From Erythrobacter ani (GTDB taxonomy: Bacteria > Pseudomonadota > Alphaproteobacteria > Sphingomonadales > Sphingomonadaceae): a stretch of DNA of 64,000 nt. Positions 1 through 64,000 of the stretch are shown one piece after another. The position numbers were made by a program, and so were the translations under genes. The stretch is from positions 1,178,001 through 1,242,000 of the forward strand of contig NZ_JAGSPB010000001.1 in NCBI RefSeq assembly GCF_019204025.1, written 5' to 3'. Each line of letters begins with the position of its first letter. The stretch's first letter is position 1. The notes beneath the pieces were generated by a model that worked only from the letters and a program-made list of their open reading frames with translations, was not told the DNA's origin and ran no database searches.

Positions 1-40
1 AAAAACCTCCGCCGCGCATCGTCGCGCAGCGGAGGTTTCT
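1..40 (-). terminator. Rho-independent terminator after etfA
   Basis: Inverted repeat AAACCTCCGC (3-12) / GCGGAGGTTT (29-38), with an inner CGCG/CGCG pairing. On the minus strand it is followed by a run of five T. It lies about 35 bases past the etfA stop, so it should end the etfB-etfA transcript. Confidence 0.8.
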
Positions 41-73
41 ACATAACAACAACCGGACCGAAGGCCCGCGATC

Positions 74-1006
74 TTACAGCGCGTTCGTCAGCTCGGGGAC
101 CGCATTGTAGAGATCCGCCACGAGGCCGATATCGGCGACCTGGAAAATCGGTGCATCTTCATCTTTGTTGATCGCAATGATGACTTTCGAATCCTTCATC
201 CCGGCGAGGTGCTGGATTGCGCCCGAAATGCCGATGGCGATGTAGACTTCCGGCGCGACGATCTTGCCCGTCTGGCCGACCTGGTAATCGTTCGGGACGT
301 AGCCCGCATCGACAGCGGCGCGCGATGCGCCGATGGCTGCGCCGAGTTTATCGGCGAGCGGGTTGATGATCTGCTCGAAGGTTTCGCTGTCCTTCAGCGC
401 GCGGCCACCTGACACAATGACGTTGGCGCTGGCCAGTTCGGGCCGGTCGCCGCCATCGGCGACTTCGCGGCTGACGAAGCTGGAAAGGCCTGCATCACCA
501 GGTCCACTCGCATCTTCGATTGCAGCCGAACCGCCTTCGGTCGCGGCCTTTTCGAACGCCGTGCCGCGCACGGTGATGACAAGCTTGGGATCGCTCGATT
601 GCACGGTCGCGATCGCATTGCCGGCATAGATCGGGCGGGTGAAGGTCTTATCGCCTTCGACCGAGAGAATGTCCGAAATCTGCATCACATCAAGGTGGGC
701 TGCAACGCGCGGGGCGATGTTCTTGCCGGATGTCGTGGCAGGAGCGAGGAAAGCGTCGTAGCCATCCATCAGGCCAGCGACGAGCGGCGCGACGTTCTCT
801 GCAAGAAAATCACCGTATGCCGCGTCGTCGGCCTTCAGCACCTTGGAAACGCCCGCGATCTTGCCGGCTTCTTCAGCAACCGAAGCGCAATCGTTTCCGG
901 CGACGAGAGCGGTCACTTCGCCGATCTGACCGGCAGCGGTAACCACCGCGAGGGTAGCATCATTGACGCTGTTGTTGTCGTGTTCGACCAGAACCAGAGT
1001 GTTCAT
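74..1006 (-). CDS. etfA: Electron transfer flavoprotein, alpha subunit
   Basis: A 310-residue protein. The alpha subunit binds the FAD of the soluble ETF heterodimer and passes electrons from acyl-CoA dehydrogenases to ETF:quinone oxidoreductase. The N-terminal half is the variable alpha/beta domain. The C-terminal half carries the family's FAD-binding part, including the [20 protein letters not shown] stretch and the following [10 protein letters not shown]. The length is normal. The ATG is preceded by AAGGAA about 9 bases upstream. It lies 34 bases downstream of etfB on the same strand. The three acyl-CoA dehydrogenases later in the window would need this carrier. Confidence 0.97.
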
Positions 1007-1040
1007 GTCTGTCTATTCCTTTCGTGCTCGCGGGGGCGCC

Positions 1041-1787
1041 TCAGGCGATCCCGAGCGCCTTGATTTTCTCGACCAGCGCGGCGACGTCTTCGACTTTTTC
1101 GCCGGCCTGACGGACAGGCGGTTCGGCGACGTGAGTGGTGGTGAGACGCGGTGCGATATCGACACCGAAATCGCCCGGTGTCTTGGTATCGAGCGGCTTC
1201 TTCTTCGCCTTCATGATGTTCGGCAGCGAAGCGTAGCGGGGCTCGTTCAGGCGAAGGTCGGTCGTGACGATTGCAGGAATCGTCAGCTTCACCGTTTCAA
1301 GACCGCCATCGATCTCGCGCTTCACGGACACGCTGTCGCCGTCGATTTCGATTGTGTTGGCGAAGGTGCCCTGTGGACGGCCCATCAGCGCAGCCAGCAT
1401 CTGGCCGGTCTGGTTGCTATCGTCTGAGATCGACTGCTTGCCCAGCAGGACGAGTCCCGGCTGTTCTTCATCGGCAATCGCTTTGAGGATTTTCGCAACA
1501 GCGAGCGGTTCGACCTCTTCGTCGGTTTCGACGAGGATCGCGCGGTCCGCGCCCATTGCCAGTGCGGTGCGCAGTGTTTCCTGCGCTTTTGCCGGGCCGA
1601 TGGAAACGGCCACGATTTCTTCGGCCTTGCCCGCTTCCTTGATTCGGATCGCCTCTTCGACCGCGATCTCATCGAACGGATTCATGCTCATCTTGACGTT
1701 GGCAAGATCAACGCCCGAGCCATCGGCTTTCACGCGCGGTTTCACGTTGTAATCGATCACCCGTTTAACGGGGACGAGGATTTTCAT
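1041..1787 (-). CDS. etfB: Electron transfer flavoprotein, beta subunit
   Basis: A 248-residue protein, the AMP-binding partner of EtfA in the ETF heterodimer. It opens [14 protein letters not shown] and has the family segment [17 protein letters not shown] near residue 35. I chose the ATG at 1785-1787 because [10 protein letters not shown] is the conserved N-terminus and GGAAGGAAC sits just upstream; the frame stays open further 5' without conserved sequence. It is first gene of an etfB-etfA operon, with a palindromic operator-like sequence about 80 bases upstream. Confidence 0.97.
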
Positions 1788-1866
1788 GGTTGTTCCTTCC
1801 TTTGGCCTTCCCATTGGCCGTTTCCCGGCCTTGTATGGCAAATTCGTGTGCCGCCGCCCTAGCTTG

Positions 1867-1884
1867 CGTTTACGTAAACGTCAA
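1867..1884 (-). promoter_or_regulatory. Palindromic operator with -35-like box upstream of etfB (LiuR-like)
   Basis: CGTTTACGTAAACG (1867-1880) is a perfect 14-base palindrome. On the minus strand it runs on from TTGACG (complement of 1879-1884), a plausible -35 box, with TAGGGC (complement of 1856-1861) 17 bases further as a weak -10. Sites rich in ACGT half-repeats are known for LiuR, a MerR-family regulator of branched-chain amino acid catabolism and ETF genes in other proteobacteria. The assignment to that family is inference; the palindrome is visible. Confidence 0.5.
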
Positions 1885-2031
1885 TCAAGGTGGGCGCCGA
1901 TTTCGCGCCGGAGAACCGGCGTTCTTGTGCTACGTGTCTCGCGCTGGCCTGCGGCGAGGTCAAGCCTGCATTTTGTTCAGTTTCGCGCTAGAATTGCGTA
2001 ATCCGAAACGGAGATGAAGGGAGAGCTTGCA

Positions 2032-2577
2032 ATGTCTGCAATTCGTCGGGCTATCGGGACGTATGTGGCGGCAATCGCCCTGACCGGATCTGCCGCAGCG
2101 CAAAGCGGATCGCCGGAGACGCGGCTTGGCGAGGAGGGTTTCGAATCGCCTGCTGCAACGCTTGAGCAAACCGATTGGTTGATCGGGCAATGGTCGGGAA
2201 CCGGCATCGGCGGCGCGCCTGCAATGGAAAGCTGGCTTCCGCCGAGCGGCGGGACGATGGTCGGCACCTTCGTACAGGAAACCGCTGAAGGGGCGATCCA
2301 GTTCACCGAGCATCTGTACCTGATGGAGGAAGATGACACACTTGTCCTCCGCCTCAAGCATTTCAACGCGGACCTCACCGGTTGGGAGGAGAAAGACGGG
2401 ATGTTGACTTTCCGACTTCTCGCTATCGAGCCTTGCGCAGCCTATTTTCACGCGCTGACATTGCGCTGCGCCGATGCGGATATGCCGGGCGAGGGCCTCG
2501 TCGCGGCGGTGCGCATGAAGAGCGAGCCGGAGATCGAGGAACTGGTGTTTCGATTCGGGCGTCTGCGGCCGGATTGA
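2032..2577 (+). CDS. Exported DUF6265-like protein
   Basis: A 181-residue protein with an N-terminal signal peptide (MSAIRRAIGTYVAAIALTGSAAA, cleavage expected before QSG). The mature part begins with a WLIGQWSGTG motif near residue 50 and is followed by a beta-rich body, as in DUF6265 proteins, whose function is not established. I prefer the ATG at 2032 over the in-frame ATG at 2014 because GGGAGAG lies between them at ribosome-binding distance. It is divergent from etfB and abuts the convergent GFA-family gene with no gap. Confidence 0.75.
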   Translation: MSAIRRAIGTYVAAIALTGSAAAQSGSPETRLGEEGFESPAATLEQTDWLIGQWSGTGIGGAPAMESWLPPSGGTMVGTFVQETAEGAIQFTEHLYLMEEDDTLVLRLKHFNADLTGWEEKDGMLTFRLLAIEPCAAYFHALTLRCADADMPGEGLVAAVRMKSEPEIEELVFRFGRLRPD

Positions 2578-3030
2578 TCAGGCCGGTCGGCCGCCCCAGC
2601 TTGCATACTCTCTCGTGAGAGCGAAGAACGCGTCGGTATCGGGCGCGTCGGTGAAACGGCGGGTTGCACCCGTCGCGGCACCGGGAATCCCCTGGTCAAG
2701 ATAGAACTCTGCAAATGGCGGAAAGTGTTCGGGCCGCTCAAGCATGGGGGTTCGGATGTTGACCATCGCATTCAGCCCTTCGGGTCTTGTGAAAAGCCAG
2801 CTTAGACAGGACTTGCAGAAATAATGCCGGGTCGGCCCTTTCAAACCGCCGAGCACGGTTTCACCTGCGAGAGATCGAAAGCCCTCCTCGCTGTACAACG
2901 CGCTTAGCGAAAACGCGCTCCCGGTCATTCGCTGACAACCTTCACAGTGGCATGCTGCGGTGAGGAGCGGCGGTCCTTCGACCTCGAACTGCGCCTCACC
3001 GCATCGACAATGCCCGTGATGGATCGTCAA
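2578..3030 (-). CDS. GFA-family (CENP-V/glutathione-dependent formaldehyde-activating fold) protein
   Basis: A 150-residue zinc-binding protein of the Gfa-like family. Visible metal ligands are GHCRCG at residues 6-11, CHCEGC near 27-32 and CKSC near 73-76, the usual three cysteine clusters. The physiological substrate of most members is unknown, and a role in formaldehyde handling should not be assumed. The start is TTG at 3028-3030; it is the only start that keeps the conserved first cysteine pair. It lies one base after the sucC stop codon, so translation is probably coupled to sucC. Confidence 0.85.
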
Positions 3031-3031
3031 A

Positions 3032-4231
3032 TCACGCCGCCTGTTTCACCTCGGCGACGATTTTCTTCGCTGCGTCGCCCAGGTCGTCTGCACTGACGAT
3101 CGGAAGGCCGGAATTGTTCAGGATTTCCTTGCCTTTCGCGACATTGGTACCTTCCAGGCGGACGACCAGCGGTACGGAAAGGTTCACTTCCTTGGCTGCA
3201 GCGACGATGCCATCGGCGATGATGTCGCACTTCATGATCCCGCCGAAGATATTGACGAGAATGCCTTCGACCGCCGGGTCTTTCAGGATGATCTTGAAGG
3301 CGGCCGTCACCTTTTCCTTGGTTGCGCCGCCGCCCACGTCGAGGAAGTTCGCCGGGAATGCGCCATTCAGCTTGATGATGTCCATCGTCGCCATGGCAAG
3401 GCCCGCGCCGTTGACCATGCAACCGATATTGCCGTCCAGCTTGATGTAGGCGAGGTCGTATTCGCTCGCCTCGACTTCGGCCGGGTCTTCCTCGGTCTCG
3501 TCGCGCATCTCTTCGATCGCAGGATGGCGATAAAGCGCGTTGCCGTCGAAGCTCATCTTGGTGTCGAGCACGAGCAACTGCTCATCCTTGGTTTCGACCA
3601 GCGGATTGATTTCCAGCATCTCGCAATCGAGCGAAGTGAAGGCTGAGTAGAGCTGTTTTGCGAGTTTCTGGCATGCCTTGTTAAGCGCGCCCGACAGACC
3701 GAGCGCGAAAGCGACCGAGCGGCCATGATGCGGCATGAAACCCTGCGCCGGGTCGATCGTGATCGTGGTGATTTTTTCAGGCGTGTTGTGCGCTACGTCT
3801 TCGATGTCCATCCCGCCTTCGGTCGAGGCGACCATCGCGACTTCGCCGCTGGCGCGGTCGACCAGCATGGCAAGGTAGTATTCGCTTTCGATATCGACGC
3901 CGTCGGTGACGTAGAGGCGGTTCACCTGCTTGCCTTCTTCGCCGGTCTGGATCGTGACCAGCGTGTTGCCGAGCATGTCCTTCGCATCCGCTTCGACGGC
4001 TTCGATCGATTTGGCGAGCCGCACGCCGCCCTTGGCATCCTCTGGCAGTTCCTTGAACTTGCCCTTGCCGCGTCCGCCTGCATGGATCTGAGCCTTCACA
4101 ACATAGAGCGGGCCGGGCAGTTTCTTCGCAGCGGCAACCGCCTCTTCAACCGTGAGGGCGGCATGGCCATCGGGAACAGCGATACCGTGTTCCTTGAGCA
4201 GTTCCTTGGCCTGGTATTCATGGACATTCAT
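3032..4231 (-). CDS. sucC: Succinyl-CoA synthetase (ADP-forming), beta subunit
   Basis: A 399-residue protein of the TCA cycle. The beta subunit supplies the ATP-grasp domain and the succinate site for the reversible succinate + CoA + NTP reaction. It starts [20 protein letters not shown] and has the ATP-grasp segment [14 protein letters not shown] near residue 47 and the [15 protein letters not shown] loop near residue 262. The length is typical. AAGGGAT precedes the ATG. sucD, which normally follows, is absent; a GFA-family gene takes its place, so the alpha subunit must be encoded elsewhere. Confidence 0.97.
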
Positions 4232-4347
4232 GGCAGCGTGATCCCTTTGTGTTGATCGCTGTGGAGAGAGACTCGTGTTGACGAACGCCCTAAGGGGGTT
4301 GGGACGACTTGAAAAGTGGTGAGAGTGCCTTCACGACAGCGCCTCTC

Positions 4348-5124
4348 ATGATTGACAGGGATCACCTTCTCGAAATCGTCCGTGAAGCGGGCAGAATTGC
4401 CCATTCGCGCTGGCCAGGCGATGGGCATGCCTTGCAAAGCTGGGACAAGACGCCCGGCGATCCGGTCAGCGAATCCGATCTGGAAGTGGACCGTTTTCTG
4501 CGGCGCGAGCTTGGCGCATTGCTTCCCTCTGCCGGATGGCTTTCGGAAGAAAGCATCGACGACAAGGCCCGGATGGGCAGCGACCTTCTGTGGCTGGTCG
4601 ATCCGATCGACGGCACGCGCGATTTCGTCCGCGGGCGGTCAGGATGGGCGATATCGGTTGCACTGGTCAGCGCGGGTAAGCCGCTGATCGGGATACTGGT
4701 TGCGCCAGCACGCGGTGAGGAATGGTGCGCCGTCGCAGGGCAGGGCGCTACGCTCAACGGCGCCACGCTGGTCGCCAGCAAGCGGACCGAATTCAGAGGG
4801 GCACGGGTGCCGGTTGACCAATTGCCGAGTGCCGATTCGGACCTGGTCGCCGTCGAGAAACCGAACTCTATCGCCCTGCGCATCGCGATGGTCGCGGATG
4901 ACCGCGCCGATTTGGTCGCGACCTTGCGATGGGGCTTCGAATGGGATGTTGCCGCCGCGACATTGATCGCGCGAGAGGCCGGGGCCGAGGTGTCGGACGC
5001 ATTCGGCAAGCCGCTCGCATATAACAAGCATGATCCGCGCGATTTCGGGGTGCTGGTATGCTCGCCGGGTATCCACGAAGCCGCTGTTGCACGGCTGGCG
5101 CAGAGAGCGGCAGAGCTGCGATAG
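4348..5124 (+). CDS. Inositol monophosphatase-family phosphatase (CysQ/IMPase-like)
   Basis: A 258-residue Mg-dependent sugar- or nucleotide-phosphatase. The two signature motifs are present: WLVDPIDGTRDF near residue 80 (metal ligands D and D) and WDVAAATLIAREAG near residue 203. Family members hydrolyse 3'(2'),5'-bisphosphate nucleotides (CysQ) or inositol and histidinol phosphates; the sequence alone does not settle which. I chose the ATG at 4348; a TTG at 4309 in the same frame would add 13 non-conserved residues. It is divergent from sucC across 116 bases. Confidence 0.85.
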   Translation: MIDRDHLLEIVREAGRIAHSRWPGDGHALQSWDKTPGDPVSESDLEVDRFLRRELGALLPSAGWLSEESIDDKARMGSDLLWLVDPIDGTRDFVRGRSGWAISVALVSAGKPLIGILVAPARGEEWCAVAGQGATLNGATLVASKRTEFRGARVPVDQLPSADSDLVAVEKPNSIALRIAMVADDRADLVATLRWGFEWDVAAATLIAREAGAEVSDAFGKPLAYNKHDPRDFGVLVCSPGIHEAAVARLAQRAAELR

Positions 5125-5136
5125 CGCCCAACGAAT

Positions 5137-5168
5137 AAGGGCCAGCCCTCGCGGACCGGCCCTTCTCT
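5137..5168. terminator. Bidirectional terminator hairpin
   Basis: AAGGGCC (5137-5143) pairs with GGCCCTT (5158-5164), followed by a T-rich TCTCTT on the plus strand. It lies between the convergent phosphatase and OmpA-like genes and could serve both. Confidence 0.65.
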
Positions 5169-5187
5169 TGTCGTGGCTCAAAAGCGA

Positions 5188-5886
5188 TCAGTTGCCAGAG
5201 CGCGCGGCGTTCACATCGTCCTGCGTCACGGGCGTGATCTTGATCTCGACCCGGCGATTGAGCGGCTCGTTTACGCCATCCGCGGTCTTGATCCGCAGCG
5301 AATCGTAATCTTCACCGAAACCACGCGTCTCGATCCGGGCGCGCGACACACCGCGGCTGGCAAGATAGCTTGCAACCGCATCGGCGCGCTGTTCGGACAG
5401 ACGCTGGTTGAGAGCGGCCGAGCCGGTCGTATCGGTAAAGCCGTACACGTCGATCAGGCTGTTGGGGTACTGGATCAGGCTGTTGGCGACCGTGTTGAGC
5501 GTGTCGTAGAATCCGGGATTGATGTCGGCCGATCCGCTTGCGAAGGTTACGCCATCGGGAAGGCGCACGAGGATCGCATCCTGATCGCCCACTTCTTCGA
5601 CGTCGACGCCGCTGCCTGCGGTCTGTTCATCGAGTTCCTTGATCTGGTCATCGAACTGCTTGCCCACGACCGCGCCGGCGCTGCCGCCGATGCCTGCGCC
5701 GATGATCCGTGCAGTGTTCCCGCCAACGACCCCGCCGAGCAGATAGCCGAGCGTACCGCCAACGCCTGCGCCGATTGCAGTGCGGGAGACTTTCTGTTCG
5801 CCGGTGTTCGGATCGGTCACACAGGCGCTCGTGCCCAACAATGCGAGAGCAGCGGTGCCCGAGAGCAGTATACGTGTTGTTTTCAT
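5188..5886 (-). CDS. OmpA-family lipoprotein with glycine-zipper
   Basis: A 232-residue predicted outer-membrane lipoprotein. Residues 1-21 form a lipoprotein signal ending TSAC (acylated Cys 21). A glycine-zipper region (AIGAGVGGTLGYLLGG and GAGIGGSAGAVVG) occupies about 35-80. The C-terminal 110 residues are an OmpA-like peptidoglycan-binding domain with the conserved GFTD near the middle and NRRVEI at the end. Such proteins tether the outer membrane to the wall. The ATG at 5886 is preferred because GGAGG lies 8 bases upstream; the ATG six bases before it is too close. Confidence 0.9.
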   Translation of the reverse strand: MKTTRILLSGTAALALLGTSACVTDPNTGEQKVSRTAIGAGVGGTLGYLLGGVVGGNTARIIGAGIGGSAGAVVGKQFDDQIKELDEQTAGSGVDVEEVGDQDAILVRLPDGVTFASGSADINPGFYDTLNTVANSLIQYPNSLIDVYGFTDTTGSAALNQRLSEQRADAVASYLASRGVSRARIETRGFGEDYDSLRIKTADGVNEPLNRRVEIKITPVTQDDVNAARSGN

Positions 5887-6057
5887 TGTCATTTCCTCCA
5901 CGAAAATAAAGGTCTTCGTGACCAATCAATTACCGGACAAGCAACACGTTCCTGAAAAGATTGGGCCCGACCGCGCGCCGTACGGGGTCGATCGGTCCAC
6001 AGGTCGCGACACGAACACCGGCTGGCAAGCTGCGGCATTTGTGCTAGCGAATCGCGG

Positions 6058-7359
6058 GTGACACCATTTCCCTGGCCAGACCTGTTCATCATCGCGGGAT
6101 TGATCGTGCTCAATGGCGTCTTCGCCATGTCCGAACTCGCGATCGTTTCGGCCAAGACGTCGCGGTTGAAGGCCCGCCGGGAAGAAGGCTCGGTCAGCGC
6201 GCGGATCGCGATCCGCCTGGCGGAGGAACCCGGCAAATTCCTCAGCACCGTCCAGATCGGCATCACCTTGATCAGCATCATTGCGGGCGCGTATTCGGGG
6301 GCAAGCCTGGGCGGTCCGCTGGGTGAGCGGCTGGTGCTTCTGGGCGTGCCTGCAGACATTGCGACAGATGTCGGGTTCGGCATAGCCATCGCAATCACGA
6401 CCTATTTTACGCTGGTGGTTGGTGAGCTTGTGCCCAAGCAGTTGGCGCTGAAATCGGCCGTACCGATTGCGCTCGTCATGGCGCGGCCGATGGCATGGCT
6501 GGCCCGGATCGCGGCTCCGCTCGTCTGGCTGCTCGACAAATCGTCTGCCGCGCTCATCGCTCTGTTCGGCATCCGCTCCAAGGGGCAGAATTCGGTCACG
6601 GCGGAAGAGCTGCAGATGATCTTTGCCGAAGCGACGCGGTCCGGCGTGATCGAGGAGGAGCAAAGTCAGATCCTGACCGGAGTGGTCCGCCTCGCCGAAA
6701 GACCAGTGCGCGAGCTGATGACGCCAAGGACCGAGATCGACTGGATCGAAGCCGATGCGGATGGCGACCAGATCAGGCAAGCGATCGAGAACAGTCCGCA
6801 TTCGCTGCTTCCGGTTGCCGAAGGCGCACCCGATGCGATCCTCGGCATCGTCAAGGTGCGCGAAGTGCTGGGCGCGCTGATCGCGGGCGAACCGGTGGTC
6901 ATCCGGGACATGATGCACAAGGCGGAGGTGGTCCCCGACCAGCTCGACGCGCTGGATGGCCTCCGGGTGCTGCAATCCTCCGACATCGCCATGGCCGTCG
7001 TGCATGACGAATACGGGCATTTCGAAGGCATCGTGACCCCGGTTGATCTTCTGACCGCCATTGCCGGAAACTTTGCAAGCGACCTCGATCAGGGGGACAT
7101 GCCGCAGATCGTCGAGCGCAAGGATGGATCGCTGCTGGTGTCAGGTGCCCTGTCGGCCGATGCGCTCGCCGACCGGCTGCGCCTCGATTACGGTGAAGAC
7201 CGCGAGTTCGGCACGGCGGCCGGTTACGCGCTGTCCGTGCTCAAACGCCTGCCAGTGACCGGTGAGACTTTCAGCGATCAGGGATGGCTTTTCGAGGTGG
7301 TCGATATGGACAACCGCCGGATCGACCAGATGCTCGTGCGCAGGGAAGCCGAGGAATAG
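6058..7359 (+). CDS. CNNM/CorC-family membrane protein with CBS domains (hemolysin family)
   Basis: A 433-residue protein with a GTG start. The N-terminal 190 residues are a DUF21/CNNM transmembrane domain (LFIIAGLIVLNGVFAMSELA and two later hydrophobic segments). Two CBS motifs follow (RPVRELMTPRTEIDWIE near 220 and VVHDEYGHFEGIVTPVDLL near 315). The C-terminal 80 residues form the CorC/HlyC transporter-associated domain. The family is linked to Mg/Co efflux or homeostasis; the name hemolysin is historical. It is monocistronic, with convergent neighbours on its 3' side. Confidence 0.92.
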   Translation: MTPFPWPDLFIIAGLIVLNGVFAMSELAIVSAKTSRLKARREEGSVSARIAIRLAEEPGKFLSTVQIGITLISIIAGAYSGASLGGPLGERLVLLGVPADIATDVGFGIAIAITTYFTLVVGELVPKQLALKSAVPIALVMARPMAWLARIAAPLVWLLDKSSAALIALFGIRSKGQNSVTAEELQMIFAEATRSGVIEEEQSQILTGVVRLAERPVRELMTPRTEIDWIEADADGDQIRQAIENSPHSLLPVAEGAPDAILGIVKVREVLGALIAGEPVVIRDMMHKAEVVPDQLDALDGLRVLQSSDIAMAVVHDEYGHFEGIVTPVDLLTAIAGNFASDLDQGDMPQIVERKDGSLLVSGALSADALADRLRLDYGEDREFGTAAGYALSVLKRLPVTGETFSDQGWLFEVVDMDNRRIDQMLVRREAEE

Positions 7360-7426
7360 CTTCGGCGCTATGCGAATCGGGTGCGCGGGCCGAGGGTCAA
7401 GGCCCTCACCAGCACGCTCAGCCCAA

Positions 7427-7858
7427 TCAGCCCGGGATGACTGCCTGCGCGGCCTGACCGTCACCCTCTGGTGCAGCAATGATGTCGCGCGTCACGCGGC
7501 CCTTGGCCACTGTGTTGGTGTCGGGATCGCCAACCTGGCTGCGAATGCCGGGCGCGGCTGCGCCTGCACGGTCGAGCGCGCTCGTTTCGATCTCGCTGCG
7601 CGGTGCAGGGCCGCCGAACAGGGCCTCGAGTGCCTGTTCCTGCGCGGTACCTTCGGCCGGGCGCGGCGCACCGGGCGCGGGCGGGCTCAGCGTGAAATCG
7701 GGCGGAACCACCAGCGGTGCCTGGCGCTGCACGGCGAATTCATCCGGACGGTCGCGATTGAAAATCCCGCTGCCACCGCACCCGGCCAGCATGGCGCTGC
7801 CTGCGGTCAGGAGGATGGCGGTTTTCAGATTGCGCCCAGTGAAAGCAAACATGTTCAA
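7427..7858 (-). CDS. DUF3035 lipoprotein (BamF-like)
   Basis: A 143-residue lipoprotein. The signal peptide ends in the lipobox LAGC, with the Cys near residue 27. The mature part contains the DUF3035 hallmark RPDEFAVQRQAPLVVPPDF followed by LSPPAPGAPRP. In alphaproteobacteria such proteins are annotated as the BamF component of the outer-membrane beta-barrel assembly machine; this is family knowledge rather than something shown here. Its start overlaps the lspA stop by 4 bases. The enzyme that processes its own signal is thus encoded immediately upstream. Confidence 0.85.
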   Translation of the reverse strand: MNMFAFTGRNLKTAILLTAGSAMLAGCGGSGIFNRDRPDEFAVQRQAPLVVPPDFTLSPPAPGAPRPAEGTAQEQALEALFGGPAPRSEIETSALDRAGAAAPGIRSQVGDPDTNTVAKGRVTRDIIAAPEGDGQAAQAVIPG

Positions 7859-8385
7859 TTCTCCGATGGGATGCTTTTCGCATCCAGTTCGTCCTCATCC
7901 TTTTCGCGCAGGAACAGGCTCCGGGCAAGGATAATGACAACGCCGATGGTGATAGCCGCATCGGCGACGTTGAAAATAAGGAATGGGCGGAAATCCCCGA
8001 TATGCAGGTCGGCATAGTCGATGACATAGCCGAGGTTCCAGCGGTCGCGGATATTCCCGATCGCGCCGCCCAGAATCATAGCCAGTCCGATGATGTCGCC
8101 GAGCTTCTTCTCGCGCAGCATCCACACGAACACGATGAGCGCGATGGCTGCCGTCATCAGCACGAGCAGATACCGCATCTCCATATTGGTCGCCTGCAGC
8201 ATGCCAAGCGAGATGCCCCGGTTCTCGGTATAGGTGAGATCGAAGAACGGCAGCAGCTCGATATTGCGCACCTCGCGCAAGGCAAGCGGGCCGACCACAT
8301 ACGCCTTGATCGCCTGATCGGCGATCGCGATGATTGCGGCGAGCAGCAGCCCGATCACACGGTGGCGCGTCAAAAGATTAGCCAC
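7855..8385 (-). CDS. lspA: Lipoprotein signal peptidase (signal peptidase II)
   Basis: A 176-residue inner-membrane aspartic protease that cleaves prolipoproteins after acylation. Four hydrophobic segments are visible. Conserved blocks are YTENRGISLGML near residue 52, GNIRDR near 107 and VIDYAD...FNVADAAI near 119-145, which carry the two catalytic Asp residues. It overlaps ileS by 8 bases upstream and the DUF3035 gene by 4 bases downstream. The ileS-lspA pairing is widespread in proteobacteria. Confidence 0.96.
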   Translation of the reverse strand: MANLLTRHRVIGLLLAAIIAIADQAIKAYVVGPLALREVRNIELLPFFDLTYTENRGISLGMLQATNMEMRYLLVLMTAAIALIVFVWMLREKKLGDIIGLAMILGGAIGNIRDRWNLGYVIDYADLHIGDFRPFLIFNVADAAITIGVVIILARSLFLREKDEDELDAKSIPSEN

Positions 8386-11272
8386 TGACCGTTTCCTCGC
8401 CGACGACCGATGCGCAGCGCCCGCAGAGCGCGCCGTCTTCGGGCACGTCGGGCAGCAGGCGCCAGCAGCGCCCGCATTTGGAATCGGTGGATTTCGAGAC
8501 CCTCACTTCGTCCGCTTGCCCGCGCGTCACTGTCCCGGTGATGAACAATTCGGCGAGCAGTGCGTCGCTGACGCCTTCGGGCACGGCATCTGCGGGCACG
8601 GTGACAATTGCTTCGTTGCTGGACCGGATCACCTTGTCACGGCGCAGCGGTTCGATGGCTTCGGTCACGCGTTCACGCAGGCTGCGCAGCTTTTCCCATT
8701 TGGCGCGGTCGGAAGGCACGGCGGGCACCGATGGCCATTCGAGCAGGTGGACGCTGCCGTCCTGCTCGCCGTCTTCGGGATAGCGGGTCTGCCACACTTC
8801 CTCTGCGGTGAAGACCAGCACCGGCGCGGCATAGCGGACGAGCGCGTGGAACAGCAGATCGAGCACCGTGCGATAGGCGTTGCGCGCGGTGCTCTCCGGC
8901 CCGTCGCAATAGAGCGTATCCTTGCGGATATCGAAGAAGAACGCGCTGAGGTCCTCGTTGCAGAAATCGACGAGCAGGCGGGTGTAGGTGTTGAAATCGT
9001 ATTCCTCTGCGGCGTTGCGCAGTTTCCCGTCGAGCTCGCTCAGCAATGACAGGACGTACAGCTCGAGCTCGGGGATCTCGCCGCTGTCCGACATGTCGCC
9101 AATGAACCCGTCGAGCGCGCCGAGGAGATAGCGAAAGGTGTTGCGCAGGCGGCGATATTGATCGCCGACGCCCTTGATGATTTCGTCGCCGATCCGGTGG
9201 TCTTCGGTGAAATCCACGCTGAGAGCCCATAGCCGGATGATGTCGGCGCCGGTCTGCTCCATCATCTTGACCGGATCGGTCGTGTTGCCGAGCGATTTTG
9301 ACTGTTTCTTTCCCTTGGCATCCATGGTGAAGCCGTGGGTCAGGACCTGATCGTAAGGCGCGCGACCGCGCGTCGCGCAGCTTTGCAGCAGCGAAGACTG
9401 GAACCAGCCGCGATGCTGGTCGGAGCCTTCGAGATAGAGGTTGGCGGGCCATTGCAGATCCGGCCAGCGCCCGCTTTCAAGCACGAAGGCGTGGGTGCAG
9501 CCCGAATCGAACCAGACATCGAGGATGTCGGTCACCATTTCGAATTCGTCGGGATCGTAGTCCGCGCCGAGAAATTCGGCCTTTCGTGCCTTTTCCCAGG
9601 CGTCAACTCCATCGGCGCGGACGGCTTCGACAATACGGTGATTGACCGCTGCGTCTTTCAAATAACTGCCGTCTTTTCTCACAAACAACGTGATGGGGAC
9701 GCCCCACGCGCGTTGACGGGAAAGCACCCAGTCGGGCCGCCCTTCGACCATGGAGCCGATACGGTTCTGGCCCTTCGCCGGGATGAATTCGACCCGCTCG
9801 ATCTCGGACATGGCGCGGGAGCGCAGCGTGCCGCCCTCGGGAAGGTCCTTGTCCATCGGGACGAACCATTGCGGGGTGCAGCGATAGATGACCTTGGCCT
9901 TGGAGCGCCATGAATGCGGGTAGGAGTGTTCGTAATCGGCAGAGGCGCTCAGCAGCGCGCCTGCTTCGCGCAGATCGTTGCAGATCGGTCCGTCTGGCGC
10001 GTTGAAAGGCTTGTTGATGACGCTGCGACGGCGTTCGTCAGCTCCGCCGAGCCACAGCCAATCGTCCCGGTAGCGTCCATCGTCCATGACGGCGAATTGT
10101 GGTTCGATGCCGTGCTCGCGGCAAAGCTCGAAATCGTCCTCGCCGTGGTCGGGCGCCATATGGACAAGGCCGGTGCCGCTATCGGTGGTGACGAAATCGC
10201 CTTCGAGCATCGGGCGCGGCGTCGCGTAAAACCCGCCGAGATGGCGCATCGGGTGGCGGACCTTGGTTCCGGCGAGGTCGGAGCCTTTGATTACCCACGG
10301 TTCATCTAGCGCGCACTGCAAGGCCTTAAACAGCAGTCCGTCCGGATTGACGTGGCCGACCGCGCGCTCGCCAGTGATCCGTTCTAAAAATGGATGGATA
10401 AGTTCCTCTGCAACAAGGAAGTAGTGCGGGTTCTCGTGCGTCCAATCCGGTGCATCAAACACGTGGTAACTTATGTCAGCGCCGTAAGCGATCGCCTGGT
10501 TGACCGGTATCGTCCACGGTGTTGTCGTCCAGATAACCGCGTGAATTGTGGCTCCGCCGTCCAGCAAATTCTGAATGACCGAGCCTGCTGCTGCTTCAGC
10601 AACCTCGAACGCCACATCGATCTGCGGCGAGTCCGTCAGGTCTTCGTACTCAACCTCGGCCTCTGCCAGCGCGGTCTTCTCAACCGGCGACCACATGACC
10701 GGCTTTGACCCGCGATAGAGATTGCCCGCCTCGGCAAACTTGCAAAGCTCGGCGACAATCGTTGCCTCCGCCTGAAAATCCATCGTCAGGTAGGGATTGT
10801 CCCAATCGCCCATGATGCCGAGCCGCTTCAGCTGTTCGCGCTGGGTGTCGACCCATTTGTGTGCGTAGGCGCGGCATTCGGCGCGGAATTCGCGTGCCGG
10901 AACCTCGTCCTTGTTCTTCTTTTTCTTGCGGTACTGCTCCTCGACCTTCCATTCGATCGGAAGGCCGTGGCAGTCCCAGCCCGGAACGTAGGGCGCGTCC
11001 TTGCCCAGCAGGTTCTGCGTGCGGCAGACCATGTCTTTGAGGATATGGTTCAGCGCATGGCCGATATGCATGTCGCCATTGGCGTAGGGCGGGCCATCGT
11101 GGAGGATGAACTTCTCGCGCCCGGCCCTCGCTTCACGCAGTTTCTCGTACAGACCAATCTCGCGCCAGCGCGCCTCGATGCCCGGCTCCTTCTGCGGAAG
11201 GCCGGCTTTCATCGGGAAACCGGTCTTCGGCAGGAAGACCGTGTCTTTGTAGTCGCGTTTGGAGTCAGCCAT
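8378..11272 (-). CDS. ileS: Isoleucyl-tRNA synthetase
   Basis: A 964-residue class I aminoacyl-tRNA synthetase charging tRNA-Ile. The HIGH motif appears as MHIGHALN near residue 69 and the KMSKS motif as KQSKSLGN near residue 625. The connective editing domain lies between them. A C-terminal zinc cluster has CGRCW and CGRC near 930-955. The length is normal. It sits in the minus-strand operon between the GDPD-like gene (41 bases upstream) and lspA. Confidence 0.98.
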   Translation of the reverse strand: MADSKRDYKDTVFLPKTGFPMKAGLPQKEPGIEARWREIGLYEKLREARAGREKFILHDGPPYANGDMHIGHALNHILKDMVCRTQNLLGKDAPYVPGWDCHGLPIEWKVEEQYRKKKKNKDEVPAREFRAECRAYAHKWVDTQREQLKRLGIMGDWDNPYLTMDFQAEATIVAELCKFAEAGNLYRGSKPVMWSPVEKTALAEAEVEYEDLTDSPQIDVAFEVAEAAAGSVIQNLLDGGATIHAVIWTTTPWTIPVNQAIAYGADISYHVFDAPDWTHENPHYFLVAEELIHPFLERITGERAVGHVNPDGLLFKALQCALDEPWVIKGSDLAGTKVRHPMRHLGGFYATPRPMLEGDFVTTDSGTGLVHMAPDHGEDDFELCREHGIEPQFAVMDDGRYRDDWLWLGGADERRRSVINKPFNAPDGPICNDLREAGALLSASADYEHSYPHSWRSKAKVIYRCTPQWFVPMDKDLPEGGTLRSRAMSEIERVEFIPAKGQNRIGSMVEGRPDWVLSRQRAWGVPITLFVRKDGSYLKDAAVNHRIVEAVRADGVDAWEKARKAEFLGADYDPDEFEMVTDILDVWFDSGCTHAFVLESGRWPDLQWPANLYLEGSDQHRGWFQSSLLQSCATRGRAPYDQVLTHGFTMDAKGKKQSKSLGNTTDPVKMMEQTGADIIRLWALSVDFTEDHRIGDEIIKGVGDQYRRLRNTFRYLLGALDGFIGDMSDSGEIPELELYVLSLLSELDGKLRNAAEEYDFNTYTRLLVDFCNEDLSAFFFDIRKDTLYCDGPESTARNAYRTVLDLLFHALVRYAAPVLVFTAEEVWQTRYPEDGEQDGSVHLLEWPSVPAVPSDRAKWEKLRSLRERVTEAIEPLRRDKVIRSSNEAIVTVPADAVPEGVSDALLAELFITGTVTRGQADEVRVSKSTDSKCGRCWRLLPDVPEDGALCGRCASVVGEETVSG

Positions 11273-11313
11273 AGGGGAGGGCCGTTAGGGCATTACGCGC
11301 CCGCAATAAAGCC

Positions 11314-12393
11314 TCATTGATCGACCCTCTGGTCCTTTCTGCGCCTTTCCAGAGCCGCCTGCGCCGCATCGATCTCTTCCTGAGTTCGGTTGTCGAAGCG
11401 GGGGATGAGCGGGGGAAGGGTGGTGAAGGCGTCGTCGGTCCATACGTAGCCGTTGAAACTGCTGGGGATTTCCGTCAGCTGTTCGGGCAGAGTAATGCCG
11501 TGAACGGGTCCGGAGGCTTTGCTGACAGGCCCTTCGATCAGGATTTCCCCGTCATACGCCTCCATCCGGGCAATCAGCCGGTTGGGCCATCCCCAAAGCA
11601 GCGTCTGGTCATCGAGGGAGATGAGCATGGTGCGCCCGCGGCAACTGGAAGGCAGCATTCCGGTCCAGCCGGATACCGTGTAGTCGGCAGTGCACTGCCG
11701 CGCTGCGTCGGGGTTGAAAGCCCATATGCCCGCATACACTTCGCGGATGCGGCCGATTGCTGCGGCATCGCCGTAAAATGCATCGCCTCTTTCTTCCGGA
11801 TCGCGGCCCGCCGCCCGGTACGCCGCTGCCACCGCATCGATCAGCGCAGGATCGTCCGAGGCGAGATGGACCATCAGCCGTCCTCGAGGTGGGATCGCGG
11901 TGAGGATTTCTTCGAGTGTCGGGATGACGGCCGCCTTCCCGCGGAAAGGTGTTTTCCCTGCCTCAGAGGCGACCTCAGCGACGCTATAGCCGTATCCGGC
12001 ATCGAGCGTTTGCAACTGTTCCAGCGAGGTGCCGTTCAGGGCGCCTTTCCCGTCGGTCAGACAGGAGAGGTCGCTTTCGGAATGGAGGACGGCGATCCCG
12101 TCCGCGGTGACCATGGCGTCCACTTCGATCAGCCACCCACCCATCCTGTCGGCGCGCAATATGCTGGCCTTGGTGTTGGGAAGGTGATCGTGGACCGGAG
12201 GCGCCACCATGGGCGAGGCGCACTCGGCATTGCGGTCGCCAGTCGTACCGATCAGTTCAGGCGCGAGGGCCCGATGCGCGATCTGCTTCGGCGCGCCCTT
12301 GGGATCGGGCGCGAGCCAGCTCGCATTCGTGATCGACAGGATCAGGATAAGGACCGCGATGGCCATCCCGCCCCACAACGCAAATCTCTTCAT
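11314..12393 (-). CDS. Membrane-anchored glycerophosphodiester phosphodiesterase-like protein
   Basis: A 359-residue protein with an N-terminal membrane anchor or uncleaved signal (about residues 7-26). A GDPD/PLC-like TIM-barrel domain follows: IAHRALAPE near 40, GWLIEVDAMVTADGIAVLH near 93-111, then LSCLTDGKG. GDPDs cut glycerophosphodiesters to glycerol-3-phosphate and an alcohol. The usual HRG is HRA and the usual HD after the second strand is HS here, so activity is uncertain. It overlaps ribF by 4 bases. Confidence 0.7.
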   Translation of the reverse strand: MKRFALWGGMAIAVLILILSITNASWLAPDPKGAPKQIAHRALAPELIGTTGDRNAECASPMVAPPVHDHLPNTKASILRADRMGGWLIEVDAMVTADGIAVLHSESDLSCLTDGKGALNGTSLEQLQTLDAGYGYSVAEVASEAGKTPFRGKAAVIPTLEEILTAIPPRGRLMVHLASDDPALIDAVAAAYRAAGRDPEERGDAFYGDAAAIGRIREVYAGIWAFNPDAARQCTADYTVSGWTGMLPSSCRGRTMLISLDDQTLLWGWPNRLIARMEAYDGEILIEGPVSKASGPVHGITLPEQLTEIPSSFNGYVWTDDAFTTLPPLIPRFDNRTQEEIDAAQAALERRRKDQRVDQ

Positions 12394-13316
12394 GAAAGCA
12401 GCCGCCGGGCCTCGGCGCAGTCACGCTCCATCTGGTCTGTCAACGCATCGAGCGTGTCGAATTTCGCCTCTCCGCGCAGGAAATGGTGGAAGGCGACTTC
12501 GATTTCCTGGCCGTAAAGATCGCCCGAGAAATCGAAGAAGTACGGCTCCAGCAGTTCCTTCGGCGGTTCAAATTGCGGGCGAATGCCCAGGTTGGCTGCA
12601 CCTTTCAATTCCTCGCCGGTGCTGAGGATGCGCCCCGTCACCGCGTAAACACCGTATTTCGGGCGCAGGTAGCTTTCGACCGACACATTCGCGGTGGGAT
12701 AGCCGAGTTTGCGCCCGTTCTTGTCGCCATGCTCGACGATGCCTCGGATCGCAAATGGCCGGGTGAGAAGCTGCGCGGCGAGCTGCGGATCGCCTTCACG
12801 CAGCGCCGCGCGCACACGGCTGGACGACACGACATCGCCGTGCCCTTCCACCGGCTCGACCACGCGCGATTTCAGGCCGTGCGCGCCCCCAAACCCGCGC
12901 AGCAGATCGACATCGCCTTTCGCGCCCTGGCCAAACGTGAAGTCTCCGCCGGTCACGACGCCATGCGCGCCAAACCGCTCGCACAGGATTTCCGTGATGA
13001 AGTCCTCCGCGCTCGTCCCGGCAAGCTCCCCATCGAAATGGAACACCAGCATCGCGGTTGCGCCGGCGGCGAGATAGAGTTCCTGCCGCTGTTCCAGCGT
13101 GGTCAGGCGAAACGGCGGCACGTCGGGTTTGAAAAAGCGCACAGGATGAGGGTCGAATGTCGCGATGATCGAGGGGCGTCCCTCGTCATGTGCCCACCGG
13201 ATCGCCTCGCCCGCGACGGCCTGATGACCGGAATGGAAGCCATCGAAATTGCCGAGCGCGATCACCGCGCCGCGAAGCGCATCGGTGACGGGTTCACGGT
13301 GATCGAGCCAGCGCAT
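12390..13316 (-). CDS. ribF: Bifunctional riboflavin kinase/FAD synthetase
   Basis: A 308-residue enzyme making FMN and then FAD from riboflavin. The N-terminal adenylyltransferase half shows GNFDGFHSGHQ (residues 23-33), a HxGH-type nucleotide-binding motif, and FDPHP near 55. The C-terminal half is the flavokinase domain, with GRKLGYPTANV near 202 and the YFFDFSGDLYGQEIEV block near 270. The length is usual. It lies next to folA with a one-base overlap and starts the ribF-GDPD pair. Confidence 0.96.
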   Translation of the reverse strand: MRWLDHREPVTDALRGAVIALGNFDGFHSGHQAVAGEAIRWAHDEGRPSIIATFDPHPVRFFKPDVPPFRLTTLEQRQELYLAAGATAMLVFHFDGELAGTSAEDFITEILCERFGAHGVVTGGDFTFGQGAKGDVDLLRGFGGAHGLKSRVVEPVEGHGDVVSSSRVRAALREGDPQLAAQLLTRPFAIRGIVEHGDKNGRKLGYPTANVSVESYLRPKYGVYAVTGRILSTGEELKGAANLGIRPQFEPPKELLEPYFFDFSGDLYGQEIEVAFHHFLRGEAKFDTLDALTDQMERDCAEARRLLS

Positions 13317-13864
13317 CAGGCAATGCCCCGCGCTTCGTGATCGGGCGCGCGTTTATAGGTGACGAACGCGTAGGCCGGCGTGTCTCCGTCGGCGGCGAAT
13401 TCCTTGCGCGCGGTAACCATCCACTCTTGGCCGAGCGGCTTCATGAACGTGTCGCCGGGATAGTCGCAATCGATCTCGGTCACTTCGATCCGCTCCGCGA
13501 GCGGGCGGAATACATCGTAGATTGCTGAGCCGCCAACGACACAGATTTCGCGAGCCTCATTGTCCCGGCGCGCGAGCGCGAGCGCTTCCTCGACCGTATG
13601 GGCGATTTCCGCGCCGTCGCTGTCCCAGTTTTCGCGGCGCGACAGGACAATGTGGCGGCGACCCGGCAGAAGACCCGGCAGGCTCTCGAATGTCTTGCGG
13701 CCCATGATCATCGGCCGGCCGAGTCCATCGGCGCCCATTGTCAGCGCCTTGAACCGCTTCAGGTCGGCGGGCAGGTGCCAGGGAAGCCGCCCTTCAAACC
13801 CGATCGCACCGTTGGCTGCGCGGGCATAGATCAGAATGATTTTCGGTTCGGCGGTCTGGCTCAC
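13316..13864 (-). CDS. folA: Dihydrofolate reductase
   Basis: A 182-residue enzyme reducing dihydrofolate to tetrahydrofolate with NADPH. Characteristic blocks are ARAANGAIGFEGRLPWHLPA near residues 14-33 and IMGRKTFESL near 54. CVVGGSAIYD near 110 and TEIDCDYPGDTFM near 133 follow. The start is a GTG at 13862-13864; the frame continues open for 65 codons upstream but that part is antisense-like purK sequence without DHFR similarity. The GTG overlaps the purK stop by 4 bases. Confidence 0.95.
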   Translation of the reverse strand: MSQTAEPKIILIYARAANGAIGFEGRLPWHLPADLKRFKALTMGADGLGRPMIMGRKTFESLPGLLPGRRHIVLSRRENWDSDGAEIAHTVEEALALARRDNEAREICVVGGSAIYDVFRPLAERIEVTEIDCDYPGDTFMKPLGQEWMVTARKEFAADGDTPAYAFVTYKRAPDHEARGIA

Positions 13865-14940
13865 GGCAGGGTATGGCTCACTCGAGTGACGTGACCCATC
13901 TTGCGTCCGTCCTTCGCCTCGCGCTTGCCATAGAGATGCAGGTGCGGTTCGCCCTCTTCGGCAAGGATCTGATGCGCGGTGAGTGCATCCTTGCCGACGA
14001 TATTGCGCATGTCGATGCTGGCAAAACGCGTTGCGGTCTCGCCCAGCGGCAGACCGCAAATCGCGCGGATATGGTTTTCGAACTGGCTCGTCGCCGCGCC
14101 TTCGATTGTCCAGTGCCCGGAATTGTGAACGCGCGGTGCCATTTCGTTGAACACAGGCCCGCTTTCGGTGGCGAAGAATTCAAGCGTGAGCACGCCGACA
14201 TATTTGAGCGCCTCCGCGGTCTTGGCGGCAATGGTCCGTGCCTCTGCAACCTGCGCTTCGACGCGGCTGCCTGCGGGCAGAACCGAATGGACCAGCATCC
14301 CGCCTTCGTGCGTGTTGGCCGAGGAATCCCAGAACCGGATTTGCCCGTCATTCCCGCGCACGAGGATCACCGAGAACTCCGTTTCGAATTGCACCATGCC
14401 TTCATAAATGCAGGGCCTTCCCGGAAAGCGCACGCCCTGTGCGCCGTGGGCGTTGGCGATGCGCCATTGCCCTTTGCCATCATAGCCATCGCGCGCGGTT
14501 TTCAGGATGCCGGGGGCCCCGATCCGCTCGACCGCAGTGGCGAAATCCTCATCGCTTTCGACCCGCAGATAGGGCGCGCATTGCGCACCGATCTGCTCGA
14601 CGAAGGCTTTTTCCTGCAACCGGTCCTGCGCGATGCCGAGTGCCACCGGATGCGGGGCGAGCATATTCTCGGGGATCGCTTCGACGGCGCCGAGAGGGAC
14701 ATTCTCGAATTCCCAGGTCACGATGTCGCATTGCGATGCAAAGGCCGCGATGGCCTCGGTTTCGCCCCAGCCATTCTCGAAGAAGTCGGCGCAGGCCGTA
14801 CTGGCTACGTTGTCTCCGGGCGGAGCGTAACCGATGGCGCGGTACCCGAGCTGCGCGGCGGACATCGCCATCATCCGGCCAAGCTGGCCGCCGCCAAGGA
14901 TGCCGATCGTCGATCCGGGAGGAAGAGGTGCGCTGGCCAT
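13861..14940 (-). CDS. purK: N5-carboxyaminoimidazole ribonucleotide synthase
   Basis: A 359-residue ATP-grasp enzyme converting AIR, ATP and bicarbonate to N5-CAIR in purine synthesis. It starts with a nucleotide-binding motif, GILGGGQLGRMMAMSAAQLG (residues 12-31). Later come ILKTARDGYDGKGQ near 145 and FNEMAPRVHNSGHWTIEGA near 262, both family signatures. Its ATG overlaps the purE stop by one base. purE-purK order and coupling are standard. Confidence 0.97.
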   Translation of the reverse strand: MASAPLPPGSTIGILGGGQLGRMMAMSAAQLGYRAIGYAPPGDNVASTACADFFENGWGETEAIAAFASQCDIVTWEFENVPLGAVEAIPENMLAPHPVALGIAQDRLQEKAFVEQIGAQCAPYLRVESDEDFATAVERIGAPGILKTARDGYDGKGQWRIANAHGAQGVRFPGRPCIYEGMVQFETEFSVILVRGNDGQIRFWDSSANTHEGGMLVHSVLPAGSRVEAQVAEARTIAAKTAEALKYVGVLTLEFFATESGPVFNEMAPRVHNSGHWTIEGAATSQFENHIRAICGLPLGETATRFASIDMRNIVGKDALTAHQILAEEGEPHLHLYGKREAKDGRKMGHVTRVSHTLP

Positions 14941-15434
14941 CAGTCTACCGGGGTCTCGGCGACATCGGCGGTGCGCGATGCGCGCCAGTCCTGCAGCCGC
15001 TCGGACAGGTCTTCATCGCCGAGCGCCAGGATCGCTGCGGCCATCAGGCCGGCATTCTTCGCCCCGGCCTCACCGATGGCCAATGTGCCGACGGGCACAC
15101 CTGCGGGCATCTGGGCAATCGAGAGCAGGCTGTCCCAGCCCGACAGGGCTTTCGACTGAACCGGCACGCCGAGCACGGGTAGATGCGTCATCGCCGCGAT
15201 CATGCCAGGCAGGTGCGCTGCCCCGCCTGCGCCCGCGATGATGACATCGAATCCCTCACCCTCGGCCCCTTTGGCAAAGGCGCTCATGCGGTCGGGTGTG
15301 CGGTGGGCGGAAACGATCCTGGCTTCGTGATCGACTTCCAGCTCCTCTAGCACTTCGGCCGCGCATTTCATCGTTGGCCAGTCCGATTGGCTGCCCATCA
15401 CGATCGCGACCCGTCCTTTGCCGTCTGGCCCCAT
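14940..15434 (-). CDS. purE: N5-carboxyaminoimidazole ribonucleotide mutase
   Basis: A 164-residue class I PurE, which moves the carboxyl group of N5-CAIR to give CAIR. Signature sequences are [14 protein letters not shown] (residues 9-22), [10 protein letters not shown] near 40-49 and [14 protein letters not shown] near 68-81. It lies 13 bases downstream of gpmA and is coupled to purK. Confidence 0.97.
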
Positions 15435-15447
15435 ATTCGTCAGGTCC

Positions 15448-16134
15448 TCAGCTGTCTTTCAAATAGTACCGTTCCCCCGGCACCATATCGTGATCGAAGT
15501 CGTAGACGATCGGTTGGCCCGTGGGAATCTCCAGCCCCGTGATGTCCTCATCGGAAATGTTCGAAAGATGCTTGACCAGCGCCCGCAGCGAATTGCCGTG
15601 TGCAGATATGATCACTGTTTCGCCGCTGCGCAGGACCGGCAGGATGTCGCTTTCCCAATAGGGCAGGACCCGCTCGATCGTCAGCTTCAGGCTTTCGGTA
15701 TTGGGAACAGCGATCCCTTCATAGCGGGGATCGGCACCCGGATCGTACTTGCTGCTCGGCTCCATCGGCGGAGGCGGGGTGTCGAAACTGCGCCGCCAGA
15801 TATGCACCTGTTCATCGCCGTGCTTGTCGCGCGTTTCCTGTTTGTCGAGCCCGGTCAGCCCGCCATAATGGCGTTCGTTCAGACGCCAGTCCTTGATGAC
15901 CGGCAGCCACAGCCGGTCCATTTCCTCAAGCGCGAGGTTAAGCGTCTTGATCGCGCGGGTCTGGTACGATGTGAAACAAACGGTCGGGAATACGCCCTTT
16001 TCCTTCATCAGCGCGCCCGCCGCCTTTGCCTCGGCAACGCCTTTCTCGGTCAGGTCGACGTCCCACCAACCGGTAAAGCGGTTTTCAAGGTTCCACTGGC
16101 TTTGGCCGTGGCGGACGAGAATGAGCTTGGGCAT
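15448..16134 (-). CDS. gpmA: 2,3-bisphosphoglycerate-dependent phosphoglycerate mutase
   Basis: A 228-residue glycolytic mutase that interconverts 3- and 2-phosphoglycerate. It starts [15 protein letters not shown], with the phospho-accepting His in RHG, and has [31 protein letters not shown] follows near residue 83 and [12 protein letters not shown] near 180. GGAGG lies 5 bases before the ATG. It sits between a 51-codon gene and purE in the same operon. Confidence 0.97.
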
Positions 16135-16193
16135 TGTTCCTCCGGGCTATCGTGGGGCGGCGCATCGCTGCCTGCAAAGCAGACGCACTAGCC

Positions 16194-16349
16194 CTAGGTC
16201 TCGCCCTTGGAAACCCCGCTTTCGTCCGATTCGCTGCTGATGGCGCGTCCCTGCGCCTTGCGCCGCCGCAGGTTCTCTCGAAGTTTCGCCGCAAGCCGTT
16301 CCTCGCGTGATAGATTCTTGCTTTGGTCTTCATTCATATGAAATGCCAT
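16194..16349 (-). CDS. Small conserved-type basic protein, 51 residues
   Basis: A short frame missed by a length cut-off. It reads MAFHMNEDQSKNLSREERLA, then an Arg/Lys-rich helix AAKLRENLRRRKAQGRA, then an acidic tail ending SGVSKGET. Small proteins with the pattern REERLAxKLRxNLRRRKAQ appear familiar from sphingomonad genomes, but I know no function. The charge pattern, helix-like register and place directly upstream of gpmA on the same strand support it. An alternative start is the ATG at 16337. No strong ribosome-binding site is visible for either. Confidence 0.65.
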   Translation of the reverse strand: MAFHMNEDQSKNLSREERLAAKLRENLRRRKAQGRAISSESDESGVSKGET

Positions 16350-16427
16350 GGCTGTAACTGTGCTAGGCTTCAAGCATGGCTTGACAAGAGGCTCCGTCGC
16401 AACGATAGGCGCGCCTCTCGAAAGAGG

Positions 16428-16502
16428 GCCGCGGTAGCTCAGTGGTAGAGCGCGTCATTGGTAATGACGAGGCCGAGAGTTCAATTCTCTCTCGTGGCAC
16501 CA
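16428..16502 (+). tRNA. tRNA-Thr (anticodon GGT)
   Basis: A 75-base cloverleaf with encoded CCA end. The acceptor GCCGCGG (16428-16434) pairs with TCGTGGC before discriminator A and CCA (two G-T pairs). D-arm is GCTC/GAGC. Anticodon stem CGTCA/TGACG encloses TTGGTAA with anticodon GGT at 16460-16462. The T arm GAGAG-TTCAATT-CTCTC is regular. It separates the housekeeping operon from the catabolic region. Confidence 0.95.
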
Positions 16503-16542
16503 TTTCCCGACATTCCGACCTGAAGACAGCCGGATCTGGCGG

Positions 16543-16968
16543 TCATCCTTCGGCCAGCTCTTTCGTATGCAGGACAGCGCCGCGGACGGCGGCCTCCCAA
16601 TCCGGTCCCTGGACCACCGCATCGGGGTCCTTCTGCGTCCAGTGCATCGTGATGTCGAGCGCGACCTTGCCGTCCTCTTCGAACACCATGTTGAGCACGT
16701 ATCCGGTGTAATCGGGATCGTCTTTCAGCTTGAAGATGACGGCCATCGTGTTCGGATCGGCCCAGATGATTTCATGCACCGTCTTCTGGGTGTCGCCCTG
16801 CTGCACCGTCATTCGCCGCTCGATCGAGAGGTCGGAGAATTCCTTCACGATCTCGACTGACACGACGCCGGGCACATATTTGTCCGGACTGCGGATTTTG
16901 TCGACCATCAGGTCCCACACGCGCTCCGCGCTCGCATCGATCGCGGTCTTGTGACTGGTGAAGGGCAT
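16543..16968 (-). CDS. SRPBCC-fold (AtaL-like) ligand-binding protein
   Basis: A 141-residue protein of the START/SRPBCC helix-grip fold. Visible features are the N-terminal HKTAIDASAERVWDLMVDKI strand-helix and the central beta strands (VHEIIWADPNTMAVIFKL). A C-terminal helix (WEAAVRGAVLHTKEL) closes the pocket. Such proteins bind hydrophobic ligands, and some are cyclases, but no catalytic residue can be named. The ATG at 16968 follows GGAGA at good spacing. It is divergent from the SDR operon at 17150. Confidence 0.75.
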   Translation of the reverse strand: MPFTSHKTAIDASAERVWDLMVDKIRSPDKYVPGVVSVEIVKEFSDLSIERRMTVQQGDTQKTVHEIIWADPNTMAVIFKLKDDPDYTGYVLNMVFEEDGKVALDITMHWTQKDPDAVVQGPDWEAAVRGAVLHTKELAEG

Positions 16969-17073
16969 TTCTGTCTCCTCGAACGGGCCGTGATTGCCCT
17001 TCCTGCAATTGCCGCAGCTGCGTTGGCAACGGCGAATTCGCACAGATGGAACCGCTCGGCGCGGCGATACCCC

Positions 17074-17081
17074 CACTTTTG
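17074..17081 (+). promoter_or_regulatory. CACTTTTG motif, 76 bases before the SDR start
   Basis: One copy of the core shared by several promoters of the catabolic region; here CACTTTTGACGAGTG also forms a CACT...AGTG dyad. Role inferred only. Confidence 0.35.
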
Positions 17082-17149
17082 ACGAGTGCGCGCGGCGCCC
17101 GCTGTCCGCTATCGCTGTCCAGGTATTCAACTCTTTGGGAGAAGTAGCG

Positions 17150-17914
17150 ATGGATCTGGGACTTAAAGGCAAGAAAGTCATCATGAATGGCGGCGCGCAC
17201 GGACTGGGCCTGGCATCGCTCAAGCTTTTTGCAGCGGAGGGCGCGGACGTCGCCTTTTTCAGCCGCAAGGACGACAAGATCGAAGCCGCCAAGAAAGAAA
17301 TCGACTCCGCCGGAGGCGGCAAGGTGTTCGCAGAGGTGTTCGACATGAACGATGGCGGCGATGCCTATAAAGCATGGCTGGAAAAAGCTGCGGGCGAGCT
17401 AGGCGGGTGCGATATCTTCATCCACACTGCGTCGAGTTCGGGCACGGGCGGCACCGGCGATTGGCAGAACGGGCTCGACATGGACATTATGGGCGCAGTC
17501 AACGGCGTCGAGGTGCTGACTCCGCACCTCGCAAAATCGGACAGCGGATCGATCGTTTTCATGTCCTCCACCGCCGCTCTCGAAACCTTCATCGCCCCGC
17601 AGGCTTTCAACGCGTTGAAGGCCGCGCTGATCACTTATGGATCGCAGCTGTCGCAGGCGCTCGCGCCGCAGGGCATCCGCGTAAACTGCGTCTCGCCCGG
17701 CGCGATCGAATATCCCGGCGGCAACTGGGAAATGATCAAGGCCGGCATGCGTGAACTGTACGATGCGACGCTCGCAAAAATGCCGATGGGCCGGTTTGGC
17801 AATGACGAGGAAGTGGCGAAGGCCATCGTCTTCACGGCCAGCCCTGCGGTCCCTTACATGACCGGGTCGAATATCGTGATCGACGGCGGATTCACGCAGC
17901 GTGTGCAATTCTGA
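17150..17914 (+). CDS. SDR-family protein with Phe at the catalytic Tyr position
   Basis: A 254-residue classical short-chain dehydrogenase. The cofactor motif is NGGAHGLG (residues 13-20). The active-site region reads SSTAAL...QAFNALKAAL: counting from the catalytic Ser, Phe occupies the place of the usual Tyr and Lys is four residues on. It ends with the usual GGFTQRVQF type C-terminus. Loss of Tyr would disable normal hydride-transfer chemistry or signal another reaction. GGGAGAAG precedes the ATG. It leads an operon with the E1alpha, E1beta and lipoyl genes. Confidence 0.85.
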   Translation: MDLGLKGKKVIMNGGAHGLGLASLKLFAAEGADVAFFSRKDDKIEAAKKEIDSAGGGKVFAEVFDMNDGGDAYKAWLEKAAGELGGCDIFIHTASSSGTGGTGDWQNGLDMDIMGAVNGVEVLTPHLAKSDSGSIVFMSSTAALETFIAPQAFNALKAALITYGSQLSQALAPQGIRVNCVSPGAIEYPGGNWEMIKAGMRELYDATLAKMPMGRFGNDEEVAKAIVFTASPAVPYMTGSNIVIDGGFTQRVQF

Positions 17915-17961
17915 CCGCATCGCTGTTCCAACCGATTCCCCAATAGGAAGGCCCAAACCCA

Positions 17962-18930
17962 ATGGCTGAAATAGAACGCGACAAGCTGCTCGATATCTAC
18001 ACCCGCACCATGAAGGTGAACCGAACGGACGAGAAATTCCGTGAGCTGCTGATGCAGGGCAAGGTTGCCGTCATGTATTATTGCGTGCGCGGGCAGGAGC
18101 TGGTCTCCGCCGCCGCCATGGCTGCGCTCGACGACGACGATTACGTCGTGTGCACCTATCGCGGGCAGGGTGAACAGACTGCCAAGGGCATCCCGATCAA
18201 GAAATGGTGGGGCGAATGCCTCGGCAAGGCGACCGGCACGTGCAAGGGCAAGGGCGGCACGATGCATATCACCGACCCCGACACCGGCATCATGGTCACG
18301 ACGGGCGTCGTTGGCAGCGGCATCCCCATCGCCAACGGCCTTGCCATGGCGAGCCAGAACAATGGCGACGGACGCGTGACGCTGGTGAGCTTTGGCGATG
18401 GCGCAGCCAATATCGGCGGATTTCACGAAGCGATGAACATGGCCCAGCTGTACAAGCTGCCGGTCGTCTTCCTGTGCCAGAACAACCGTTACGGTGAGCA
18501 CACTGCCTATGCCGACCACACCGACAGCCCGGATATTTCCAGCCGCGCCGAAGGGTATGGGATGAAGGGGATCAAGGTCGACGGGAACGACGTCAACCAG
18601 GTCTACCCCGCAATGCAGGAAGCGGTCGATCACGCCCGCAGCGGCAAGGGTCCTGTCCTGGTCGAGGCCATGTGCTACCGCATGATGGGCCACTTCTTCG
18701 GTTCGGATTTCTCCTACATGCCCGAAGAGCACATCGCCGAAATGAAGTCGGAAGACCCGCTGCCGAAATTGCGCAAGGTCATGCTGGAACGCCAGTTCAC
18801 CGAGGAAGAGCTCGACAAGATCGTGGCCGATATCGACGCCGAAATCGAAGAGGCGGTTCAGCACGCGCTCGACGCGCCGCTGCCGGACACCGACGAAATT
18901 TACAAAGACGTGCTTGAGGAGACCGCCTGA
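17962..18930 (+). CDS. Thiamine-diphosphate-dependent 2-oxo acid/acetoin dehydrogenase E1, alpha subunit
   Basis: A 322-residue E1alpha. The thiamine-diphosphate motif is visible as SFGDGAANIGGFHEAMN followed by VVFLCQNN (about residues 145-175). The E1alpha phosphorylation-loop region TDSPDISSRAEGYGMKG lies near 190. With E1beta it decarboxylates a 2-oxo acid (or acetoin) and transfers the acyl group to a lipoyl lysine. Similarity is of the pyruvate/acetoin dehydrogenase type; the substrate is unknown. The stop overlaps the E1beta ATG by one base. Confidence 0.9.
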   Translation: MAEIERDKLLDIYTRTMKVNRTDEKFRELLMQGKVAVMYYCVRGQELVSAAAMAALDDDDYVVCTYRGQGEQTAKGIPIKKWWGECLGKATGTCKGKGGTMHITDPDTGIMVTTGVVGSGIPIANGLAMASQNNGDGRVTLVSFGDGAANIGGFHEAMNMAQLYKLPVVFLCQNNRYGEHTAYADHTDSPDISSRAEGYGMKGIKVDGNDVNQVYPAMQEAVDHARSGKGPVLVEAMCYRMMGHFFGSDFSYMPEEHIAEMKSEDPLPKLRKVMLERQFTEEELDKIVADIDAEIEEAVQHALDAPLPDTDEIYKDVLEETA

Positions 18931-19916
18931 TGGGCAAGATAACCATGACGCAGGCGCTCAACCTCGCCATCGACGAGGCAATGGCCGAGGATGACGGCGT
19001 TTTCTGCCTCGGCGAAGATGTTTCCGCCAAACAGGGCGGCGGCGTGTTCAAGGTCACATCGGGCCTGACCGAGAAATATGGCGAGCACCGCATCCGCGCC
19101 ACGCCGATCTCCGAAACGGCGATCATCGGCGCGGCGGTGGGCGCGGCGCTGGCCGGTCAGCGGCCGATTGCGGAAATCATGCTGATGAATTTCGTCGGCG
19201 TCTGCATGGACCAGATCGTCAATCACGCGGCAAAACTGCGCTTCATGTCGGGCGGCCAGACACCGTGCCCGATCGTGATCCGAACCACGACCGGCGTGGG
19301 TGTCGGGTTCGGCGGACAGCATTCGGACATGCTGGAGGCATGGTTCGCCCATGTCGCTGGGATGCATGTGGTTACGCCGTCCAACGCCGCTGATGCGCGC
19401 GGACTGATGCGCTCTGCCATCGATGCCAACGATCCTGTGATCTTCATCGAGAACATCCTCTGCTACGGGCTCGAATCCGAGGACCCGGGCGAGGGATACC
19501 GCGTCCCGCTGGGCAAAGCGGCAGTTGCGCGGGAAGGCACCGATCTCAGTCTCATCACGTATGGACGGACAGTGCTCGATGCGCTCGAAGTTGCAGGCGA
19601 GCTTGAAAAAGAGGGTATCAGCGTCGAGGTGATCGATCTGCGCACGATCGCGCCTTATGATGAGGAAACGGTACTCGCCAGCGTCAACAAGACCGGGCGC
19701 GCGCTGACCCTGCACGAAGCGGTTCGGCCCTTCGGCGTCGGCGCGGAAATCGCCGCGAACATCCAGGAAAAATGCTGGGACAAACTCAAAGGCCCGGTGC
19801 GCCGGATCGGCGGCACATTTTCCGCCGTGCCGTTCGCCTCACATCTGGAGCAGGCATGGATACCGCAGAAAAGCGATATTGCCGGCCAGATCAAAGCGAG
19901 CGTGGGCAAGTCCTAA
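18930..19916 (+). CDS. 2-oxo acid/acetoin dehydrogenase E1, beta subunit
   Basis: A 328-residue transketolase-type E1beta with an N-terminal pyrimidine-binding domain (ALNLAIDEAMAEDDGVFCLG, then ISETAIIGAAVGAA). A C-terminal transketolase domain follows (VEVIDLRTIAPYDEETV near 232, LHEAVRPFGVGAEIA near 262). It forms the heterotetramer with the preceding subunit. No E2 acyltransferase or E3 lipoamide dehydrogenase follows; only a free lipoyl domain does. Confidence 0.9.
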   Translation: MGKITMTQALNLAIDEAMAEDDGVFCLGEDVSAKQGGGVFKVTSGLTEKYGEHRIRATPISETAIIGAAVGAALAGQRPIAEIMLMNFVGVCMDQIVNHAAKLRFMSGGQTPCPIVIRTTTGVGVGFGGQHSDMLEAWFAHVAGMHVVTPSNAADARGLMRSAIDANDPVIFIENILCYGLESEDPGEGYRVPLGKAAVAREGTDLSLITYGRTVLDALEVAGELEKEGISVEVIDLRTIAPYDEETVLASVNKTGRALTLHEAVRPFGVGAEIAANIQEKCWDKLKGPVRRIGGTFSAVPFASHLEQAWIPQKSDIAGQIKASVGKS

Positions 19917-19934
19917 AAGGGGGAACAGGAACCG

Positions 19935-20165
19935 ATGGCAGACGAAATCCGCATCCCGAAACTCGGCATGAGCGCGACCGAAGTCACTCTGTCGGAATGG
20001 ATGTTCGGCGAAGGCGAGCAGGTGTCCAAGGGTGATATCATCTACACCGCGGAAACCGACAAGACGACGGTCGAGATCGAGGCGCAGGCCTCCGGCACGA
20101 TCCATCCGACGGGCGAGGAAGGCACGAAGTACAAGGTCGGCGACGTGATCGGCACGATCGGGTAG
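19935..20165 (+). CDS. Stand-alone lipoyl-domain protein
   Basis: A 76-residue protein consisting of one biotinyl/lipoyl domain: IRIPKLGMSATEVTLSEW at the start, and the hairpin ETDKTTVEIEA with the lipoylated Lys at residue 43. It ends right after the second half of the barrel (YKVGDVIGTIG). No peripheral-subunit-binding or acyltransferase domain follows. It should carry acyl groups or electrons for the E1 pair, but must use an E2 encoded elsewhere or work without one. GGGGGAAC precedes the ATG. Confidence 0.88.
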   Translation: MADEIRIPKLGMSATEVTLSEWMFGEGEQVSKGDIIYTAETDKTTVEIEAQASGTIHPTGEEGTKYKVGDVIGTIG

Positions 20166-20169
20166 TCTG

Positions 20170-20679
20170 ATGCCCTCGAATAGCGAAACGGTAGGGCGAC
20201 AAAGCACGCCCTCGAATAGCGAAGCGGTAGGGCGACAAAGCACGCCCTCAAATAGCGAAGCGGTAGGGCGAAAAGAACGCACCCCGCGCGAAATCCAATC
20301 TTCCATCTATGCCGCGGCGGGTGCGCGCGACTGGGAGACGGTGGAATCATTGCTTCACGCCGATTTCGTGCTCTACGAGGCCGATTGCCTTCCCTTCGCA
20401 GGCGAATGGCGGGGCAAGGACGCGCTGCAGCGCTGCGCGGCTGCGATGTATGGTACCTGGGCCGAGGCCAAGGTCGACATTCACGACATCACCGGCGGCG
20501 ATACGCACGCAGTGACAGTCCTCACGCTGACAATGACACCCAAGGGCGCTGACGGCCTTGGGGGCGAGCCCTTCAGCCAGACCGTGTGCGAAATGGGCGA
20601 ATTCGAAGATGGGCTGATGAAGAGCCTGCGCATCCATTATTTCGATGCGGAAGAGGTGGCACGGAAGGCAGCCGAATAA
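20170..20679 (+). CDS. NTF2-fold (SnoaL-like) protein with repeat-derived N-terminus
   Basis: A 169-residue protein. Residues 1-34 are a repetitive lead (PSNSEAVGRQST units) encoded by three tandem 36-base repeats. The rest (IQSSIYAAAGARDWETVESL onward) is an NTF2-like cone with an acidic, aromatic interior. Members are isomerases, dehydratases, hydrolases or ligand binders. No other in-frame ATG lies between the repeats and the fold, so the repeats seem to be translated. It follows the lipoyl gene by 4 bases and overlaps the next ATG by one base. Confidence 0.75.
   Translation: MPSNSETVGRQSTPSNSEAVGRQSTPSNSEAVGRKERTPREIQSSIYAAAGARDWETVESLLHADFVLYEADCLPFAGEWRGKDALQRCAAAMYGTWAEAKVDIHDITGGDTHAVTVLTLTMTPKGADGLGGEPFSQTVCEMGEFEDGLMKSLRIHYFDAEEVARKAAE
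20172..20273 (+). repeat. Three tandem 36-base repeats with GCCCT...AGGGC ends
   Basis: Units at 20172-20207, 20208-20243 and 20244-20273 (last one incomplete) are nearly identical. Each starts GCCCTC and has AGGGC 22 bases later, so each can form a small hairpin; units 2 and 3 carry GCGAAGC between the arms. The unit is 12 codons long and keeps the reading frame of the NTF2-like gene. Confidence 0.9.
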
Positions 20680-21608
20680 TGACAATCGAGAAAGTCTGCT
20701 TCCTTGGCGCGCCCGCCGATCAGGGGCAGCCGCTGGTTGCCGAACTGCTCGGCGCGGGCTTCGGAGTCACCGCCGGGGTCCGGCGGGAGGACGCGATGGC
20801 GGGCACGCCGTGGCCCGACCTGCCGACGGTCCACGCCGATATCACCGACGCGGACGCGATGGCGCGGGCTTTCGCCGGACAGGACGCCGCCGCGTTCCAC
20901 CTGCCGTTCGAGTTCGACCGGGAGAAAGCGGCGCATTTCGGTCGCCAGATTGCCGAAGGGGCGAGGCGTGCGGGCCTTAAGAAGATCGTGTTCAACACTG
21001 CCTGCTATGTCGCGGACCATGATCTGGGCCTTTCGGCCCATGATGGCAGGCGCGATATCGAGCGTGCGCTCGAAGAGACCGGGATACCTTGCGTGTTCAT
21101 CGAGCCGACCGTGTTCATGGACAACCAGTACCGGATCTGGACCCGCCCGCTGATCATGCGCGACGGGATCTTTGCCTATCCTGCGAAGCCCGATCTGAAG
21201 ATCAATTGGGTCTGTCTGGAGGACGTTGCACAGGCGATGCGCCGCGCGCTCCAGACCGATGCCGCAGATGGGATGCACGTGCCGCTTGGTGGGCCGCAGG
21301 CGCTGGTCGGTGACGAGGTCGCCGCAAACCTGTCAAAGGCGATAGGCAGGCCAGTCCGTTTCCAGAGCCTCGCGCCTGAAGAATTCGCGGCTCGCATGAG
21401 CGAGCTTGTCACCGGATCGCGCGAAGTCGCGCCGCTCAGCATCTATGACGGGATGGCGAAATTCTACGCTTTCTATAATTCTCGGGCCACATCGCCGCTT
21501 GTGGTCGATCCGCAGAGTGCGACCGATCTGCTTGGCATGGAGCACACCTCTCACCTCGACTGGGCGAAGTCGAAGGACTGGAGGGACGGGTTGGAGGGCC
21601 TGGTGTAA
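20679..21608 (+). CDS. NmrA-like atypical SDR (NAD(P)-binding)
   Basis: A 309-residue extended/atypical SDR. The Rossmann N-terminus is VCFLGAPADQG, a weakened GxxGxxG. Further blocks are FNTACYVADHD near 104 and PTVFMDNQYRIWTRPLIM near 140. INWVCLEDVAQAM (about 175) and GGPQALVGDEVAANLSKAIG (about 203) follow. It is clearly paralogous to the gene at 52300, sharing FMDN, NW..L.DVA and GGP..LVG. The ATG overlaps the preceding TAA; the longer frame from 20586 lies inside that gene. Substrate unknown. Confidence 0.8.
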   Translation: MTIEKVCFLGAPADQGQPLVAELLGAGFGVTAGVRREDAMAGTPWPDLPTVHADITDADAMARAFAGQDAAAFHLPFEFDREKAAHFGRQIAEGARRAGLKKIVFNTACYVADHDLGLSAHDGRRDIERALEETGIPCVFIEPTVFMDNQYRIWTRPLIMRDGIFAYPAKPDLKINWVCLEDVAQAMRRALQTDAADGMHVPLGGPQALVGDEVAANLSKAIGRPVRFQSLAPEEFAARMSELVTGSREVAPLSIYDGMAKFYAFYNSRATSPLVVDPQSATDLLGMEHTSHLDWAKSKDWRDGLEGLV

Positions 21609-21626
21609 AGCGCTGAAAAGCGCTTT
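21607..21626 (+). terminator. Hairpin terminator with GAAA loop
   Basis: AAAGCGCT (21607-21614), GAAA, AGCGCTTT (21619-21626): a perfect 8-base stem with a GNRA-type loop and three terminal T. It overlaps the TAA stop of the NmrA-like gene and probably ends the 17150-21608 operon. Confidence 0.6.
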
Positions 21627-21757
21627 CCTACAGAGGGCGCCGGGTGGCATGGATCCAGGCTCTTTGAAACCAGAAAACCGCGATCGTGTTGGACAAGTGT
21701 CACCTACAGGCATGGTGAAGTTCATGAGGAAATTCAGCAATTTGGCGATTTGGACAT

Positions 21758-21785
21758 GGGTGACAACCGGCCAGATTTGTCACCC
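21758..21785 (-). repeat. Inverted repeat GGGTGACAA/TTGTCACCC before the SDR stop
   Basis: A perfect 9-base inverted repeat (21758-21766 and 21777-21785) with a 10-base spacer, 5 bases past the 3' end of the minus-strand SDR. No T-run follows. TGTCACC also occurs at about 21696. It could be a terminator-like hairpin or an operator. Confidence 0.45.
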
Positions 21786-21790
21786 GTTCC

Positions 21791-22543
21791 TTATAGCGTC
21801 TGTCCGTCGTCTAGCACGAAATCGCTGCCAGTCACGAACTCGGCGGCGTCCGAACACAGGAACAGCAGAGGCCCGTCTAGCCCCTCTTCACCCATCAGCC
21901 GCCGTTTCGGGAACCGGGCTATCTGCTTTTTGCCCGGCTCGGTATCGAACCAGTCGTCGTTGATAGCGGTGCGGATATAGCCGGGCGAGATGGTATTGAC
22001 GCAAATTCCGGCGCGCGCCCATTCGCGGGCCATGCTGCGCGCGGCTTGCACCACGCCAGCCTTGCTCGCAGCGTAAGCGACAAGGCCGGGGGAGGGCTCG
22101 AATGCGGTGATCGAGGCGATCATCACGATCCTGCCTTTCGGAGTGCCTGCCGCCATCATCCGCCGCGCGCCTTCTCTTGCTGTGAGTATCGCGCCCTTCA
22201 GATTGATCGCTAGCGTGCGTTCGATCTCTTCTTCGGCAATATCGTTCATCATCCCGGCACCATCCACGCCGGCATTTGCAATGACCGTATCGACCGTTCC
22301 GAACGCGTCTTCGGCCGCATCGAAACCAGCGATGATGTCGGCCTCGCGCGCCACATCCATCTCCACCGCGGCGGCGTTCGCACCGATTTCGGAGGCGAGT
22401 GCTTCGAGCCGGTCCTTGCGCCGTGCGCCCAGGGCAACGTTCGCTCCATTGGCGGCAAGGAGGCGCCCGAAACGTGAACCAAGACCCGAAGACGCGCCGG
22501 TGATGAGCGCGGTGCGCCCTGATAGATCGACTGCAATGCTCAT
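21791..22543 (-). CDS. SDR-family oxidoreductase
   Basis: A 250-residue classical SDR. The cofactor motif is TGASSGLG (residues 15-22), NNAG is NAGV near 90, and the active site is IASITAF...YAASK (Ser, Tyr, Lys in register). The C-terminus ends in the usual VTGSDFVLDDGQTL. It is probably a hydroxy/keto interconverting dehydrogenase. It follows the Rieske oxygenase gene by 9 bases on the same strand, suggesting that it oxidises the alcohol made by that enzyme. Confidence 0.88.
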   Translation of the reverse strand: MSIAVDLSGRTALITGASSGLGSRFGRLLAANGANVALGARRKDRLEALASEIGANAAAVEMDVAREADIIAGFDAAEDAFGTVDTVIANAGVDGAGMMNDIAEEEIERTLAINLKGAILTAREGARRMMAAGTPKGRIVMIASITAFEPSPGLVAYAASKAGVVQAARSMAREWARAGICVNTISPGYIRTAINDDWFDTEPGKKQIARFPKRRLMGEEGLDGPLLFLCSDAAEFVTGSDFVLDDGQTL

Positions 22544-22552
22544 GGTTTGAGC

Positions 22553-23980
22553 CTATGCCGTCTTCGGCAGCTCACCGTCGATATATTTCTTTAGCGTGGT
22601 CTGGAAATGGCGCACCCGGCTGTCCTGGTAGTGACCGAGCTCCATCATACCTTCCTTCATGCTCTTCATCCCCGTCTGCACATGCGGGAGGTTCGACATG
22701 TCCTGATCGAACACATTGGCAAGCTGGGGCCCCATGATATCCGCGGCCCAGGAGAATGGCTCATCGTCGGGAATGTATGTCATCTCGACAGCGCGCGGCC
22801 GCTCTTCGCCTTTTGGGGTGGGGAACAGCAGGCGAATTTCCATGATGCACCAATCGGGGGTGTCGCCGGGGAGCCAGCGATAGACCAGCGTCGGCAGGAA
22901 TCCGATCCACGGTGCGAAATTCGGGAAGATGTTATAGGTGAAATTGTCGAGGATCTCGCTGTCCGACGCATCCGAATAATCGTAGCCATACTGTTCCGCG
23001 AAACCTTGGCGGCCAGCCTCGGCCAGCACCTTGCGCGCGCCAAGCGGATCGGCAGGCTCGTAGCCTTCGACAGGCTCGTCGCTCGCGGCAAAGCGGCGAT
23101 TGGTGTCCGCATCCGCTCCGCCTGAGAATTCGTTCATCTTTTCGAGGACATAATCCGAATCCTTGCCCTTCATATGGGGGCTGAGGACTCCTGAGGGAGT
23201 GATTGCACGATTGAAATGGTCGCCGATGTGATCGTAACGCGTGTTTGCGTCGCCGAGGAACGGCAGCAGTTGCGGATGCGTGGTAATCGAATGCCAGGCC
23301 TCCATGAATGCTTCGGCGGTTGCTTTCCAGTTGGCCGGGATGCGTTTCTGCACCCACATGCCCGTATAGCGGTTCTCAAAATCGTAACGCTCATAGTGCG
23401 ATGCCGCCGGGCCGAGCCACGTCCTGAAATCGGGAAGGTCGTGGTTCTCCGTGACTATGACGAAGCCCTGCCACAATTCGACCCGCGCCTCTGGCAGGCA
23501 CATGTTCTTGTCCTTGAGATGCTTGAAGTCCCACTCGGACGGGATCTCTTTCAGAGTGCCATCATTGCGCCAGGTGAAGCCGTGGAATGGGCAGCGCAGC
23601 TGGATCGAATTGCCGCCCTCCGTACGCAGCTTGCGCCCGCGGTGAAGGCAGGCGTTGTAGAATGCTTTTACGCCGCCATCTTTCTGGCGAATCAACAGGA
23701 AGCTCTTGCCCGCGATCTCGTAAACGACTGTATCGCCCGGATCGGGCATTTCGTCTTCGCGTGCGGCAAACATCCAGACATTGGGCCACAGCTTCTCGCG
23801 CTCGAGCTTGGCGAAGTCTTCGCTGATGTAAGGTTCGACCGGAAGCGGATCGTCCGGCATTTCCAGGACGGTTTCTTCGAAAAGATAGTCGGGCGGGGTG
23901 CGCGTGTCGCCCTCCAGCATTTCGGTGTAGCTCATGCCGGGGCAGCGATCTTCCGCGCTGACTTTCTTGATCTCGTTCAT
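22553..23980 (-). CDS. Rieske aromatic/ring-hydroxylating oxygenase, alpha subunit
   Basis: A 475-residue Rieske non-haem iron oxygenase. The [2Fe-2S] ligands are C111-L-H113 and C130-P-F-H133. The mononuclear iron site begins at EAFMEAWHSITTHPQL near residue 220, with the two His five residues apart. No beta subunit, ferredoxin or reductase gene is nearby, so electrons must come from elsewhere. It heads a two-gene unit with the SDR at 21791 and is divergent from the VOC gene. Confidence 0.92.
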   Translation of the reverse strand: MNEIKKVSAEDRCPGMSYTEMLEGDTRTPPDYLFEETVLEMPDDPLPVEPYISEDFAKLEREKLWPNVWMFAAREDEMPDPGDTVVYEIAGKSFLLIRQKDGGVKAFYNACLHRGRKLRTEGGNSIQLRCPFHGFTWRNDGTLKEIPSEWDFKHLKDKNMCLPEARVELWQGFVIVTENHDLPDFRTWLGPAASHYERYDFENRYTGMWVQKRIPANWKATAEAFMEAWHSITTHPQLLPFLGDANTRYDHIGDHFNRAITPSGVLSPHMKGKDSDYVLEKMNEFSGGADADTNRRFAASDEPVEGYEPADPLGARKVLAEAGRQGFAEQYGYDYSDASDSEILDNFTYNIFPNFAPWIGFLPTLVYRWLPGDTPDWCIMEIRLLFPTPKGEERPRAVEMTYIPDDEPFSWAADIMGPQLANVFDQDMSNLPHVQTGMKSMKEGMMELGHYQDSRVRHFQTTLKKYIDGELPKTA

Positions 23981-24008
23981 CGGAGTCCTCTTTCGAGCCC
24001 TTTCCTCG

Positions 24009-24015
24009 CACTTTG
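24009..24015 (+). promoter_or_regulatory. CACTTTG motif, 77 bases before the VOC start
   Basis: Core of the shared motif, here inside the small palindrome GCACTTTGTGC with a further AGTG beyond it. It lies between two divergent genes and could affect both. Confidence 0.35.
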
Positions 24016-24085
24016 TGCAGTGTTCGCGCTTTGGAATATCACACAGATTGCCCCGGCGGTCACACTATCGGATTGGAGAGGATGC

Positions 24086-24622
24086 ATGGGGCGCAAGTAC
24101 GGGATCGCGGAATTGGGAGAGGTGATGCAGCTTGCATTCGTCCCGCTCGATTTCGATGCTGCGGTGAAGCATTGGGCCGAGGTCATGGGCGTCGGCCCGT
24201 TCTTCCTGATGGAAGGCATCCACCTTGAAGACATGCGATACATGGGCGAGCCGACGGACGCGGTCTTCGATCTTGCGCTGGCATATTGGGGCGACATCCA
24301 GATCGAACTGATCCGTCCGCGGGACAACCACCCATCGATCTATTCTGGTGAGTACGCGGACGTCGGCGGAGGCCTGCACCATGTCTGCATCCTCGTCGAC
24401 GATATCGAGGAGGCGTATTCGGTCTGCCGCGAACAGGGCGCGAAGATCGTGATCGAGGGATCGCTCGGCGACAGCCAGGTTATCTATGTCGATCCCGGAT
24501 CGGGACCCGGCGGCCTGGTCGAAATCCTGCAGCAAGGCGAAGGCGGGCCCGGACTGTTCGCAATGATCAAGGATGCAGGCAAGGACTGGGACGGCAGCGA
24601 GCCACTTAGAACCTTGGGTTAA
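24086..24622 (+). CDS. VOC-superfamily (glyoxalase-like) protein
   Basis: A 178-residue vicinal-oxygen-chelate protein. Two beta-alpha-beta modules are visible: AFVPLDFDAAVKHWAEVMGV at 15-35 and GGGLHHVCILVDDIEEAYSV at 93-113, with GLVEILQQGEG at the end. H98 in LHHVC and the terminal Glu are candidate metal ligands. At this length it is not an extradiol ring-cleavage dioxygenase; it may be an epimerase, isomerase or lyase. The ATG at 24086 follows GGAGAGG. The leader is very like that of the NTF2-fold gene at 46479. Confidence 0.8.
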   Translation: MGRKYGIAELGEVMQLAFVPLDFDAAVKHWAEVMGVGPFFLMEGIHLEDMRYMGEPTDAVFDLALAYWGDIQIELIRPRDNHPSIYSGEYADVGGGLHHVCILVDDIEEAYSVCREQGAKIVIEGSLGDSQVIYVDPGSGPGGLVEILQQGEGGPGLFAMIKDAGKDWDGSEPLRTLG

Positions 24623-24662
24623 GCACGCGGCCCCCGGGGACCGCACCTGAAAGCGAAGTTCG

Positions 24663-25472
24663 TTAGCTGCTGGCGCCGAGATATCCCAGCTGACCTGCCT
24701 TGAAGATCGTCTGCGCGCGATTGACGCTGTCGAGTTTCTCTCCAGCGCGGTGGATATGATACCGAATGGTAGCATGCGACCGTTCGAGGATCATGCTGAT
24801 CTCCTTGTCGGTCTTGCCAATCGCGGCCCAGCGCAAGCACTCGACTTCGCGCTTTGAAAGAACGCAATCCGAAGGAATACGCCGTTTTGTCCGGTGCGCC
24901 TGGACATACCCCGCGATGAAGCGGCGGGTCAGCTGCGAGAAAAGCGATCCGTACAGCGCGAACTCTTCGGATAGGTCTTCCTTGTCGCGGTCCATGCTGA
25001 TGAAACTGTTGGCGGAGATCTGACCGAACGGCAGGTGCACGGGGATCACGATCGCGGCTTTGCACAGAGAGCGTTTTTCGAAGTCGGTGAGGTCGATCTC
25101 TTCGAGGTAGGAATTGCGCCAGCGGGTGTTGAAGCCGTGCTGATTGGCCCAGAAGGGTTCGCTCTCGTACCGGCAGGCGCGGGGGATCGGGGAGTGCAGG
25201 GCAAGGCGGTGATCCTCCCACCAACGAGATCCATCGTCGAGCCAGCGGAACACGTCCGCATTCAGGATCGTCCCCTCGGCATCGACCATCGGCTCTTTCG
25301 ATGAGATATCGTCGCACATCGCGACCTGCATGCCGCGCTCCTGCGCGATACGTGCCATGTTCACGGCAGCATCGTGAATATCTTCCGAGCAGGTGATCGT
25401 GATCTGGTCGAGCAACTGATCCAGGTGCTCGCGCCCTTGCGGCGTGCGCAATTCTACAACGTTTTTAGCCAT
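24663..25472 (-). CDS. LuxR-type transcriptional regulator with autoinducer-like sensor domain
   Basis: A 269-residue regulator. Residues 10-180 resemble the ligand-binding domain of LuxR proteins, with WWEDHRLALHSPIPRACRYE and EPFWANQ in the place of the acyl-homoserine-lactone pocket. Residues 200-262 are a GerE-type HTH (SKREVECLRWAAIGKTDKEIS...SHATIRYHIHRAGEKL). No luxI is present, so it is a solo receptor and may sense a pathway compound. GGAGAGG precedes the ATG at 25472. It is divergent from the CoA-ligase gene, and is the only DNA-binding regulator of the catabolic region in this window. Confidence 0.88.
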   Translation of the reverse strand: MAKNVVELRTPQGREHLDQLLDQITITCSEDIHDAAVNMARIAQERGMQVAMCDDISSKEPMVDAEGTILNADVFRWLDDGSRWWEDHRLALHSPIPRACRYESEPFWANQHGFNTRWRNSYLEEIDLTDFEKRSLCKAAIVIPVHLPFGQISANSFISMDRDKEDLSEEFALYGSLFSQLTRRFIAGYVQAHRTKRRIPSDCVLSKREVECLRWAAIGKTDKEISMILERSHATIRYHIHRAGEKLDSVNRAQTIFKAGQLGYLGASS

Positions 25473-25515
25473 GTTCGTAGCCTCTCCCCGACTCAAATCC
25501 CGGGACACCCTAACC

Positions 25516-25522
25516 CACTTTG
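25516..25522 (+). promoter_or_regulatory. CACTTTG motif, 89 bases before the CoA-ligase start
   Basis: Shared core, in the context CCCACTTTGAT, which is nearly identical to that at 59932-59942. It lies in the LuxR/CoA-ligase divergent region, where autoregulation would act. Confidence 0.35.
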
Positions 25523-25604
25523 ATCGATTCGCCTCATACTTTACGCAGGGGAATTGGGGGTAGGCACTGGTTAAGCCCGTTCCATCTTTCAGGAGAGTCG
25601 CGTC

Positions 25605-27224
25605 ATGGCATGGCAGGGTGAGAATTTCGGGTTCGCGCTGAAGGCGCTGGCGAGCGCAGTCGAGCCTGAGCGGCCGGCTTTGATCCACGGCGACCGTGTT
25701 GTCACCTGGGCTGAGCTGGACGAACTAACCGATCGGATCGCGGCGGGATTGCAGTCGAGCGGGCTGAAGCCGGGCGACATCGCGGGACAGATGCAGCGTA
25801 ACACGCCCGATTACGTTCTCGCCTATTTCGGCTGCATCAAGGCGGGTGTTTCGCCGATCAACGTTAATTACCATTACAAGGAGCGCGAGCTGACCGATAT
25901 CCTTGAGCGGTTCGGTGTGAAGGCGTTGTTTACCGAAGAAGATTTTGCCGACCTCGCGCGTTCGGCGATGCCGGACAACACGATTACCATTGTCGCCGGG
26001 AGCAGGGAGTGGATCGATCTGTGCGCGTTCGATCTCCCCGAAGATTTTCAGGTGCACCGCGACAGGGGATCGCTGTTCCTGACGGCGACCGGCGGTACGA
26101 CCGGTATGCCCAAAGCGGTAATGTGGCCGTTTGCCGATGCTTGGCAGGCGTTCAACGTATCGACATTTCAGCGCGGGCTGGGAGAGCCTCCATTCCTTTC
26201 GAGTTCGCTGGCGGAGCATGCGGCGGAGGCAGCCTCTATCGGCCCGGATCACCCGGCCAGTGGATCGCCCCTGCTGCTCCTTAGCCCGCTGATGCACGGC
26301 GCCGGCCAATTCACCGGCGTTATTCACTTGCTCAAAGGCGGCACGCTCGCGCTGCTGCCCGCCAAATCCTTCGATGCTGACGCCGCAATCGACGAGGTGA
26401 AGCGCATCGGAGCGAAAGGCTTGTTCATTGTCGGTGACGCGTTCGCTCTCCCTATGGCCGATCGGCTGGATGCACGCGGCGATGGCGCGGAAACCTTGGC
26501 GAGCCTGCGTACCCTCATCAGTTCCGGCGCGGTGCTTTCCAATGCGGTCAAGCAGAGGCTGATTTCGCATCACAAATCATTGGTTATCATCGATGCGCTC
26601 GGCTCCTCGGAAAGTTCCGGGACCGCCGTTGTGATGACGACCGCAGCCGGATCGAGCGGAGGCGGAAAGTTTGCAGCACTGCCTGACCGGGAAACCAAAT
26701 TGCTCGATGAAAATCTGAACGAAATCGCCAAAGACAGCGACGACATCGGGATCGTCGCGCGCACCGGTCCGCTGCCGCTCGGCTATCTCGGCGAAGAGGA
26801 GAAGAGCGCCAGGACCTTCCCGGTTATCGATGGCAAGCGCTGGCTGGTGACGGGAGACCGCGCCCGCTGGGCCGCGGACGGCAGCATGGATTTCATCGGC
26901 CGCGACAACATGTGCATCAATACCGGAGGCGAGAAAGTCTTTCCCGAAGAGGTGGAGGCCGTCTTGCAGGACCATCCCGGCGTGCAGGATGTGCGCGTTG
27001 TGAGCCTTCCGGATCCGCGCTTCGGCCGCAAGGTCGTCGCGGTAGTGAAGTCCGACGGCAGCGATGACAAACTGGAAGACGCATTGGACACGCGGGCCCG
27101 CGCCGAACTGGCCGCTTACAAGATACCGCGGGTCTATGTGTTCACCAACGACTCGCTAAGGCTCAACAACGGGAAGCCCGATTACAAGACTGCGCAGCGG
27201 CTGGCAGACGCGAGCGGAAGCTGA
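25605..27224 (+). CDS. Acyl-CoA synthetase (AMP-forming)
   Basis: A 539-residue ANL-superfamily ligase. The AMP/phosphate loop is TATGGTTGMPKAVMW near residues 162-176. The YxxTE-type A5 region is replaced by LGSSESSGTAVV, and A8 is GGEKVFPEEVEAVL near 440. The catalytic Lys lies in LNNGKPDYKT near the C-terminus. It activates a carboxylic acid to its CoA thioester, likely the entry to the acyl-CoA steps in the convergent operon ending at 27229. GAGAG precedes the ATG. Confidence 0.9.
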   Translation: MAWQGENFGFALKALASAVEPERPALIHGDRVVTWAELDELTDRIAAGLQSSGLKPGDIAGQMQRNTPDYVLAYFGCIKAGVSPINVNYHYKERELTDILERFGVKALFTEEDFADLARSAMPDNTITIVAGSREWIDLCAFDLPEDFQVHRDRGSLFLTATGGTTGMPKAVMWPFADAWQAFNVSTFQRGLGEPPFLSSSLAEHAAEAASIGPDHPASGSPLLLLSPLMHGAGQFTGVIHLLKGGTLALLPAKSFDADAAIDEVKRIGAKGLFIVGDAFALPMADRLDARGDGAETLASLRTLISSGAVLSNAVKQRLISHHKSLVIIDALGSSESSGTAVVMTTAAGSSGGGKFAALPDRETKLLDENLNEIAKDSDDIGIVARTGPLPLGYLGEEEKSARTFPVIDGKRWLVTGDRARWAADGSMDFIGRDNMCINTGGEKVFPEEVEAVLQDHPGVQDVRVVSLPDPRFGRKVVAVVKSDGSDDKLEDALDTRARAELAAYKIPRVYVFTNDSLRLNNGKPDYKTAQRLADASGS

Positions 27225-27228
27225 CCGG

Positions 27229-28131
27229 CTACTCAGTAGCGCGGTCGGCCTTGTCCTTCGCATTTGTGCCTTTGATCATCGCGCGCATCTGCTCCCACTC
27301 GGCATCGCCAAGAGCGTGGAGCACCGGATAGAATGTGCCGCCATTGGCCTGATAACCAGCGCCGTCGATCGCGATGGTCTGGCCATTCACGTATTCGGCG
27401 CCTTGGCCCATCAGGAACACCGCGAGATTTGCAAGTTCGTGCATTTCCCCGGCACGGCCCATCGGGTTCGTGTCGTTCTTCGAATTGCCGCCCTGTCCGC
27501 CGGGCGATAAGCGCGCGCTCATGCCCTTGGTTGGAAAAAGGCCCGGCGCAATCGCGTTGAACCTCAGACCGTAACGGCCCCATTCGGTCGCCAGGCTTTG
27601 GGTCATTGCATGGATCGCGGTCTTCGACATTGCAGAAGGTACGACGAACGCGCTGCCTGACCACACCCATGTGGTGAGTATCGACAGGAAGCTCGCCGAT
27701 TTTCCTTCAGCTATCAGGCGTTTTCCGACGTCCAGCGTCACGTAGAAAGTCCCGCGCATGACGATGTCTGCGATTGCGTTGAACCCATTCACGGAAAGGT
27801 CTTCGGTACGGCTGATGAAGTTGCCTGCGGCGTTGTTCACGACGCCGGTCAGCGCGCCGCCATCGACCCATATCTTGTCGACCATTTCGTGGATCGCATC
27901 GGCATCGCGAATATCGCAGGCATGGGCCACGACCTTTCCGCCATGCTGCTCCATCAGTTCCGTCGCGGTCTCATCCAGCTTGTTCTGGCGCCTCCCGCAG
28001 ATGTAGACAGTCGCGCCCAGCTTCAGGAACCCCTCGGCCATCTCCCGGCCCAGACCGGTGCCTCCGCCTGTGACGAGGATACGCTCGTCATTCATCAGGC
28101 CTTCGCGGAACATCAGCTTCGATACGTCCAT
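27229..28131 (-). CDS. SDR-family protein of 2,4-dienoyl-CoA reductase type
   Basis: A 300-residue SDR. The cofactor motif is TGGGTGLG near residue 21. In the active-site region it reads TTWVWSGSAFVVPSAMSK, matching the TYAW...AK pattern of peroxisomal-type dienoyl-CoA reductases, with Trp where those have Tyr; Lys is retained 15 residues on. The tail after residue 270 is longer than in classical SDRs. A start at MNDER (28095) is possible. It is last gene of the long minus operon, next to the acyl-CoA dehydrogenase, so the substrate is probably a CoA ester. Confidence 0.82.
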   Translation of the reverse strand: MDVSKLMFREGLMNDERILVTGGGTGLGREMAEGFLKLGATVYICGRRQNKLDETATELMEQHGGKVVAHACDIRDADAIHEMVDKIWVDGGALTGVVNNAAGNFISRTEDLSVNGFNAIADIVMRGTFYVTLDVGKRLIAEGKSASFLSILTTWVWSGSAFVVPSAMSKTAIHAMTQSLATEWGRYGLRFNAIAPGLFPTKGMSARLSPGGQGGNSKNDTNPMGRAGEMHELANLAVFLMGQGAEYVNGQTIAIDGAGYQANGGTFYPVLHALGDAEWEQMRAMIKGTNAKDKADRATE

Positions 28132-28155
28132 GAGATTTGTCTTTCTTGAGAGAGG

Positions 28156-29364
28156 TCAGAGACCCAAAACGGTCTTGGCTATGATGTTCTTTTGCACTTC
28201 GTCCGACCCGCCAAAGATCGTCGCCGCACGGTTGTTGAGATATCTGCCCATCGCGGTTTGCGCGAGTTCGCTGCCGACTGGCTCTGGCGCTTCATTGCCA
28301 TATAGCGGCCGCTCGAGCGGCAATTGCAGCGCATCCGGGCCGAGCAGCTCCAGTCGCAGCGTGTCGATTTCCTGACCGATGTTCGAACCGAGCAGCTTGA
28401 CCAGCGATGTCTGCGGGCCCGGCCTGCGCCCTTTCGCGAGCTCGGCCAAAATGCGAAGTTCCGTAAATTCGAGAGCTTCCGCGTCGAGCCGGACGCGGGC
28501 CAGCTTGTCGCGGAAGCGCGGATCGTGCGCGATCGCGCCATTCACGCCGGAGGGCTGCGTCTCGGCGAGCTCTTCCAGCTTGTCGATCGATTTCAGCAAA
28601 CGCGGGGCATAGCAGGAACCGCCGCGCTCGTTTTCGAGCAGGAATTTGGCGATGGCCCAGCCTGCGCCTTCTTCTCCGATCCGGTTGTCTATCGATGTGC
28701 GGGCATCGGAAAAGAAAACCTGATTGACCTCGTGGTCGCCCGACATCGAATGGATCGGCGTTACCTCGACGCCAGGCTGATCCATCGGAATCAGCAGGAA
28801 GGTAATGCCGGCCTGTTTCTTGACTGCGGTGTCGGTGCGAACGAGCGCAAATATCCAGTTCGCATGGTGCGCATGAGTGGTCCAGATTTTCGAGCCGTTG
28901 ATGACATATTCGTCGCCATCGAGTCGCGCCGCAGTCTTGAGCGAAGCGAGGTCGGAACCGCTGCCCGGCTCGGAATAGCCCTGACACCAGTAATCCTCGC
29001 CTGAAAGCAGGCGCGGCAGAAACCTGGCCTTTTGCTCGGGCGTCCCGAACTCGCAAATGACCGGACCCACAAGCCGCAGGCCGAGGATCGAGATCGCCGG
29101 TGCTCCTGCAAGTGCGCATTCCTTCTCGAAGATGAACTTCTGCGTTGGCGTCCAGCCCGTGCCGCCGTCCTCTTTCGGCCAATGCGGGGCAACCCAGCCT
29201 TTTTCGTACAGGATGCGGTGCCATTCCATCCCGATATCGGGCTCCACGAAAACGCCCGGCGTGCGCCGTGCGCCATCGCGCAGGCGATCAGGCAGTTTCT
29301 GGCTGAGGAAGCCGCGCACTTCTTCGCGAAAGGCGAGGTCTTCGGGTGAAAAGTTCATATCCAT
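28156..29364 (-). CDS. Acyl-CoA dehydrogenase (catalytic-type subunit)
   Basis: A 402-residue FAD-dependent acyl-CoA dehydrogenase introducing an alpha,beta double bond. Visible parts are the N-terminal helical domain, the flavin-binding YSEPGSGSDLASLKTAARLDG near 130 and the C-terminal FGGSDEVQKNIIAKTVLGL. The Glu of the YEGT-type base is Gly here, but ENERGGS near 245 offers a base at the position used by isovaleryl-CoA dehydrogenases. It may pair with the shorter relative at 32518. The ATG at 29364 follows AAGGGACG. Confidence 0.9.
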   Translation of the reverse strand: MDMNFSPEDLAFREEVRGFLSQKLPDRLRDGARRTPGVFVEPDIGMEWHRILYEKGWVAPHWPKEDGGTGWTPTQKFIFEKECALAGAPAISILGLRLVGPVICEFGTPEQKARFLPRLLSGEDYWCQGYSEPGSGSDLASLKTAARLDGDEYVINGSKIWTTHAHHANWIFALVRTDTAVKKQAGITFLLIPMDQPGVEVTPIHSMSGDHEVNQVFFSDARTSIDNRIGEEGAGWAIAKFLLENERGGSCYAPRLLKSIDKLEELAETQPSGVNGAIAHDPRFRDKLARVRLDAEALEFTELRILAELAKGRRPGPQTSLVKLLGSNIGQEIDTLRLELLGPDALQLPLERPLYGNEAPEPVGSELAQTAMGRYLNNRAATIFGGSDEVQKNIIAKTVLGL

Positions 29365-29377
29365 GGCGAGCGTCCCT

Positions 29378-30133
29378 TCATTCGCCGTCGCGCATCGCCC
29401 AGGCGATGCTGCGTCGCAACAGATCGTAATAGACATCGTAATTCCACGCGCACATTTCTTTGTGCGGATAGAAATCCTGCATTCCCGGCAGGTCGTAATG
29501 TCCGCGGCAATGACCGAGCGTGTTGTAGACGACCCGCCCTTTGCCGATGTCGCGGGTGTACAGGATCGGCACGCTCGTTTTCTCCCAATTCCCCTCGACG
29601 AAACCGGTGGCTTCCCCTTCGAACGTGGTTTGCATCAGCGTGTCGATCGGAGCCGTGGTCTTTGAAAGGTAGAGTTCGTCGACCACTTCGAAATCCTCGA
29701 TCCCGCGTGTGAGTTCGTGATCCTTGTCGAGCACCTCGACTTCGAACGGGCCGATCACCGGATGCGCCTTGAACTGTGTGCCGAGCATGTCGAAAATCTC
29801 GGGTCGATCCTCGGGGCAGGCCACGAGGCCCTCCTCGGTGAAGACGAGGATCGAGTTGGTGCCATGGAGCGCGAGCCATTTCCCGCCTGATTCGAGCCAG
29901 GCACGCAATTGCTTCGCCTGCGCCTCGGTCGGCATGAGGTCGCAGGTATAGGTGATCAGGAACCGGCAATTGTCGAGCCGCTCCAGCCCCGAATAATCGG
30001 CGGCTACCGTCGTGCGGACATGTGGATGCTCCGCGAGCAGCTTGAGCAGCTCGAGCCGCGGGTAATCGATGTCGTGATATTTTCCCGCTGCGATAAAATG
30101 CGCGTCGATCCGCTGAGTTGGTTGTGCGCCCAT
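29378..30133 (-). CDS. ThuA-domain (GATase1-like) protein
   Basis: A 251-residue protein of the ThuA family, which has a class I glutamine-amidotransferase-like fold. Motifs are YTCDLMPTEAQAKQLRAWLE near 65, GGKWLALHGTNS near 88-99, VVDELYLSK near 153 and YTRDIGKGRVVYNTLGH near 195. No Cys-His-Glu triad of an amidotransferase is obvious. The reaction of this family is not established; related members act on sugars. It lies 13 bases before the acyl-CoA dehydrogenase gene, an unusual partner. Confidence 0.78.
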   Translation of the reverse strand: MGAQPTQRIDAHFIAAGKYHDIDYPRLELLKLLAEHPHVRTTVAADYSGLERLDNCRFLITYTCDLMPTEAQAKQLRAWLESGGKWLALHGTNSILVFTEEGLVACPEDRPEIFDMLGTQFKAHPVIGPFEVEVLDKDHELTRGIEDFEVVDELYLSKTTAPIDTLMQTTFEGEATGFVEGNWEKTSVPILYTRDIGKGRVVYNTLGHCRGHYDLPGMQDFYPHKEMCAWNYDVYYDLLRRSIAWAMRDGE

Positions 30134-30137
30134 TCGA

Positions 30138-30911
30138 TTAACTCCGTATCGCTCCGCCGCCATCGACCGTGAAGTCGCAGCCGGTGGTAAAGCTTGCCTC
30201 GTCGCTCGCCAGGAAGACGACCGCCTTTGCGACCTCTTCCGGCTCTCCAATGCGGTTCATCGGATGAGTTGCGGCAAAGTTGGTCTCTATGTTTTCCGGA
30301 GTGTCGATGCCGGAGAATTTGTAGCGGTCATACATCGGCGTGCGGATCGCGCCGGGATGAACCATATTGGCCCGAATGGGAACACCACGCTCGGCGCAAT
30401 CCAAGGCCACGGACCGGGTGAGGCCGAGCAGACCTGCTTTCGACGCGCTGTAAGCGGCGACAAAAGCGGCTGCGCGCATTGCGATCATCGAACCGATATT
30501 GACGATCGCTCCCGGCTCTCCCGCCGCTTCCATTACAGGCAACGCCGCGCGCATCCCGAAATATGGGCCGTTGAGATTGATGTCGATAGTGCGCTCCCAG
30601 CTTTCAAGCGGGCCTTCGACAACATTGCCGGGTTCGGAAATACCGGCGATATTACACAATATGTTGAGTTTGCCGAAACGGTCCTTTGCAGTCCGCACTG
30701 CTTGGTGCCAGCGATCCAGGTCGCGGACATCCAGTTCGAATGCCTCGGCATTGTCGCCCAGTTCGTCCGCCAGCGTCCGCGCCTTTTCGATCTGAACGTC
30801 GCACAGCAGCACCTTGCCGCCTTCTTCGACGATCATGCGGCCGACGGTGGCTCCGATACCTTCGGCTCCGCCCGTGACGAGAGCGACCTTGCCTTGCATT
30901 CTTCCGCCCAT
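30138..30911 (-). CDS. SDR-family oxidoreductase
   Basis: A 257-residue classical SDR with TGGAEGIG (residues 13-20), CNIAG near 87 and the active site IGSMIAMR...YSASK, all in register. The C-terminus is TTGCDFTVDGGGAIRS. MQGKVALVTGG suggests the ATG at 30899 as an equally likely start. It starts one base from the thiolase-fold stop, so the two are probably translated together. It is a probable hydroxyacyl-CoA or ring-alcohol dehydrogenase. Confidence 0.88.
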   Translation of the reverse strand: MGGRMQGKVALVTGGAEGIGATVGRMIVEEGGKVLLCDVQIEKARTLADELGDNAEAFELDVRDLDRWHQAVRTAKDRFGKLNILCNIAGISEPGNVVEGPLESWERTIDINLNGPYFGMRAALPVMEAAGEPGAIVNIGSMIAMRAAAFVAAYSASKAGLLGLTRSVALDCAERGVPIRANMVHPGAIRTPMYDRYKFSGIDTPENIETNFAATHPMNRIGEPEEVAKAVVFLASDEASFTTGCDFTVDGGGAIRS

Positions 30912-32084
30912 CTATCGCTCCAGGATCGCTACCGCTGACAGTCCCGGCGCGCCATAGACATGGCTGTATCCGGTTTTCGGTATGTCGCCATCCGACGTGA
31001 CGACCTGTCGTTCGCCCGCGCGCCCACGCAATTGCTCGACATTTTCATAGATTTGCCGGAGTCCCGAAGCACCGACAGGTTCGCCGCATGCGATGCAACC
31101 GCCATCGGTGTTGATCGGTAGCTTGCCCCCGCGTTCGGACCAGCCATTGGCGAGCCATTCTTCCTGTTCGCCGTCCTTGCAGAAACCGTTTTCGGCCATG
31201 TGCATGATCTCGGCGCCGGACTCGGTATCCTGCAGCTGCGCCACGTCGATATCCTCCGGGCCGATCCCGGCCCCTTCGAACGCTGCCTTGGACGCGAGGA
31301 CCGTGGGCTTGCCGCCTTCCTTGATGCTTACGCCGGCCTGAAACACTTCAAAACTGTCGGGCGGACGGGTTTTTACCGCGACTTTCGCGATCTTGACCGA
31401 ACCGTTGTTGGAAAGCGCGCCGAGTTCCTTCGCCTTCTTCTCACTGGCGAGGATCAGGGCAACACCCCCTTCGGCCGGGGCGCAGAACATGTATTTGGTC
31501 AGCGGATCGTTGATCATCGGCGCGTTCATGATCGTTTCGAGATCGATCTCGCTGCGCCGCCATGCATGCGGTGTCACTGCGCCGTTGCGGAACGCTTTCG
31601 CGGCCACCCGACCGAGCGTTTCGCGGCTGATCCCGTACAGCTGCATGTACCGCTGGATCTTGAGCGCGAAGAACTGCGTGGTCAGCATCATGCCGGTCTG
31701 ACCGTACCATTCGGGCAGGCCGTAATCGGCGGGCTTCGCGTTGAAGGCGCCGCGCGGATGCTTGTCAAAACCGACTGCAAGAGCAAGGTCGTACATCCCG
31801 CTCGCGATCGCCATCTGTGCTGAAACGAGCGCACTGCCACCGGTCGCGCAGCCATTGGCGACATTGGTGAAAGGCAGGGAGGTCAGGCCCAGCTCGTTGA
31901 CCATGATGTCGGCGCTGCCGGCCGCAGCCGAGCCGCCATAGGCGCATTCGATGTCGGTCCATTCGAGATCCGCATCCTTCATCGCTTCGCGGACTGCGAA
32001 AACGCCCTGTTCGCGGCCCGACCGTTCTTCGGTGCGGCCAAAGGGGTGAATCCCCGCGCCGATGATATAGACGTTCTCGCTCAT
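30912..32084 (-). CDS. Thiolase-fold protein of the lipid-transfer (SCP2/Ltp) type, possible retro-aldolase
   Basis: A 390-residue thiolase-superfamily protein. The nucleophile Cys is present (NGCATGG, Cys 79). The normal GHP motif reads GEP (residues 334-336 in GGCIACGEPVGASG), and the HDCF-type loop reads LQDTESGAE. The second catalytic Cys near the C-terminus is absent (YGAPGLSA). Ltp2-type members in actinobacterial sterol degradation are aldolases that need a DUF35 partner. Here a DUF35 gene lies directly upstream with a 4-base overlap, so C-C cleavage of a beta-hydroxy acyl-CoA is a fair inference. Confidence 0.82.
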   Translation of the reverse strand: MSENVYIIGAGIHPFGRTEERSGREQGVFAVREAMKDADLEWTDIECAYGGSAAAGSADIMVNELGLTSLPFTNVANGCATGGSALVSAQMAIASGMYDLALAVGFDKHPRGAFNAKPADYGLPEWYGQTGMMLTTQFFALKIQRYMQLYGISRETLGRVAAKAFRNGAVTPHAWRRSEIDLETIMNAPMINDPLTKYMFCAPAEGGVALILASEKKAKELGALSNNGSVKIAKVAVKTRPPDSFEVFQAGVSIKEGGKPTVLASKAAFEGAGIGPEDIDVAQLQDTESGAEIMHMAENGFCKDGEQEEWLANGWSERGGKLPINTDGGCIACGEPVGASGLRQIYENVEQLRGRAGERQVVTSDGDIPKTGYSHVYGAPGLSAVAILER

Positions 32085-32506
32085 GCGGCTTTCTCTCGGG
32101 CTTGATTGAGGGGACGGAACGCGAAAGTGTCGTGCGTTGCGTTGAACGGAACGACGCAGAACTCGACCGGCATATTCAATTCAAGATCCTCGAGCCGGGC
32201 ATCGACAATCCGGCTTTCGACGATGACTTCGCCGGGAAGTTCGACATATCCGAGCAGGAATGGCTGAAAATCTGGCGGGCCCTCGCCAGGTCCGGAGCCG
32301 GGCCCTTCGTAAGGCTCTTTTGGCAGGAACCCCTGAGACGTCCAAGACCACAACCGGCCATGCCGTGAAAGCTTGTAAGGCTCGACATCCTTGGCCGCAT
32401 CGCCTTGCGGCATTGGGAACACGATCTCGCCCGACGGCAGTTTGCCGCCCATCAGGTGCGGTTCCGCGTCATCACTCCAGAGATGTGGATCGATCTTCTT
32501 ACCCAT
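32081..32506 (-). CDS. DUF35 OB-fold protein lacking the zinc-ribbon cysteines
   Basis: A 141-residue OB-fold protein of the DUF35 type, usually built of an N-terminal rubredoxin-like zinc ribbon and an OB fold that binds acyl-CoA. The ribbon region (GGKLPSGEIVFPMPQGDAA) has none of the four expected Cys, although FP and the later LSRHGRLWSWTSQGF (OB start) are kept. The C-terminus VEFCVVPF...FAFRPL is normal. It probably forms a complex with the thiolase-fold protein encoded by the overlapping gene. Confidence 0.82.
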   Translation of the reverse strand: MGKKIDPHLWSDDAEPHLMGGKLPSGEIVFPMPQGDAAKDVEPYKLSRHGRLWSWTSQGFLPKEPYEGPGSGPGEGPPDFQPFLLGYVELPGEVIVESRIVDARLEDLELNMPVEFCVVPFNATHDTFAFRPLNQAREKAA

Positions 32507-32517
32507 GCTGCATCCCC

Positions 32518-33600
32518 TCAGGCCGCAATTGCATATTCGGACAGCACCGTATCGGTGTCTCCGAACAGGCGCGCGAGCACCATCACGCGTTTCATCGCGT
32601 GGCCGATTGCCAATTCGTCCGTGATGCCCATCCCGCCATGCATTTGCACGGCCTCGCGCGCGACCGCATCGACGTTATCTCCGATAAAAGCCTTCGCCCC
32701 CGCAGCTGCGCGCTCCCACGCGCCCGCATCGCTGCGGTCGGCAAGAGCGGCGCGGTATAGCATCGAACGACACTGCTCGATCCGCGCATAGGCCTCGACC
32801 AGTCTGTGCTGGAGCGCCTGAAAGGAGCCTATGGCGACGCCGAACTGCTCGCGCTCTTTCACGTACTCCAGCGTATCGGCGAGCAGACGCTGTCCCAATC
32901 CGGCGATTTCTGCCGCAGCATACAGGCGGACTTCGCTGACGATGGAGGAGATATCCTCACTCCCGAGATCGAGTCTGGCGGCGGCTTCGGTACGCGTAAG
33001 TCGAATTTCTCCTGCGATGCTTCCGTCAGCGAGGCGATAGGGCCGCACCTCCAGACCATCGGCATCCTTGCTGATCACAAAGCATGCCGTTTCGCCTTCA
33101 AAAGCGGCTGTGACGATGAACAGATCGGCGATCGCGCCGCCAAACACGAATGTCTTCTCTCCGCTCAGCCGGTAACCGTCTCCGCTTGCTTCTGCTTTCA
33201 CGCCTTCCGCCTGAAGGCTATAGCGCTGGGCCCGCTCGGCCCATGCGAGGGTCGCTATTTGCTCTCCTGCCGCCACCGCTTCGAGATGCTCAGGGGCCCC
33301 GCCTTTTTCCAGCAGCCGCGCAGGCAGCACGCCAAGCTCCAGCCATGGGTCCGGCGCGTTCGCTTTCCCGATGGCTTCAGCCACCAACGCCAGATCGACG
33401 GATGATCCGCCCATACCGCCAGCTTGCTCGCTGACCGACAGCGCTATGAGGCCAAGATCCGCCAGGTTTTTCCAGCGCGCGCGATCATAGCCTTCGGGTG
33501 ACATGCGCAGCCTGCGGCGCGCCTCGACATCGATCGGCGCGGCAAAGCGCTCGACGCTGGAGCAGAACATTTCCTGCTCTTCACTCAGGTCGAAATTCAC
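32518..33600 (-). CDS. Acyl-CoA dehydrogenase, short form (possible non-catalytic partner)
   Basis: A 360-residue acyl-CoA dehydrogenase-fold protein. The N-terminal helical domain is present (LSEEQEMFCSSVERF, LGLIALSVSEQAGGMGG), as are the central strands and the C-terminal QMHGGMGITDELAIGHAMKR. The flavin loop is degenerate and no Glu is evident at either usual base position (VSEVRLYAAAEIAG; LFGDTDTV). Sterol side-chain enzymes of the FadE28/FadE29 kind are heteromers of one full and one degenerate subunit, which fits pairing with the gene at 28156. It overlaps the P450 gene by 4 bases. Confidence 0.85.
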   Translation of the reverse strand: MNFDLSEEQEMFCSSVERFAAPIDVEARRRLRMSPEGYDRARWKNLADLGLIALSVSEQAGGMGGSSVDLALVAEAIGKANAPDPWLELGVLPARLLEKGGAPEHLEAVAAGEQIATLAWAERAQRYSLQAEGVKAEASGDGYRLSGEKTFVFGGAIADLFIVTAAFEGETACFVISKDADGLEVRPYRLADGSIAGEIRLTRTEAAARLDLGSEDISSIVSEVRLYAAAEIAGLGQRLLADTLEYVKEREQFGVAIGSFQALQHRLVEAYARIEQCRSMLYRAALADRSDAGAWERAAAGAKAFIGDNVDAVAREAVQMHGGMGITDELAIGHAMKRVMVLARLFGDTDTVLSEYAIAA

Positions 33601-34838
33601 GTAACTTTCCTCGAAAAGGTAATCGGCAGGCGGATCACGCCGCGCAGCAGGATGTTCGGCAGGATCTTTACGCCTGCCTCATCGGCCACGGCGAAATCGT
33701 CGAGCCGCTCCAGCAGCTCGTCAAACGCCACGAGCATTTCCTTGCGGCTGAGCATATTGCCGACACACATATGCGGACCCTTGCCAAAGGCGAGATGCGC
33801 ACGCGCGTTCTTGCGCTCGATGTCGAATTTGTCGGGGTCGTCGAACTTTTTCGGATCGCGGTTCGCAGCTGCATAGCGCAGCTGGACCACGCTTCCTTTG
33901 GGCATTTCGACGCCGCCGAGTTCGGTGTCTTCCTTGACGATCCGCCACATGCCCGCAGTCGGCGTCTCGTATCGCAGCGCCTCTTCGACCATATTGCCGA
34001 TCAGCTTGGGATTGCGCCCGCCGGCCGCGGCTTTTGCTTTCTCCATCTGTTCGGGATTGCGGATCAGTTCGAGCAGGCAACCGGCGATCGTGGACGTCGT
34101 GGTCTCGTTCCCTGCAACCATGAATTGCTGCATGATCGACATGATCTCTTCGTCGGTCAGAGGCGTTTCACCCTCGACGCGCGCTTCGACGAGATCGGTC
34201 AGCAGATCGTCGCCGCCATTTACCCGGCGGTCATCGATCTTGGGCTTCATGTATTTCTGGTACTCGACAAAAGCCCGCGCGCATTCGAGCTGGCGTTCGC
34301 GGTCCACCATCTGACTGAAACGGTCGACTGCGGCATCCGACCAGTATTTGACCTGCTTCGGATCATTGTCGAGGCCAATCTGCTGCGCGATCATCGCGAC
34401 CGGAAGCGGGATCGCAAACGCCTCGACGAATTCGCATTCGCCATCCTCAGCCATCGCTTCGATCAGCTCGATCGACTTTGCACGCATGCCCGCTTCGATG
34501 GCGTTTACGCGCGGCGCGGAAAAGGCGAGGTTGACCAGCTGGCGATTGCGCGTGTGGACCGGGTGGTCCGCGGTCAGAAGCGTGGGCGGGTTTGCCCAAC
34601 CATCTTTCAGGATCTCCTGAATTTCCTCGTCTTCGGCGCCCATCAGCACCGTGAAGTCGTTGGAAAACACCTCAGGTTTGGCGTTGGCTTCGTTACACAG
34701 GTCGTAGCTGTACACGACGAAAGTGTTCATTTCGGGCACGTGTTCCACTTCGATACCGGCGTCGTGGATCGCGCGGTAATAATCGAATGGATCGACCAGC
34801 GTTTCGGGGGCGAAAACGTTACCCTCGGGCTTGTTCAT
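33597..34838 (-). CDS. Cytochrome P450
   Basis: A 413-residue soluble bacterial P450. The I-helix oxygen-binding motif is AGNETT (residues 242-247) and ExxR is EALR near 286-289. The haem-ligand loop is FGKGPHMCVGN with Cys 358. It hydroxylates an unactivated carbon using electrons from a ferredoxin and reductase, none of which is encoded here. Position in one operon with acyl-CoA dehydrogenases and the thiolase-fold protein suggests that it starts side-chain or terminal-methyl oxidation. Confidence 0.95.
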   Translation of the reverse strand: MNKPEGNVFAPETLVDPFDYYRAIHDAGIEVEHVPEMNTFVVYSYDLCNEANAKPEVFSNDFTVLMGAEDEEIQEILKDGWANPPTLLTADHPVHTRNRQLVNLAFSAPRVNAIEAGMRAKSIELIEAMAEDGECEFVEAFAIPLPVAMIAQQIGLDNDPKQVKYWSDAAVDRFSQMVDRERQLECARAFVEYQKYMKPKIDDRRVNGGDDLLTDLVEARVEGETPLTDEEIMSIMQQFMVAGNETTTSTIAGCLLELIRNPEQMEKAKAAAGGRNPKLIGNMVEEALRYETPTAGMWRIVKEDTELGGVEMPKGSVVQLRYAAANRDPKKFDDPDKFDIERKNARAHLAFGKGPHMCVGNMLSRKEMLVAFDELLERLDDFAVADEAGVKILPNILLRGVIRLPITFSRKVT

Positions 34839-34928
34839 GATAGCGGCTCCGGTACCTCTGGATTACCCGCAGAACCTAGCCACATGAGCCGCGGTGACGC
34901 GATGCGCGAATGTGTTAGGGCCGATGGT

Positions 34929-35306
34929 TCAGCCGCCTGCAAACTCGCGCTGAAATTCCGCCATGTCGAAATAATCGCGCCAGGCGGCAATCAGCCCGTC
35001 GCCCTTGAGTTCGAAAGTGCCCATTACGCGGATTGCGGCTGTACGGCCGTCCTTGAGCGCGAAAGCATCGGTCCGCTCCGTCAGGACGATGTTGCCGTTC
35101 GCGGCAATGCTGTGCGTTTCCCAGTCGCAGCCCGTCACCTCGTTCATAAAGCCGGAGACAGCTTCGCGCATCGCCGCTTTCCCCTCGATCGGGTCCATTG
35201 GGATATTGTGCCAGACGACATCGTCCGAACACAGCGAATACATGGCCTCGAAATCGCCGCTGTTCCAATGACCGATAAAGGCCGTGACTGTTTCGATCGG
35301 GGTCAT
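34929..35306 (-). CDS. NTF2-fold protein (SnoaL/limonene-epoxide-hydrolase-like)
   Basis: A 125-residue NTF2-like protein: TPIETVTAFIGHWNSGDFEAMY at the start, then DDVVWHNIPMDPIEGKAAMRE near 30-50. A C-terminal sheet MGTFELKGDGLIAAWRDYFDM follows. Limonene-1,2-epoxide hydrolase and steroid isomerase folds share this layout, but the catalytic set cannot be assigned. It overlaps the downstream end of the ThuA gene at 35303 by 4 bases, and a 90-base gap separates it from the P450. Confidence 0.82.
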   Translation of the reverse strand: MTPIETVTAFIGHWNSGDFEAMYSLCSDDVVWHNIPMDPIEGKAAMREAVSGFMNEVTGCDWETHSIAANGNIVLTERTDAFALKDGRTAAIRVMGTFELKGDGLIAAWRDYFDMAEFQREFAGG

Positions 35307-36076
35307 GGGTTTTCTCCAGCGATGAAATTGAGCGCATTGGCGATCGCCTTGCGAACATGCGGGTTCTCGTATGTTTGCGGGGCGTCGCCGAACTGCAGAT
35401 AAACGAGCGGCGCATTCTCAACGCGTTTGTGCCAGGCGACAAGGTTGCTTCCGGGGGGATGATCCCAGCCCTCGTTCGAAAAGAGCGTCCCCGAAATGCC
35501 GAGCGCGGCGGAATAGAAATGGTCCCGTGTGAAACTGTAATCGGATCGGATCAGCGGTTTGACATCCTCTTCGAAAATCTCGGCGAGGTAGAGTTCGTCG
35601 GTTACCGTGAATTCGGGGGGAAGACCTGCGGTGACGGGGTGGTCGGCAACCACTTCGGCAACATATCTGACATCGTGGCGATACCCGGAATCGAGCGCAG
35701 GTTTTCCGCGCACCTCGCCCGGCGTGTAGAGAAACCGCCCGCCCAGCATCTCGTGCCATTCGGGCCAGTCTGCCCATCCTGCGAGCGCGTGATGCATGGC
35801 AACGGCGCCCCGCCCCGCCTGAAAGCGCTCCACCACGGCGCGGCGATACGCATCCGACGGCGGGCGCGATGTTACCCAATCATTCGCAAAGGTGTATCCG
35901 CCCATATCGTAGAACAGCAGTGCATCGGCATCGAGAGCGCGGCCGCCTGCAACCGCTTCCTCCGCCTCCGGATGCATCAAATGGGTGATGTCCCATTCGC
36001 CTAGCGACGCCAGCAGCGCCGCAAACGGCCCCTTTTCATAGGCATGGCCGCCGGACAGGACGAGCAGGTCGCGCAT
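35303..36076 (-). CDS. ThuA-domain (GATase1-like) protein
   Basis: A 257-residue second ThuA-family protein: LVLSGGHAYEKGPFAALLAS at the start, FYDMGGYTF near 55, GRGAVAMHHALAGWADWPEW near 88-107 and VTDELYLAEIFEED near 155. PPGSNLVAWHKRVENAPLVYLQFGD lies near the end. The His-rich MHHALAGW segment may bind a metal or substrate. It is a distant paralogue of the gene at 29378. It ends in the NTF2-fold gene by a 4-base overlap and follows an MDR gene by 4 bases. Confidence 0.78.
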   Translation of the reverse strand: MRDLLVLSGGHAYEKGPFAALLASLGEWDITHLMHPEAEEAVAGGRALDADALLFYDMGGYTFANDWVTSRPPSDAYRRAVVERFQAGRGAVAMHHALAGWADWPEWHEMLGGRFLYTPGEVRGKPALDSGYRHDVRYVAEVVADHPVTAGLPPEFTVTDELYLAEIFEEDVKPLIRSDYSFTRDHFYSAALGISGTLFSNEGWDHPPGSNLVAWHKRVENAPLVYLQFGDAPQTYENPHVRKAIANALNFIAGENP

Positions 36077-36080
36077 TGTC

Positions 36081-37091
36081 TCAGGCGATCTTGAGGATCA
36101 TCTTGCCCTGGTTCGATCCTGCAAAAAGTCGCATGAAGCTGTCGAAAGCGTTTTCCAGCCCCTCGTCGATATGCTCTTCGGAATACAACCTTCCTGCGGC
36201 GGCCCATTCGCCCATCTTCGCCGCGCCTTCGCCAAAGCGTTCGACGTAATCGGCAACCAGCAGACCGCGGATCGACGCGCGGTTGACGATCAGGCGCCAA
36301 AGGTTGCGAGCCCCGCGCGGTTTGCTGTTGTATTCGCTGATGAGCCCGCACAGCCCGACACGGGCATAGAGGTTGAGGTTCATCAGGCCGGCATCGAGGA
36401 TTTCGCCGCCGACATTTTCGAAGATCACATCGACGCCGTCTGGTGCGGCTTCAGCGATCGCCTTGGTCAAGGCGGCCTCGTCCTTGCCCTTGTAATCGAT
36501 CGCAGCATCGAAACCGTATTTCTCGGTCAGCTTGGCGCATTTATCAGGGCCGCCTGCAATGCCAACCGCCCGGCATCCGTGGATCTTCGCAAGCTGGCCA
36601 ACCAGCGAGCCGACCGCGCCTGCCGCGCCGGACACGAGCACAGTTTCGCCTTCCTTCGGCTCACACACTTCCAGAAAGCCGAAATAGGCGGTCATGCCGA
36701 CCGCGCCGAAGATCGACAGATAATTGGTCACGCTCGGCACAGCGGAGGGATCGATCGGCTGGGTAAACCCGCCTGCCACACCGATTGAATAATCCTCCAG
36801 TGCGTTCAGGCCCATGACCCATTGGCCTTTTTCGAACCCTTCGGCGCGGCTTTCCTCCACCATGCCTATCGTGCTTGCGCGGACCGGATCGCCGAGCGGG
36901 ATCGGGGGCATGTAATTGCCGCCAGGATCCATCCACCCTCGCATCGCCGGATCGAGCGAGGCATAGTGATTGCGGATCAGGAACTGGCCTTCGCCAAGCT
37001 CCGGTGTCGGCTCGGTGACCAGTTCGAAGTCTTCACGGACAGGTTCGCCATCGGGGCGACGCAGGAGGAGGAAGCGCCGGTTATCGGGCAT
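36081..37091 (-). CDS. Zinc-free MDR reductase (leukotriene/prostaglandin-reductase type)
   Basis: A 336-residue NADP-dependent medium-chain reductase. The Rossmann motif is VSGAAGAVGSLVGQLAK near residue 153; IDYKGKDE and VIFENVGGEILDA follow. The catalytic zinc ligands of alcohol dehydrogenases are absent, as in enone reductases that saturate an alpha,beta double bond. The C-terminus is NQGKMILKI. It is a paralogue of the genes at 39380 and 51171. It lies between the molybdoenzyme gene (30 bases upstream) and the ThuA gene. Confidence 0.88.
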   Translation of the reverse strand: MPDNRRFLLLRRPDGEPVREDFELVTEPTPELGEGQFLIRNHYASLDPAMRGWMDPGGNYMPPIPLGDPVRASTIGMVEESRAEGFEKGQWVMGLNALEDYSIGVAGGFTQPIDPSAVPSVTNYLSIFGAVGMTAYFGFLEVCEPKEGETVLVSGAAGAVGSLVGQLAKIHGCRAVGIAGGPDKCAKLTEKYGFDAAIDYKGKDEAALTKAIAEAAPDGVDVIFENVGGEILDAGLMNLNLYARVGLCGLISEYNSKPRGARNLWRLIVNRASIRGLLVADYVERFGEGAAKMGEWAAAGRLYSEEHIDEGLENAFDSFMRLFAGSNQGKMILKIA

Positions 37092-37121
37092 TGAGATTCC
37101 TTTGATTATGAGTCGAGTTAA

Positions 37122-39260
37122 TCAGGCGGCGACCAGCTTGACCGGGATCGCACTTTGTAGGCTTTGCCCGGTGATCGGATCGTAATCGACCACCTCGCTG
37201 GTCAGCCGATTGGTCGAAGAGCCGCGTTCGCGGACATCTTCCTTCGACGCATCGGCATCGCCGTAAGCGTGAGCCATCGAAACGAGGCCCCGGCGTACCT
37301 TGTCGCTCGCCTTGACGACACCGTGAATGGTCGCGTGTGGACTGCTGATTTCGACGATCCCGCCTTCCTTCAGCCCCAGATCGGCGATGTCGTCCGGGTG
37401 GATGTAGGCGGGATTGGTGGTGGTCTTTTCCCGCAACTTCTTGAGCGGATGGCCAATTGAATTGAACCGCGTTTTCGAACGGCGGCTGATGAGCTTGAAT
37501 TCGAACCCATCCCGCTGCGCGGTGTTATCGGCATAGCGCAGGATTTCCTGCGGCATGTCACCCACGGCGAGGTCGAACCGGTGAAATTCGTCCTCCTCAA
37601 GCGGTTCGACGTCCGGATGCTTGTCGGAATAGATGACGGCCGCTCCGCCATTGGCTTGCGCATCCTTTCGGACCTGGCTCGGCGGGACGAGGCATCCTGC
37701 GACCATCAGGTCGAGGAATTCCTCCTTGGTCGGCTTGCGATCCATGGGCAGCGGTCCGCCCGCCAGTTGCATCGTGATCCCGAGATGCTTGGCCAGCGTC
37801 CAGAACATTTCGTATTCGTCGATCACGTCGCCCGGCGGGGTCGCGACCGCTTCCACGTAACGCGCATAGGGCGTCTCGTGCCACCATTCGGAAAGGTTGG
37901 TGATGTCCTCGCGTTCGAGACATTGCGATGGCGCGAGCACGACATCGGCGCGTTTTGCGCTGGCACTCATCCACGGGTCGATCTGCACAAACAGCTCCAG
38001 ATCGTCGAGCGCGCGGGCCATTTTCACTTGGTCGGGAAAGCCGACGACCGGATTGCCTCCGACCGAAATGAAGGCACGCACCTGTCCGTCGCCCGGCGTG
38101 AGGATCTCGTCGGCAAGCACATTGCACGGCATTTCCCAGCCAAGATGACCCAGCCCGCGAAAGCGCGATTTGGGCATCCCCTCCGCGCCGAACATCGGGA
38201 CGGGCGGAGCAACCTGCGCGCGGCGAGGGCCTTGGGGTGTTGTGAATACACCCGGTATCGCGGCTTTTTCGCCTTCCTGCTTGAAGCGGGCGCAGATCGT
38301 GTTGAGGCAAACGACCAGATATTCGGTCAGCGTCCCGTTGCCTGCCATTTCCGGGCCGGTCCCGGTGACTGCGCAGCCCTTCGATCCACCAGCGAACATG
38401 CGCGCTGCGGCGATCAACTGGTCCTTTTCCACTCCGGCCCGCTCTGCCGCGACTTCTGGGGTCATAGGTTTCACGGCGGCGGCGAGGTCATCGAAACCAC
38501 CGACATGGGCGGAAACGAAATTGCGGTCGTACAGACCTTCCTCGATGATGACGTTGAGCATGCCTGCGAGCAGCGCGGGGTCTTCACCCGGCTTCACCGG
38601 CAGGTAGATATCTGCAAGCCGGGCGACATCGCTTTCGCGCGGATCGGCAACGATCAGTTTCATCCCCTCGGCCTGACGGTCGCGGATTCGGCGCGACGGG
38701 CTGAACGGCGGCACGCCGCCCACGGGCGCGTAATGCGAAACGATCGGATTGTTGCCGATGAACATCGCCACATCGCTTTCGGAAAAGGTGTTCGGCCCGC
38801 CCATCCATTTGCCGTAACGCATCGTGGTGAACACCTTCGCCGGCTGGTCGAGCGTTACCGACGTGTAGAAATTCCGCGTGCCAACTGCCTGCGCGAAGCT
38901 GAGCGAGGCCGCCATCGCCGCGCTGTTTTGAAACCCGCCGGAGCCCATGAAAACAGCCACGGAATGCGGGCCGTGCTCGTCGATGATCCGGCGCAGCTCG
39001 CTGGCGACATGCTCCAGCGCCTGCGGCATCGGCGTTTCCTCAAACTCGCCGTTTTCGTCGCGCACCAGACTGTGATGCAGCCGGTGTGCCGCATTATGCG
39101 AATCCGGCAGCTCGCGTCCCTTCATACAGGTATAGCCGTGATAGGCCGGGTCTTCGGGATCGCCGCGCACCGCCAAGACCTTTCCGTCCTCGACATCGAC
39201 CTCCATCGCGCAATTCGCATGGCAGAACCGGCAAAACGTCTTGTGAGTCTGGGCACCCAT
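37122..39260 (-). CDS. Molybdopterin-dependent oxidoreductase (DMSO-reductase family)
   Basis: A 712-residue molybdenum (or tungsten) enzyme. An N-terminal [4Fe-4S] site is formed by C10, C13, C17 and C45 (CRFC, HANC, TCMKG). Molybdopterin domains follow: FMGSGGFQNSAAMAAS near 90, MFIGNNPIVSHYAPVGG near 140 and a dinucleotide-binding C-terminal domain after 590 (NSIGHPLKKLREKT, GIVEISSPHATI). There is no twin-arginine signal, so it is cytoplasmic. The reaction is unknown. I start at the ATG at 39260, which follows AAGGAG. It is the first gene of the long operon; mobA lies 1.1 kb away. Confidence 0.9.
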   Translation of the reverse strand: MGAQTHKTFCRFCHANCAMEVDVEDGKVLAVRGDPEDPAYHGYTCMKGRELPDSHNAAHRLHHSLVRDENGEFEETPMPQALEHVASELRRIIDEHGPHSVAVFMGSGGFQNSAAMAASLSFAQAVGTRNFYTSVTLDQPAKVFTTMRYGKWMGGPNTFSESDVAMFIGNNPIVSHYAPVGGVPPFSPSRRIRDRQAEGMKLIVADPRESDVARLADIYLPVKPGEDPALLAGMLNVIIEEGLYDRNFVSAHVGGFDDLAAAVKPMTPEVAAERAGVEKDQLIAAARMFAGGSKGCAVTGTGPEMAGNGTLTEYLVVCLNTICARFKQEGEKAAIPGVFTTPQGPRRAQVAPPVPMFGAEGMPKSRFRGLGHLGWEMPCNVLADEILTPGDGQVRAFISVGGNPVVGFPDQVKMARALDDLELFVQIDPWMSASAKRADVVLAPSQCLEREDITNLSEWWHETPYARYVEAVATPPGDVIDEYEMFWTLAKHLGITMQLAGGPLPMDRKPTKEEFLDLMVAGCLVPPSQVRKDAQANGGAAVIYSDKHPDVEPLEEDEFHRFDLAVGDMPQEILRYADNTAQRDGFEFKLISRRSKTRFNSIGHPLKKLREKTTTNPAYIHPDDIADLGLKEGGIVEISSPHATIHGVVKASDKVRRGLVSMAHAYGDADASKEDVRERGSSTNRLTSEVVDYDPITGQSLQSAIPVKLVAA

Positions 39261-39312
39261 TGCATGTCTCCTTGAACTGCAAACTACCACACGGGCAGGA
39301 CGCAGCGACTGA

Positions 39313-39320
39313 CACTTTTG
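39313..39320 (+). promoter_or_regulatory. CACTTTTG motif between divergent molybdoenzyme and MDR genes
   Basis: It lies 67 bases before the MDR start and about 60 before the molybdoenzyme start. The surrounding GACACTTTTGTC has GACA/TGTC symmetry, so one site could serve both directions. Confidence 0.4.
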
Positions 39321-39379
39321 TCCGTGGAGCGCTTGGGCCGCTGGCCGCATTAGGGCAGGGCATTATCAGGAGAGCTTCC

Positions 39380-40381
39380 ATGACCACGACCACTCGCCAA
39401 TGGCTTCTCAACGGACACCCGCGAGGCAGGGGCATCGAGGATGGCGATTTCAAGCTGGTCGAAACACAGCTTCCCTCGCCCGGTGAAGGCGAGATGCTGC
39501 TCAAAACCCATTATCTCGGCTTCGATCCTGCGCAGAAAGGCTGGATAGAAAACATCGCCGACTACGTGGCGCCAATGAATATCGGCGATGTGATGCGTGG
39601 CAGCGGGATCTGCGAGGTGATTGAAAGCAATGGCGGCAAATTCGCTGTTGGGGATCTTGTCTTCGGGACGACCGGATGGACCGAACATCTCGTCCATAAC
39701 GGTGAGGGGCTGACCAGGGTCGAGACCGGTCTTTCTCCCACCGCCGTCCTGTCTGTGCTCGGCACAACGGGGCTCACGGCATATTGCGGGCTGTTCAAGA
39801 TCGGCAAGCCGGTTGCGGGCGACACGGTGCTTGTTTCAGGAGCTGCGGGCGCGACCGGCAGCGTTGTCGGTCAGCTCGCGAAAATTGCCGGATGCCGCGC
39901 GGTCGGCATCGCGGGCGGCCCCGAAAAATGCGAATGGCTGGTCAAGGAGGCAGGCTATGACGCAGCAATCGATTACAAGGCGGACGACGTCAAAGGGCAG
40001 ATCAAGGAGCACTGCCCACGCGGAGTCGATGTGATCTACGACAATGTTGGCGGAACAATCCTCGACGATATGCTCGCCAATATCGCAACCGGCGCGCGCG
40101 TCGTGATTTGCGGCGGGATCAGCCGCTACGAGTCCGGCGGGCTGCCGACCGGACCGGGCAATTACTTCAACCTCATCTTCCGCCGAGCGAGCATGGCGGG
40201 TTTCATCGTGCTCGATTGGGCGGCCGAATTCCCCGCGATCCGCAAACGGCTCGAAGGGTTTGTCGGTGACGGGCGCCTGAAATATCAGGAAGACATTCAG
40301 GAAGGCTTCGAAAACGCGCCCGAGACGCTGCAGAGGCTTTTCACCGGGAAGAACCGCGGCAAGCAGATGCTCAAACTCTAA
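39380..40381 (+). CDS. Zinc-free MDR reductase (leukotriene/prostaglandin-reductase type)
   Basis: A 333-residue NADP-dependent reductase with VSGAAGATGSVVGQLAKIAG near residue 153, IDYKADDVKG, VIYDNVGGTILDDML near 220 and the C-terminus KNRGKQMLKL. No zinc-ligand pattern is present. It is closest in layout to the genes at 36081 and 51171, and is probably an enone or enoyl reductase. I use the ATG at 39380, after AGGAGAG, because the frame upstream of it is antisense to the molybdoenzyme gene. It converges on mobA with a 4-base overlap. Confidence 0.88.
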   Translation: MTTTTRQWLLNGHPRGRGIEDGDFKLVETQLPSPGEGEMLLKTHYLGFDPAQKGWIENIADYVAPMNIGDVMRGSGICEVIESNGGKFAVGDLVFGTTGWTEHLVHNGEGLTRVETGLSPTAVLSVLGTTGLTAYCGLFKIGKPVAGDTVLVSGAAGATGSVVGQLAKIAGCRAVGIAGGPEKCEWLVKEAGYDAAIDYKADDVKGQIKEHCPRGVDVIYDNVGGTILDDMLANIATGARVVICGGISRYESGGLPTGPGNYFNLIFRRASMAGFIVLDWAAEFPAIRKRLEGFVGDGRLKYQEDIQEGFENAPETLQRLFTGKNRGKQMLKL

Positions 40382-40890
40382 TCGGGTAGATCATCCGGCG
40401 TATTCACGTTGAGCAGCGGCGGATCGAACGCGACTTTCCGCGCTGATATGTGACCGGCAAAGGCATAAAGCGCGCGGCCTCCGCCTGCGATGAACATGTC
40501 CAGTTCACCGGCGATCGAGGCCGGCCATAGCCCGACGACCGGCTGGCTCTGCACGATTGCCGCGCCGCCGCCCGAAAGCGTTTGCACAAGATCGGCGGGC
40601 AGATTGGGCACATCGACCCCGGCGCTCAGAACGTGGCTGAAACCATGGGCGTGAGCATAGTGCAGCGCGGCATTGAGGCCGCCTAGCGGACCGAGGCTGG
40701 CTTCGGGTCTGTCGGGGAGACAATCGAAACCCGGCTCCTCGCGCCCGCACACCACCACCGCACTGCATTGTTCGCGCAGCTTTGTCGCCACGAGGTCGAT
40801 CAGGCGCGTGCTTCCGTAAAGCGCGTGCGCCTTGTCACTTCCAAACCGGCGGGCCTGGCCTCCGGCAAGGATTGCGCCGAGGATTTTCAT
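40378..40890 (-). CDS. mobA: Molybdenum cofactor guanylyltransferase
   Basis: A 170-residue nucleotidyltransferase that adds GMP to molybdopterin, giving the bis-MGD cofactor used by DMSO-reductase-family enzymes. The signature LAGGQARRFGSDKA lies at residues 8-21, GPLGGLNAAL near 70 and SAGVDVPNLPADL near 90. It is slightly short at the C-terminus for the family. Its placement near the molybdoenzyme at 37122 supports a joint role. It is last in a three-gene minus unit with a small monooxygenase-like and an NTF2-fold gene. Confidence 0.9.
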   Translation of the reverse strand: MKILGAILAGGQARRFGSDKAHALYGSTRLIDLVATKLREQCSAVVVCGREEPGFDCLPDRPEASLGPLGGLNAALHYAHAHGFSHVLSAGVDVPNLPADLVQTLSGGGAAIVQSQPVVGLWPASIAGELDMFIAGGGRALYAFAGHISARKVAFDPPLLNVNTPDDLPD

Positions 40891-40898
40891 TGTGCGCG

Positions 40899-41240
40899 TC
40901 AGTCGAACGCTTCGGTCGCTTCGCCTTCGGCATTGTAGACCGGCCCTTCGGCATCGACGCGGTATTTCTTGCTCGCTGCGCCGGTCAATCCGAACGTGCC
41001 GATGTGATCGCGCATCCCGGCATAGGCATCGTTGGCGAAGTGATGAGCCAGCGCCTCTTCGCTTTCCCATTCTTCGAACACGTTGACCCGCGCCGGATTG
41101 CTGCCGTCAGCGCTCCAGTCGTAGGCGATGCAGCCATCCTGCGCGAGCGCGGCGTCGATATGCGGTTTCGCGCTCGCTAGGGCCTCGGCACGCTGCGCCG
41201 GGTCGAGGTCGATCTGGGCGGCAATTACGATCTTGGCCAT
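40899..41240 (-). CDS. Antibiotic-biosynthesis-monooxygenase (ABM)-fold protein
   Basis: A 113-residue dimeric alpha+beta barrel protein like YgiN quinol monooxygenases: MAKIVIAAQIDLDPAQRAEAL at the start, DGCIAYDWSADGSNPARVNV in the middle and FEEWESEEALAHHFAND with the usual HF near 70. Cofactor-free monooxygenation of a quinol or phenol is known for some members. The ATG at 41240 overlaps the stop of the upstream NTF2-fold gene by one base. Confidence 0.82.
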   Translation of the reverse strand: MAKIVIAAQIDLDPAQRAEALASAKPHIDAALAQDGCIAYDWSADGSNPARVNVFEEWESEEALAHHFANDAYAGMRDHIGTFGLTGAASKKYRVDAEGPVYNAEGEATEAFD

Positions 41241-41659
41241 CAGTCTGGCTCCTCTGCAGGGTTGTATTCGGCAACGATTTCGAACGCGCGTTTTGTGTAG
41301 ACCCACTGGCCGGCGCGCTTTTCAAGCTCGTCGGTATAGAGCCCTCCGATCATTCGGGTGGAGCCGTCTTTGCCTTTCAGCACTTCCTGTGTCTGCACCC
41401 GCGAGGTGGCCTTGTCGCCATCGACTTCGATCGATGCCGGAACGCAGCTGAAGCTGACCGCCTCGAAATTGCTCATCGCACCAAGCCACATTTCGACGAT
41501 CGCCTCGCGGCCTTTGAGGTTCATGCCCATGAAGTCCCAGTCCGCATCGTCGGCCCAAACCGATCCCCATGTCTCGGCATCGAAGCGAACCACGCCGTCG
41601 CCGTAGACCTCGTGCAGTTCGCGAATTGCAAGGCGATCTTCCATCGGTCCTGTAAACAT
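41240..41659 (-). CDS. NTF2-fold (SnoaL-like) protein
   Basis: A 139-residue NTF2-like protein: EDRLAIRELHEVYGDGVVRF at residues 7-26, DADWDFMGMNLKGREAI near 38-54 and a terminal strand-helix WVYTKRAFEIVAEY. The Tyr and Asp of the dehydratase-type YxxxxxxxD pattern are present; the pocket His is not obvious. AGGAGAAG precedes the ATG at 41659. It leads the unit with the ABM and mobA genes, and is divergent from the SDR at 41793. Confidence 0.82.
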   Translation of the reverse strand: MFTGPMEDRLAIRELHEVYGDGVVRFDAETWGSVWADDADWDFMGMNLKGREAIVEMWLGAMSNFEAVSFSCVPASIEVDGDKATSRVQTQEVLKGKDGSTRMIGGLYTDELEKRAGQWVYTKRAFEIVAEYNPAEEPD

Positions 41660-41721
41660 GCGTGCTTCTCCTGTGTGCGTCGCTGCTCCTTTGCCGGTCC
41701 AACCGCCCGCGCGACAATGGA

Positions 41722-41729
41722 CACTTTTG
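41722..41729 (+). promoter_or_regulatory. CACTTTTG motif, 71 bases before the SDR start
   Basis: In the context GGACACTTTTGGG. The 10-mer GACACTTTTG is identical to that at 39311-39320. Confidence 0.35.
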
Positions 41730-41792
41730 GGAAGGGTGGAGGTGCATGACCTTGCGTAAGGTGTCAGCACGAAATCATCGAGAGGACAGGAC

Positions 41793-42605
41793 ATGGGCCA
41801 GCTTGAAGGCAAAAAGGCAGTGGTGCTGGGCGCAGCATCGAAGGACAATATCGGGCAGACCATCGCGCGGCTGTTCGCCTCGGAAGGGGCCACCGTTCTG
41901 GTCGCGGGACGCCACGAAGATCCGCTGGCCGAGCTCGCCGAGGAGATCGGCGGGCATTACGGATTGTGCGACATCACCGATAACGGTCAGGTCCATGACC
42001 TCGCAAAGAAAGCAGTGAGCGACATGGGACGCGTCGATGCCGCAGTGAACTGCACCGGCTGGGCGCTGCTCGCCAACTTGCTCGAGACGACGGAGGAAGA
42101 CCTCGACAAGATCACCGACCTGCATTTCAAGGGCACACACCACTTCCTCCAGGCCTTCGTGAAAGTCATGAGTGAACAGGACCCGACTGGCGGTTCGATC
42201 ATCACGCTGTCCTCGGCCACGACCAAGGCTCTCATCAACAATCACGCTGCCTATATCGGCACTAAGCGCGGAACCGAGGCGCTGATTGAATGCGTTGCCA
42301 ACGATTTCGGGCATCTCGGTATCAAGGCGAACACGGTGTCGCCTGCGTTCACCGAAAGCCCCATGACGGCAGACAGCTTTCACGTACCGGGGCTTGTCGA
42401 TGCATTTCTTCCGAAATACCCGCTCGGGCGGCTCAACACTGCGGACGACGTCGCGCAGGCATGTGCGTGGCTATGCAGCGACAGAGCCTTCCTGACCGGA
42501 CAGCATATCCAGCCCAATGGCGGCCTGACCCTGCGCGGCAATCCTCAGGCAAAGGATATCGAGGCATCGGTCGGCGCGGCGATGGCTGAACAGAACGAGG
42601 GCTGA
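41793..42605 (+). CDS. SDR-family oxidoreductase (enoyl-reductase-like subgroup)
   Basis: A 270-residue SDR. The N-terminus VVLGAASKDNIGQTIARLF has the looser glycine motif seen in FabI-like and related SDRs. NCTGW replaces NNAG near residue 86. The active site is LSSATTKAL...YIGTK (Ser, Tyr, Lys in register). It ends TGQHIQPNGGLTLRGNPQA with an extra 15-residue tail. It is probably a hydroxy/keto dehydrogenase. It converges on the next SDR with a 6-base gap. Confidence 0.87.
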   Translation: MGQLEGKKAVVLGAASKDNIGQTIARLFASEGATVLVAGRHEDPLAELAEEIGGHYGLCDITDNGQVHDLAKKAVSDMGRVDAAVNCTGWALLANLLETTEEDLDKITDLHFKGTHHFLQAFVKVMSEQDPTGGSIITLSSATTKALINNHAAYIGTKRGTEALIECVANDFGHLGIKANTVSPAFTESPMTADSFHVPGLVDAFLPKYPLGRLNTADDVAQACAWLCSDRAFLTGQHIQPNGGLTLRGNPQAKDIEASVGAAMAEQNEG

Positions 42606-42611
42606 CGCCGC

Positions 42612-43388
42612 TCAGAACTGAGCGGTTCCGCCATCGACGCTTATCATCGCGCCGGTTATCCCCGCGCCTTCCTTACTCGCGAGGAGCAGCGCGACCGCGG
42701 CGATTTCCTCGACCGTATTGGGCCGCTTGATCGCGGATTCCTGAGCGAACATCGTTATCATCTCGTCGAACTCCATGCCCATCGCCTTGGCCGTGGCGGG
42801 TCCGTTGTTCTTGATGATATCGGTCACGACCAGACCGGGGCAGATAGAGTTGACTGTCACACCGGCCTCGCCGACTTCGCGTGCCAGAGACTTGGTCATG
42901 CCATTCACCGCGTGCTTGGCGGCGGTGTAGGCGGTGAAGACCGGCTTGCCATGCTTGCCTTCCATGGACGACATGTTGATGATCCGCCCGTCGCCCTTCT
43001 CGAGCATCGGCTTGAGCGCCCGGCGCGTGGCCCAGAACGTCGAATACACGTTCCACTTCATTGCTTCATCGAATGCTTCGTCCGAAAGCTGCACCATCGG
43101 CTGCAAATCGCCCGCTCCGCCGGCATTGTTGACGAGGATGTCCAGCGCGCCGAAATGCTCTGCGGTCTGGTCGATAAAGCCTTCGACATCGGACTGATTC
43201 ATGACATCGCCCGCGATGAAGATCGCGCGGTCGCCCACACCAAGTTCGTCCAGAACCTTCGCCCCTTTATCCGCATTACGTGCGAAGAGCGCCACCTTGG
43301 CCCCTTCCGCAAGGAACGCCTCCGCAATGCCGCGTCCCAGTCCCGCCGTGCCGCCCGTGATTGCTGCGACTTTGCCTTCGAGTTTCAT
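42612..43388 (-). CDS. SDR-family oxidoreductase
   Basis: A 258-residue classical SDR with TGGTAGLG (residues 12-19), NNAGG near 88, active site MSSMEGKHG...YTAAK and the C-terminal TGAMISVDGGTAQF. All catalytic residues are in register. It is divergent from the KstD-like gene at 43492, so both may share a control region; CCAAAATGAGG at about 43443 is a one-mismatch relative of the CACTTTTG core in the orientation of this gene. Confidence 0.88.
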   Translation of the reverse strand: MKLEGKVAAITGGTAGLGRGIAEAFLAEGAKVALFARNADKGAKVLDELGVGDRAIFIAGDVMNQSDVEGFIDQTAEHFGALDILVNNAGGAGDLQPMVQLSDEAFDEAMKWNVYSTFWATRRALKPMLEKGDGRIINMSSMEGKHGKPVFTAYTAAKHAVNGMTKSLAREVGEAGVTVNSICPGLVVTDIIKNNGPATAKAMGMEFDEMITMFAQESAIKRPNTVEEIAAVALLLASKEGAGITGAMISVDGGTAQF

Positions 43389-43491
43389 TGCGTTTCTCCC
43401 TTTGCAGCCTGCCTAGCGAGGCGAAGAGCAACGCGCACCTTGCCAAAATGAGGGATTGCCGGGTGCAGTCCGCCGCGCCTCTATACGCGTC

Positions 43492-45111
43492 ATGAGCGAT
43501 GTAGATGTGATCGTCCTGGGCTGCGGCCCGGCGGGTATGACCGCGGCGCTGGCCGCACATGAGGCGGGCGCGAGCGTCGCGCTGATCGAGCGGTTCGACC
43601 GCGTCGGGGGAACCGGAGCGGTTTCGGGCGGAGTCATCTGGGTGGCGGACAATCCGCGTCAGCGTGCAGCGGGCATGGAGGACAGCCGCGAGGAAGCGCT
43701 CGCCTATTTTCGCAGCCTGGACCACGGCGATCTCGTCGATGAGACGCTCGAGGCATTTGTCGATTCCGGTCCGGAGGCGCTTGCTTTCCTCGAAGAAGCG
43801 GGGGCGCTGAAGGTCGCGCTGCTTGATGGCTACCCTGATTATTATCTCGACCGGCCCGGCGCAAAGCCCGAAGGCGGGCGGGCGCTCGACCACGATCTGT
43901 TCGCGCTGGGCGAGCTGGGCGAATGGGCCGGGCGCATCACCGCCATCGAAGAGCCCAAGCCGATGATGCTCCGCGAGACGCCTCTTGGCGGCGGGACGGG
44001 CGTCGTGCCGCCCGATGAATTGCAGCGACGCATGGCGAACAATGAGCGCGGTTTCGGCCAGGCCATGATCGGCAGGCTGCTAAAGGCGTGCCTTGATCGG
44101 GGGATCGAGCCGATCCTGAATGTCGAAACGCACCGGTTGGTGAAAGACGGGGGCAGAGTGACCGGGATCGAGGGTGCGCGCGGCGGCGAACCTTATAGCC
44201 TCGTTGCGCGCAGCGCGGTCATTATCACGACCGGCGGGTTCGAATGGGATGAAGACCAGCGGCAGACTTTCCTGCGTGGCCCGATGGATGCGCCCGCCAG
44301 CCCGCCGACCGCGCGCGGGGAAGGGTTGGCGCTGGCAATGGAAAGCGGCGCGAAGCTCGGAAACATGACGCAAGGCTGGTGGGCACCGACCCTCACCGTG
44401 CCGGACGCGCCGTGGCCCGGCGGGGAGGAACGCGCGCTTCCGGTGCTCATCGAACGGACTGTCCCGCACTCGCTGATGGTCAACCGCGCCGGAATGCGTT
44501 TCTGTAACGAGGCGGCGAACTACTCGGCGCTCGCCGGGGCGTTTCACCAATTCGATCCGCAGACCTATGATTATCCGAACCTCCCAGCGTGGCTGATCTT
44601 CGATGAGAACTATATCGAGCGTTACCCGATCGGCCCGCGTCTGCCGGGACAACCGGTGCCCGATTGGGTGACACGCGCGGACACCCCGTCGGAGCTGGCG
44701 GCGACGTTCGGTATTTCGGCGGACTCGCTCGAGAGCACGGTCACTCGTTTCAATACGCATGCCGATGCCGGCACCGATCCCGATTTCGCGCGCGGCACGT
44801 CCGCGTATGACCACTTCTACGGCGATCGCAGCCGGGAAGGGGCCGCAGTGACGCTCGGCAAAGTGGAGCGCCCACCCTTCTATGCTGTTGAAATCCGCAT
44901 GGGTCTACTCGGCACGAATGGCGGCGCCCGCACCGATGCGCAGGCGCGTATCCTCGGACACGATGGCGAGCCCATCGCAGGCCTGTACGGGGCAGGCAAT
45001 GCGATCGCCTGCCCGACCGGTGGCATTTATGCTGGCGCGGGCGGCACCCTCGGCCCCGCGCTAACGTTCGGATATATCGCAGGGCGGAGTGCGGCGCGGG
45101 CGAACGCGTAA
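43492..45111 (+). CDS. FAD-dependent dehydrogenase of the 3-ketosteroid delta1-dehydrogenase/fumarate-reductase family
   Basis: A 539-residue flavoprotein of the FAD_binding_2 family. The dinucleotide motif is VLGCGPAGMTAALAAHEAG (residues 8-26), and VGGTGAVSGGVIWV follows near 40. The C-terminal block GLYGAGNAIACPTGG, then YAGAGGTLGPALTFGY, matches the KstD signature, including a Tyr in YxGxG that is catalytic in KstD enzymes. No haem or transmembrane segment is seen. KstD places a double bond in ring A of 3-keto steroids; related members act on other cyclic ketones. The start ATG at 43492 matches the motif position. Confidence 0.85.
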   Translation: MSDVDVIVLGCGPAGMTAALAAHEAGASVALIERFDRVGGTGAVSGGVIWVADNPRQRAAGMEDSREEALAYFRSLDHGDLVDETLEAFVDSGPEALAFLEEAGALKVALLDGYPDYYLDRPGAKPEGGRALDHDLFALGELGEWAGRITAIEEPKPMMLRETPLGGGTGVVPPDELQRRMANNERGFGQAMIGRLLKACLDRGIEPILNVETHRLVKDGGRVTGIEGARGGEPYSLVARSAVIITTGGFEWDEDQRQTFLRGPMDAPASPPTARGEGLALAMESGAKLGNMTQGWWAPTLTVPDAPWPGGEERALPVLIERTVPHSLMVNRAGMRFCNEAANYSALAGAFHQFDPQTYDYPNLPAWLIFDENYIERYPIGPRLPGQPVPDWVTRADTPSELAATFGISADSLESTVTRFNTHADAGTDPDFARGTSAYDHFYGDRSREGAAVTLGKVERPPFYAVEIRMGLLGTNGGARTDAQARILGHDGEPIAGLYGAGNAIACPTGGIYAGAGGTLGPALTFGYIAGRSAARANA

Positions 45112-45112
45112 T

Positions 45113-46390
45113 CTAAGGCTTCTTGGGCTCGAATTCGATGTGCAGTTCCTTGAGCGAGCGCAGCAGGAAATGCGGGTGGTAGGTGAAGTCGTTCTTTCCT
45201 TCTGCAAACCACATATCCTCGAACCGGTCGACTACCGCGGTGAACCCCCAAGTCAGTTCTCGTCGGGCCAGAGGTGCGCCAAGGCAGTGGTGCGTCCCAG
45301 AGCCGAAACCCATATGCGAGCCAGCCTTGGGTCGCTCCAGATTGAGTTCCTCGGGACATTCGAATGCGCGCTCATCGCGGTTCGCGGCGGCAAAGCGGAT
45401 ATTGATCATCGCTCCCGCCGGTATGGTCACGCCCGCAAGCTCTGTATCCTCGTTCACGAACCGCATCAGTGATTGCACGGGGCTCTCTAGCCGAACGACC
45501 TCTTCAACGAAGGTCTTCATGTATTTGTCCGGATCGGACTTGAGCTGCCGCCAGACGTCCTTGTTCTCGATCAGCAGCTTCATTCCCCCTGCAAGGGCGT
45601 TCGTCGTCGTTTCGCTTCCACCGACAAAGGTATCGGCCATCATTTCCGCGTGCAGTTCGTTGTCGTTGAGAGGGCGCCCCCATTCGTCGATCACGGTATT
45701 GACCAGAACGCTGATGAGGCTGCCGTCGGGATTGTCCCGCAGCTTCTCGAAGATCGGCTGGAAGTAATGCTGCGCCTCGATCTCGCGGTCGACCATTTCC
45801 ATGTGGCGATCTTCGGGCAGCATGAGCGAGATGCGGTGGAAGAAGGCATCGGTCCAACCCTTGATCCGCCACATGTCCTCGCGCTTCGCACCCATCTGCT
45901 CGCCGATGATGAACAGCGGAAGCGGCACGCAGAACTGCTTGACCCATTCGCAATGCCCGCCATCGATAAAGCCATCGATCAGTTCATATGCGAGCCCTTC
46001 GACCTGATGGTCGATCTCCTTGATCTTCGACGGTTTGAACGCCTGGTTGAACATGGCGCGCATCTGCTTGTGGTTTGGATCATCGCGGCCATTCAGCGTT
46101 GGCGCGGGCAGCCAGCCATTCTCCGAAAAGCGCGCCATCACCTTATGTGCACGATCTATGTCGCCGGCACTGGCACGAAACTGGCTATCGGCTGCGGAGC
46201 TGGGAAAGCGTTCGGGATCAAGCAGCACCTCCCGGACATGCTCGTACCGGCTGACGACATACATATCGGTGCCGGGAATATGATAGACCGGTGCGTCGTC
46301 GCGCAACATCTTGTACGCATCGTATGGGCATTGCTGCGTCGCGGGATCGAACAGATCGATTTTCAGATCATCATTGGCGGCGGTGGCCAT
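45113..46390 (-). CDS. Cytochrome P450
   Basis: A 425-residue soluble P450. The I-helix motif is GGSETTT (257-263), ExxR is EVVR near 297-300 and the haem loop is FGSGTHHCLG with Cys 369. The Gly in place of the usual Ala before GSETT is common. The ATG at 46390 follows GGGGAGG. It converges on the KstD-like gene with a one-base gap and is divergent from an NTF2-fold gene. It does not closely resemble the P450 at 33597, so it probably acts on another position or compound. Confidence 0.95.
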   Translation of the reverse strand: MATAANDDLKIDLFDPATQQCPYDAYKMLRDDAPVYHIPGTDMYVVSRYEHVREVLLDPERFPSSAADSQFRASAGDIDRAHKVMARFSENGWLPAPTLNGRDDPNHKQMRAMFNQAFKPSKIKEIDHQVEGLAYELIDGFIDGGHCEWVKQFCVPLPLFIIGEQMGAKREDMWRIKGWTDAFFHRISLMLPEDRHMEMVDREIEAQHYFQPIFEKLRDNPDGSLISVLVNTVIDEWGRPLNDNELHAEMMADTFVGGSETTTNALAGGMKLLIENKDVWRQLKSDPDKYMKTFVEEVVRLESPVQSLMRFVNEDTELAGVTIPAGAMINIRFAAANRDERAFECPEELNLERPKAGSHMGFGSGTHHCLGAPLARRELTWGFTAVVDRFEDMWFAEGKNDFTYHPHFLLRSLKELHIEFEPKKP

Positions 46391-46478
46391 CCATTCCTCC
46401 CCAAACTGCTTATGGTATTTGCGGCATCGTCGCCGCGATAGTGTGCGCTTACAATTGGCGGATTGGAGAGGGTGCAAT

Positions 46479-47003
46479 ATGGAACCGGCGCTTCAGCAAT
46501 TGATCGACAGGCAGGCGATTGGTGATGTGATCCAGCGCTATGCGCGGACGCTCGATTGGCTGGACGATGAGGGGCAGGCGGGTTGCTATTGGCCCGACGC
46601 CGAGGTCGACTACGGGTTTTACAAAGGCCGCGCGGACCAGTTCTTGCCGATAGTCATGGAGGTGGAACGGGCGTCGGATCGCCGCTGGCACATGCTGTCG
46701 CAGCCGCTGATCCGGTTTCATTCGGCCAAAAGCGCGAGCAGCGAATGCTACGGGATATTCGCCGGGGCCAAGCGACAGGACGATGGCAAGCTTGCAGGCA
46801 AACTGTTCGGAGGTCGTTACCTCGACGAATGGGAGAAGCGCACCGAGGGCCATGGCGAGGAGTGGCGCATTTCGGGGCGGACATATCTGCTTGACTGGCA
46901 GAGCGACCTCACGGACCAGCCGGAGTTCGAACCCGATCCGGAGTTCCCGCTGCCGACGGCGCGTATCGATAAGAGCGACCACCCGCTTTATCGCCCGCTC
47001 TAG
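46479..47003 (+). CDS. NTF2-fold (SnoaL_4-like) protein, possible dehydratase
   Basis: A 174-residue protein: LQQLIDRQAIGDVIQRYART near residues 5-24, LDWLDDEGQAGCYWPDAEVD following, then GRADQF. Its pattern Tyr, Asp and a later His (WHMLSQPLIRFH) is that of bile-acid 7-alpha-dehydratases and scytalone dehydratase, which share this fold. This is a resemblance of layout, not proof of activity. The ATG at 46479 follows GGAGAGG; the leader is nearly the same as that at 24073-24085. Confidence 0.8.
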   Translation: MEPALQQLIDRQAIGDVIQRYARTLDWLDDEGQAGCYWPDAEVDYGFYKGRADQFLPIVMEVERASDRRWHMLSQPLIRFHSAKSASSECYGIFAGAKRQDDGKLAGKLFGGRYLDEWEKRTEGHGEEWRISGRTYLLDWQSDLTDQPEFEPDPEFPLPTARIDKSDHPLYRPL

Positions 47004-47008
47004 CGTGA

Positions 47009-47362
47009 TTATTCCTCGGCGGGCGGGTCCATGTAATCGCGGTAATAGGTGAGCTGGCCGTCCGCGACTTTGTAGATACCGACGCCGCCGCGCGATCCTT
47101 CGGGTGAATGCATCGTCCAGCGCGCCCACACGGCGTGATTATCCCCGCAGATCTCATCGACGGTGAAGTTAATCTGGCGGGCGCCCACCTCCTTAACCAT
47201 CGTGGTCATGAATTCCAGAATAGCGCCGCGCCCTTCGTATCGACCCCAGACCGGGTCTTCGAGCAGGGCGTCCTCGGCGAAAAGCGGTGCCAGTTTCGTG
47301 TAGTCCCCTTCGTCCTGGATTTTCCAGAATTGCTCGATCACTCGCTGCGCTTCGCCTGCCAT
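47009..47362 (-). CDS. NTF2-fold (SnoaL-like) protein
   Basis: A 117-residue NTF2-like protein: RVIEQFWKIQDEGDYTKLAPLF at 6-27, LEDPVWGRYEGRGAILEFM near 34-52 and the closing strand GVGIYKVADGQLTYYRDYMD. It resembles ketosteroid-isomerase-type small NTF2 proteins in length, but the catalytic Asp/Tyr cannot be fixed by eye. It converges on the previous NTF2-fold gene with a 5-base gap. Confidence 0.82.
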   Translation of the reverse strand: MAGEAQRVIEQFWKIQDEGDYTKLAPLFAEDALLEDPVWGRYEGRGAILEFMTTMVKEVGARQINFTVDEICGDNHAVWARWTMHSPEGSRGGVGIYKVADGQLTYYRDYMDPPAEE

Positions 47363-47484
47363 GGTATTCTCCGTGTTCGTTCATGCAATCATGCCACGCA
47401 GGCAGTATTGGACCCCCTGCGAAAATGGCGAGGGCCAGGGCGAGTGAGAAAGGGTGTATAGTGCAGCGCACAGGAGGCGCGACC

Positions 47485-48018
47485 ATGTCGACCACACCCC
47501 GAGTTTCTTCCGCGATCGCCGGAGAGCCGGCGCATTTCGGATCGGTGCTTGCACATCATCCTGTGCTCGCAGAGCGGTTCATGCATCTTTACGGACAGTT
47601 CTGGGACAGCGATGTGCTGTCTGCGCGGCTCAAAGAGGTCGCGCGGATGCGCAATGCGCGCGTCACCGAATGCGGGTTCTGCCGCAATGTCCGATTCGAC
47701 AAGGCCGTGGGGCAGGGCTTGAACGAAACCATCGTCGCCGACATCACCGACGGTTACGAAACATCGGACAAACTGAGCGATGCGGAAAAGGCAGTTCTGA
47801 AGTTCACCGACGCGCTGATCCACGATCCAGAGCTTCTGACCGGCGATGCAAGGGCTGCGCTCACCCGGCATCTCTCGCCTGCGCAGATTGCAGAACTCGG
47901 GCTAGGCATCACTTTATTTCTGGCGCTGGCCAAGGCGCTCATCACGATGGGGCTGGAGCCAGAGCAGATGGGGCGGACCGAGTTGCCTACCCCAGCGCCA
48001 GCTGCAGCCCCGTCATGA
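47485..48018 (+). CDS. Carboxymuconolactone decarboxylase-fold (AhpD-like) protein
   Basis: A 177-residue all-helical CMD-domain protein. The redox/metal-type motif is ECGFCRNVR, with CxxC at about residues 63-66. AhpD-like members use this pair as a thiol reductant; gamma-carboxymuconolactone decarboxylases lack it. GGAGG lies 8 bases before the ATG at 47485, so the GTG at 47461 is not needed. It is coupled to a second CMD-like gene by a 4-base overlap. Confidence 0.85.
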   Translation: MSTTPRVSSAIAGEPAHFGSVLAHHPVLAERFMHLYGQFWDSDVLSARLKEVARMRNARVTECGFCRNVRFDKAVGQGLNETIVADITDGYETSDKLSDAEKAVLKFTDALIHDPELLTGDARAALTRHLSPAQIAELGLGITLFLALAKALITMGLEPEQMGRTELPTPAPAAAPS

Positions 48019-48521
48019 GCTGGCTGGAGCAGGCACCTGGAGCGCGCTCGCCGGCCGAAGGATATTTCGGGCACCGCCCCGACCTTATGCGCGAATTCAA
48101 GAGCTTTTATGGAGCGCTGTGGGACGAGGGATTGCTCGATCCAGCTCTGCTCGAAATGATCCGCCTCATCATCGCTCAGGTGCACAAATGCGAGGCCGAA
48201 CTGGCTATCCGCCACGAAGCAAGTGGCCTTTCTGACGAGAAACGCGCCGCGCTCGGCGATTGGCGATCAAGCGATCTTTTCACCCAGAGCGAGCGTGCCT
48301 GCCTCGCCTATGCGGAGCGCATCCCGTTCGAACATACGGCGATAACCGACGCCGAGGCCGATGCGGTCAAAACTGCGCTAGGCGAGCCCGGCTATGTCGC
48401 GTTCTCCGTGGCGGCCAGCCTGTTCGACGCGATGTGCCGGGTGCGAATGGTTATGGATTTCGAATCCGCGCAGGGCGATGCGCTGCATCCGCCGGCTTCG
48501 GCAAAGGGCGTATTGCGTTGA
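48015..48521 (+). CDS. Carboxymuconolactone decarboxylase-fold protein with incomplete CxxC
   Basis: A 168-residue CMD-like protein: GYFGHRPDLMREFKSFYGALW near residues 17-37 and LIIAQVHKCEAELAIRHEAS near 52-71. Only one Cys of the CxxC pair remains (CEAE). The rest of the helical domain is intact. It is probably a partner of the preceding complete paralogue, perhaps in a hetero-oligomer. The start ATG lies within the stop of the preceding gene. Confidence 0.8.
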   Translation: MSWLEQAPGARSPAEGYFGHRPDLMREFKSFYGALWDEGLLDPALLEMIRLIIAQVHKCEAELAIRHEASGLSDEKRAALGDWRSSDLFTQSERACLAYAERIPFEHTAITDAEADAVKTALGEPGYVAFSVAASLFDAMCRVRMVMDFESAQGDALHPPASAKGVLR

Positions 48522-48524
48522 CCC

Positions 48525-50108
48525 TCAATTTACCGCTCTGTCTTTCCCTTCCCAATAGGCTGCGCGCAATTCTCTCCTGAGAATCTTGCCTGAGGGATTG
48601 CGCGGCAGAGCTTCGATGAAGTCGACCGATTTGGGGCATTTGTAGCCCGCAATATGCTCACGGGCGTGTGCGATAACGTCCGCCTCGCTGAGATTCTGCC
48701 CTTCCTTGACCACGATGCAGGCTTTCACTTCTTCGCCCCACTTTTCCGACGGAATGCCGATGACGGCAACATCGGCGACCTTGGGATGGGCGTACAGGGC
48801 ATTTTCGACTTCGGCCGGATAGATGTTTTCCCCGCCGGATATGATCATGTCTTTCACCCGGTCGTGTATGTAGAGGTATCCGTCCTCGTCGAGATAGCCT
48901 GCATCCCCGGTGCGCAGCCAGCCATCCGCATCGATGGTCTCTTCCGTCGCTTCGGGCTTGTTCCAGTAGCGACTCATGTTCTTGGAAGATCGCGTGGCGA
49001 TTTCACCCACAGTACCGGCCGGGACTTCGTTTCCCGCCTCATCGATGATCTTCAGCTCGACTCCAGGCATCGGCGTACCGACGCTGCGCATTTTGGGAGA
49101 GCCTTCGGGAACGTGATCTTCCGGATCGAGCGCGACGATCGTGCCCGATGTCTCGGTCATGCCGTACATCTGCACGAAGCCGCAGCCGAGCACCTCCATG
49201 GCCTGTTTCATCAGTTCAAGCGGAATGGGCGAGGCGCCATAGGTTATGTATTTGAGGCGGCTGAAATCCACTTCCGAGACGCGTGGGTGATTGAGCAGGA
49301 TCTGGATCGCCGCCGGCACGAGAAAGATTTTGGAGATGTTGTAGTTGGCGATCAGGTCGAGCGCTTTGGTCGGATCGTATTCGGGCAGGACGATCGAATT
49401 CGTCCCGGCGACCATGGTGCCGATTCCGGTGCCCGTTCCGCTGATGTGAAAGCAAGGCATGGCGAGCAAGGTCACATCGCCTTCATGAGGTTCCTGCCAC
49501 TTGCGCATCTCGTCCTGATCGGCGGCGTTCCGGCTTGAGAGGATGGAACGGTGAGTCATCACCGCGCCTTTCGGTCTGCCGGTTGTGCCAGACGTATATA
49601 GCTGCAGGGCATCGTCATCGAGACCGACATCGGTCGTCACAGGTGTGGCGGGAAATCCATCGCGCCAAGTTCGGTAATCAGTCCCGGCATGATCCGGTGC
49701 GTCGATGCCGATGACCTGATCGACCTTTGGCGTTTCGCCGCGAACCTTGGCGAGAATGTCGGCGAACCCTTCGCCAACGAAAACGACCCGCGCCGCGCAA
49801 TCGGCGAGGATGTAAGCGATTTCGGGGGCCGCAAGACGCCAGTTTACGGGGGTCATGACCGCCCCGATCTTTGCCGCTCCGATCAAGGCTTCGAAATAGA
49901 GCGGATGGTTTTTGCCGAGAAACGAGACGCGCTCGCCTTTCTTTACGCCAAGCGCCTCCAAGGCATGGGCAACACGATTGCTGCCTTGGTTCAGCTCGGC
50001 GAAGCTGATGACTTCGTCGCCATATGTGAAAGCGGCGCTGTCTCCCTGCAATCGTGCGTGTTCGCGCACAATGTCACAGAAGGATTCGGCCTCTAAGATT
50101 GCTTCCAT
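48525..50108 (-). CDS. Acyl-CoA synthetase (AMP-forming)
   Basis: A 527-residue ANL ligase. Motifs are LYTSGTTGRPKGAVMTHRSIL near 168, MYGMTETSGTI near 313 and GGENIYPAEVENALYAHPKV near 422. The catalytic Lys is in LPRNPSGKILRRELR at the end. It is of fatty-acid/cyclohexanecarboxylate ligase length and has a complete A5 motif, unlike the ligase at 25605. It likely activates a second carboxylate of the pathway. It is divergent from the thioesterase gene. Confidence 0.9.
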   Translation of the reverse strand: MEAILEAESFCDIVREHARLQGDSAAFTYGDEVISFAELNQGSNRVAHALEALGVKKGERVSFLGKNHPLYFEALIGAAKIGAVMTPVNWRLAAPEIAYILADCAARVVFVGEGFADILAKVRGETPKVDQVIGIDAPDHAGTDYRTWRDGFPATPVTTDVGLDDDALQLYTSGTTGRPKGAVMTHRSILSSRNAADQDEMRKWQEPHEGDVTLLAMPCFHISGTGTGIGTMVAGTNSIVLPEYDPTKALDLIANYNISKIFLVPAAIQILLNHPRVSEVDFSRLKYITYGASPIPLELMKQAMEVLGCGFVQMYGMTETSGTIVALDPEDHVPEGSPKMRSVGTPMPGVELKIIDEAGNEVPAGTVGEIATRSSKNMSRYWNKPEATEETIDADGWLRTGDAGYLDEDGYLYIHDRVKDMIISGGENIYPAEVENALYAHPKVADVAVIGIPSEKWGEEVKACIVVKEGQNLSEADVIAHAREHIAGYKCPKSVDFIEALPRNPSGKILRRELRAAYWEGKDRAVN

Positions 50109-50212
50109 CGCGTGGTCCTGTCCCATTGACCTGAACGTAGGCGCACGCAGTCTGCGGGGGCATTGGCATAATTCATAGCGGCGCCGAGGGATCGCTCCGC
50201 TAGGATCATGCG

Positions 50213-50626
50213 ATGAGCGATGATAACGCACCTCCCGATTTCACCCGCGCCGACTTTACGCCGGGTTTCCTCGATCACGGCGGTCCCTATTTCCTGAAGG
50301 AGGTGCAAGCCGGACCAAGAATCATCGGTCTGCGAATCTTGCCCCACCACATCAATTACAAGGATGCGGCCCATGGCGGGGTCATATCGACCTTCGCCGA
50401 TGTCGCGCTCAGCCATGCGGTCTATGACGCAGAACGTCCGCGTCTGGCGCCGTCGACCATCACCCTGAACGTGAATTACCTGGCAGGCGCTAAGCTGGGC
50501 GACTGGCTCGAGGCGTATGTGCGAATCGACCGGATGGGCGGGCGGACAGCCTACACGTCCGGGGAGATCCATCGCGGCGATGAAGCGATCGCGACCATGA
50601 CCGGCGTATTCGCAATCAAGCGCTAA
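50213..50626 (+). CDS. PaaI-type hotdog thioesterase
   Basis: A 137-residue hotdog-fold thioesterase. The core helix motif is HGGVISTFADVALSHAV near residues 60-76, with the Asp that acts in PaaI enzymes. ITLNVNYLAGAKLGDWLEA follows. It would release CoA from an acyl or aryl thioester and protect the CoA pool. It overlaps the 3' end of the convergent NTF2-fold gene by 4 bases. Confidence 0.87.
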   Translation: MSDDNAPPDFTRADFTPGFLDHGGPYFLKEVQAGPRIIGLRILPHHINYKDAAHGGVISTFADVALSHAVYDAERPRLAPSTITLNVNYLAGAKLGDWLEAYVRIDRMGGRTAYTSGEIHRGDEAIATMTGVFAIKR

Positions 50627-51174
50627 CCAATAAAGCGCGCAACCACTGGCGTCGAAGGATCGCGCGCGTCGTGATAACCGCAAGACCCCTCGGGCATTTC
50701 AGAAAGATCGACGCCTTCGACCTCCCGAAACTCTCGCCAATCGTAAAGGCCGGTGCGCTTGGCAATACGCCATTGCTGCGCTCCGGCGACCATGCGCTTT
50801 TCGAAGCGGTCGACATACCGGCCTGCGATCACGGCCGAGTAAGTCCTCCCTTTGTCCGGGAATACGTCGGCCATCGCGTAGCCTGCAGGAACGGTGTGCA
50901 TCGCCGTCATATAGGTTTCGGTATGGCAAACATGATCGCCTTCGAATCCAAACTGTATTTGACCGAGCTGGTGCTGCGTGACGAGACACGGGTCGATGAT
51001 GGCGCGCGCCTGCTCGACGAAGCCGCGCCAATCGCCCAGCACCGTGCCGAACTGGAATTGCGCATCGTCGTGAAAAAGGTGCGCCATCATGTCCCAGCGC
51101 CGCCGGTCGATCGCGTGGGCATAGGTCGCGATCACGTCGGTGATGGCCGCACGGTCTTCCAGTCTCATGCTCAT
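50623..51174 (-). CDS. NTF2-fold (SnoaL_4-like) protein, possible dehydratase
   Basis: A 183-residue protein: LEDRAAITDVIATYAHAIDR at residues 5-24, then WDMMAHLFHDDAQFQFG. THQLGQ-type and HTETYMTAMHTV segments supply His residues. The Tyr-Asp spacing in YAHAID is that of the bile-acid-dehydratase-like SnoaL_4 proteins. The start MSMRL could also be MRL two codons on. It begins within the last codons of the MDR gene (4-base overlap). Confidence 0.8.
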   Translation of the reverse strand: MSMRLEDRAAITDVIATYAHAIDRRRWDMMAHLFHDDAQFQFGTVLGDWRGFVEQARAIIDPCLVTQHQLGQIQFGFEGDHVCHTETYMTAMHTVPAGYAMADVFPDKGRTYSAVIAGRYVDRFEKRMVAGAQQWRIAKRTGLYDWREFREVEGVDLSEMPEGSCGYHDARDPSTPVVARFIG

Positions 51175-52172
51175 CCTTCCAACTCCACGATGACCTTGCC
51201 GATATTGCCGCCAGTGAACAGCTTTTCGTAGGCTGAGAGCGTGTTTTCAAGGCCGCGCGTGACATCGTAGGGCATGCGAAGTTTCCCCTCATCCATCCAG
51301 GATCTGAGCCGAGCTGTCAGCCGCTCGCCCTGATCCATGAAGTCGGGAGAGAAAAACCCCTCGATGCGCAGGCGGCGCATCAGGATCTGATCGAATTCAC
51401 GCGGCGCGGTGCGCCTGCCGGAGCCATAGTCGGAGAGCAGCCCGCATACCGCGACCCGCCCGTAATGGTTCATGCGGGTGAGCACTTCATCAAGGAGCGG
51501 GCCGCCGACATTGTCGAAATAGACATCGAACCCTCCCACCGCATCAAGCTGTGCGCCGACGTCATCAGCTTTGTAATCGACAGCGCCTGCAATGCCCATT
51601 TCCTGGGTCAGATATCGGCACTTTTCCGCGCCGCCAGCAATGCCCCATGCCTCGCAGCCGAGCAATTTGGCAATCTGCACCGCGAGGATGCCGGTCGATC
51701 CAGCTGCGGCAGACACCAGCACCCGCTCACCTTCTCTTGCTGCTCCCGTTTCTTCAATACCCCACAGCGCAGTCCAGCCATTCATGCCGAGCGGGCCGAA
51801 CCATGCGCGCCTGTCCTCGACCGACGGATCGAGCACGATCGCGCCGCTCATCACCGCATCGATCTGGCTCATCGCGCCCCACACCCCGAATGCGCGCACA
51901 AGATCTCCTTCGACAAACTCATCGGCGCGGGACGCCACGACTTCGCCTACGACGAGGCCCGTCATCGGCGCTCCGACGGGCAGGGGTGGCTGGTATCCGT
52001 CCTCGCGATCGGTCAGCCAGAGACGGGTCCCCGCGTCCATCGAAAGCATCGCGTTCCGGATCCGGATTTCGCCATCGGCAAGATCGCTGAGCGGCGCATC
52101 CACCAGTGCCAGCGCGCTTGCGAAATCGGTGCCTTCGGGGCGGCGCTCGATACGCCAGAACAGGTTTTCCAT
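51171..52172 (-). CDS. Zinc-free MDR reductase (leukotriene/prostaglandin-reductase type)
   Basis: A 333-residue NADP-dependent reductase. The Rossmann motif is VSAAAGSTGILAVQIAKLLG near 148, followed by VDYKADD, VYFDNVGGPLLDEVLTRM near 218 and the C-terminus GGNIGKVIVELEG. It is the most divergent of the three MDR paralogues. I use the ATG at 52172 (MENLFWRIERRP); upstream codons are not conserved-looking. It is divergent from the NmrA-like gene at 52300. Confidence 0.86.
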   Translation of the reverse strand: MENLFWRIERRPEGTDFASALALVDAPLSDLADGEIRIRNAMLSMDAGTRLWLTDREDGYQPPLPVGAPMTGLVVGEVVASRADEFVEGDLVRAFGVWGAMSQIDAVMSGAIVLDPSVEDRRAWFGPLGMNGWTALWGIEETGAAREGERVLVSAAAGSTGILAVQIAKLLGCEAWGIAGGAEKCRYLTQEMGIAGAVDYKADDVGAQLDAVGGFDVYFDNVGGPLLDEVLTRMNHYGRVAVCGLLSDYGSGRRTAPREFDQILMRRLRIEGFFSPDFMDQGERLTARLRSWMDEGKLRMPYDVTRGLENTLSAYEKLFTGGNIGKVIVELEG

Positions 52173-52232
52173 GATGGCTCTTGTCCGCACCCACTCGCTG
52201 CTCGGCAAGCTGCGCTTTTGTTAGGCTGCTAT

Positions 52233-52239
52233 CACTTTG
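52233..52239 (+). promoter_or_regulatory. CACTTTG motif, 67 bases before the NmrA-like start
   Basis: Shared core, followed by GCGCGGTG, which gives a loose CACT...GGTG dyad. Spacing to the start codon equals that of the 39313 copy. Confidence 0.35.
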
Positions 52240-52299
52240 GCGCGGTGCGAAAGCGCGCGCGTGAACATAGCATCCCGGCAACCAATCAGGAGAGAGACA

Positions 52300-53247
52300 A
52301 TGGCACTCATCACGGTGATCGGCGCCTCGGGCAGGCAGGGGATGGCCCAAGTCAGGCAGGCACTGAAGGCAGGGTACGACGTGCGCGCCATTTCGCGTCA
52401 GGAAGACCCGTTCGGCGGGGCGAAAATCGAGGGTGTGGAGCGCGTCGAAGTGCGACCAATGGACCTTTACGACACTGCGACGTTCAAATCCGCGCTCGAA
52501 GGGTCGGACTACATCTTCTACACGCACCCCCTTCAGGCGCGCGCTGACAGAGCCGTCCTTATCGGCGATCTGGGCAAGGTTGCTGCGGAGCTCGATGTGA
52601 AGCGCGTCGTGTGGAACACTTCGAGCTGGATTCCCGATCGCCCCGGCGATCCGTTCACCTATGGCGAGAATACGAAAGGCATCAACGCGCTGTGGCGGTC
52701 CGGTGCGCCCGGCACGGTCTTCGGCAGCGTGTTGTTTATGGACAATCTGCTGACTAATTGGGCGCGGCCTTTCATCATCAACGAAGGCCGGTACGTGTAT
52801 CCGCACAACCCGCAGCTGGAGGCAAACTGGATCAGCCTGGACGATGTTGCAAAGTTCATGCTCGCCAGCCTCAATCGCCCCGACATGGAAGGCGCATGGC
52901 TCAATATCGGTGGCCCAGAGCGGCTTGTGGGCAAGCAGGTGACGAAATACCTCTCCCAAGCGCTCGACAAAGATATCACCTACGATCCGTGCACGCCGGA
53001 AGAGTTTGGGCGCTATCTCGTCGAGGCGGCTGGCGATTCCATGCCCGCGGAGATGCGCGAGGATTTCGCCAAGGGCATTCAGGCGTTTTACGAGTACAAC
53101 AACGAAGCGCCCACACGCCCCTTCGAAGTCGACATGGACCACGTCTACGAACGCTTTCCCGAGCTCGAAGGCGATCTGGAAACGCTCGGCGAATGGACCA
53201 AGCGGCAAGATTGGGGTGAGAGCAACTTCCGGCCTGCGTTTGGGTGA
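52300..53247 (+). CDS. NmrA-like NAD(P)-binding protein
   Basis: A 315-residue atypical SDR with an intact GASGRQG cofactor motif (residues 8-14), VVWNTSSWIPDRPGDPF near 106 and LFMDNLLTNWARPFIINEG near 147. LEANWISLDDVAKFML (near 178) and GGPERLVGKQVTKYLSQAL (near 206) follow. These blocks align with the gene at 20679, so the two are paralogues. Catalytic Tyr/Lys are not recognisable, as in NmrA proteins; it may be a reductase or a redox sensor. AGGAGAGAG precedes the ATG. Confidence 0.82.
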   Translation: MALITVIGASGRQGMAQVRQALKAGYDVRAISRQEDPFGGAKIEGVERVEVRPMDLYDTATFKSALEGSDYIFYTHPLQARADRAVLIGDLGKVAAELDVKRVVWNTSSWIPDRPGDPFTYGENTKGINALWRSGAPGTVFGSVLFMDNLLTNWARPFIINEGRYVYPHNPQLEANWISLDDVAKFMLASLNRPDMEGAWLNIGGPERLVGKQVTKYLSQALDKDITYDPCTPEEFGRYLVEAAGDSMPAEMREDFAKGIQAFYEYNNEAPTRPFEVDMDHVYERFPELEGDLETLGEWTKRQDWGESNFRPAFG

Positions 53248-53356
53248 GGGTGGTTAGGTAGGCGCTCGGTCCGAGATTGACGCTTATAGCGGACTGACTG
53301 CTTGCGACCTTAAATCCGGCCATTGCTACAAGTCCGACGAACGAGGCCTTCCGATC

Positions 53357-53382
53357 GTTACCAAGGGTATGTTACCAAAGTG
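53357..53382. repeat. GTTACCAA direct repeat with inverted CACTTTG core
   Basis: GTTACCAA occurs at 53357-53364 and 53371-53378, 14 bases apart, and the second copy runs into CAAAGTG (53376-53382). The pair lies 20-45 bases before the methyltransferase start and is therefore well placed for repression. Confidence 0.4.
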
Positions 53383-53402
53383 CGGATCCTGGAGTAATTC
53401 AA

Positions 53403-54230
53403 TTGGCACTCGAAGCTGAAGTATCTGCACATTATGCCAACGGCGGGTTGCTCAAGCAGATCCTTGACGCGCTCACTGCAGTTGGGATTTCGTCCGCTTC
53501 TGCGACACCGGGGGATTTGAAATCAGTTGACGAATTTCACGTGGGTGGAATTTCGGCGACGACTGCATTGATTGATCAACTTGATTTTAAGCCGGAGATG
53601 AAGGTCCTTGATATTGGTTCCGGCATTGGTGGTACTGCTCGTTTCATTGCGGCAGAAACGGGAGCACACGTCACAGGCGTGGACCTGACACGAGAATACA
53701 CCTCCACGGCGATAGCTCTGAGCAAGTTGGTCGGCCTAAATGATGCGACCGATTTTCGAACTGCCAGCGCGCTCGACCTCCCATTCGAGGACGACAGTTT
53801 CGATGCTGCCTTGTTGCTGCATGTTGGCATGAACATTCCCGACAAGTCCGCGCTTCTGGGTGAGGCTGCGCGCGTGCTGCGCCCTAATGGATTATTCGCA
53901 ATTTACGACATCATGAAGGTTGGGACCGAGACGATCTCGTTTCCTGTTCCCTGGGCAAGCAGCGCAAATAATTCCTTTCTCGCGGACCTCCAGACATATC
54001 GAGAGGCGGCAAATGAGGCGGGATTTGTGGAAGTTTCAAGTCGCAATAAGACGGCGGCAGCGCTCGAATTTTTTGCCGAGCAGAAGCGACGCCGTGGGAC
54101 CGATGGCTTACCGGCAGTCGGTTTGCACATCCTCATGGGGTCAGATTTTACAACGAAGTTCGCTAATATGGTGAGCAATATTTCGACTGGCCGGATTGCA
54201 CCCACCGAACTCATTCTCCGACTGGGATAG
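53403..54230 (+). CDS. SAM-dependent methyltransferase (class I)
   Basis: A 275-residue methyltransferase. SAM motif I is VLDIGSGIGGTARFIAAETG near residues 68-87, motif II is VTGVDLT, and DLPFEDDSFDAALLLHVGM near 122-140 is motif III/IV. The long C-terminal half and the N-terminal GISATTALIDQL helix resemble ubiquinone/sterol or small-molecule methyltransferases. The start is TTG, with TGGAG 8 bases upstream. Base composition is visibly lower in G+C than its neighbours: 53521-53640 is about 46% by count. It may be a recent arrival. Confidence 0.85.
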   Translation: MALEAEVSAHYANGGLLKQILDALTAVGISSASATPGDLKSVDEFHVGGISATTALIDQLDFKPEMKVLDIGSGIGGTARFIAAETGAHVTGVDLTREYTSTAIALSKLVGLNDATDFRTASALDLPFEDDSFDAALLLHVGMNIPDKSALLGEAARVLRPNGLFAIYDIMKVGTETISFPVPWASSANNSFLADLQTYREAANEAGFVEVSSRNKTAAALEFFAEQKRRRGTDGLPAVGLHILMGSDFTTKFANMVSNISTGRIAPTELILRLG

Positions 54231-54335
54231 TAGCCTTTTGCGATAGTGCTCGATGGTCCTCTTCCCACCCAATAGCCGCCGCTAGCCGTTATCCCTCACG
54301 ACCCGAAAAAGTCGTCCGGGCCACTGAGATATTAG

Positions 54336-55559
54336 TCACTCCGCCGCCTCTCGCTGCTCCGCCACAAAAATCTCGAGCAACTCCTCGTCGCTCGCATTGG
54401 TGAGCTTGTCGACCCATTGGTGAAAGACCTGGCCCCCGCGTTCGTTCTTCCCGAACAGAACCTCTTTCATCATGACCGATTGGAGCGCCTCGTGCTGGCG
54501 CTTGCCGGTCGCATAATCCTCATCGCGAACCACGACTTCCAAGAAATCGAACTGCTCATGCGCCGATTTGACCTGCTCTTCGGTCTCCGGTTGGTTTTCC
54601 ATAACGTAATACTGGGTGGTGGTGCTGGTGCCCACGCTATCGCCTGGAAACAGCTGGCTGATCATCGCGCCGCGCTGTCCGCCGCCGTAGAAGCTCGCGA
54701 TCGAAATATGCGGGAAGATAGTCCATACCCCTTGGGTCAAGGCATCGGGCGGCAGGTCATCATCGCTCATCACGGTCAGATCGAGCTGCTCATCGCTGCC
54801 CGTCTTCTGCACGAATTTCGAGGGGCTGGAGAGCCGCTGGTGCGGGCCCCAGAAGAAGTAGTTCGCGCGATTGAAAAAGTCAGCGCCGAACGTGTCCTTG
54901 TGCAGCACCGGCAAGTGGTAAAAATCGAGATAGCCATCATAGGCCGTTTTCCAGTTCGGCCCGTCGAGCGTGCGCTGGCTGAACAAAGTCCAGTCTTTGA
55001 ACCCGAAAGCATCAAGCAGCGCATCGTAGCCGCTCAGGTAATCAGCGATGGGGAGCTTCGATTCGAGGTCCAGCGTCGCCCAGATCAGCCCCGCGCTTTC
55101 AAACGATGGAAACCGTTTGAGGCAAAGGGCGGCCTTGTCTACCGCGCCGAAATCCTTCGGGCTGGCCACGCCGACAAGATCGCCGTCATTCTTGAAGGTC
55201 CAGCCGTGATAGCCGCACATGAACCGGGTGGCATTGCCGGTGCCCGAGACGACCGGATTGCCTCGGTGCGTGCACATGTTGAGGAAAGCCCCGACGCTTC
55301 CATCGCGTTGGCGGGTCAATAACAGCGGCACGCCGCAGATATCCATCGCCTTGTAATCGCCCGGTTCCGGCAGCTCGCATGACGGGGCGACCATCAGCGG
55401 AAGGCGGCGGAAGATGCGGTTTTTCTCGCGCTCGTAAAGATCAGGATCGGTGTATGATGCCGCAGGGACGCGCACGATCTCGTCGGCGTATTCCATCGTA
55501 TCGGCGGCGCCATGTTCGACCAGGCTGCGGGTCATGGCGATCAATTCTTCGCGCGACAT
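54336..55559 (-). CDS. Rieske ring-hydroxylating oxygenase, alpha subunit
   Basis: A 407-residue Rieske oxygenase. [2Fe-2S] ligands are C96-T-H98 and C115-G-Y-H118. The iron site is DGYLDFYHLPVLHKDTFG near 205, with His residues five apart. C-terminal helices contain a ring of acidic residues and end EQREAAE. No electron-transfer genes are near. It lies downstream of the TonB-receptor gene on the same strand but is separated by a strong terminator, so it needs its own promoter. Confidence 0.92.
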   Translation of the reverse strand: MSREELIAMTRSLVEHGAADTMEYADEIVRVPAASYTDPDLYEREKNRIFRRLPLMVAPSCELPEPGDYKAMDICGVPLLLTRQRDGSVGAFLNMCTHRGNPVVSGTGNATRFMCGYHGWTFKNDGDLVGVASPKDFGAVDKAALCLKRFPSFESAGLIWATLDLESKLPIADYLSGYDALLDAFGFKDWTLFSQRTLDGPNWKTAYDGYLDFYHLPVLHKDTFGADFFNRANYFFWGPHQRLSSPSKFVQKTGSDEQLDLTVMSDDDLPPDALTQGVWTIFPHISIASFYGGGQRGAMISQLFPGDSVGTSTTTQYYVMENQPETEEQVKSAHEQFDFLEVVVRDEDYATGKRQHEALQSVMMKEVLFGKNERGGQVFHQWVDKLTNASDEELLEIFVAEQREAAE

Positions 55560-55655
55560 GGGGTGGTTCCTTTGGCTCTTGATGGAATGGCATGATGCGC
55601 GGCGGCCGGACCGACATGCAATGCGCGTTTTTGTGGGGAGCTTCGGCACGCGAAA

Positions 55656-55692
55656 GAAAAAGGCGGGCCCGGTTGCCCGTGGCCCGCCTTTC
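55656..55692 (-). terminator. Rho-independent terminator after the TonB-receptor gene
   Basis: AGGCGGGCC (55661-55669) pairs with GGCCCGCCT (55681-55689). On the minus strand the stem is followed by TTTTTCTTT. It lies 20 bases beyond the receptor's stop codon and is the clearest terminator of the catabolic half. Confidence 0.85.
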
Positions 55693-55712
55693 GTGACGAA
55701 CAGGCAGTTGGT

Positions 55713-58334
55713 CTAGAAGCGAACCTGCGCCTGAACAAACACTTGGCGGCCGCGGTTCTGGGTGATGACGATATCATCGCCCTGCGGGATGTTCACCCCG
55801 GCAGGCGCCAGGAACGGTCGTCCGCCGGTTGTGATCGCGAAGATCTCGTCGGTCAGGTTGACCCCGATCAGGGAGAGTCGCCATTTGCCGTCCGCATCGC
55901 CGAAGCCGATATTCGCATCCAGCGTCCAGAAGCTGTCCTGGAAGAAATCGTCGAACGTCAGCTCATCGGTGAAATAGCCATCGTTATACGCGGCGTTACC
56001 GGCGAGATTGAGTTCGAACGTATTGCCGACCGGGATGGACCAGTCGAAAGCGACGTTGCCCGCAAAATCCGGGGCCTGACTTGCGGCGCGTCCTTCCAAA
56101 TCGATGTCGTCCGGAGTCCCGTCAACTCCATCTGCACCAGGCTGGACGAACGAGCCGGTATATTCCGCATCGAGCCATGCCAGCGAACCGGAGATGTTGA
56201 GCCCTTCAATCGGTGTTCGCCAACCGAATTCCACATCGATACCCTGCGTGGTCACTTCACCGGCATTGCTGGTCACAAACTGGATGGTCGTAGCGTTGAA
56301 ATTCTGCACCTGGAGGTCGTCGAACACATAGTAATACGCAGTCGTGTTCAGTGTGATGGTGCGATCTGCGAACTGCATCTTCGCGCCGATTTCACCGCCT
56401 TCGGTCGTTTCGGATTCGAAAATCAGCGAGTCGGCCGTTGCCTGCTGCACTGCCGGATCGTCGCTTGCAAAACCGAGCAGGCCGAAACTTGGCAGGGCCG
56501 AGTTGTCGATGCCGCCCGATTTGAAGCCGGTTTTGTAAGCCGCGAACAGGTTGATGTCTTCGGTCGCCTTATACCGCAGTGTCACTTCCGGCGAGAAATT
56601 GTCGTCGTCGAAATCGATAGGACCGGAGAAGAAACCGGAAGCGACGAACGCGCCGCCTGCCGACAGAAACGAATGGACGTATGGGATCGAGATCGTCTGC
56701 GTCTTGCTTTCATCTGTGTAACGCAGACCGCCTGACAATTGCAGTTGATCGGTCAGATCGAAACTGACGCTTCCGAACACGGACGCCGCTTCGGTCTTGG
56801 TTTCAAGCTGGCGATCGTAATCGAAAGTGAAACCGGTCACGGGATCAGGTGCGATCAGCGAAATGTTGACCGCTTGCTCCGCCGTGTCGAACCCGAATTC
56901 GCGGCTTTCGTAGAAGGCACCGATCATGAAGTTGAACGGCCCATCATAGTCGCTTGCCAGACGCAGTTCCTGGCTGAATTGTTCGAGCGTGTTGTTCGGA
57001 TCGCTTGAGCCAACGCCTAGCGGGATTCCGGCTGCGTTTACCGCGCCTAGGGCCGGTGCGATGGCGCCTACCGGCACGGCGCCGGGCGGAAGGAAACCGA
57101 GTCCTGGATTGTCGGCGTCGATCGGAATGCCGAAAGTGAAGGCCGGGCCAATGCCGCCGTAGGAATAGCTGTCGACGTCCGTCGCATCGAGATCGACATA
57201 ACCGGACACGCTGGTCAGCGTCAGAGTGTCCGACAGGTCGAGGTCGAACCGCAGGCGCCCGAAGAAGAGATCGGTCTGGCCGAACGGCACACCGCCAAAT
57301 CCGACCGCTTCCGATGGCCCCGGAACCGACTGGGCGAGCGGCGGGGCTACGTCGGGTTGAAAGAACTGGTCATCGAAGCTGTTGCAATCATACCCCGCAG
57401 GGATTGCGATCACGCCCAGCACTGTAATCTCGTCGGCACGGCCATTCGCTCCGCAGCCGATCTGTGCGGTGCCGAGGGCGCCATCGTTCTCATTGCGGAC
57501 ATATTGCAGTTTGAGATTGGCGCTGAACCGGTCGAGAGGCTGCCAGTCGAGTGTGACGCGCCCGATGAAATCGGTCAGCCCACGCTCCTGATTGGCTGCC
57601 GGCGTGCCCGGTGCCTGCACGGTGAACTCGTCGACATCGTTGTATTGCGCGGCAAGGCGAATACCCAGCGTATCGGTGATCGGGCCAGAGATGTAGCCAT
57701 TGACGAGATAGCCTTCCTCTTCGAACTCGTAGTTCGCCGTCGCCCCGACTTCCCAAGTTGACGTCGGGTTCGCCGACCGGATCGAGAGCACGCCTGCGGA
57801 TGCGGATTTACCGAAGAACAGCGATTGCGGGCCCTTGAGAACGTCGATCTGCGCCGTGTCGAAGAAGCCTGCCTGCACGAGGCGCGAACTGGAGACGACA
57901 ACCCCATCAAAATCGAACGCCACTGCGGAATCGAAAGCGGAGGAGATGTTTGAGGACCCGACCCCGCGCAAGCTCAACTGACCGCCCGAACCCGAGCCGC
58001 CGACCTGCACGTTCAGCGTCGGAACGCGGCTCGTCACGTCGGCGATGTTGTCGACGTTGAATTTCTGCAATGTTTCGCCGCCGATCACGGTAACCGTGAC
58101 AGGAACCTCTTGCAGCGTCTCTGTCTGTCGCCGCGCCTGAACGAGGATGACCGTGTCGTTGTTGGTGTCGGTCAACCCGCCGTCATTCTGCTCTTCTTCG
58201 ATGACCTCTTCGCTCTGCGCAAATGCTGCCTGCGGCATCGCCGCGAAAGCCGCGATCGCTGCACCGCCGAGCAATGTGCGGCGAAGTGCGGTTGCGCCAT
58301 TGCCGGAGGCAATGCGGGTGTGAAGTCTGGTCAT
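55713..58334 (-). CDS. TonB-dependent outer-membrane receptor
   Basis: An 873-residue receptor. Residues 1-39 are a signal peptide ending in AFA. A TonB-box-like DTVILVQARR lies near 59, followed by the plug (VPVTVTVIGGETLQKFNVDN, LSLRGVGSS, IDVLKGPQSLFFGKSASAGV). A 22-strand barrel ends with the aromatic C-terminus VFVQAQVRF. In sphingomonads such receptors import diverse organic substrates; this one is flanked by two Rieske oxygenases, so it may bring in the pathway substrate. GGGAGAG precedes the ATG. Confidence 0.95.
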   Translation of the reverse strand: MTRLHTRIASGNGATALRRTLLGGAAIAAFAAMPQAAFAQSEEVIEEEQNDGGLTDTNNDTVILVQARRQTETLQEVPVTVTVIGGETLQKFNVDNIADVTSRVPTLNVQVGGSGSGGQLSLRGVGSSNISSAFDSAVAFDFDGVVVSSSRLVQAGFFDTAQIDVLKGPQSLFFGKSASAGVLSIRSANPTSTWEVGATANYEFEEEGYLVNGYISGPITDTLGIRLAAQYNDVDEFTVQAPGTPAANQERGLTDFIGRVTLDWQPLDRFSANLKLQYVRNENDGALGTAQIGCGANGRADEITVLGVIAIPAGYDCNSFDDQFFQPDVAPPLAQSVPGPSEAVGFGGVPFGQTDLFFGRLRFDLDLSDTLTLTSVSGYVDLDATDVDSYSYGGIGPAFTFGIPIDADNPGLGFLPPGAVPVGAIAPALGAVNAAGIPLGVGSSDPNNTLEQFSQELRLASDYDGPFNFMIGAFYESREFGFDTAEQAVNISLIAPDPVTGFTFDYDRQLETKTEAASVFGSVSFDLTDQLQLSGGLRYTDESKTQTISIPYVHSFLSAGGAFVASGFFSGPIDFDDDNFSPEVTLRYKATEDINLFAAYKTGFKSGGIDNSALPSFGLLGFASDDPAVQQATADSLIFESETTEGGEIGAKMQFADRTITLNTTAYYYVFDDLQVQNFNATTIQFVTSNAGEVTTQGIDVEFGWRTPIEGLNISGSLAWLDAEYTGSFVQPGADGVDGTPDDIDLEGRAASQAPDFAGNVAFDWSIPVGNTFELNLAGNAAYNDGYFTDELTFDDFFQDSFWTLDANIGFGDADGKWRLSLIGVNLTDEIFAITTGGRPFLAPAGVNIPQGDDIVITQNRGRQVFVQAQVRF

Positions 58335-58556
58335 GTTGCTCTCTCCCTTTTTCGAGCCACGGGTCAGGTCCCGTTCTCAAATCCCCAACTCAGAGATGCG
58401 TTTTTCGCACCTTCCGATATTCATGTGACTGTATGGAGGAGGGTTTCCGCGCTCATCTAGCAAAAGCGCTAGGAAGTGTCGCAAAGTGCGTTAATTTGGC
58501 AACAATGCTACACAATATAAGGATGCCGTAACGTCAGTTTACGTCAGCGGAAAGCT
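58335..58556. other. 222-base gap between Rieske gene and TonB receptor
   Basis: It holds the receptor's leader and promoter region. Visible items are the CACTTTG core above and ACGTCAG repeated at 58532-58538 and 58542-58548 (with TTT between). The region is A+T-richer than the coding parts. No small reading frame looks convincing. Confidence 0.5.
58482..58488 (-). promoter_or_regulatory. CACTTTG motif upstream of the TonB receptor
   Basis: The reverse complement reads CGCACTTTGCG, a short dyad, about 150 bases before the receptor start, further away than the other copies. The adjacent CTAGCAAAAGCGCTAG (58457-58472) is also partly symmetrical. Confidence 0.3.
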
Positions 58557-59882
58557 TTATTCGGCCGCCTGGCGGGTGACTTTGCGGACGGTTTCCATCT
58601 GCTCGACGCGCGGATCGTTGGGCCAGATCCAGGAGTCGTCGATCACTTGCGCCACGCGCAATTCTTCCGGAACGTTTTCGATGCCGATCATCCGGTCGCA
58701 TGACTGGTGGAAGGAATAAATCCGCGCCTCCTGATAAGATAACGGCACACTTCGAAAGGCGTCGCTCTGCATTGATTGCTGAATGGCCTCGCCGAACTGC
58801 GTATCCTCTAGGATGATCGGGCTCATCTGCCGCCCATTAGAGCTGCTTTCATCCGGCACAGTCCAGAGATCGGGGGCGGGGGTCCCGGAATTTTCCTTTC
58901 CCCAATCGAGCGCCATCGTCACCAATTCGATCCGGGTCGTGGTGAGCGAGGTGGGCCAGAAAACGATCGGCGGCACGAAATAGTTCGAAAGCGGCGAAAC
59001 CCAGTTGGGGAACAGGGTGTAGCTCTGGGTGCAGGTCCGCCCGATCTCACCGACGGTTTCTATCTGCTTCCATTCGGGCGGGCTGTCGACGGCGCGGACA
59101 TGCTCACGGTCGGTCGTGCGCGGCGGCGGAGCCACCATTCGCGCGTGGCCATTGGGATACATGGTGTTGAGGTTGCGCTTCGGATCGACCAGCGGCGCGA
59201 CCGTATCAGGATGGATAAAGGGAACATGATAAACTTCCATGTTGGCCTCCATCGCGACCTTCCAGTTGCAATTGAGATCGAAGGAATACCGCGCGGCGAG
59301 GCGCACTTTATCGAACGCGAATTCCTCCCATTCATCGACCAGCGGGCCGAGCCATTGCGTCAATGGCATCGCACCATCATCGAAATTCACGAAGATGACA
59401 TTGCCCAGCATCTCACAGCGCACGGGGATCAGGCTTCTGCATGACATATCGAAATCGGGCGGGAAATCCTGCCGTTCGGGAACCCCGACGAGCGTGCCGT
59501 CGGTTTTATAGGTCCAGTTGTGATAGCCGCACATCAGGCGCGGCGCCTTGCCGCGATCCTCCGTCACCACGGGCGCGCCCCTGTGGCGACAGGTGTTGTA
59601 AAACGCGCGAACCTCTCCATCCATTCCGTGCACGATGACAATCGGATCGCCCGCATTGTTCCAGCGCATATAACAGCCGCGCTCAGGGATCTCGTCGAGG
59701 TGCCCTGCAAACAGCCAGCTCTTGCGAAAGATGTGTTTTTGCTCGAGCTCGTAATACTCTGCTGAGGTATACCGCGCCGCAGGCATGTCCGGTAGCTCGG
59801 GAAAGCCATCGGGCGGCGCCGTGCGCTCGCCTTCCCATTCCATCAGCGCGCGAAGCCGATCAATCTCATCTTCGGTCATCAT
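58557..59882 (-). CDS. Rieske ring-hydroxylating oxygenase, alpha subunit
   Basis: A 441-residue Rieske oxygenase. [2Fe-2S] ligands are C98-R-H100 and C118-G-Y-H121. The iron site is MEANMEVYHVPFIHPDTVAP near 215, with His residues five apart. Related in layout to the genes at 22553 and 54336 but not a close duplicate. No partner proteins are encoded. The ATG at 59882 (or the next ATG) follows GGAGAATG. It is divergent from the SDR at 60025. Confidence 0.92.
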   Translation of the reverse strand: MMTEDEIDRLRALMEWEGERTAPPDGFPELPDMPAARYTSAEYYELEQKHIFRKSWLFAGHLDEIPERGCYMRWNNAGDPIVIVHGMDGEVRAFYNTCRHRGAPVVTEDRGKAPRLMCGYHNWTYKTDGTLVGVPERQDFPPDFDMSCRSLIPVRCEMLGNVIFVNFDDGAMPLTQWLGPLVDEWEEFAFDKVRLAARYSFDLNCNWKVAMEANMEVYHVPFIHPDTVAPLVDPKRNLNTMYPNGHARMVAPPPRTTDREHVRAVDSPPEWKQIETVGEIGRTCTQSYTLFPNWVSPLSNYFVPPIVFWPTSLTTTRIELVTMALDWGKENSGTPAPDLWTVPDESSSNGRQMSPIILEDTQFGEAIQQSMQSDAFRSVPLSYQEARIYSFHQSCDRMIGIENVPEELRVAQVIDDSWIWPNDPRVEQMETVRKVTRQAAE

Positions 59883-59933
59883 GGCATTCTCCGGTAGGGC
59901 AGGTTGCCGCCCTGCAGCCACCGGCGCACCTCC

Positions 59934-59940
59934 CACTTTG
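59934..59940 (+). promoter_or_regulatory. CACTTTG motif, 91 bases before the SDR start
   Basis: In the context CCCACTTTGAT, matching 25514-25523. It lies in the divergent region of Rieske and SDR genes. Confidence 0.35.
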
Positions 59941-60024
59941 ATGCAAAACCCATTTGTTTAGCCAGTGGTGCGCGCCAGCGCTGCGGATACGTTCATCGGC
60001 ATAAAAGCTGCTGGGGAGAGTGGA

Positions 60025-60816
60025 ATGGTCGGCCAAGAAAGTGGGCGCGTGAAAGGCCGGGTCGCGCTGGTGACTGGCGGCGCTATGGGCTTGGGGAAAG
60101 CTGATTGCGAAACCTTGGCGCGCGAAGGCGCGAAGGTCATCGTGACCGATCGCGAGGTCGAGCAGGCGCACAAGGTCGCTGACACCATCGGGGGCGATGC
60201 CATGGCGCTCGACGTGACCAACGAACAGCAATGGAAGGACGTGATGCGCGCCGTCGAGGAGCGCCATGGCGGTCTCGACATCCTCGTCAACAATGCGGGC
60301 AACGTGATCTTCGAGAATATCGAGGACTGCCCGCTGGATCACTTCAAGCTGCATCTCGACATCCATGTGGTCGGGACGTTCCTTGGCTGCAAATATGCCT
60401 TGCCGCTGATGAAGAACCGCCACGAAAAGGTCGGCGGCAATGGGTCTTCTATCATCAACATGGCCTCGACCGCCGCGCTCATGGGATATCCGATGATCCC
60501 CGCATACACCGCCGCGAAAGGCGGGATCAGTGCCATGACTCGCTCCATCGCCATGCATTGTCAGGACGAGGGATACGGGATCCGGTGCAACGCGCTTGCG
60601 CCCGGAGGCATCGAGACGCCGATGGTGCGCGACATTTCGGGGCGCGGGGGCGAGGAGCTCATGGACATTCCCGACGGCCCGCTGGCAGCTGACGCGCTTG
60701 GTGCGCCGCGCGATATCGCCCATTGCGTGCTGTTCCTTGCTTCGGATGAGGCCCGCTTCATCAATGGGGTGACCTTGCCGGTGGATAATGGCCTCGACGC
60801 CCGACCTCACCACTAA
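60025..60816 (+). CDS. SDR-family oxidoreductase
   Basis: A 263-residue classical SDR with TGGAMGLG (residues 18-25), NNAGN near 90, active site MASTAALMG...YTAAK and the closing INGVTLPVDNGLDA. All catalytic residues are in register. The ATG at 60025 is preferred because GGGGAGAG precedes it. Its last 29 bases overlap the start of the MFS gene in another frame, so the dehydrogenase and the transporter should be co-translated. Confidence 0.88.
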   Translation: MVGQESGRVKGRVALVTGGAMGLGKADCETLAREGAKVIVTDREVEQAHKVADTIGGDAMALDVTNEQQWKDVMRAVEERHGGLDILVNNAGNVIFENIEDCPLDHFKLHLDIHVVGTFLGCKYALPLMKNRHEKVGGNGSSIINMASTAALMGYPMIPAYTAAKGGISAMTRSIAMHCQDEGYGIRCNALAPGGIETPMVRDISGRGGEELMDIPDGPLAADALGAPRDIAHCVLFLASDEARFINGVTLPVDNGLDARPHH

Positions 60817-62104
60817 TCCTCCCGCCAAAGCAAAGGGTGACGGCGCCTACCGCTGGTACGTGCTGGGGATGCTTACGCTGGTCAGCATGTTTTCGATTGC
60901 CGATCGGTTGGTGTTTTCGATCCTGCTCGAAGACATCAAAGCGGAGTTTTCATTTTCGGATGGCCAGATCGGGCTGCTGGGCGGGCTGGCTTTTGCCGCG
61001 ACATACGTGATCGTAGGCTTTCCCGCAGCGCGTCTGGCGGACCGGTCGGTGCGAAAGAACATCGTGTCCGCTGCGATCACCTTCTGGAGCGGTATGACAG
61101 CCCTTTGCGGTCTAGCGACCGGCTTCTGGACGCTGTTCCTTGCGCGGACCGGGGTCGGTGTGGGTGAAGGGTGTTCCGGCCCCGCGTCGCAAAGCCTTGT
61201 CGCGGACTATTTTCGACGCGACGAACTGGCGAAAGCGATGGGCATCCTGACGCTGGGCGCGACCATGGGCACTGCTGGTGGCCTGCTGGTGGGCGGTCAG
61301 CTCAACGAGTTGTTCGGCTGGCGCTGGGCGTTCATCCTGATGGGCCTGCCGGGCATCGCGATCGGGGCGGTGGTCTATTTCACCATGCGCGAGCCGCGCC
61401 GCGGGCAATACGCGCCGAAGAATGCGCGTATGGAGCAGCAGCCGCTGATCGAAACGGCGCGCGAGCTGACGGGCAACCGTGTCTTCATGGGTCTTGCCGC
61501 GGGGTGGGCCGTTCAGATCATGATCGGATATGCGCTCGCCTTCTGGATGGCGGCCGTGATGATGCGCAATTTCAACATTTCGAGCGGCGATGTCGGCATC
61601 TATCTCGGTCTTGCCTTTCTGATCGGTGGTATCCCCGGACCAATTCTCGGCGGCATCATCGCAGGCCGGCTTACGCGCCGCGACGAGCGCTGGCGCGCCT
61701 GGCTGCCGGGGATCGTAAGTCTCGGCTGCGTACTGCCTTTGGCCTTGAGCCTGTCGTCGGACAGTTTCTGGCCATTCCTGATCTATTTCTCCTTCGCCTA
61801 CGCCGTCTATGTGGCGAGCCAGGCGCCGATCCTGTCCGGAATTCAGGCTGCAGTCGAGCCGAGCCAGCGAGGATTTGCCGTCGCCATCGCGCTGTTCTTC
61901 AACAATCTCGTCGGGCAGGCACTGGGACTGGCGGTGATCGGTTGGGTGAGCGACTGGCTCGCCCCGACGCAAGGATCGTTCTCGCTTACCATCGCGGTGT
62001 TCGCTGTGTGCCTCGTATCGGGTCTGCTGGCGATGGCCGTGTTCGCGTGGACGGCAGGCCAGATGAAATCGAGCGGCTATCTGGCGCGAATGGCAGCCGA
62101 TTAG
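60788..62104 (+). CDS. MFS transporter (spinster-like family)
   Basis: A 438-residue inner-membrane transporter with twelve predicted helices. The N-terminal MLTLVSMFSIADRLVFSIL helix and the loop GFPAARLADRSVRK are the family's motif A region. RTGVGVGEGCSGPASQSLVADYF near 118-140 is typical of spinster-like sphingomonad transporters. The substrate is unknown; linkage suggests the pathway compound or a product. The ATG at 60788 lies inside the upstream SDR gene. It converges on the next SDR with a 4-base overlap. Confidence 0.92.
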   Translation: MASTPDLTTNPPAKAKGDGAYRWYVLGMLTLVSMFSIADRLVFSILLEDIKAEFSFSDGQIGLLGGLAFAATYVIVGFPAARLADRSVRKNIVSAAITFWSGMTALCGLATGFWTLFLARTGVGVGEGCSGPASQSLVADYFRRDELAKAMGILTLGATMGTAGGLLVGGQLNELFGWRWAFILMGLPGIAIGAVVYFTMREPRRGQYAPKNARMEQQPLIETARELTGNRVFMGLAAGWAVQIMIGYALAFWMAAVMMRNFNISSGDVGIYLGLAFLIGGIPGPILGGIIAGRLTRRDERWRAWLPGIVSLGCVLPLALSLSSDSFWPFLIYFSFAYAVYVASQAPILSGIQAAVEPSQRGFAVAIALFFNNLVGQALGLAVIGWVSDWLAPTQGSFSLTIAVFAVCLVSGLLAMAVFAWTAGQMKSSGYLARMAAD

Positions 62105-62868
62105 AATCCGGGATGGATCGACAGCGCGCCGCCATCCACCAACATTTCCGCGCCGGTCATGAAGGGGCACTCGTCACTCGCCAGAAACGCGATCGCCGCG
62201 GCAGTTTCGGCTGGATCGCCGAGCCGGTTGAGGGGTGATGTCGCCGCGACCGCGGCTTTCAGACCCGGCATGTGCTGTTCGGCAGTATTGAGTATGCCTG
62301 TCTCGGTCGCGCCGGGAATGACGGTGTTGCAACGAATGTTATAGCCCTGCTTGGCGCAGTGGATCGCCACCGACTTGCTCAACACCCGGACCGCGCCCTT
62401 GCTCGAACAATAGGCGACATCGCTCGGCAAGGCGGCCATTGCCGAGGTCGATGCAATATTGATGATCGCGCCTGCAGGTCCGCCGGGATTGGCTTTCATC
62501 GCAGCGATAGCGGCGCGGCATCCCGCCATCGTACCGGTGATATTGATCGCGTATGTGCGCGCCCATACATCGTCCGTGACATCCTCGATGGAATGCTGCG
62601 ACACGGCGCCAGCATTGTTCACCAGGATATCGAGGCGTCCGAATTTGTCGACGGCGAGCGCCGTGATTTGTGGCCAAAGGCCGGTATCCGCGACATCCTG
62701 TTCGGCGAATTCAGCGCCCACCTCTTCGCAAAGTCTGGCACCCTCGATCGCGTTTATGTCGGTGCCTAGAATCTTTGCGCCGTCCGCTTTCAAACGTCGC
62801 AGCGTTGCCGCGCCGATGCCGCTTGCGCAGCCGGTGACGATCGCGGTCTTGCTTGACAGGTCGGGCAT
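62101..62868 (-). CDS. SDR-family oxidoreductase
   Basis: A 255-residue classical SDR with TGCASGIG (residues 12-19), NNAGA near 86, active site IASTSAMAA...YCSSK and the C-terminal MTGAEMLVDGGALSIHPGF. All catalytic residues are in register. It is distinct from, but of the same subgroup as, the SDR at 60025. Its ATG overlaps the stop of the upstream glutathione transferase gene by one base. Confidence 0.88.
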   Translation of the reverse strand: MPDLSSKTAIVTGCASGIGAATLRRLKADGAKILGTDINAIEGARLCEEVGAEFAEQDVADTGLWPQITALAVDKFGRLDILVNNAGAVSQHSIEDVTDDVWARTYAINITGTMAGCRAAIAAMKANPGGPAGAIINIASTSAMAALPSDVAYCSSKGAVRVLSKSVAIHCAKQGYNIRCNTVIPGATETGILNTAEQHMPGLKAAVAATSPLNRLGDPAETAAAIAFLASDECPFMTGAEMLVDGGALSIHPGF

Positions 62869-63515
62869 TATTCAGCCTGCTTCCACACCCCTGCGCAGTC
62901 GCGCTGATTGTGCGTTTCGACGAACCGGGCGAGATTATCCGTGCCGTCGGGCAGTTTCCAGCCGACCGTGAAGCCGAAATTGGCAAAGGCGAATACGAGC
63001 AGATCCGCGAAAGTGAACCGGCCAAGCGCGAAGTGATTGCTATCGCCCAGCGCGGTGTCGAACCAGCGCCATTTCTCATCCGACATAGCGGAAAGTTCAC
63101 CGCCGGCTTCCTGGCTCACCACCGACATGCGGGGCTCGAACATCGGCCTCCCGCCGGTTGCTCGGAAACCCATCGTCATCGGTACGACCACCTCCTGATC
63201 GAACAGCCTTGCCCATTTGCGGACCTCGGCGCGCTCACGCGGAGTTTCCCCGAACAGGTTGGGCGAGGGATGCTGTTCCTCGATGAATTCACAGATCGGC
63301 CAGCTTTCGGTGAGGCACGTTCCATCATCCAGCTCCAGCGTCGGGATCGTTCCGAGAGGGTTCTTGGCCATGTAATCGGCATCCTGGCGGTTTTCCCCGG
63401 TGATGATGTCGTAATGCACCCGTTCGAAATCCTTCCCTTCCTCCAAGCCCTTCTCGATCATGAACATGCGGACGAGCCGGGGGTTGGGGCCGAGGCTGGA
63501 ATGGAGCTTGGTCAT
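62868..63515 (-). CDS. Glutathione S-transferase-family protein
   Basis: A 215-residue two-domain GST. The N-terminal thioredoxin-like domain has HSSLGPNPRLVRMFMIEKG near residues 5-23, the cis-Pro loop NPLGTIPTLEL near 53 and DDGTCLTESWPICEFIEE with the glutathione-gamma-Glu-binding ES. The C-terminal helical domain ends WKQAE. It may act in isomerisation, ring opening or protection against reactive intermediates. The ATG at 63515 follows AGGAGAGA. It is divergent from the acyl-CoA dehydrogenase at 63625. Confidence 0.88.
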   Translation of the reverse strand: MTKLHSSLGPNPRLVRMFMIEKGLEEGKDFERVHYDIITGENRQDADYMAKNPLGTIPTLELDDGTCLTESWPICEFIEEQHPSPNLFGETPRERAEVRKWARLFDQEVVVPMTMGFRATGGRPMFEPRMSVVSQEAGGELSAMSDEKWRWFDTALGDSNHFALGRFTFADLLVFAFANFGFTVGWKLPDGTDNLARFVETHNQRDCAGVWKQAE

Positions 63516-63624
63516 CGTATCTCTCCTGATCAATTTCCCGCGACCCTAAGCTGCGCGGGCTTGCGCGTCGCCCTCACAAATGCGCTAGGGGACACGGACG
63601 ATCGAAGAGGACTTAAGCAGGGCC

Positions 63625-64000
63625 ATGGATTTCAACCTGACCGATGAGCAGCGCGAGCTGCGCGAGACAGCGCGCAAGTTTGCGCGCACCGAATTGCCAG
63701 CGCTGGCACGCGATATGGAAGAACTGGATTATGCCGTCCCCCATGACATGCTGCGCACCTATGGCGAGATGGGGTTTCTCGGCGTCAATCTGCCCGAAGA
63801 ATATGGCGGGCTTGGTCTAGGCCATATCGAGGCTCTTTTGGTGCTCGAAGAGTTTGCGCAAGTCTCTAATGCCGTTGCATTCCCTGTGTTTGAGGCGCTG
63901 ACCGGACCAGTGCGCACGATCGAGCGCTTCGGATCTGATGAGATGAAGGCGAAGATCCTTCCCGAAGTGATCAGGGGCGAAAAAATCGTCGCCGTCTCGA
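63625..64000 (+). CDS. Acyl-CoA dehydrogenase, N-terminal part (cut by window end)
   Basis: The first 125 residues of an acyl-CoA dehydrogenase: MDFNLTDEQRELRETARKFA at the start, LGVNLPEEYGGLGLGHIEAL near 52-71 and the start of the middle domain at GEKIVAVS. Only the helical N-terminal domain is visible, so catalytic residues cannot be assessed. It is a third member beside 28156 and 32518, with a complete-looking start region. Confidence 0.9.
   Translation, partial: MDFNLTDEQRELRETARKFARTELPALARDMEELDYAVPHDMLRTYGEMGFLGVNLPEEYGGLGLGHIEALLVLEEFAQVSNAVAFPVFEALTGPVRTIERFGSDEMKAKILPEVIRGEKIVAVS

Follow-up and report, generated by a model that had tools for sequence, protein, structure and literature searches.

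Tandem copies of a short dispersed hairpin element as a probable N-terminal extension of a SnoaL/NTF2-like protein in Erythrobacter ani

The window analysed here, i.e. a 64,000-nucleotide stretch of the Erythrobacter ani genome (contig NZ_JAGSPB010000001.1, positions 1,178,001 to 1,242,000), contains three repeat units at the start of a gene for a SnoaL/NTF2-like protein. These units are likely to be tandem copies of a short, non-autonomous hairpin element that is dispersed among alphaproteobacteria, spreads and amplifies, and survives within genes as a tolerated linker. Well over 100 distinct sites carry the element, its arms covary, both empty and filled sites are found, and its in-gene copies use a single sense frame.

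A repeat search of the window showed that the array spans 20172-20279 and consists of three 36-nt units arranged head-to-tail (spacing 36 and 36), of which units 2 and 3 share 97 and 78% identity, respectively, with the first copy (Table 1). As originally predicted, all three 36-base units carry GCCCT...AGGGC arms, with GCGAAAC inside unit 1 and GCGAAGC inside units 2 and 3, and they can be read as 12-residue, PSNSEAVGRQST-type repeats in the open reading frame at 20170-20679, the predicted translation of which begins MPSNSETVGRQST-PSNSEAVGRQST-PSNSEAVGRKERTPRE. The proposed span of 20172-20273 had the correct start, but the third unit reaches approximately 20279; similarly, the units lie at the lipoyl/NTF2 boundary but do not span it, because the array starts just past the junction (lipoyl stop codon at 20163-20165). 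As this stop codon is located 4 nt before the ATG, the lipoyl and NTF2 genes are probably translationally coupled. Rfam covariance models gave no match to this region of the window at E up to 1, nor to related loci at E up to 0.5, and no CGTC-type REP was found within the window.

Table 1. Features identified at the lipoyl/NTF2 junction (positions are those of the window)
Feature	Position	Strand	Description
Lipoyl-domain protein, 76 aa	19935..20165	+	Upstream gene; stop codon 20163-20165
ATG start codon	20170..20172	+	AT belongs to the target sequence, and G opens unit 1; orthologs share the junction TAATG/GATG
SnoaL/NTF2-like protein, 169 aa	20170..20679	+	SnoaL_2 domain at residues 47-150 (PF12680, E=4e-13)
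Unit 1	20172..20207	+	Hairpin core 20172-20197, tail gacaaagcac; reads PSNSETVGRQST; own-genome covariance-model match E=1e-4
Unit 2	20208..20243	+	Hairpin core 20208-20233; reads PSNSEAVGRQST; own-genome covariance-model match E=1.9e-9
Unit 3	20244..20279	+	Hairpin core 20244-20269, diverged tail gaaaagaacg; reads PSNSEAVGRKER; own-genome covariance-model match E=9.5e-11

The consensus form of the element is G-N-N-C-T / CAAGTAGCGAAGCGGT / A-G-N'-N'-C, i.e. a fixed loop of 16 bases flanked by 5-bp arms that are variable yet complementary, giving a 26-bp core in a unit of 35-36 bp. In Sphingomonadales copies, a tail of some 9-11 bases comes after the core; it reads RACAARRAC(TC), close to AACAARRACTC, and this tail is weaker in viral and plasmid copies. 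A single unit is a weak hairpin with arms of only 5 bp (DNA -4.1 kcal/mol, z -1.4), and fold stability was dropped as evidence for the element, the folding energies not being significant; the unit is regarded as more than a chance sequence because the family is dispersed and its arms have undergone compensatory changes. When the arms were left free, GCCCT/AGGGC, GGCCT/AGGCC, GCGCT/AGCGC, GTCCT/AGGAC, and CGCCT/AGGCG types were found, and viral contigs add types such as CCACT/AGTGG and CGCCT/AGGCG. In 30 loci taken from a search with the loop alone, the flanking arms were perfectly paired in 20 of 33 cases and formed at least four of the five pairs in 30 of 33. In a larger collection, pairing was above every shuffle at positions 1-26, 2-25, 3-24, and 4-23 (four of the five arm pairs); since a model that favours pairing supplied part of this collection, the loop-only search is the cleaner test of covariation. 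GCGAAGC forms an extraordinarily stable mini-hairpin in DNA, as the original prediction had pointed out, and GC-GAA-GC is among the most conserved parts of the element, nearly invariant, with its positions paired in 125-126 of 127 distinct cores. To judge from these sequences, it is the structure that is conserved and not the sequence of the arms, and the loop is nearly invariant.

The search of the genome and its relatives that had been suggested for the unit located it at many unrelated loci, and it is thus not unique to the NTF2 site. A strict 24-base pattern was present in 21 of the 61 congeneric (Erythrobacter) genomes, and the exact 16-base loop gave 112 matches in 40 of 61 genomes, versus 0 for the reversed control in each search. 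A covariance model built from 30 units found matches in 58 of the 61 congeneric genomes, with a maximum of 42 copies each. Seven matches at E up to 1 were identified in the E. ani genome itself: the three array units, one copy in another 169-aa protein, two near rtcB, and one weak match. The locus directly upstream of rtcB (L199, 3021-3229; C1:657445-657628) contains three decayed units. Beyond the genus, the model matched sequences in further genera of the same family and in one other Sphingomonadales family. Similar units are present on Rhodobacterales plasmids, and an 18-base loop core occurs in 31 stretches of IMG/VR viral contigs; INPHARED phage records gave no match. This distribution refutes, through the covariance-model search, a purely local tandem repeat of the microsatellite type, generated by slippage and without wider relatives; three near-identical head-to-tail copies at one site would fit such an origin, but the unit lies at more than 100 unrelated sites in the genus and beyond, and we give this explanation practically no credence.

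In total, 143 distinct sites were collected by a full census in five genomes and from further loci, and most of them are intergenic. The intergenic copies do not favour gaps of any one type (unidirectional, convergent, or divergent), which argues against a role as terminators; a 3'-UTR or terminator role was rejected on the ground that placement is not biased to convergent or unidirectional gaps.

Empty and filled versions of the NTF2 site were distinguished in an alignment of the ortholog junctions. The repeat is absent in most species; in many, the gene opens with (M/V)STPRE or MASPRE, and the start codon often overlaps the lipoyl stop. In about nine (L005, L006, L007, L013, L014, L017, L041, L049, and L183), with the genome of E. 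ani among the filled ones, one to three units are placed exactly at the start codon and in frame. In most of the filled orthologs, the ATG is composed of a target AT and the first G of the element. In L017, the start is a GTG that overlaps the lipoyl stop. The spacing in L014 and L041 is 35 bp; here the first unit is not in frame, and the protein starts at an ATG within its tail that is in frame with the second unit. The last unit is in frame with PRE in all nine filled orthologs, including E. rubeus (L006), in which the palindrome has been lost by decay and the reading frame has been kept. The genomes compared are GTDB species representatives, and differences in copy number are therefore differences between species.

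Within the NTF2 frame, no ATG, GTG, or TTG is present between 20173 and 20340, and the next such codon is a GTG at 20341, past the conserved PRE motif. Initiation there would cut away the conserved helix 1 and the PRE..YAAAGARDW block; the simplest reading is therefore that the repeats are translated. In the AlphaFold2 model, residues 3-34, corresponding to the repeats, have pLDDT values of <50 and are predicted to be disordered, and the NTF2 fold begins at the helix of residues 39-51; the PDB neighbours of the protein are NTF2-like proteins and limonene epoxide hydrolases. The array is very probably read as a floppy N-terminal protein tail, QSTPSNSEAVGR being one example of a predicted repeat-derived peptide. 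The units could otherwise be an untranslated, REP-like array of regulatory RNA hairpins in the lipoyl-NTF2 leader, with the NTF2 protein starting downstream at a non-standard codon. Consistent with this possibility, the family is mostly found outside genes, and the repeats lack coding-like codon usage, their codons scoring poorly and GTG 20341 being the best-scoring start by script; furthermore, Di Nocera et al. (2013; PMC3733652) warn that many N-terminal REPs may be untranslated. We consider it quite improbable, given the parts of the protein that such a start would delete, the preservation of the frame with PRE in nine filled orthologs, one of them despite its lost palindrome, and the absence of a gap-orientation preference among intergenic copies. 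A repeat unique to this site, combined with a downstream non-standard start, had been named as the outcome that would speak against a coding element; uniqueness does not hold, and the downstream start is unlikely.

Copies were found in frame in a wide range of other proteins. The hosts confirmed by Pfam are GlyQ, PheS, PutA, UvrB, RarA, DciA, an SLC13 transporter, a carotenoid oxygenase (RPE65), cyclophilin-type prolyl isomerases, and a DUF1905 protein, and those assigned by PHROGs in viral contigs are two terminase large subunit families and a primase. The two terminase hosts (L424, 1023-3071, minus strand; L411, 9820-11901, plus strand) belong to different families, and several contigs share one copy near the N-terminus. 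In GlyQ, exactly 12 additional residues are present in 2 of 30 orthologs, and 5 of 30 PutA orthologs are longer by 5 to 12 aa. The PutA additions, found in L251, L252, L254, L255, and L279, differ in length between species (+5, +7, +9, +11, and +12 aa), are always whole codons, and look as if an old insertion were being trimmed. The other coding copy of the E. ani genome lies in a second 169-aa protein; two relatives have a copy in a different loop of this protein, again of exactly 12 residues and with a possible duplication of 6 bp that encodes TR.

The in-gene copies use one phase of the sense strand, CCC TCA AGT AGC GAA GCG GTA GGG CAA, which specifies PSSSEAVGQ. The encoded peptide, PSSSEAVGQQG, is hydrophilic and Ser-rich, and the translated repeat is predicted to be disordered. 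Three frames of the consensus are open, one in the sense and two in the antisense direction. All 14 host sites are in the one sense phase (with equal likelihood for the three frames, P is about 2e-7, host sites from related species, e.g. the carotenoid oxygenase pair, not being independent). Since the antisense peptides, ALPLRYLRA and RPTASLLEG, are hydrophobic or basic, selection against antisense insertions would be a sufficient explanation. Two candidate antisense coding insertions were rejected as shadow ORFs, namely L219, which is the end of aroC, and L348, which lies upstream of an exonuclease III-like start; the ORF of a third candidate, L177, is of the same kind. Coding arrays have periods of 36 or 39, and non-coding arrays mostly of 34-35. 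All 6 coding arrays have periods that are multiples of 3, compared with 10 of 39 non-coding ones (Fisher p=0.001), although this test includes some orthologous coding arrays and is in part circular, since arrays that disrupt the frame are never counted as coding.

Dispersal, empty and filled NTF2 orthologs, and in-frame copies elsewhere support the original proposal of a mobile or amplifying element that has extended a coding sequence, and from here we infer an act of movement and an enzyme behind it. At the lipoyl/NTF2 junction, an ancestral copy would have been inserted such that the target AT and the first G of the element made an ATG. Slippage or unequal crossing-over would then have generated three copies, the frame being preserved only by a period divisible by 3 (36), and the repeats would be translated as a disordered N-terminal extension that the enzyme tolerates. 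Copies within genes would survive only where frame and orientation yield a harmless linker. As the loop is conserved and the changes in the arms preserve the structure, something may recognize the folded hairpin; in what is the weakest step of the scheme, this would be single-stranded DNA or RNA, recognized most likely by an enzyme supplied in trans and possibly carried by phages. No consistent target-site duplication was found among the sites; most direct repeats flanking the element consist of tail sequence left over from tandem copies, with a few possible duplications of 6-9 bp. An excess of direct repeats at a 35-bp offset was likewise attributed to the tails of tandem neighbours, and only isolated candidates, such as L428 and L393, remain. 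More tentatively, and with considerable doubt on our part, the element might represent a previously undescribed class of trans-mobilized DNA hairpins with a fixed 16-base loop and free complementary arms, the folded single strand of which is recognized by an enzyme and which spread between alphaproteobacteria and phages; with a disordered linker as the product of the only sense-open frame, coding sequence, including start codons and essential enzymes, would serve as their habitat.

Two other explanations concern what distributes the element. It could be a functional site of phages and their hosts, e.g. a signal for replication, packaging, or RNA processing, whose spread is driven by selection for what it does and not by selfish propagation. 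The invariant loop and covarying arms in hosts, plasmids, and viral contigs, the terminase-gene copy common to several phage contigs, and the known stability of GCGAAGC are compatible with such a role, but patchiness among orthologs at a given locus, tandem amplification, and insertions in unrelated proteins resemble the spread of an element, making this explanation unlikely. It could also be a classical REP, GTAG- or CGTC-tagged, moved by a REP-associated tyrosine transposase (RAYT); like the REPs described in PMC3733652, including those in E. litoralis genes, it is short, palindromic, present in many copies, and sometimes intragenic. A RAYT-moved REP is nevertheless very unlikely, since the element ends in GNNCT and AGNNC, with GTAG only internal and no CGTC terminus, and has 5-bp arms and a 16-base loop, not stems of 8-9 bp and loops of 4-5 bases, and its arrays are head-to-tail. 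In addition, the Y1 transposase (PF01797) is found in 4 of the 61 congeneric genomes and missing from 57, including that of E. ani, and the genome richest in it (G002, six matches) has almost no element copies. Dependence on a RAYT was rejected because the transposase is absent in most element-bearing genomes.

The preferred reading of a dispersed hairpin element places it beside several known repeat families. RPE-1, one of the Rickettsia palindromic elements (RPEs), is about 100-150 bp in length. Work on RPEs by Ogata, Claverie, and colleagues is cited in PMC3733652. The earlier comparison with Rickettsia proved apt, because in-frame copies occur in many other proteins: in both cases, palindromic DNA is in frame in many unrelated, mostly house-keeping genes of alphaproteobacteria, adds a short peptide, and is absent from empty orthologs, and the present element has every mark of an in-frame coding palindrome (dispersed, in frame in unrelated genes, with empty orthologs). 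Going by their descriptions, it differs from RPE-1 in being much shorter (26-bp core, 35-36-bp unit, 12 aa), in its fixed loop, covarying arms, and head-to-tail arrays, and in its presence in free-living marine hosts, plasmids, and phages. Miniature inverted-repeat elements (MITEs) are similarly short and non-autonomous with inverted terminal repeats, to which the arms correspond, whereas the present element is far shorter than 70-300 bp and no consistent target-site duplication or parent transposon was found for it. Intragenic CGTC and GTAG REPs are also short stem-loops, mostly intergenic and in some cases inside genes; according to Di Nocera et al. (2013; PMC3733652), genes for repair and for tRNA synthetases contain them, and examples come from tRNA synthetase and truB genes of E. 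litoralis and from R. conorii uvrB. The same paper defines CGTC REPs by a CGTC end, an 8-9 bp stem starting with A/T pairs, a 4-5 base loop, and a CCA tail. The present element has no end tag, CCA tail, or RAYT, its arms are short and its loop long, and its copies are head-to-tail and not head-to-head dimers. Its behaviour places it with the RPEs and intragenic REPs, but it fits the definition of neither GTAG nor CGTC REPs. A literature search with the 13-mer AGTAGCGAAGCGG and the peptide SSSEAVG returned no relevant paper, and the sequence of the element appears to be undescribed in the literature searched.

Coding palindromes are best known from Rickettsia, where their spread has often been linked to the relaxed selection of intracellular life. 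The present element is short, cleanly defined, and RPE-like, and it is found in free-living marine bacteria at many filled and empty sites, including essential tRNA synthetases and phage terminases; the entry of such elements into reading frames and the neutrality of the added peptides are therefore amenable to laboratory tests. The fixed loop and covarying arms could also serve as bait for an enzyme that moves or uses such elements.

A longer in-frame insert of about 120 bp (40 aa), containing several hairpins, was observed in L396, L400, L401, and L402 (about 1420-1900 of each locus), at the same position as the short element of E. ani in the other 169-aa protein. Some of its hairpins have compensatory changes, and in L396 it ends with CAAAACAAGACTC, like the tail of the short element; searches of Rfam and of viral contigs gave no match to it. 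The short element of L291 and L294 is immediately preceded by a hairpin similar to the final one of this longer insert (stem-GGA(G/T)-stem-CGGAARACAAAAA), and the two kinds therefore form mosaics. The BIMEs of Escherichia coli, which are mosaic REP clusters, likewise combine different hairpin units, but the present element differs from them in its sequences, in having no known RAYT, and in its frequent coding insertions. Finally, a copy of the element and the 3' end of the chorismate synthase gene, aroC, overlap in two species (L163 near 2557 and L219 near 4283-4299), where the copy seems to supply or move the stop codon.
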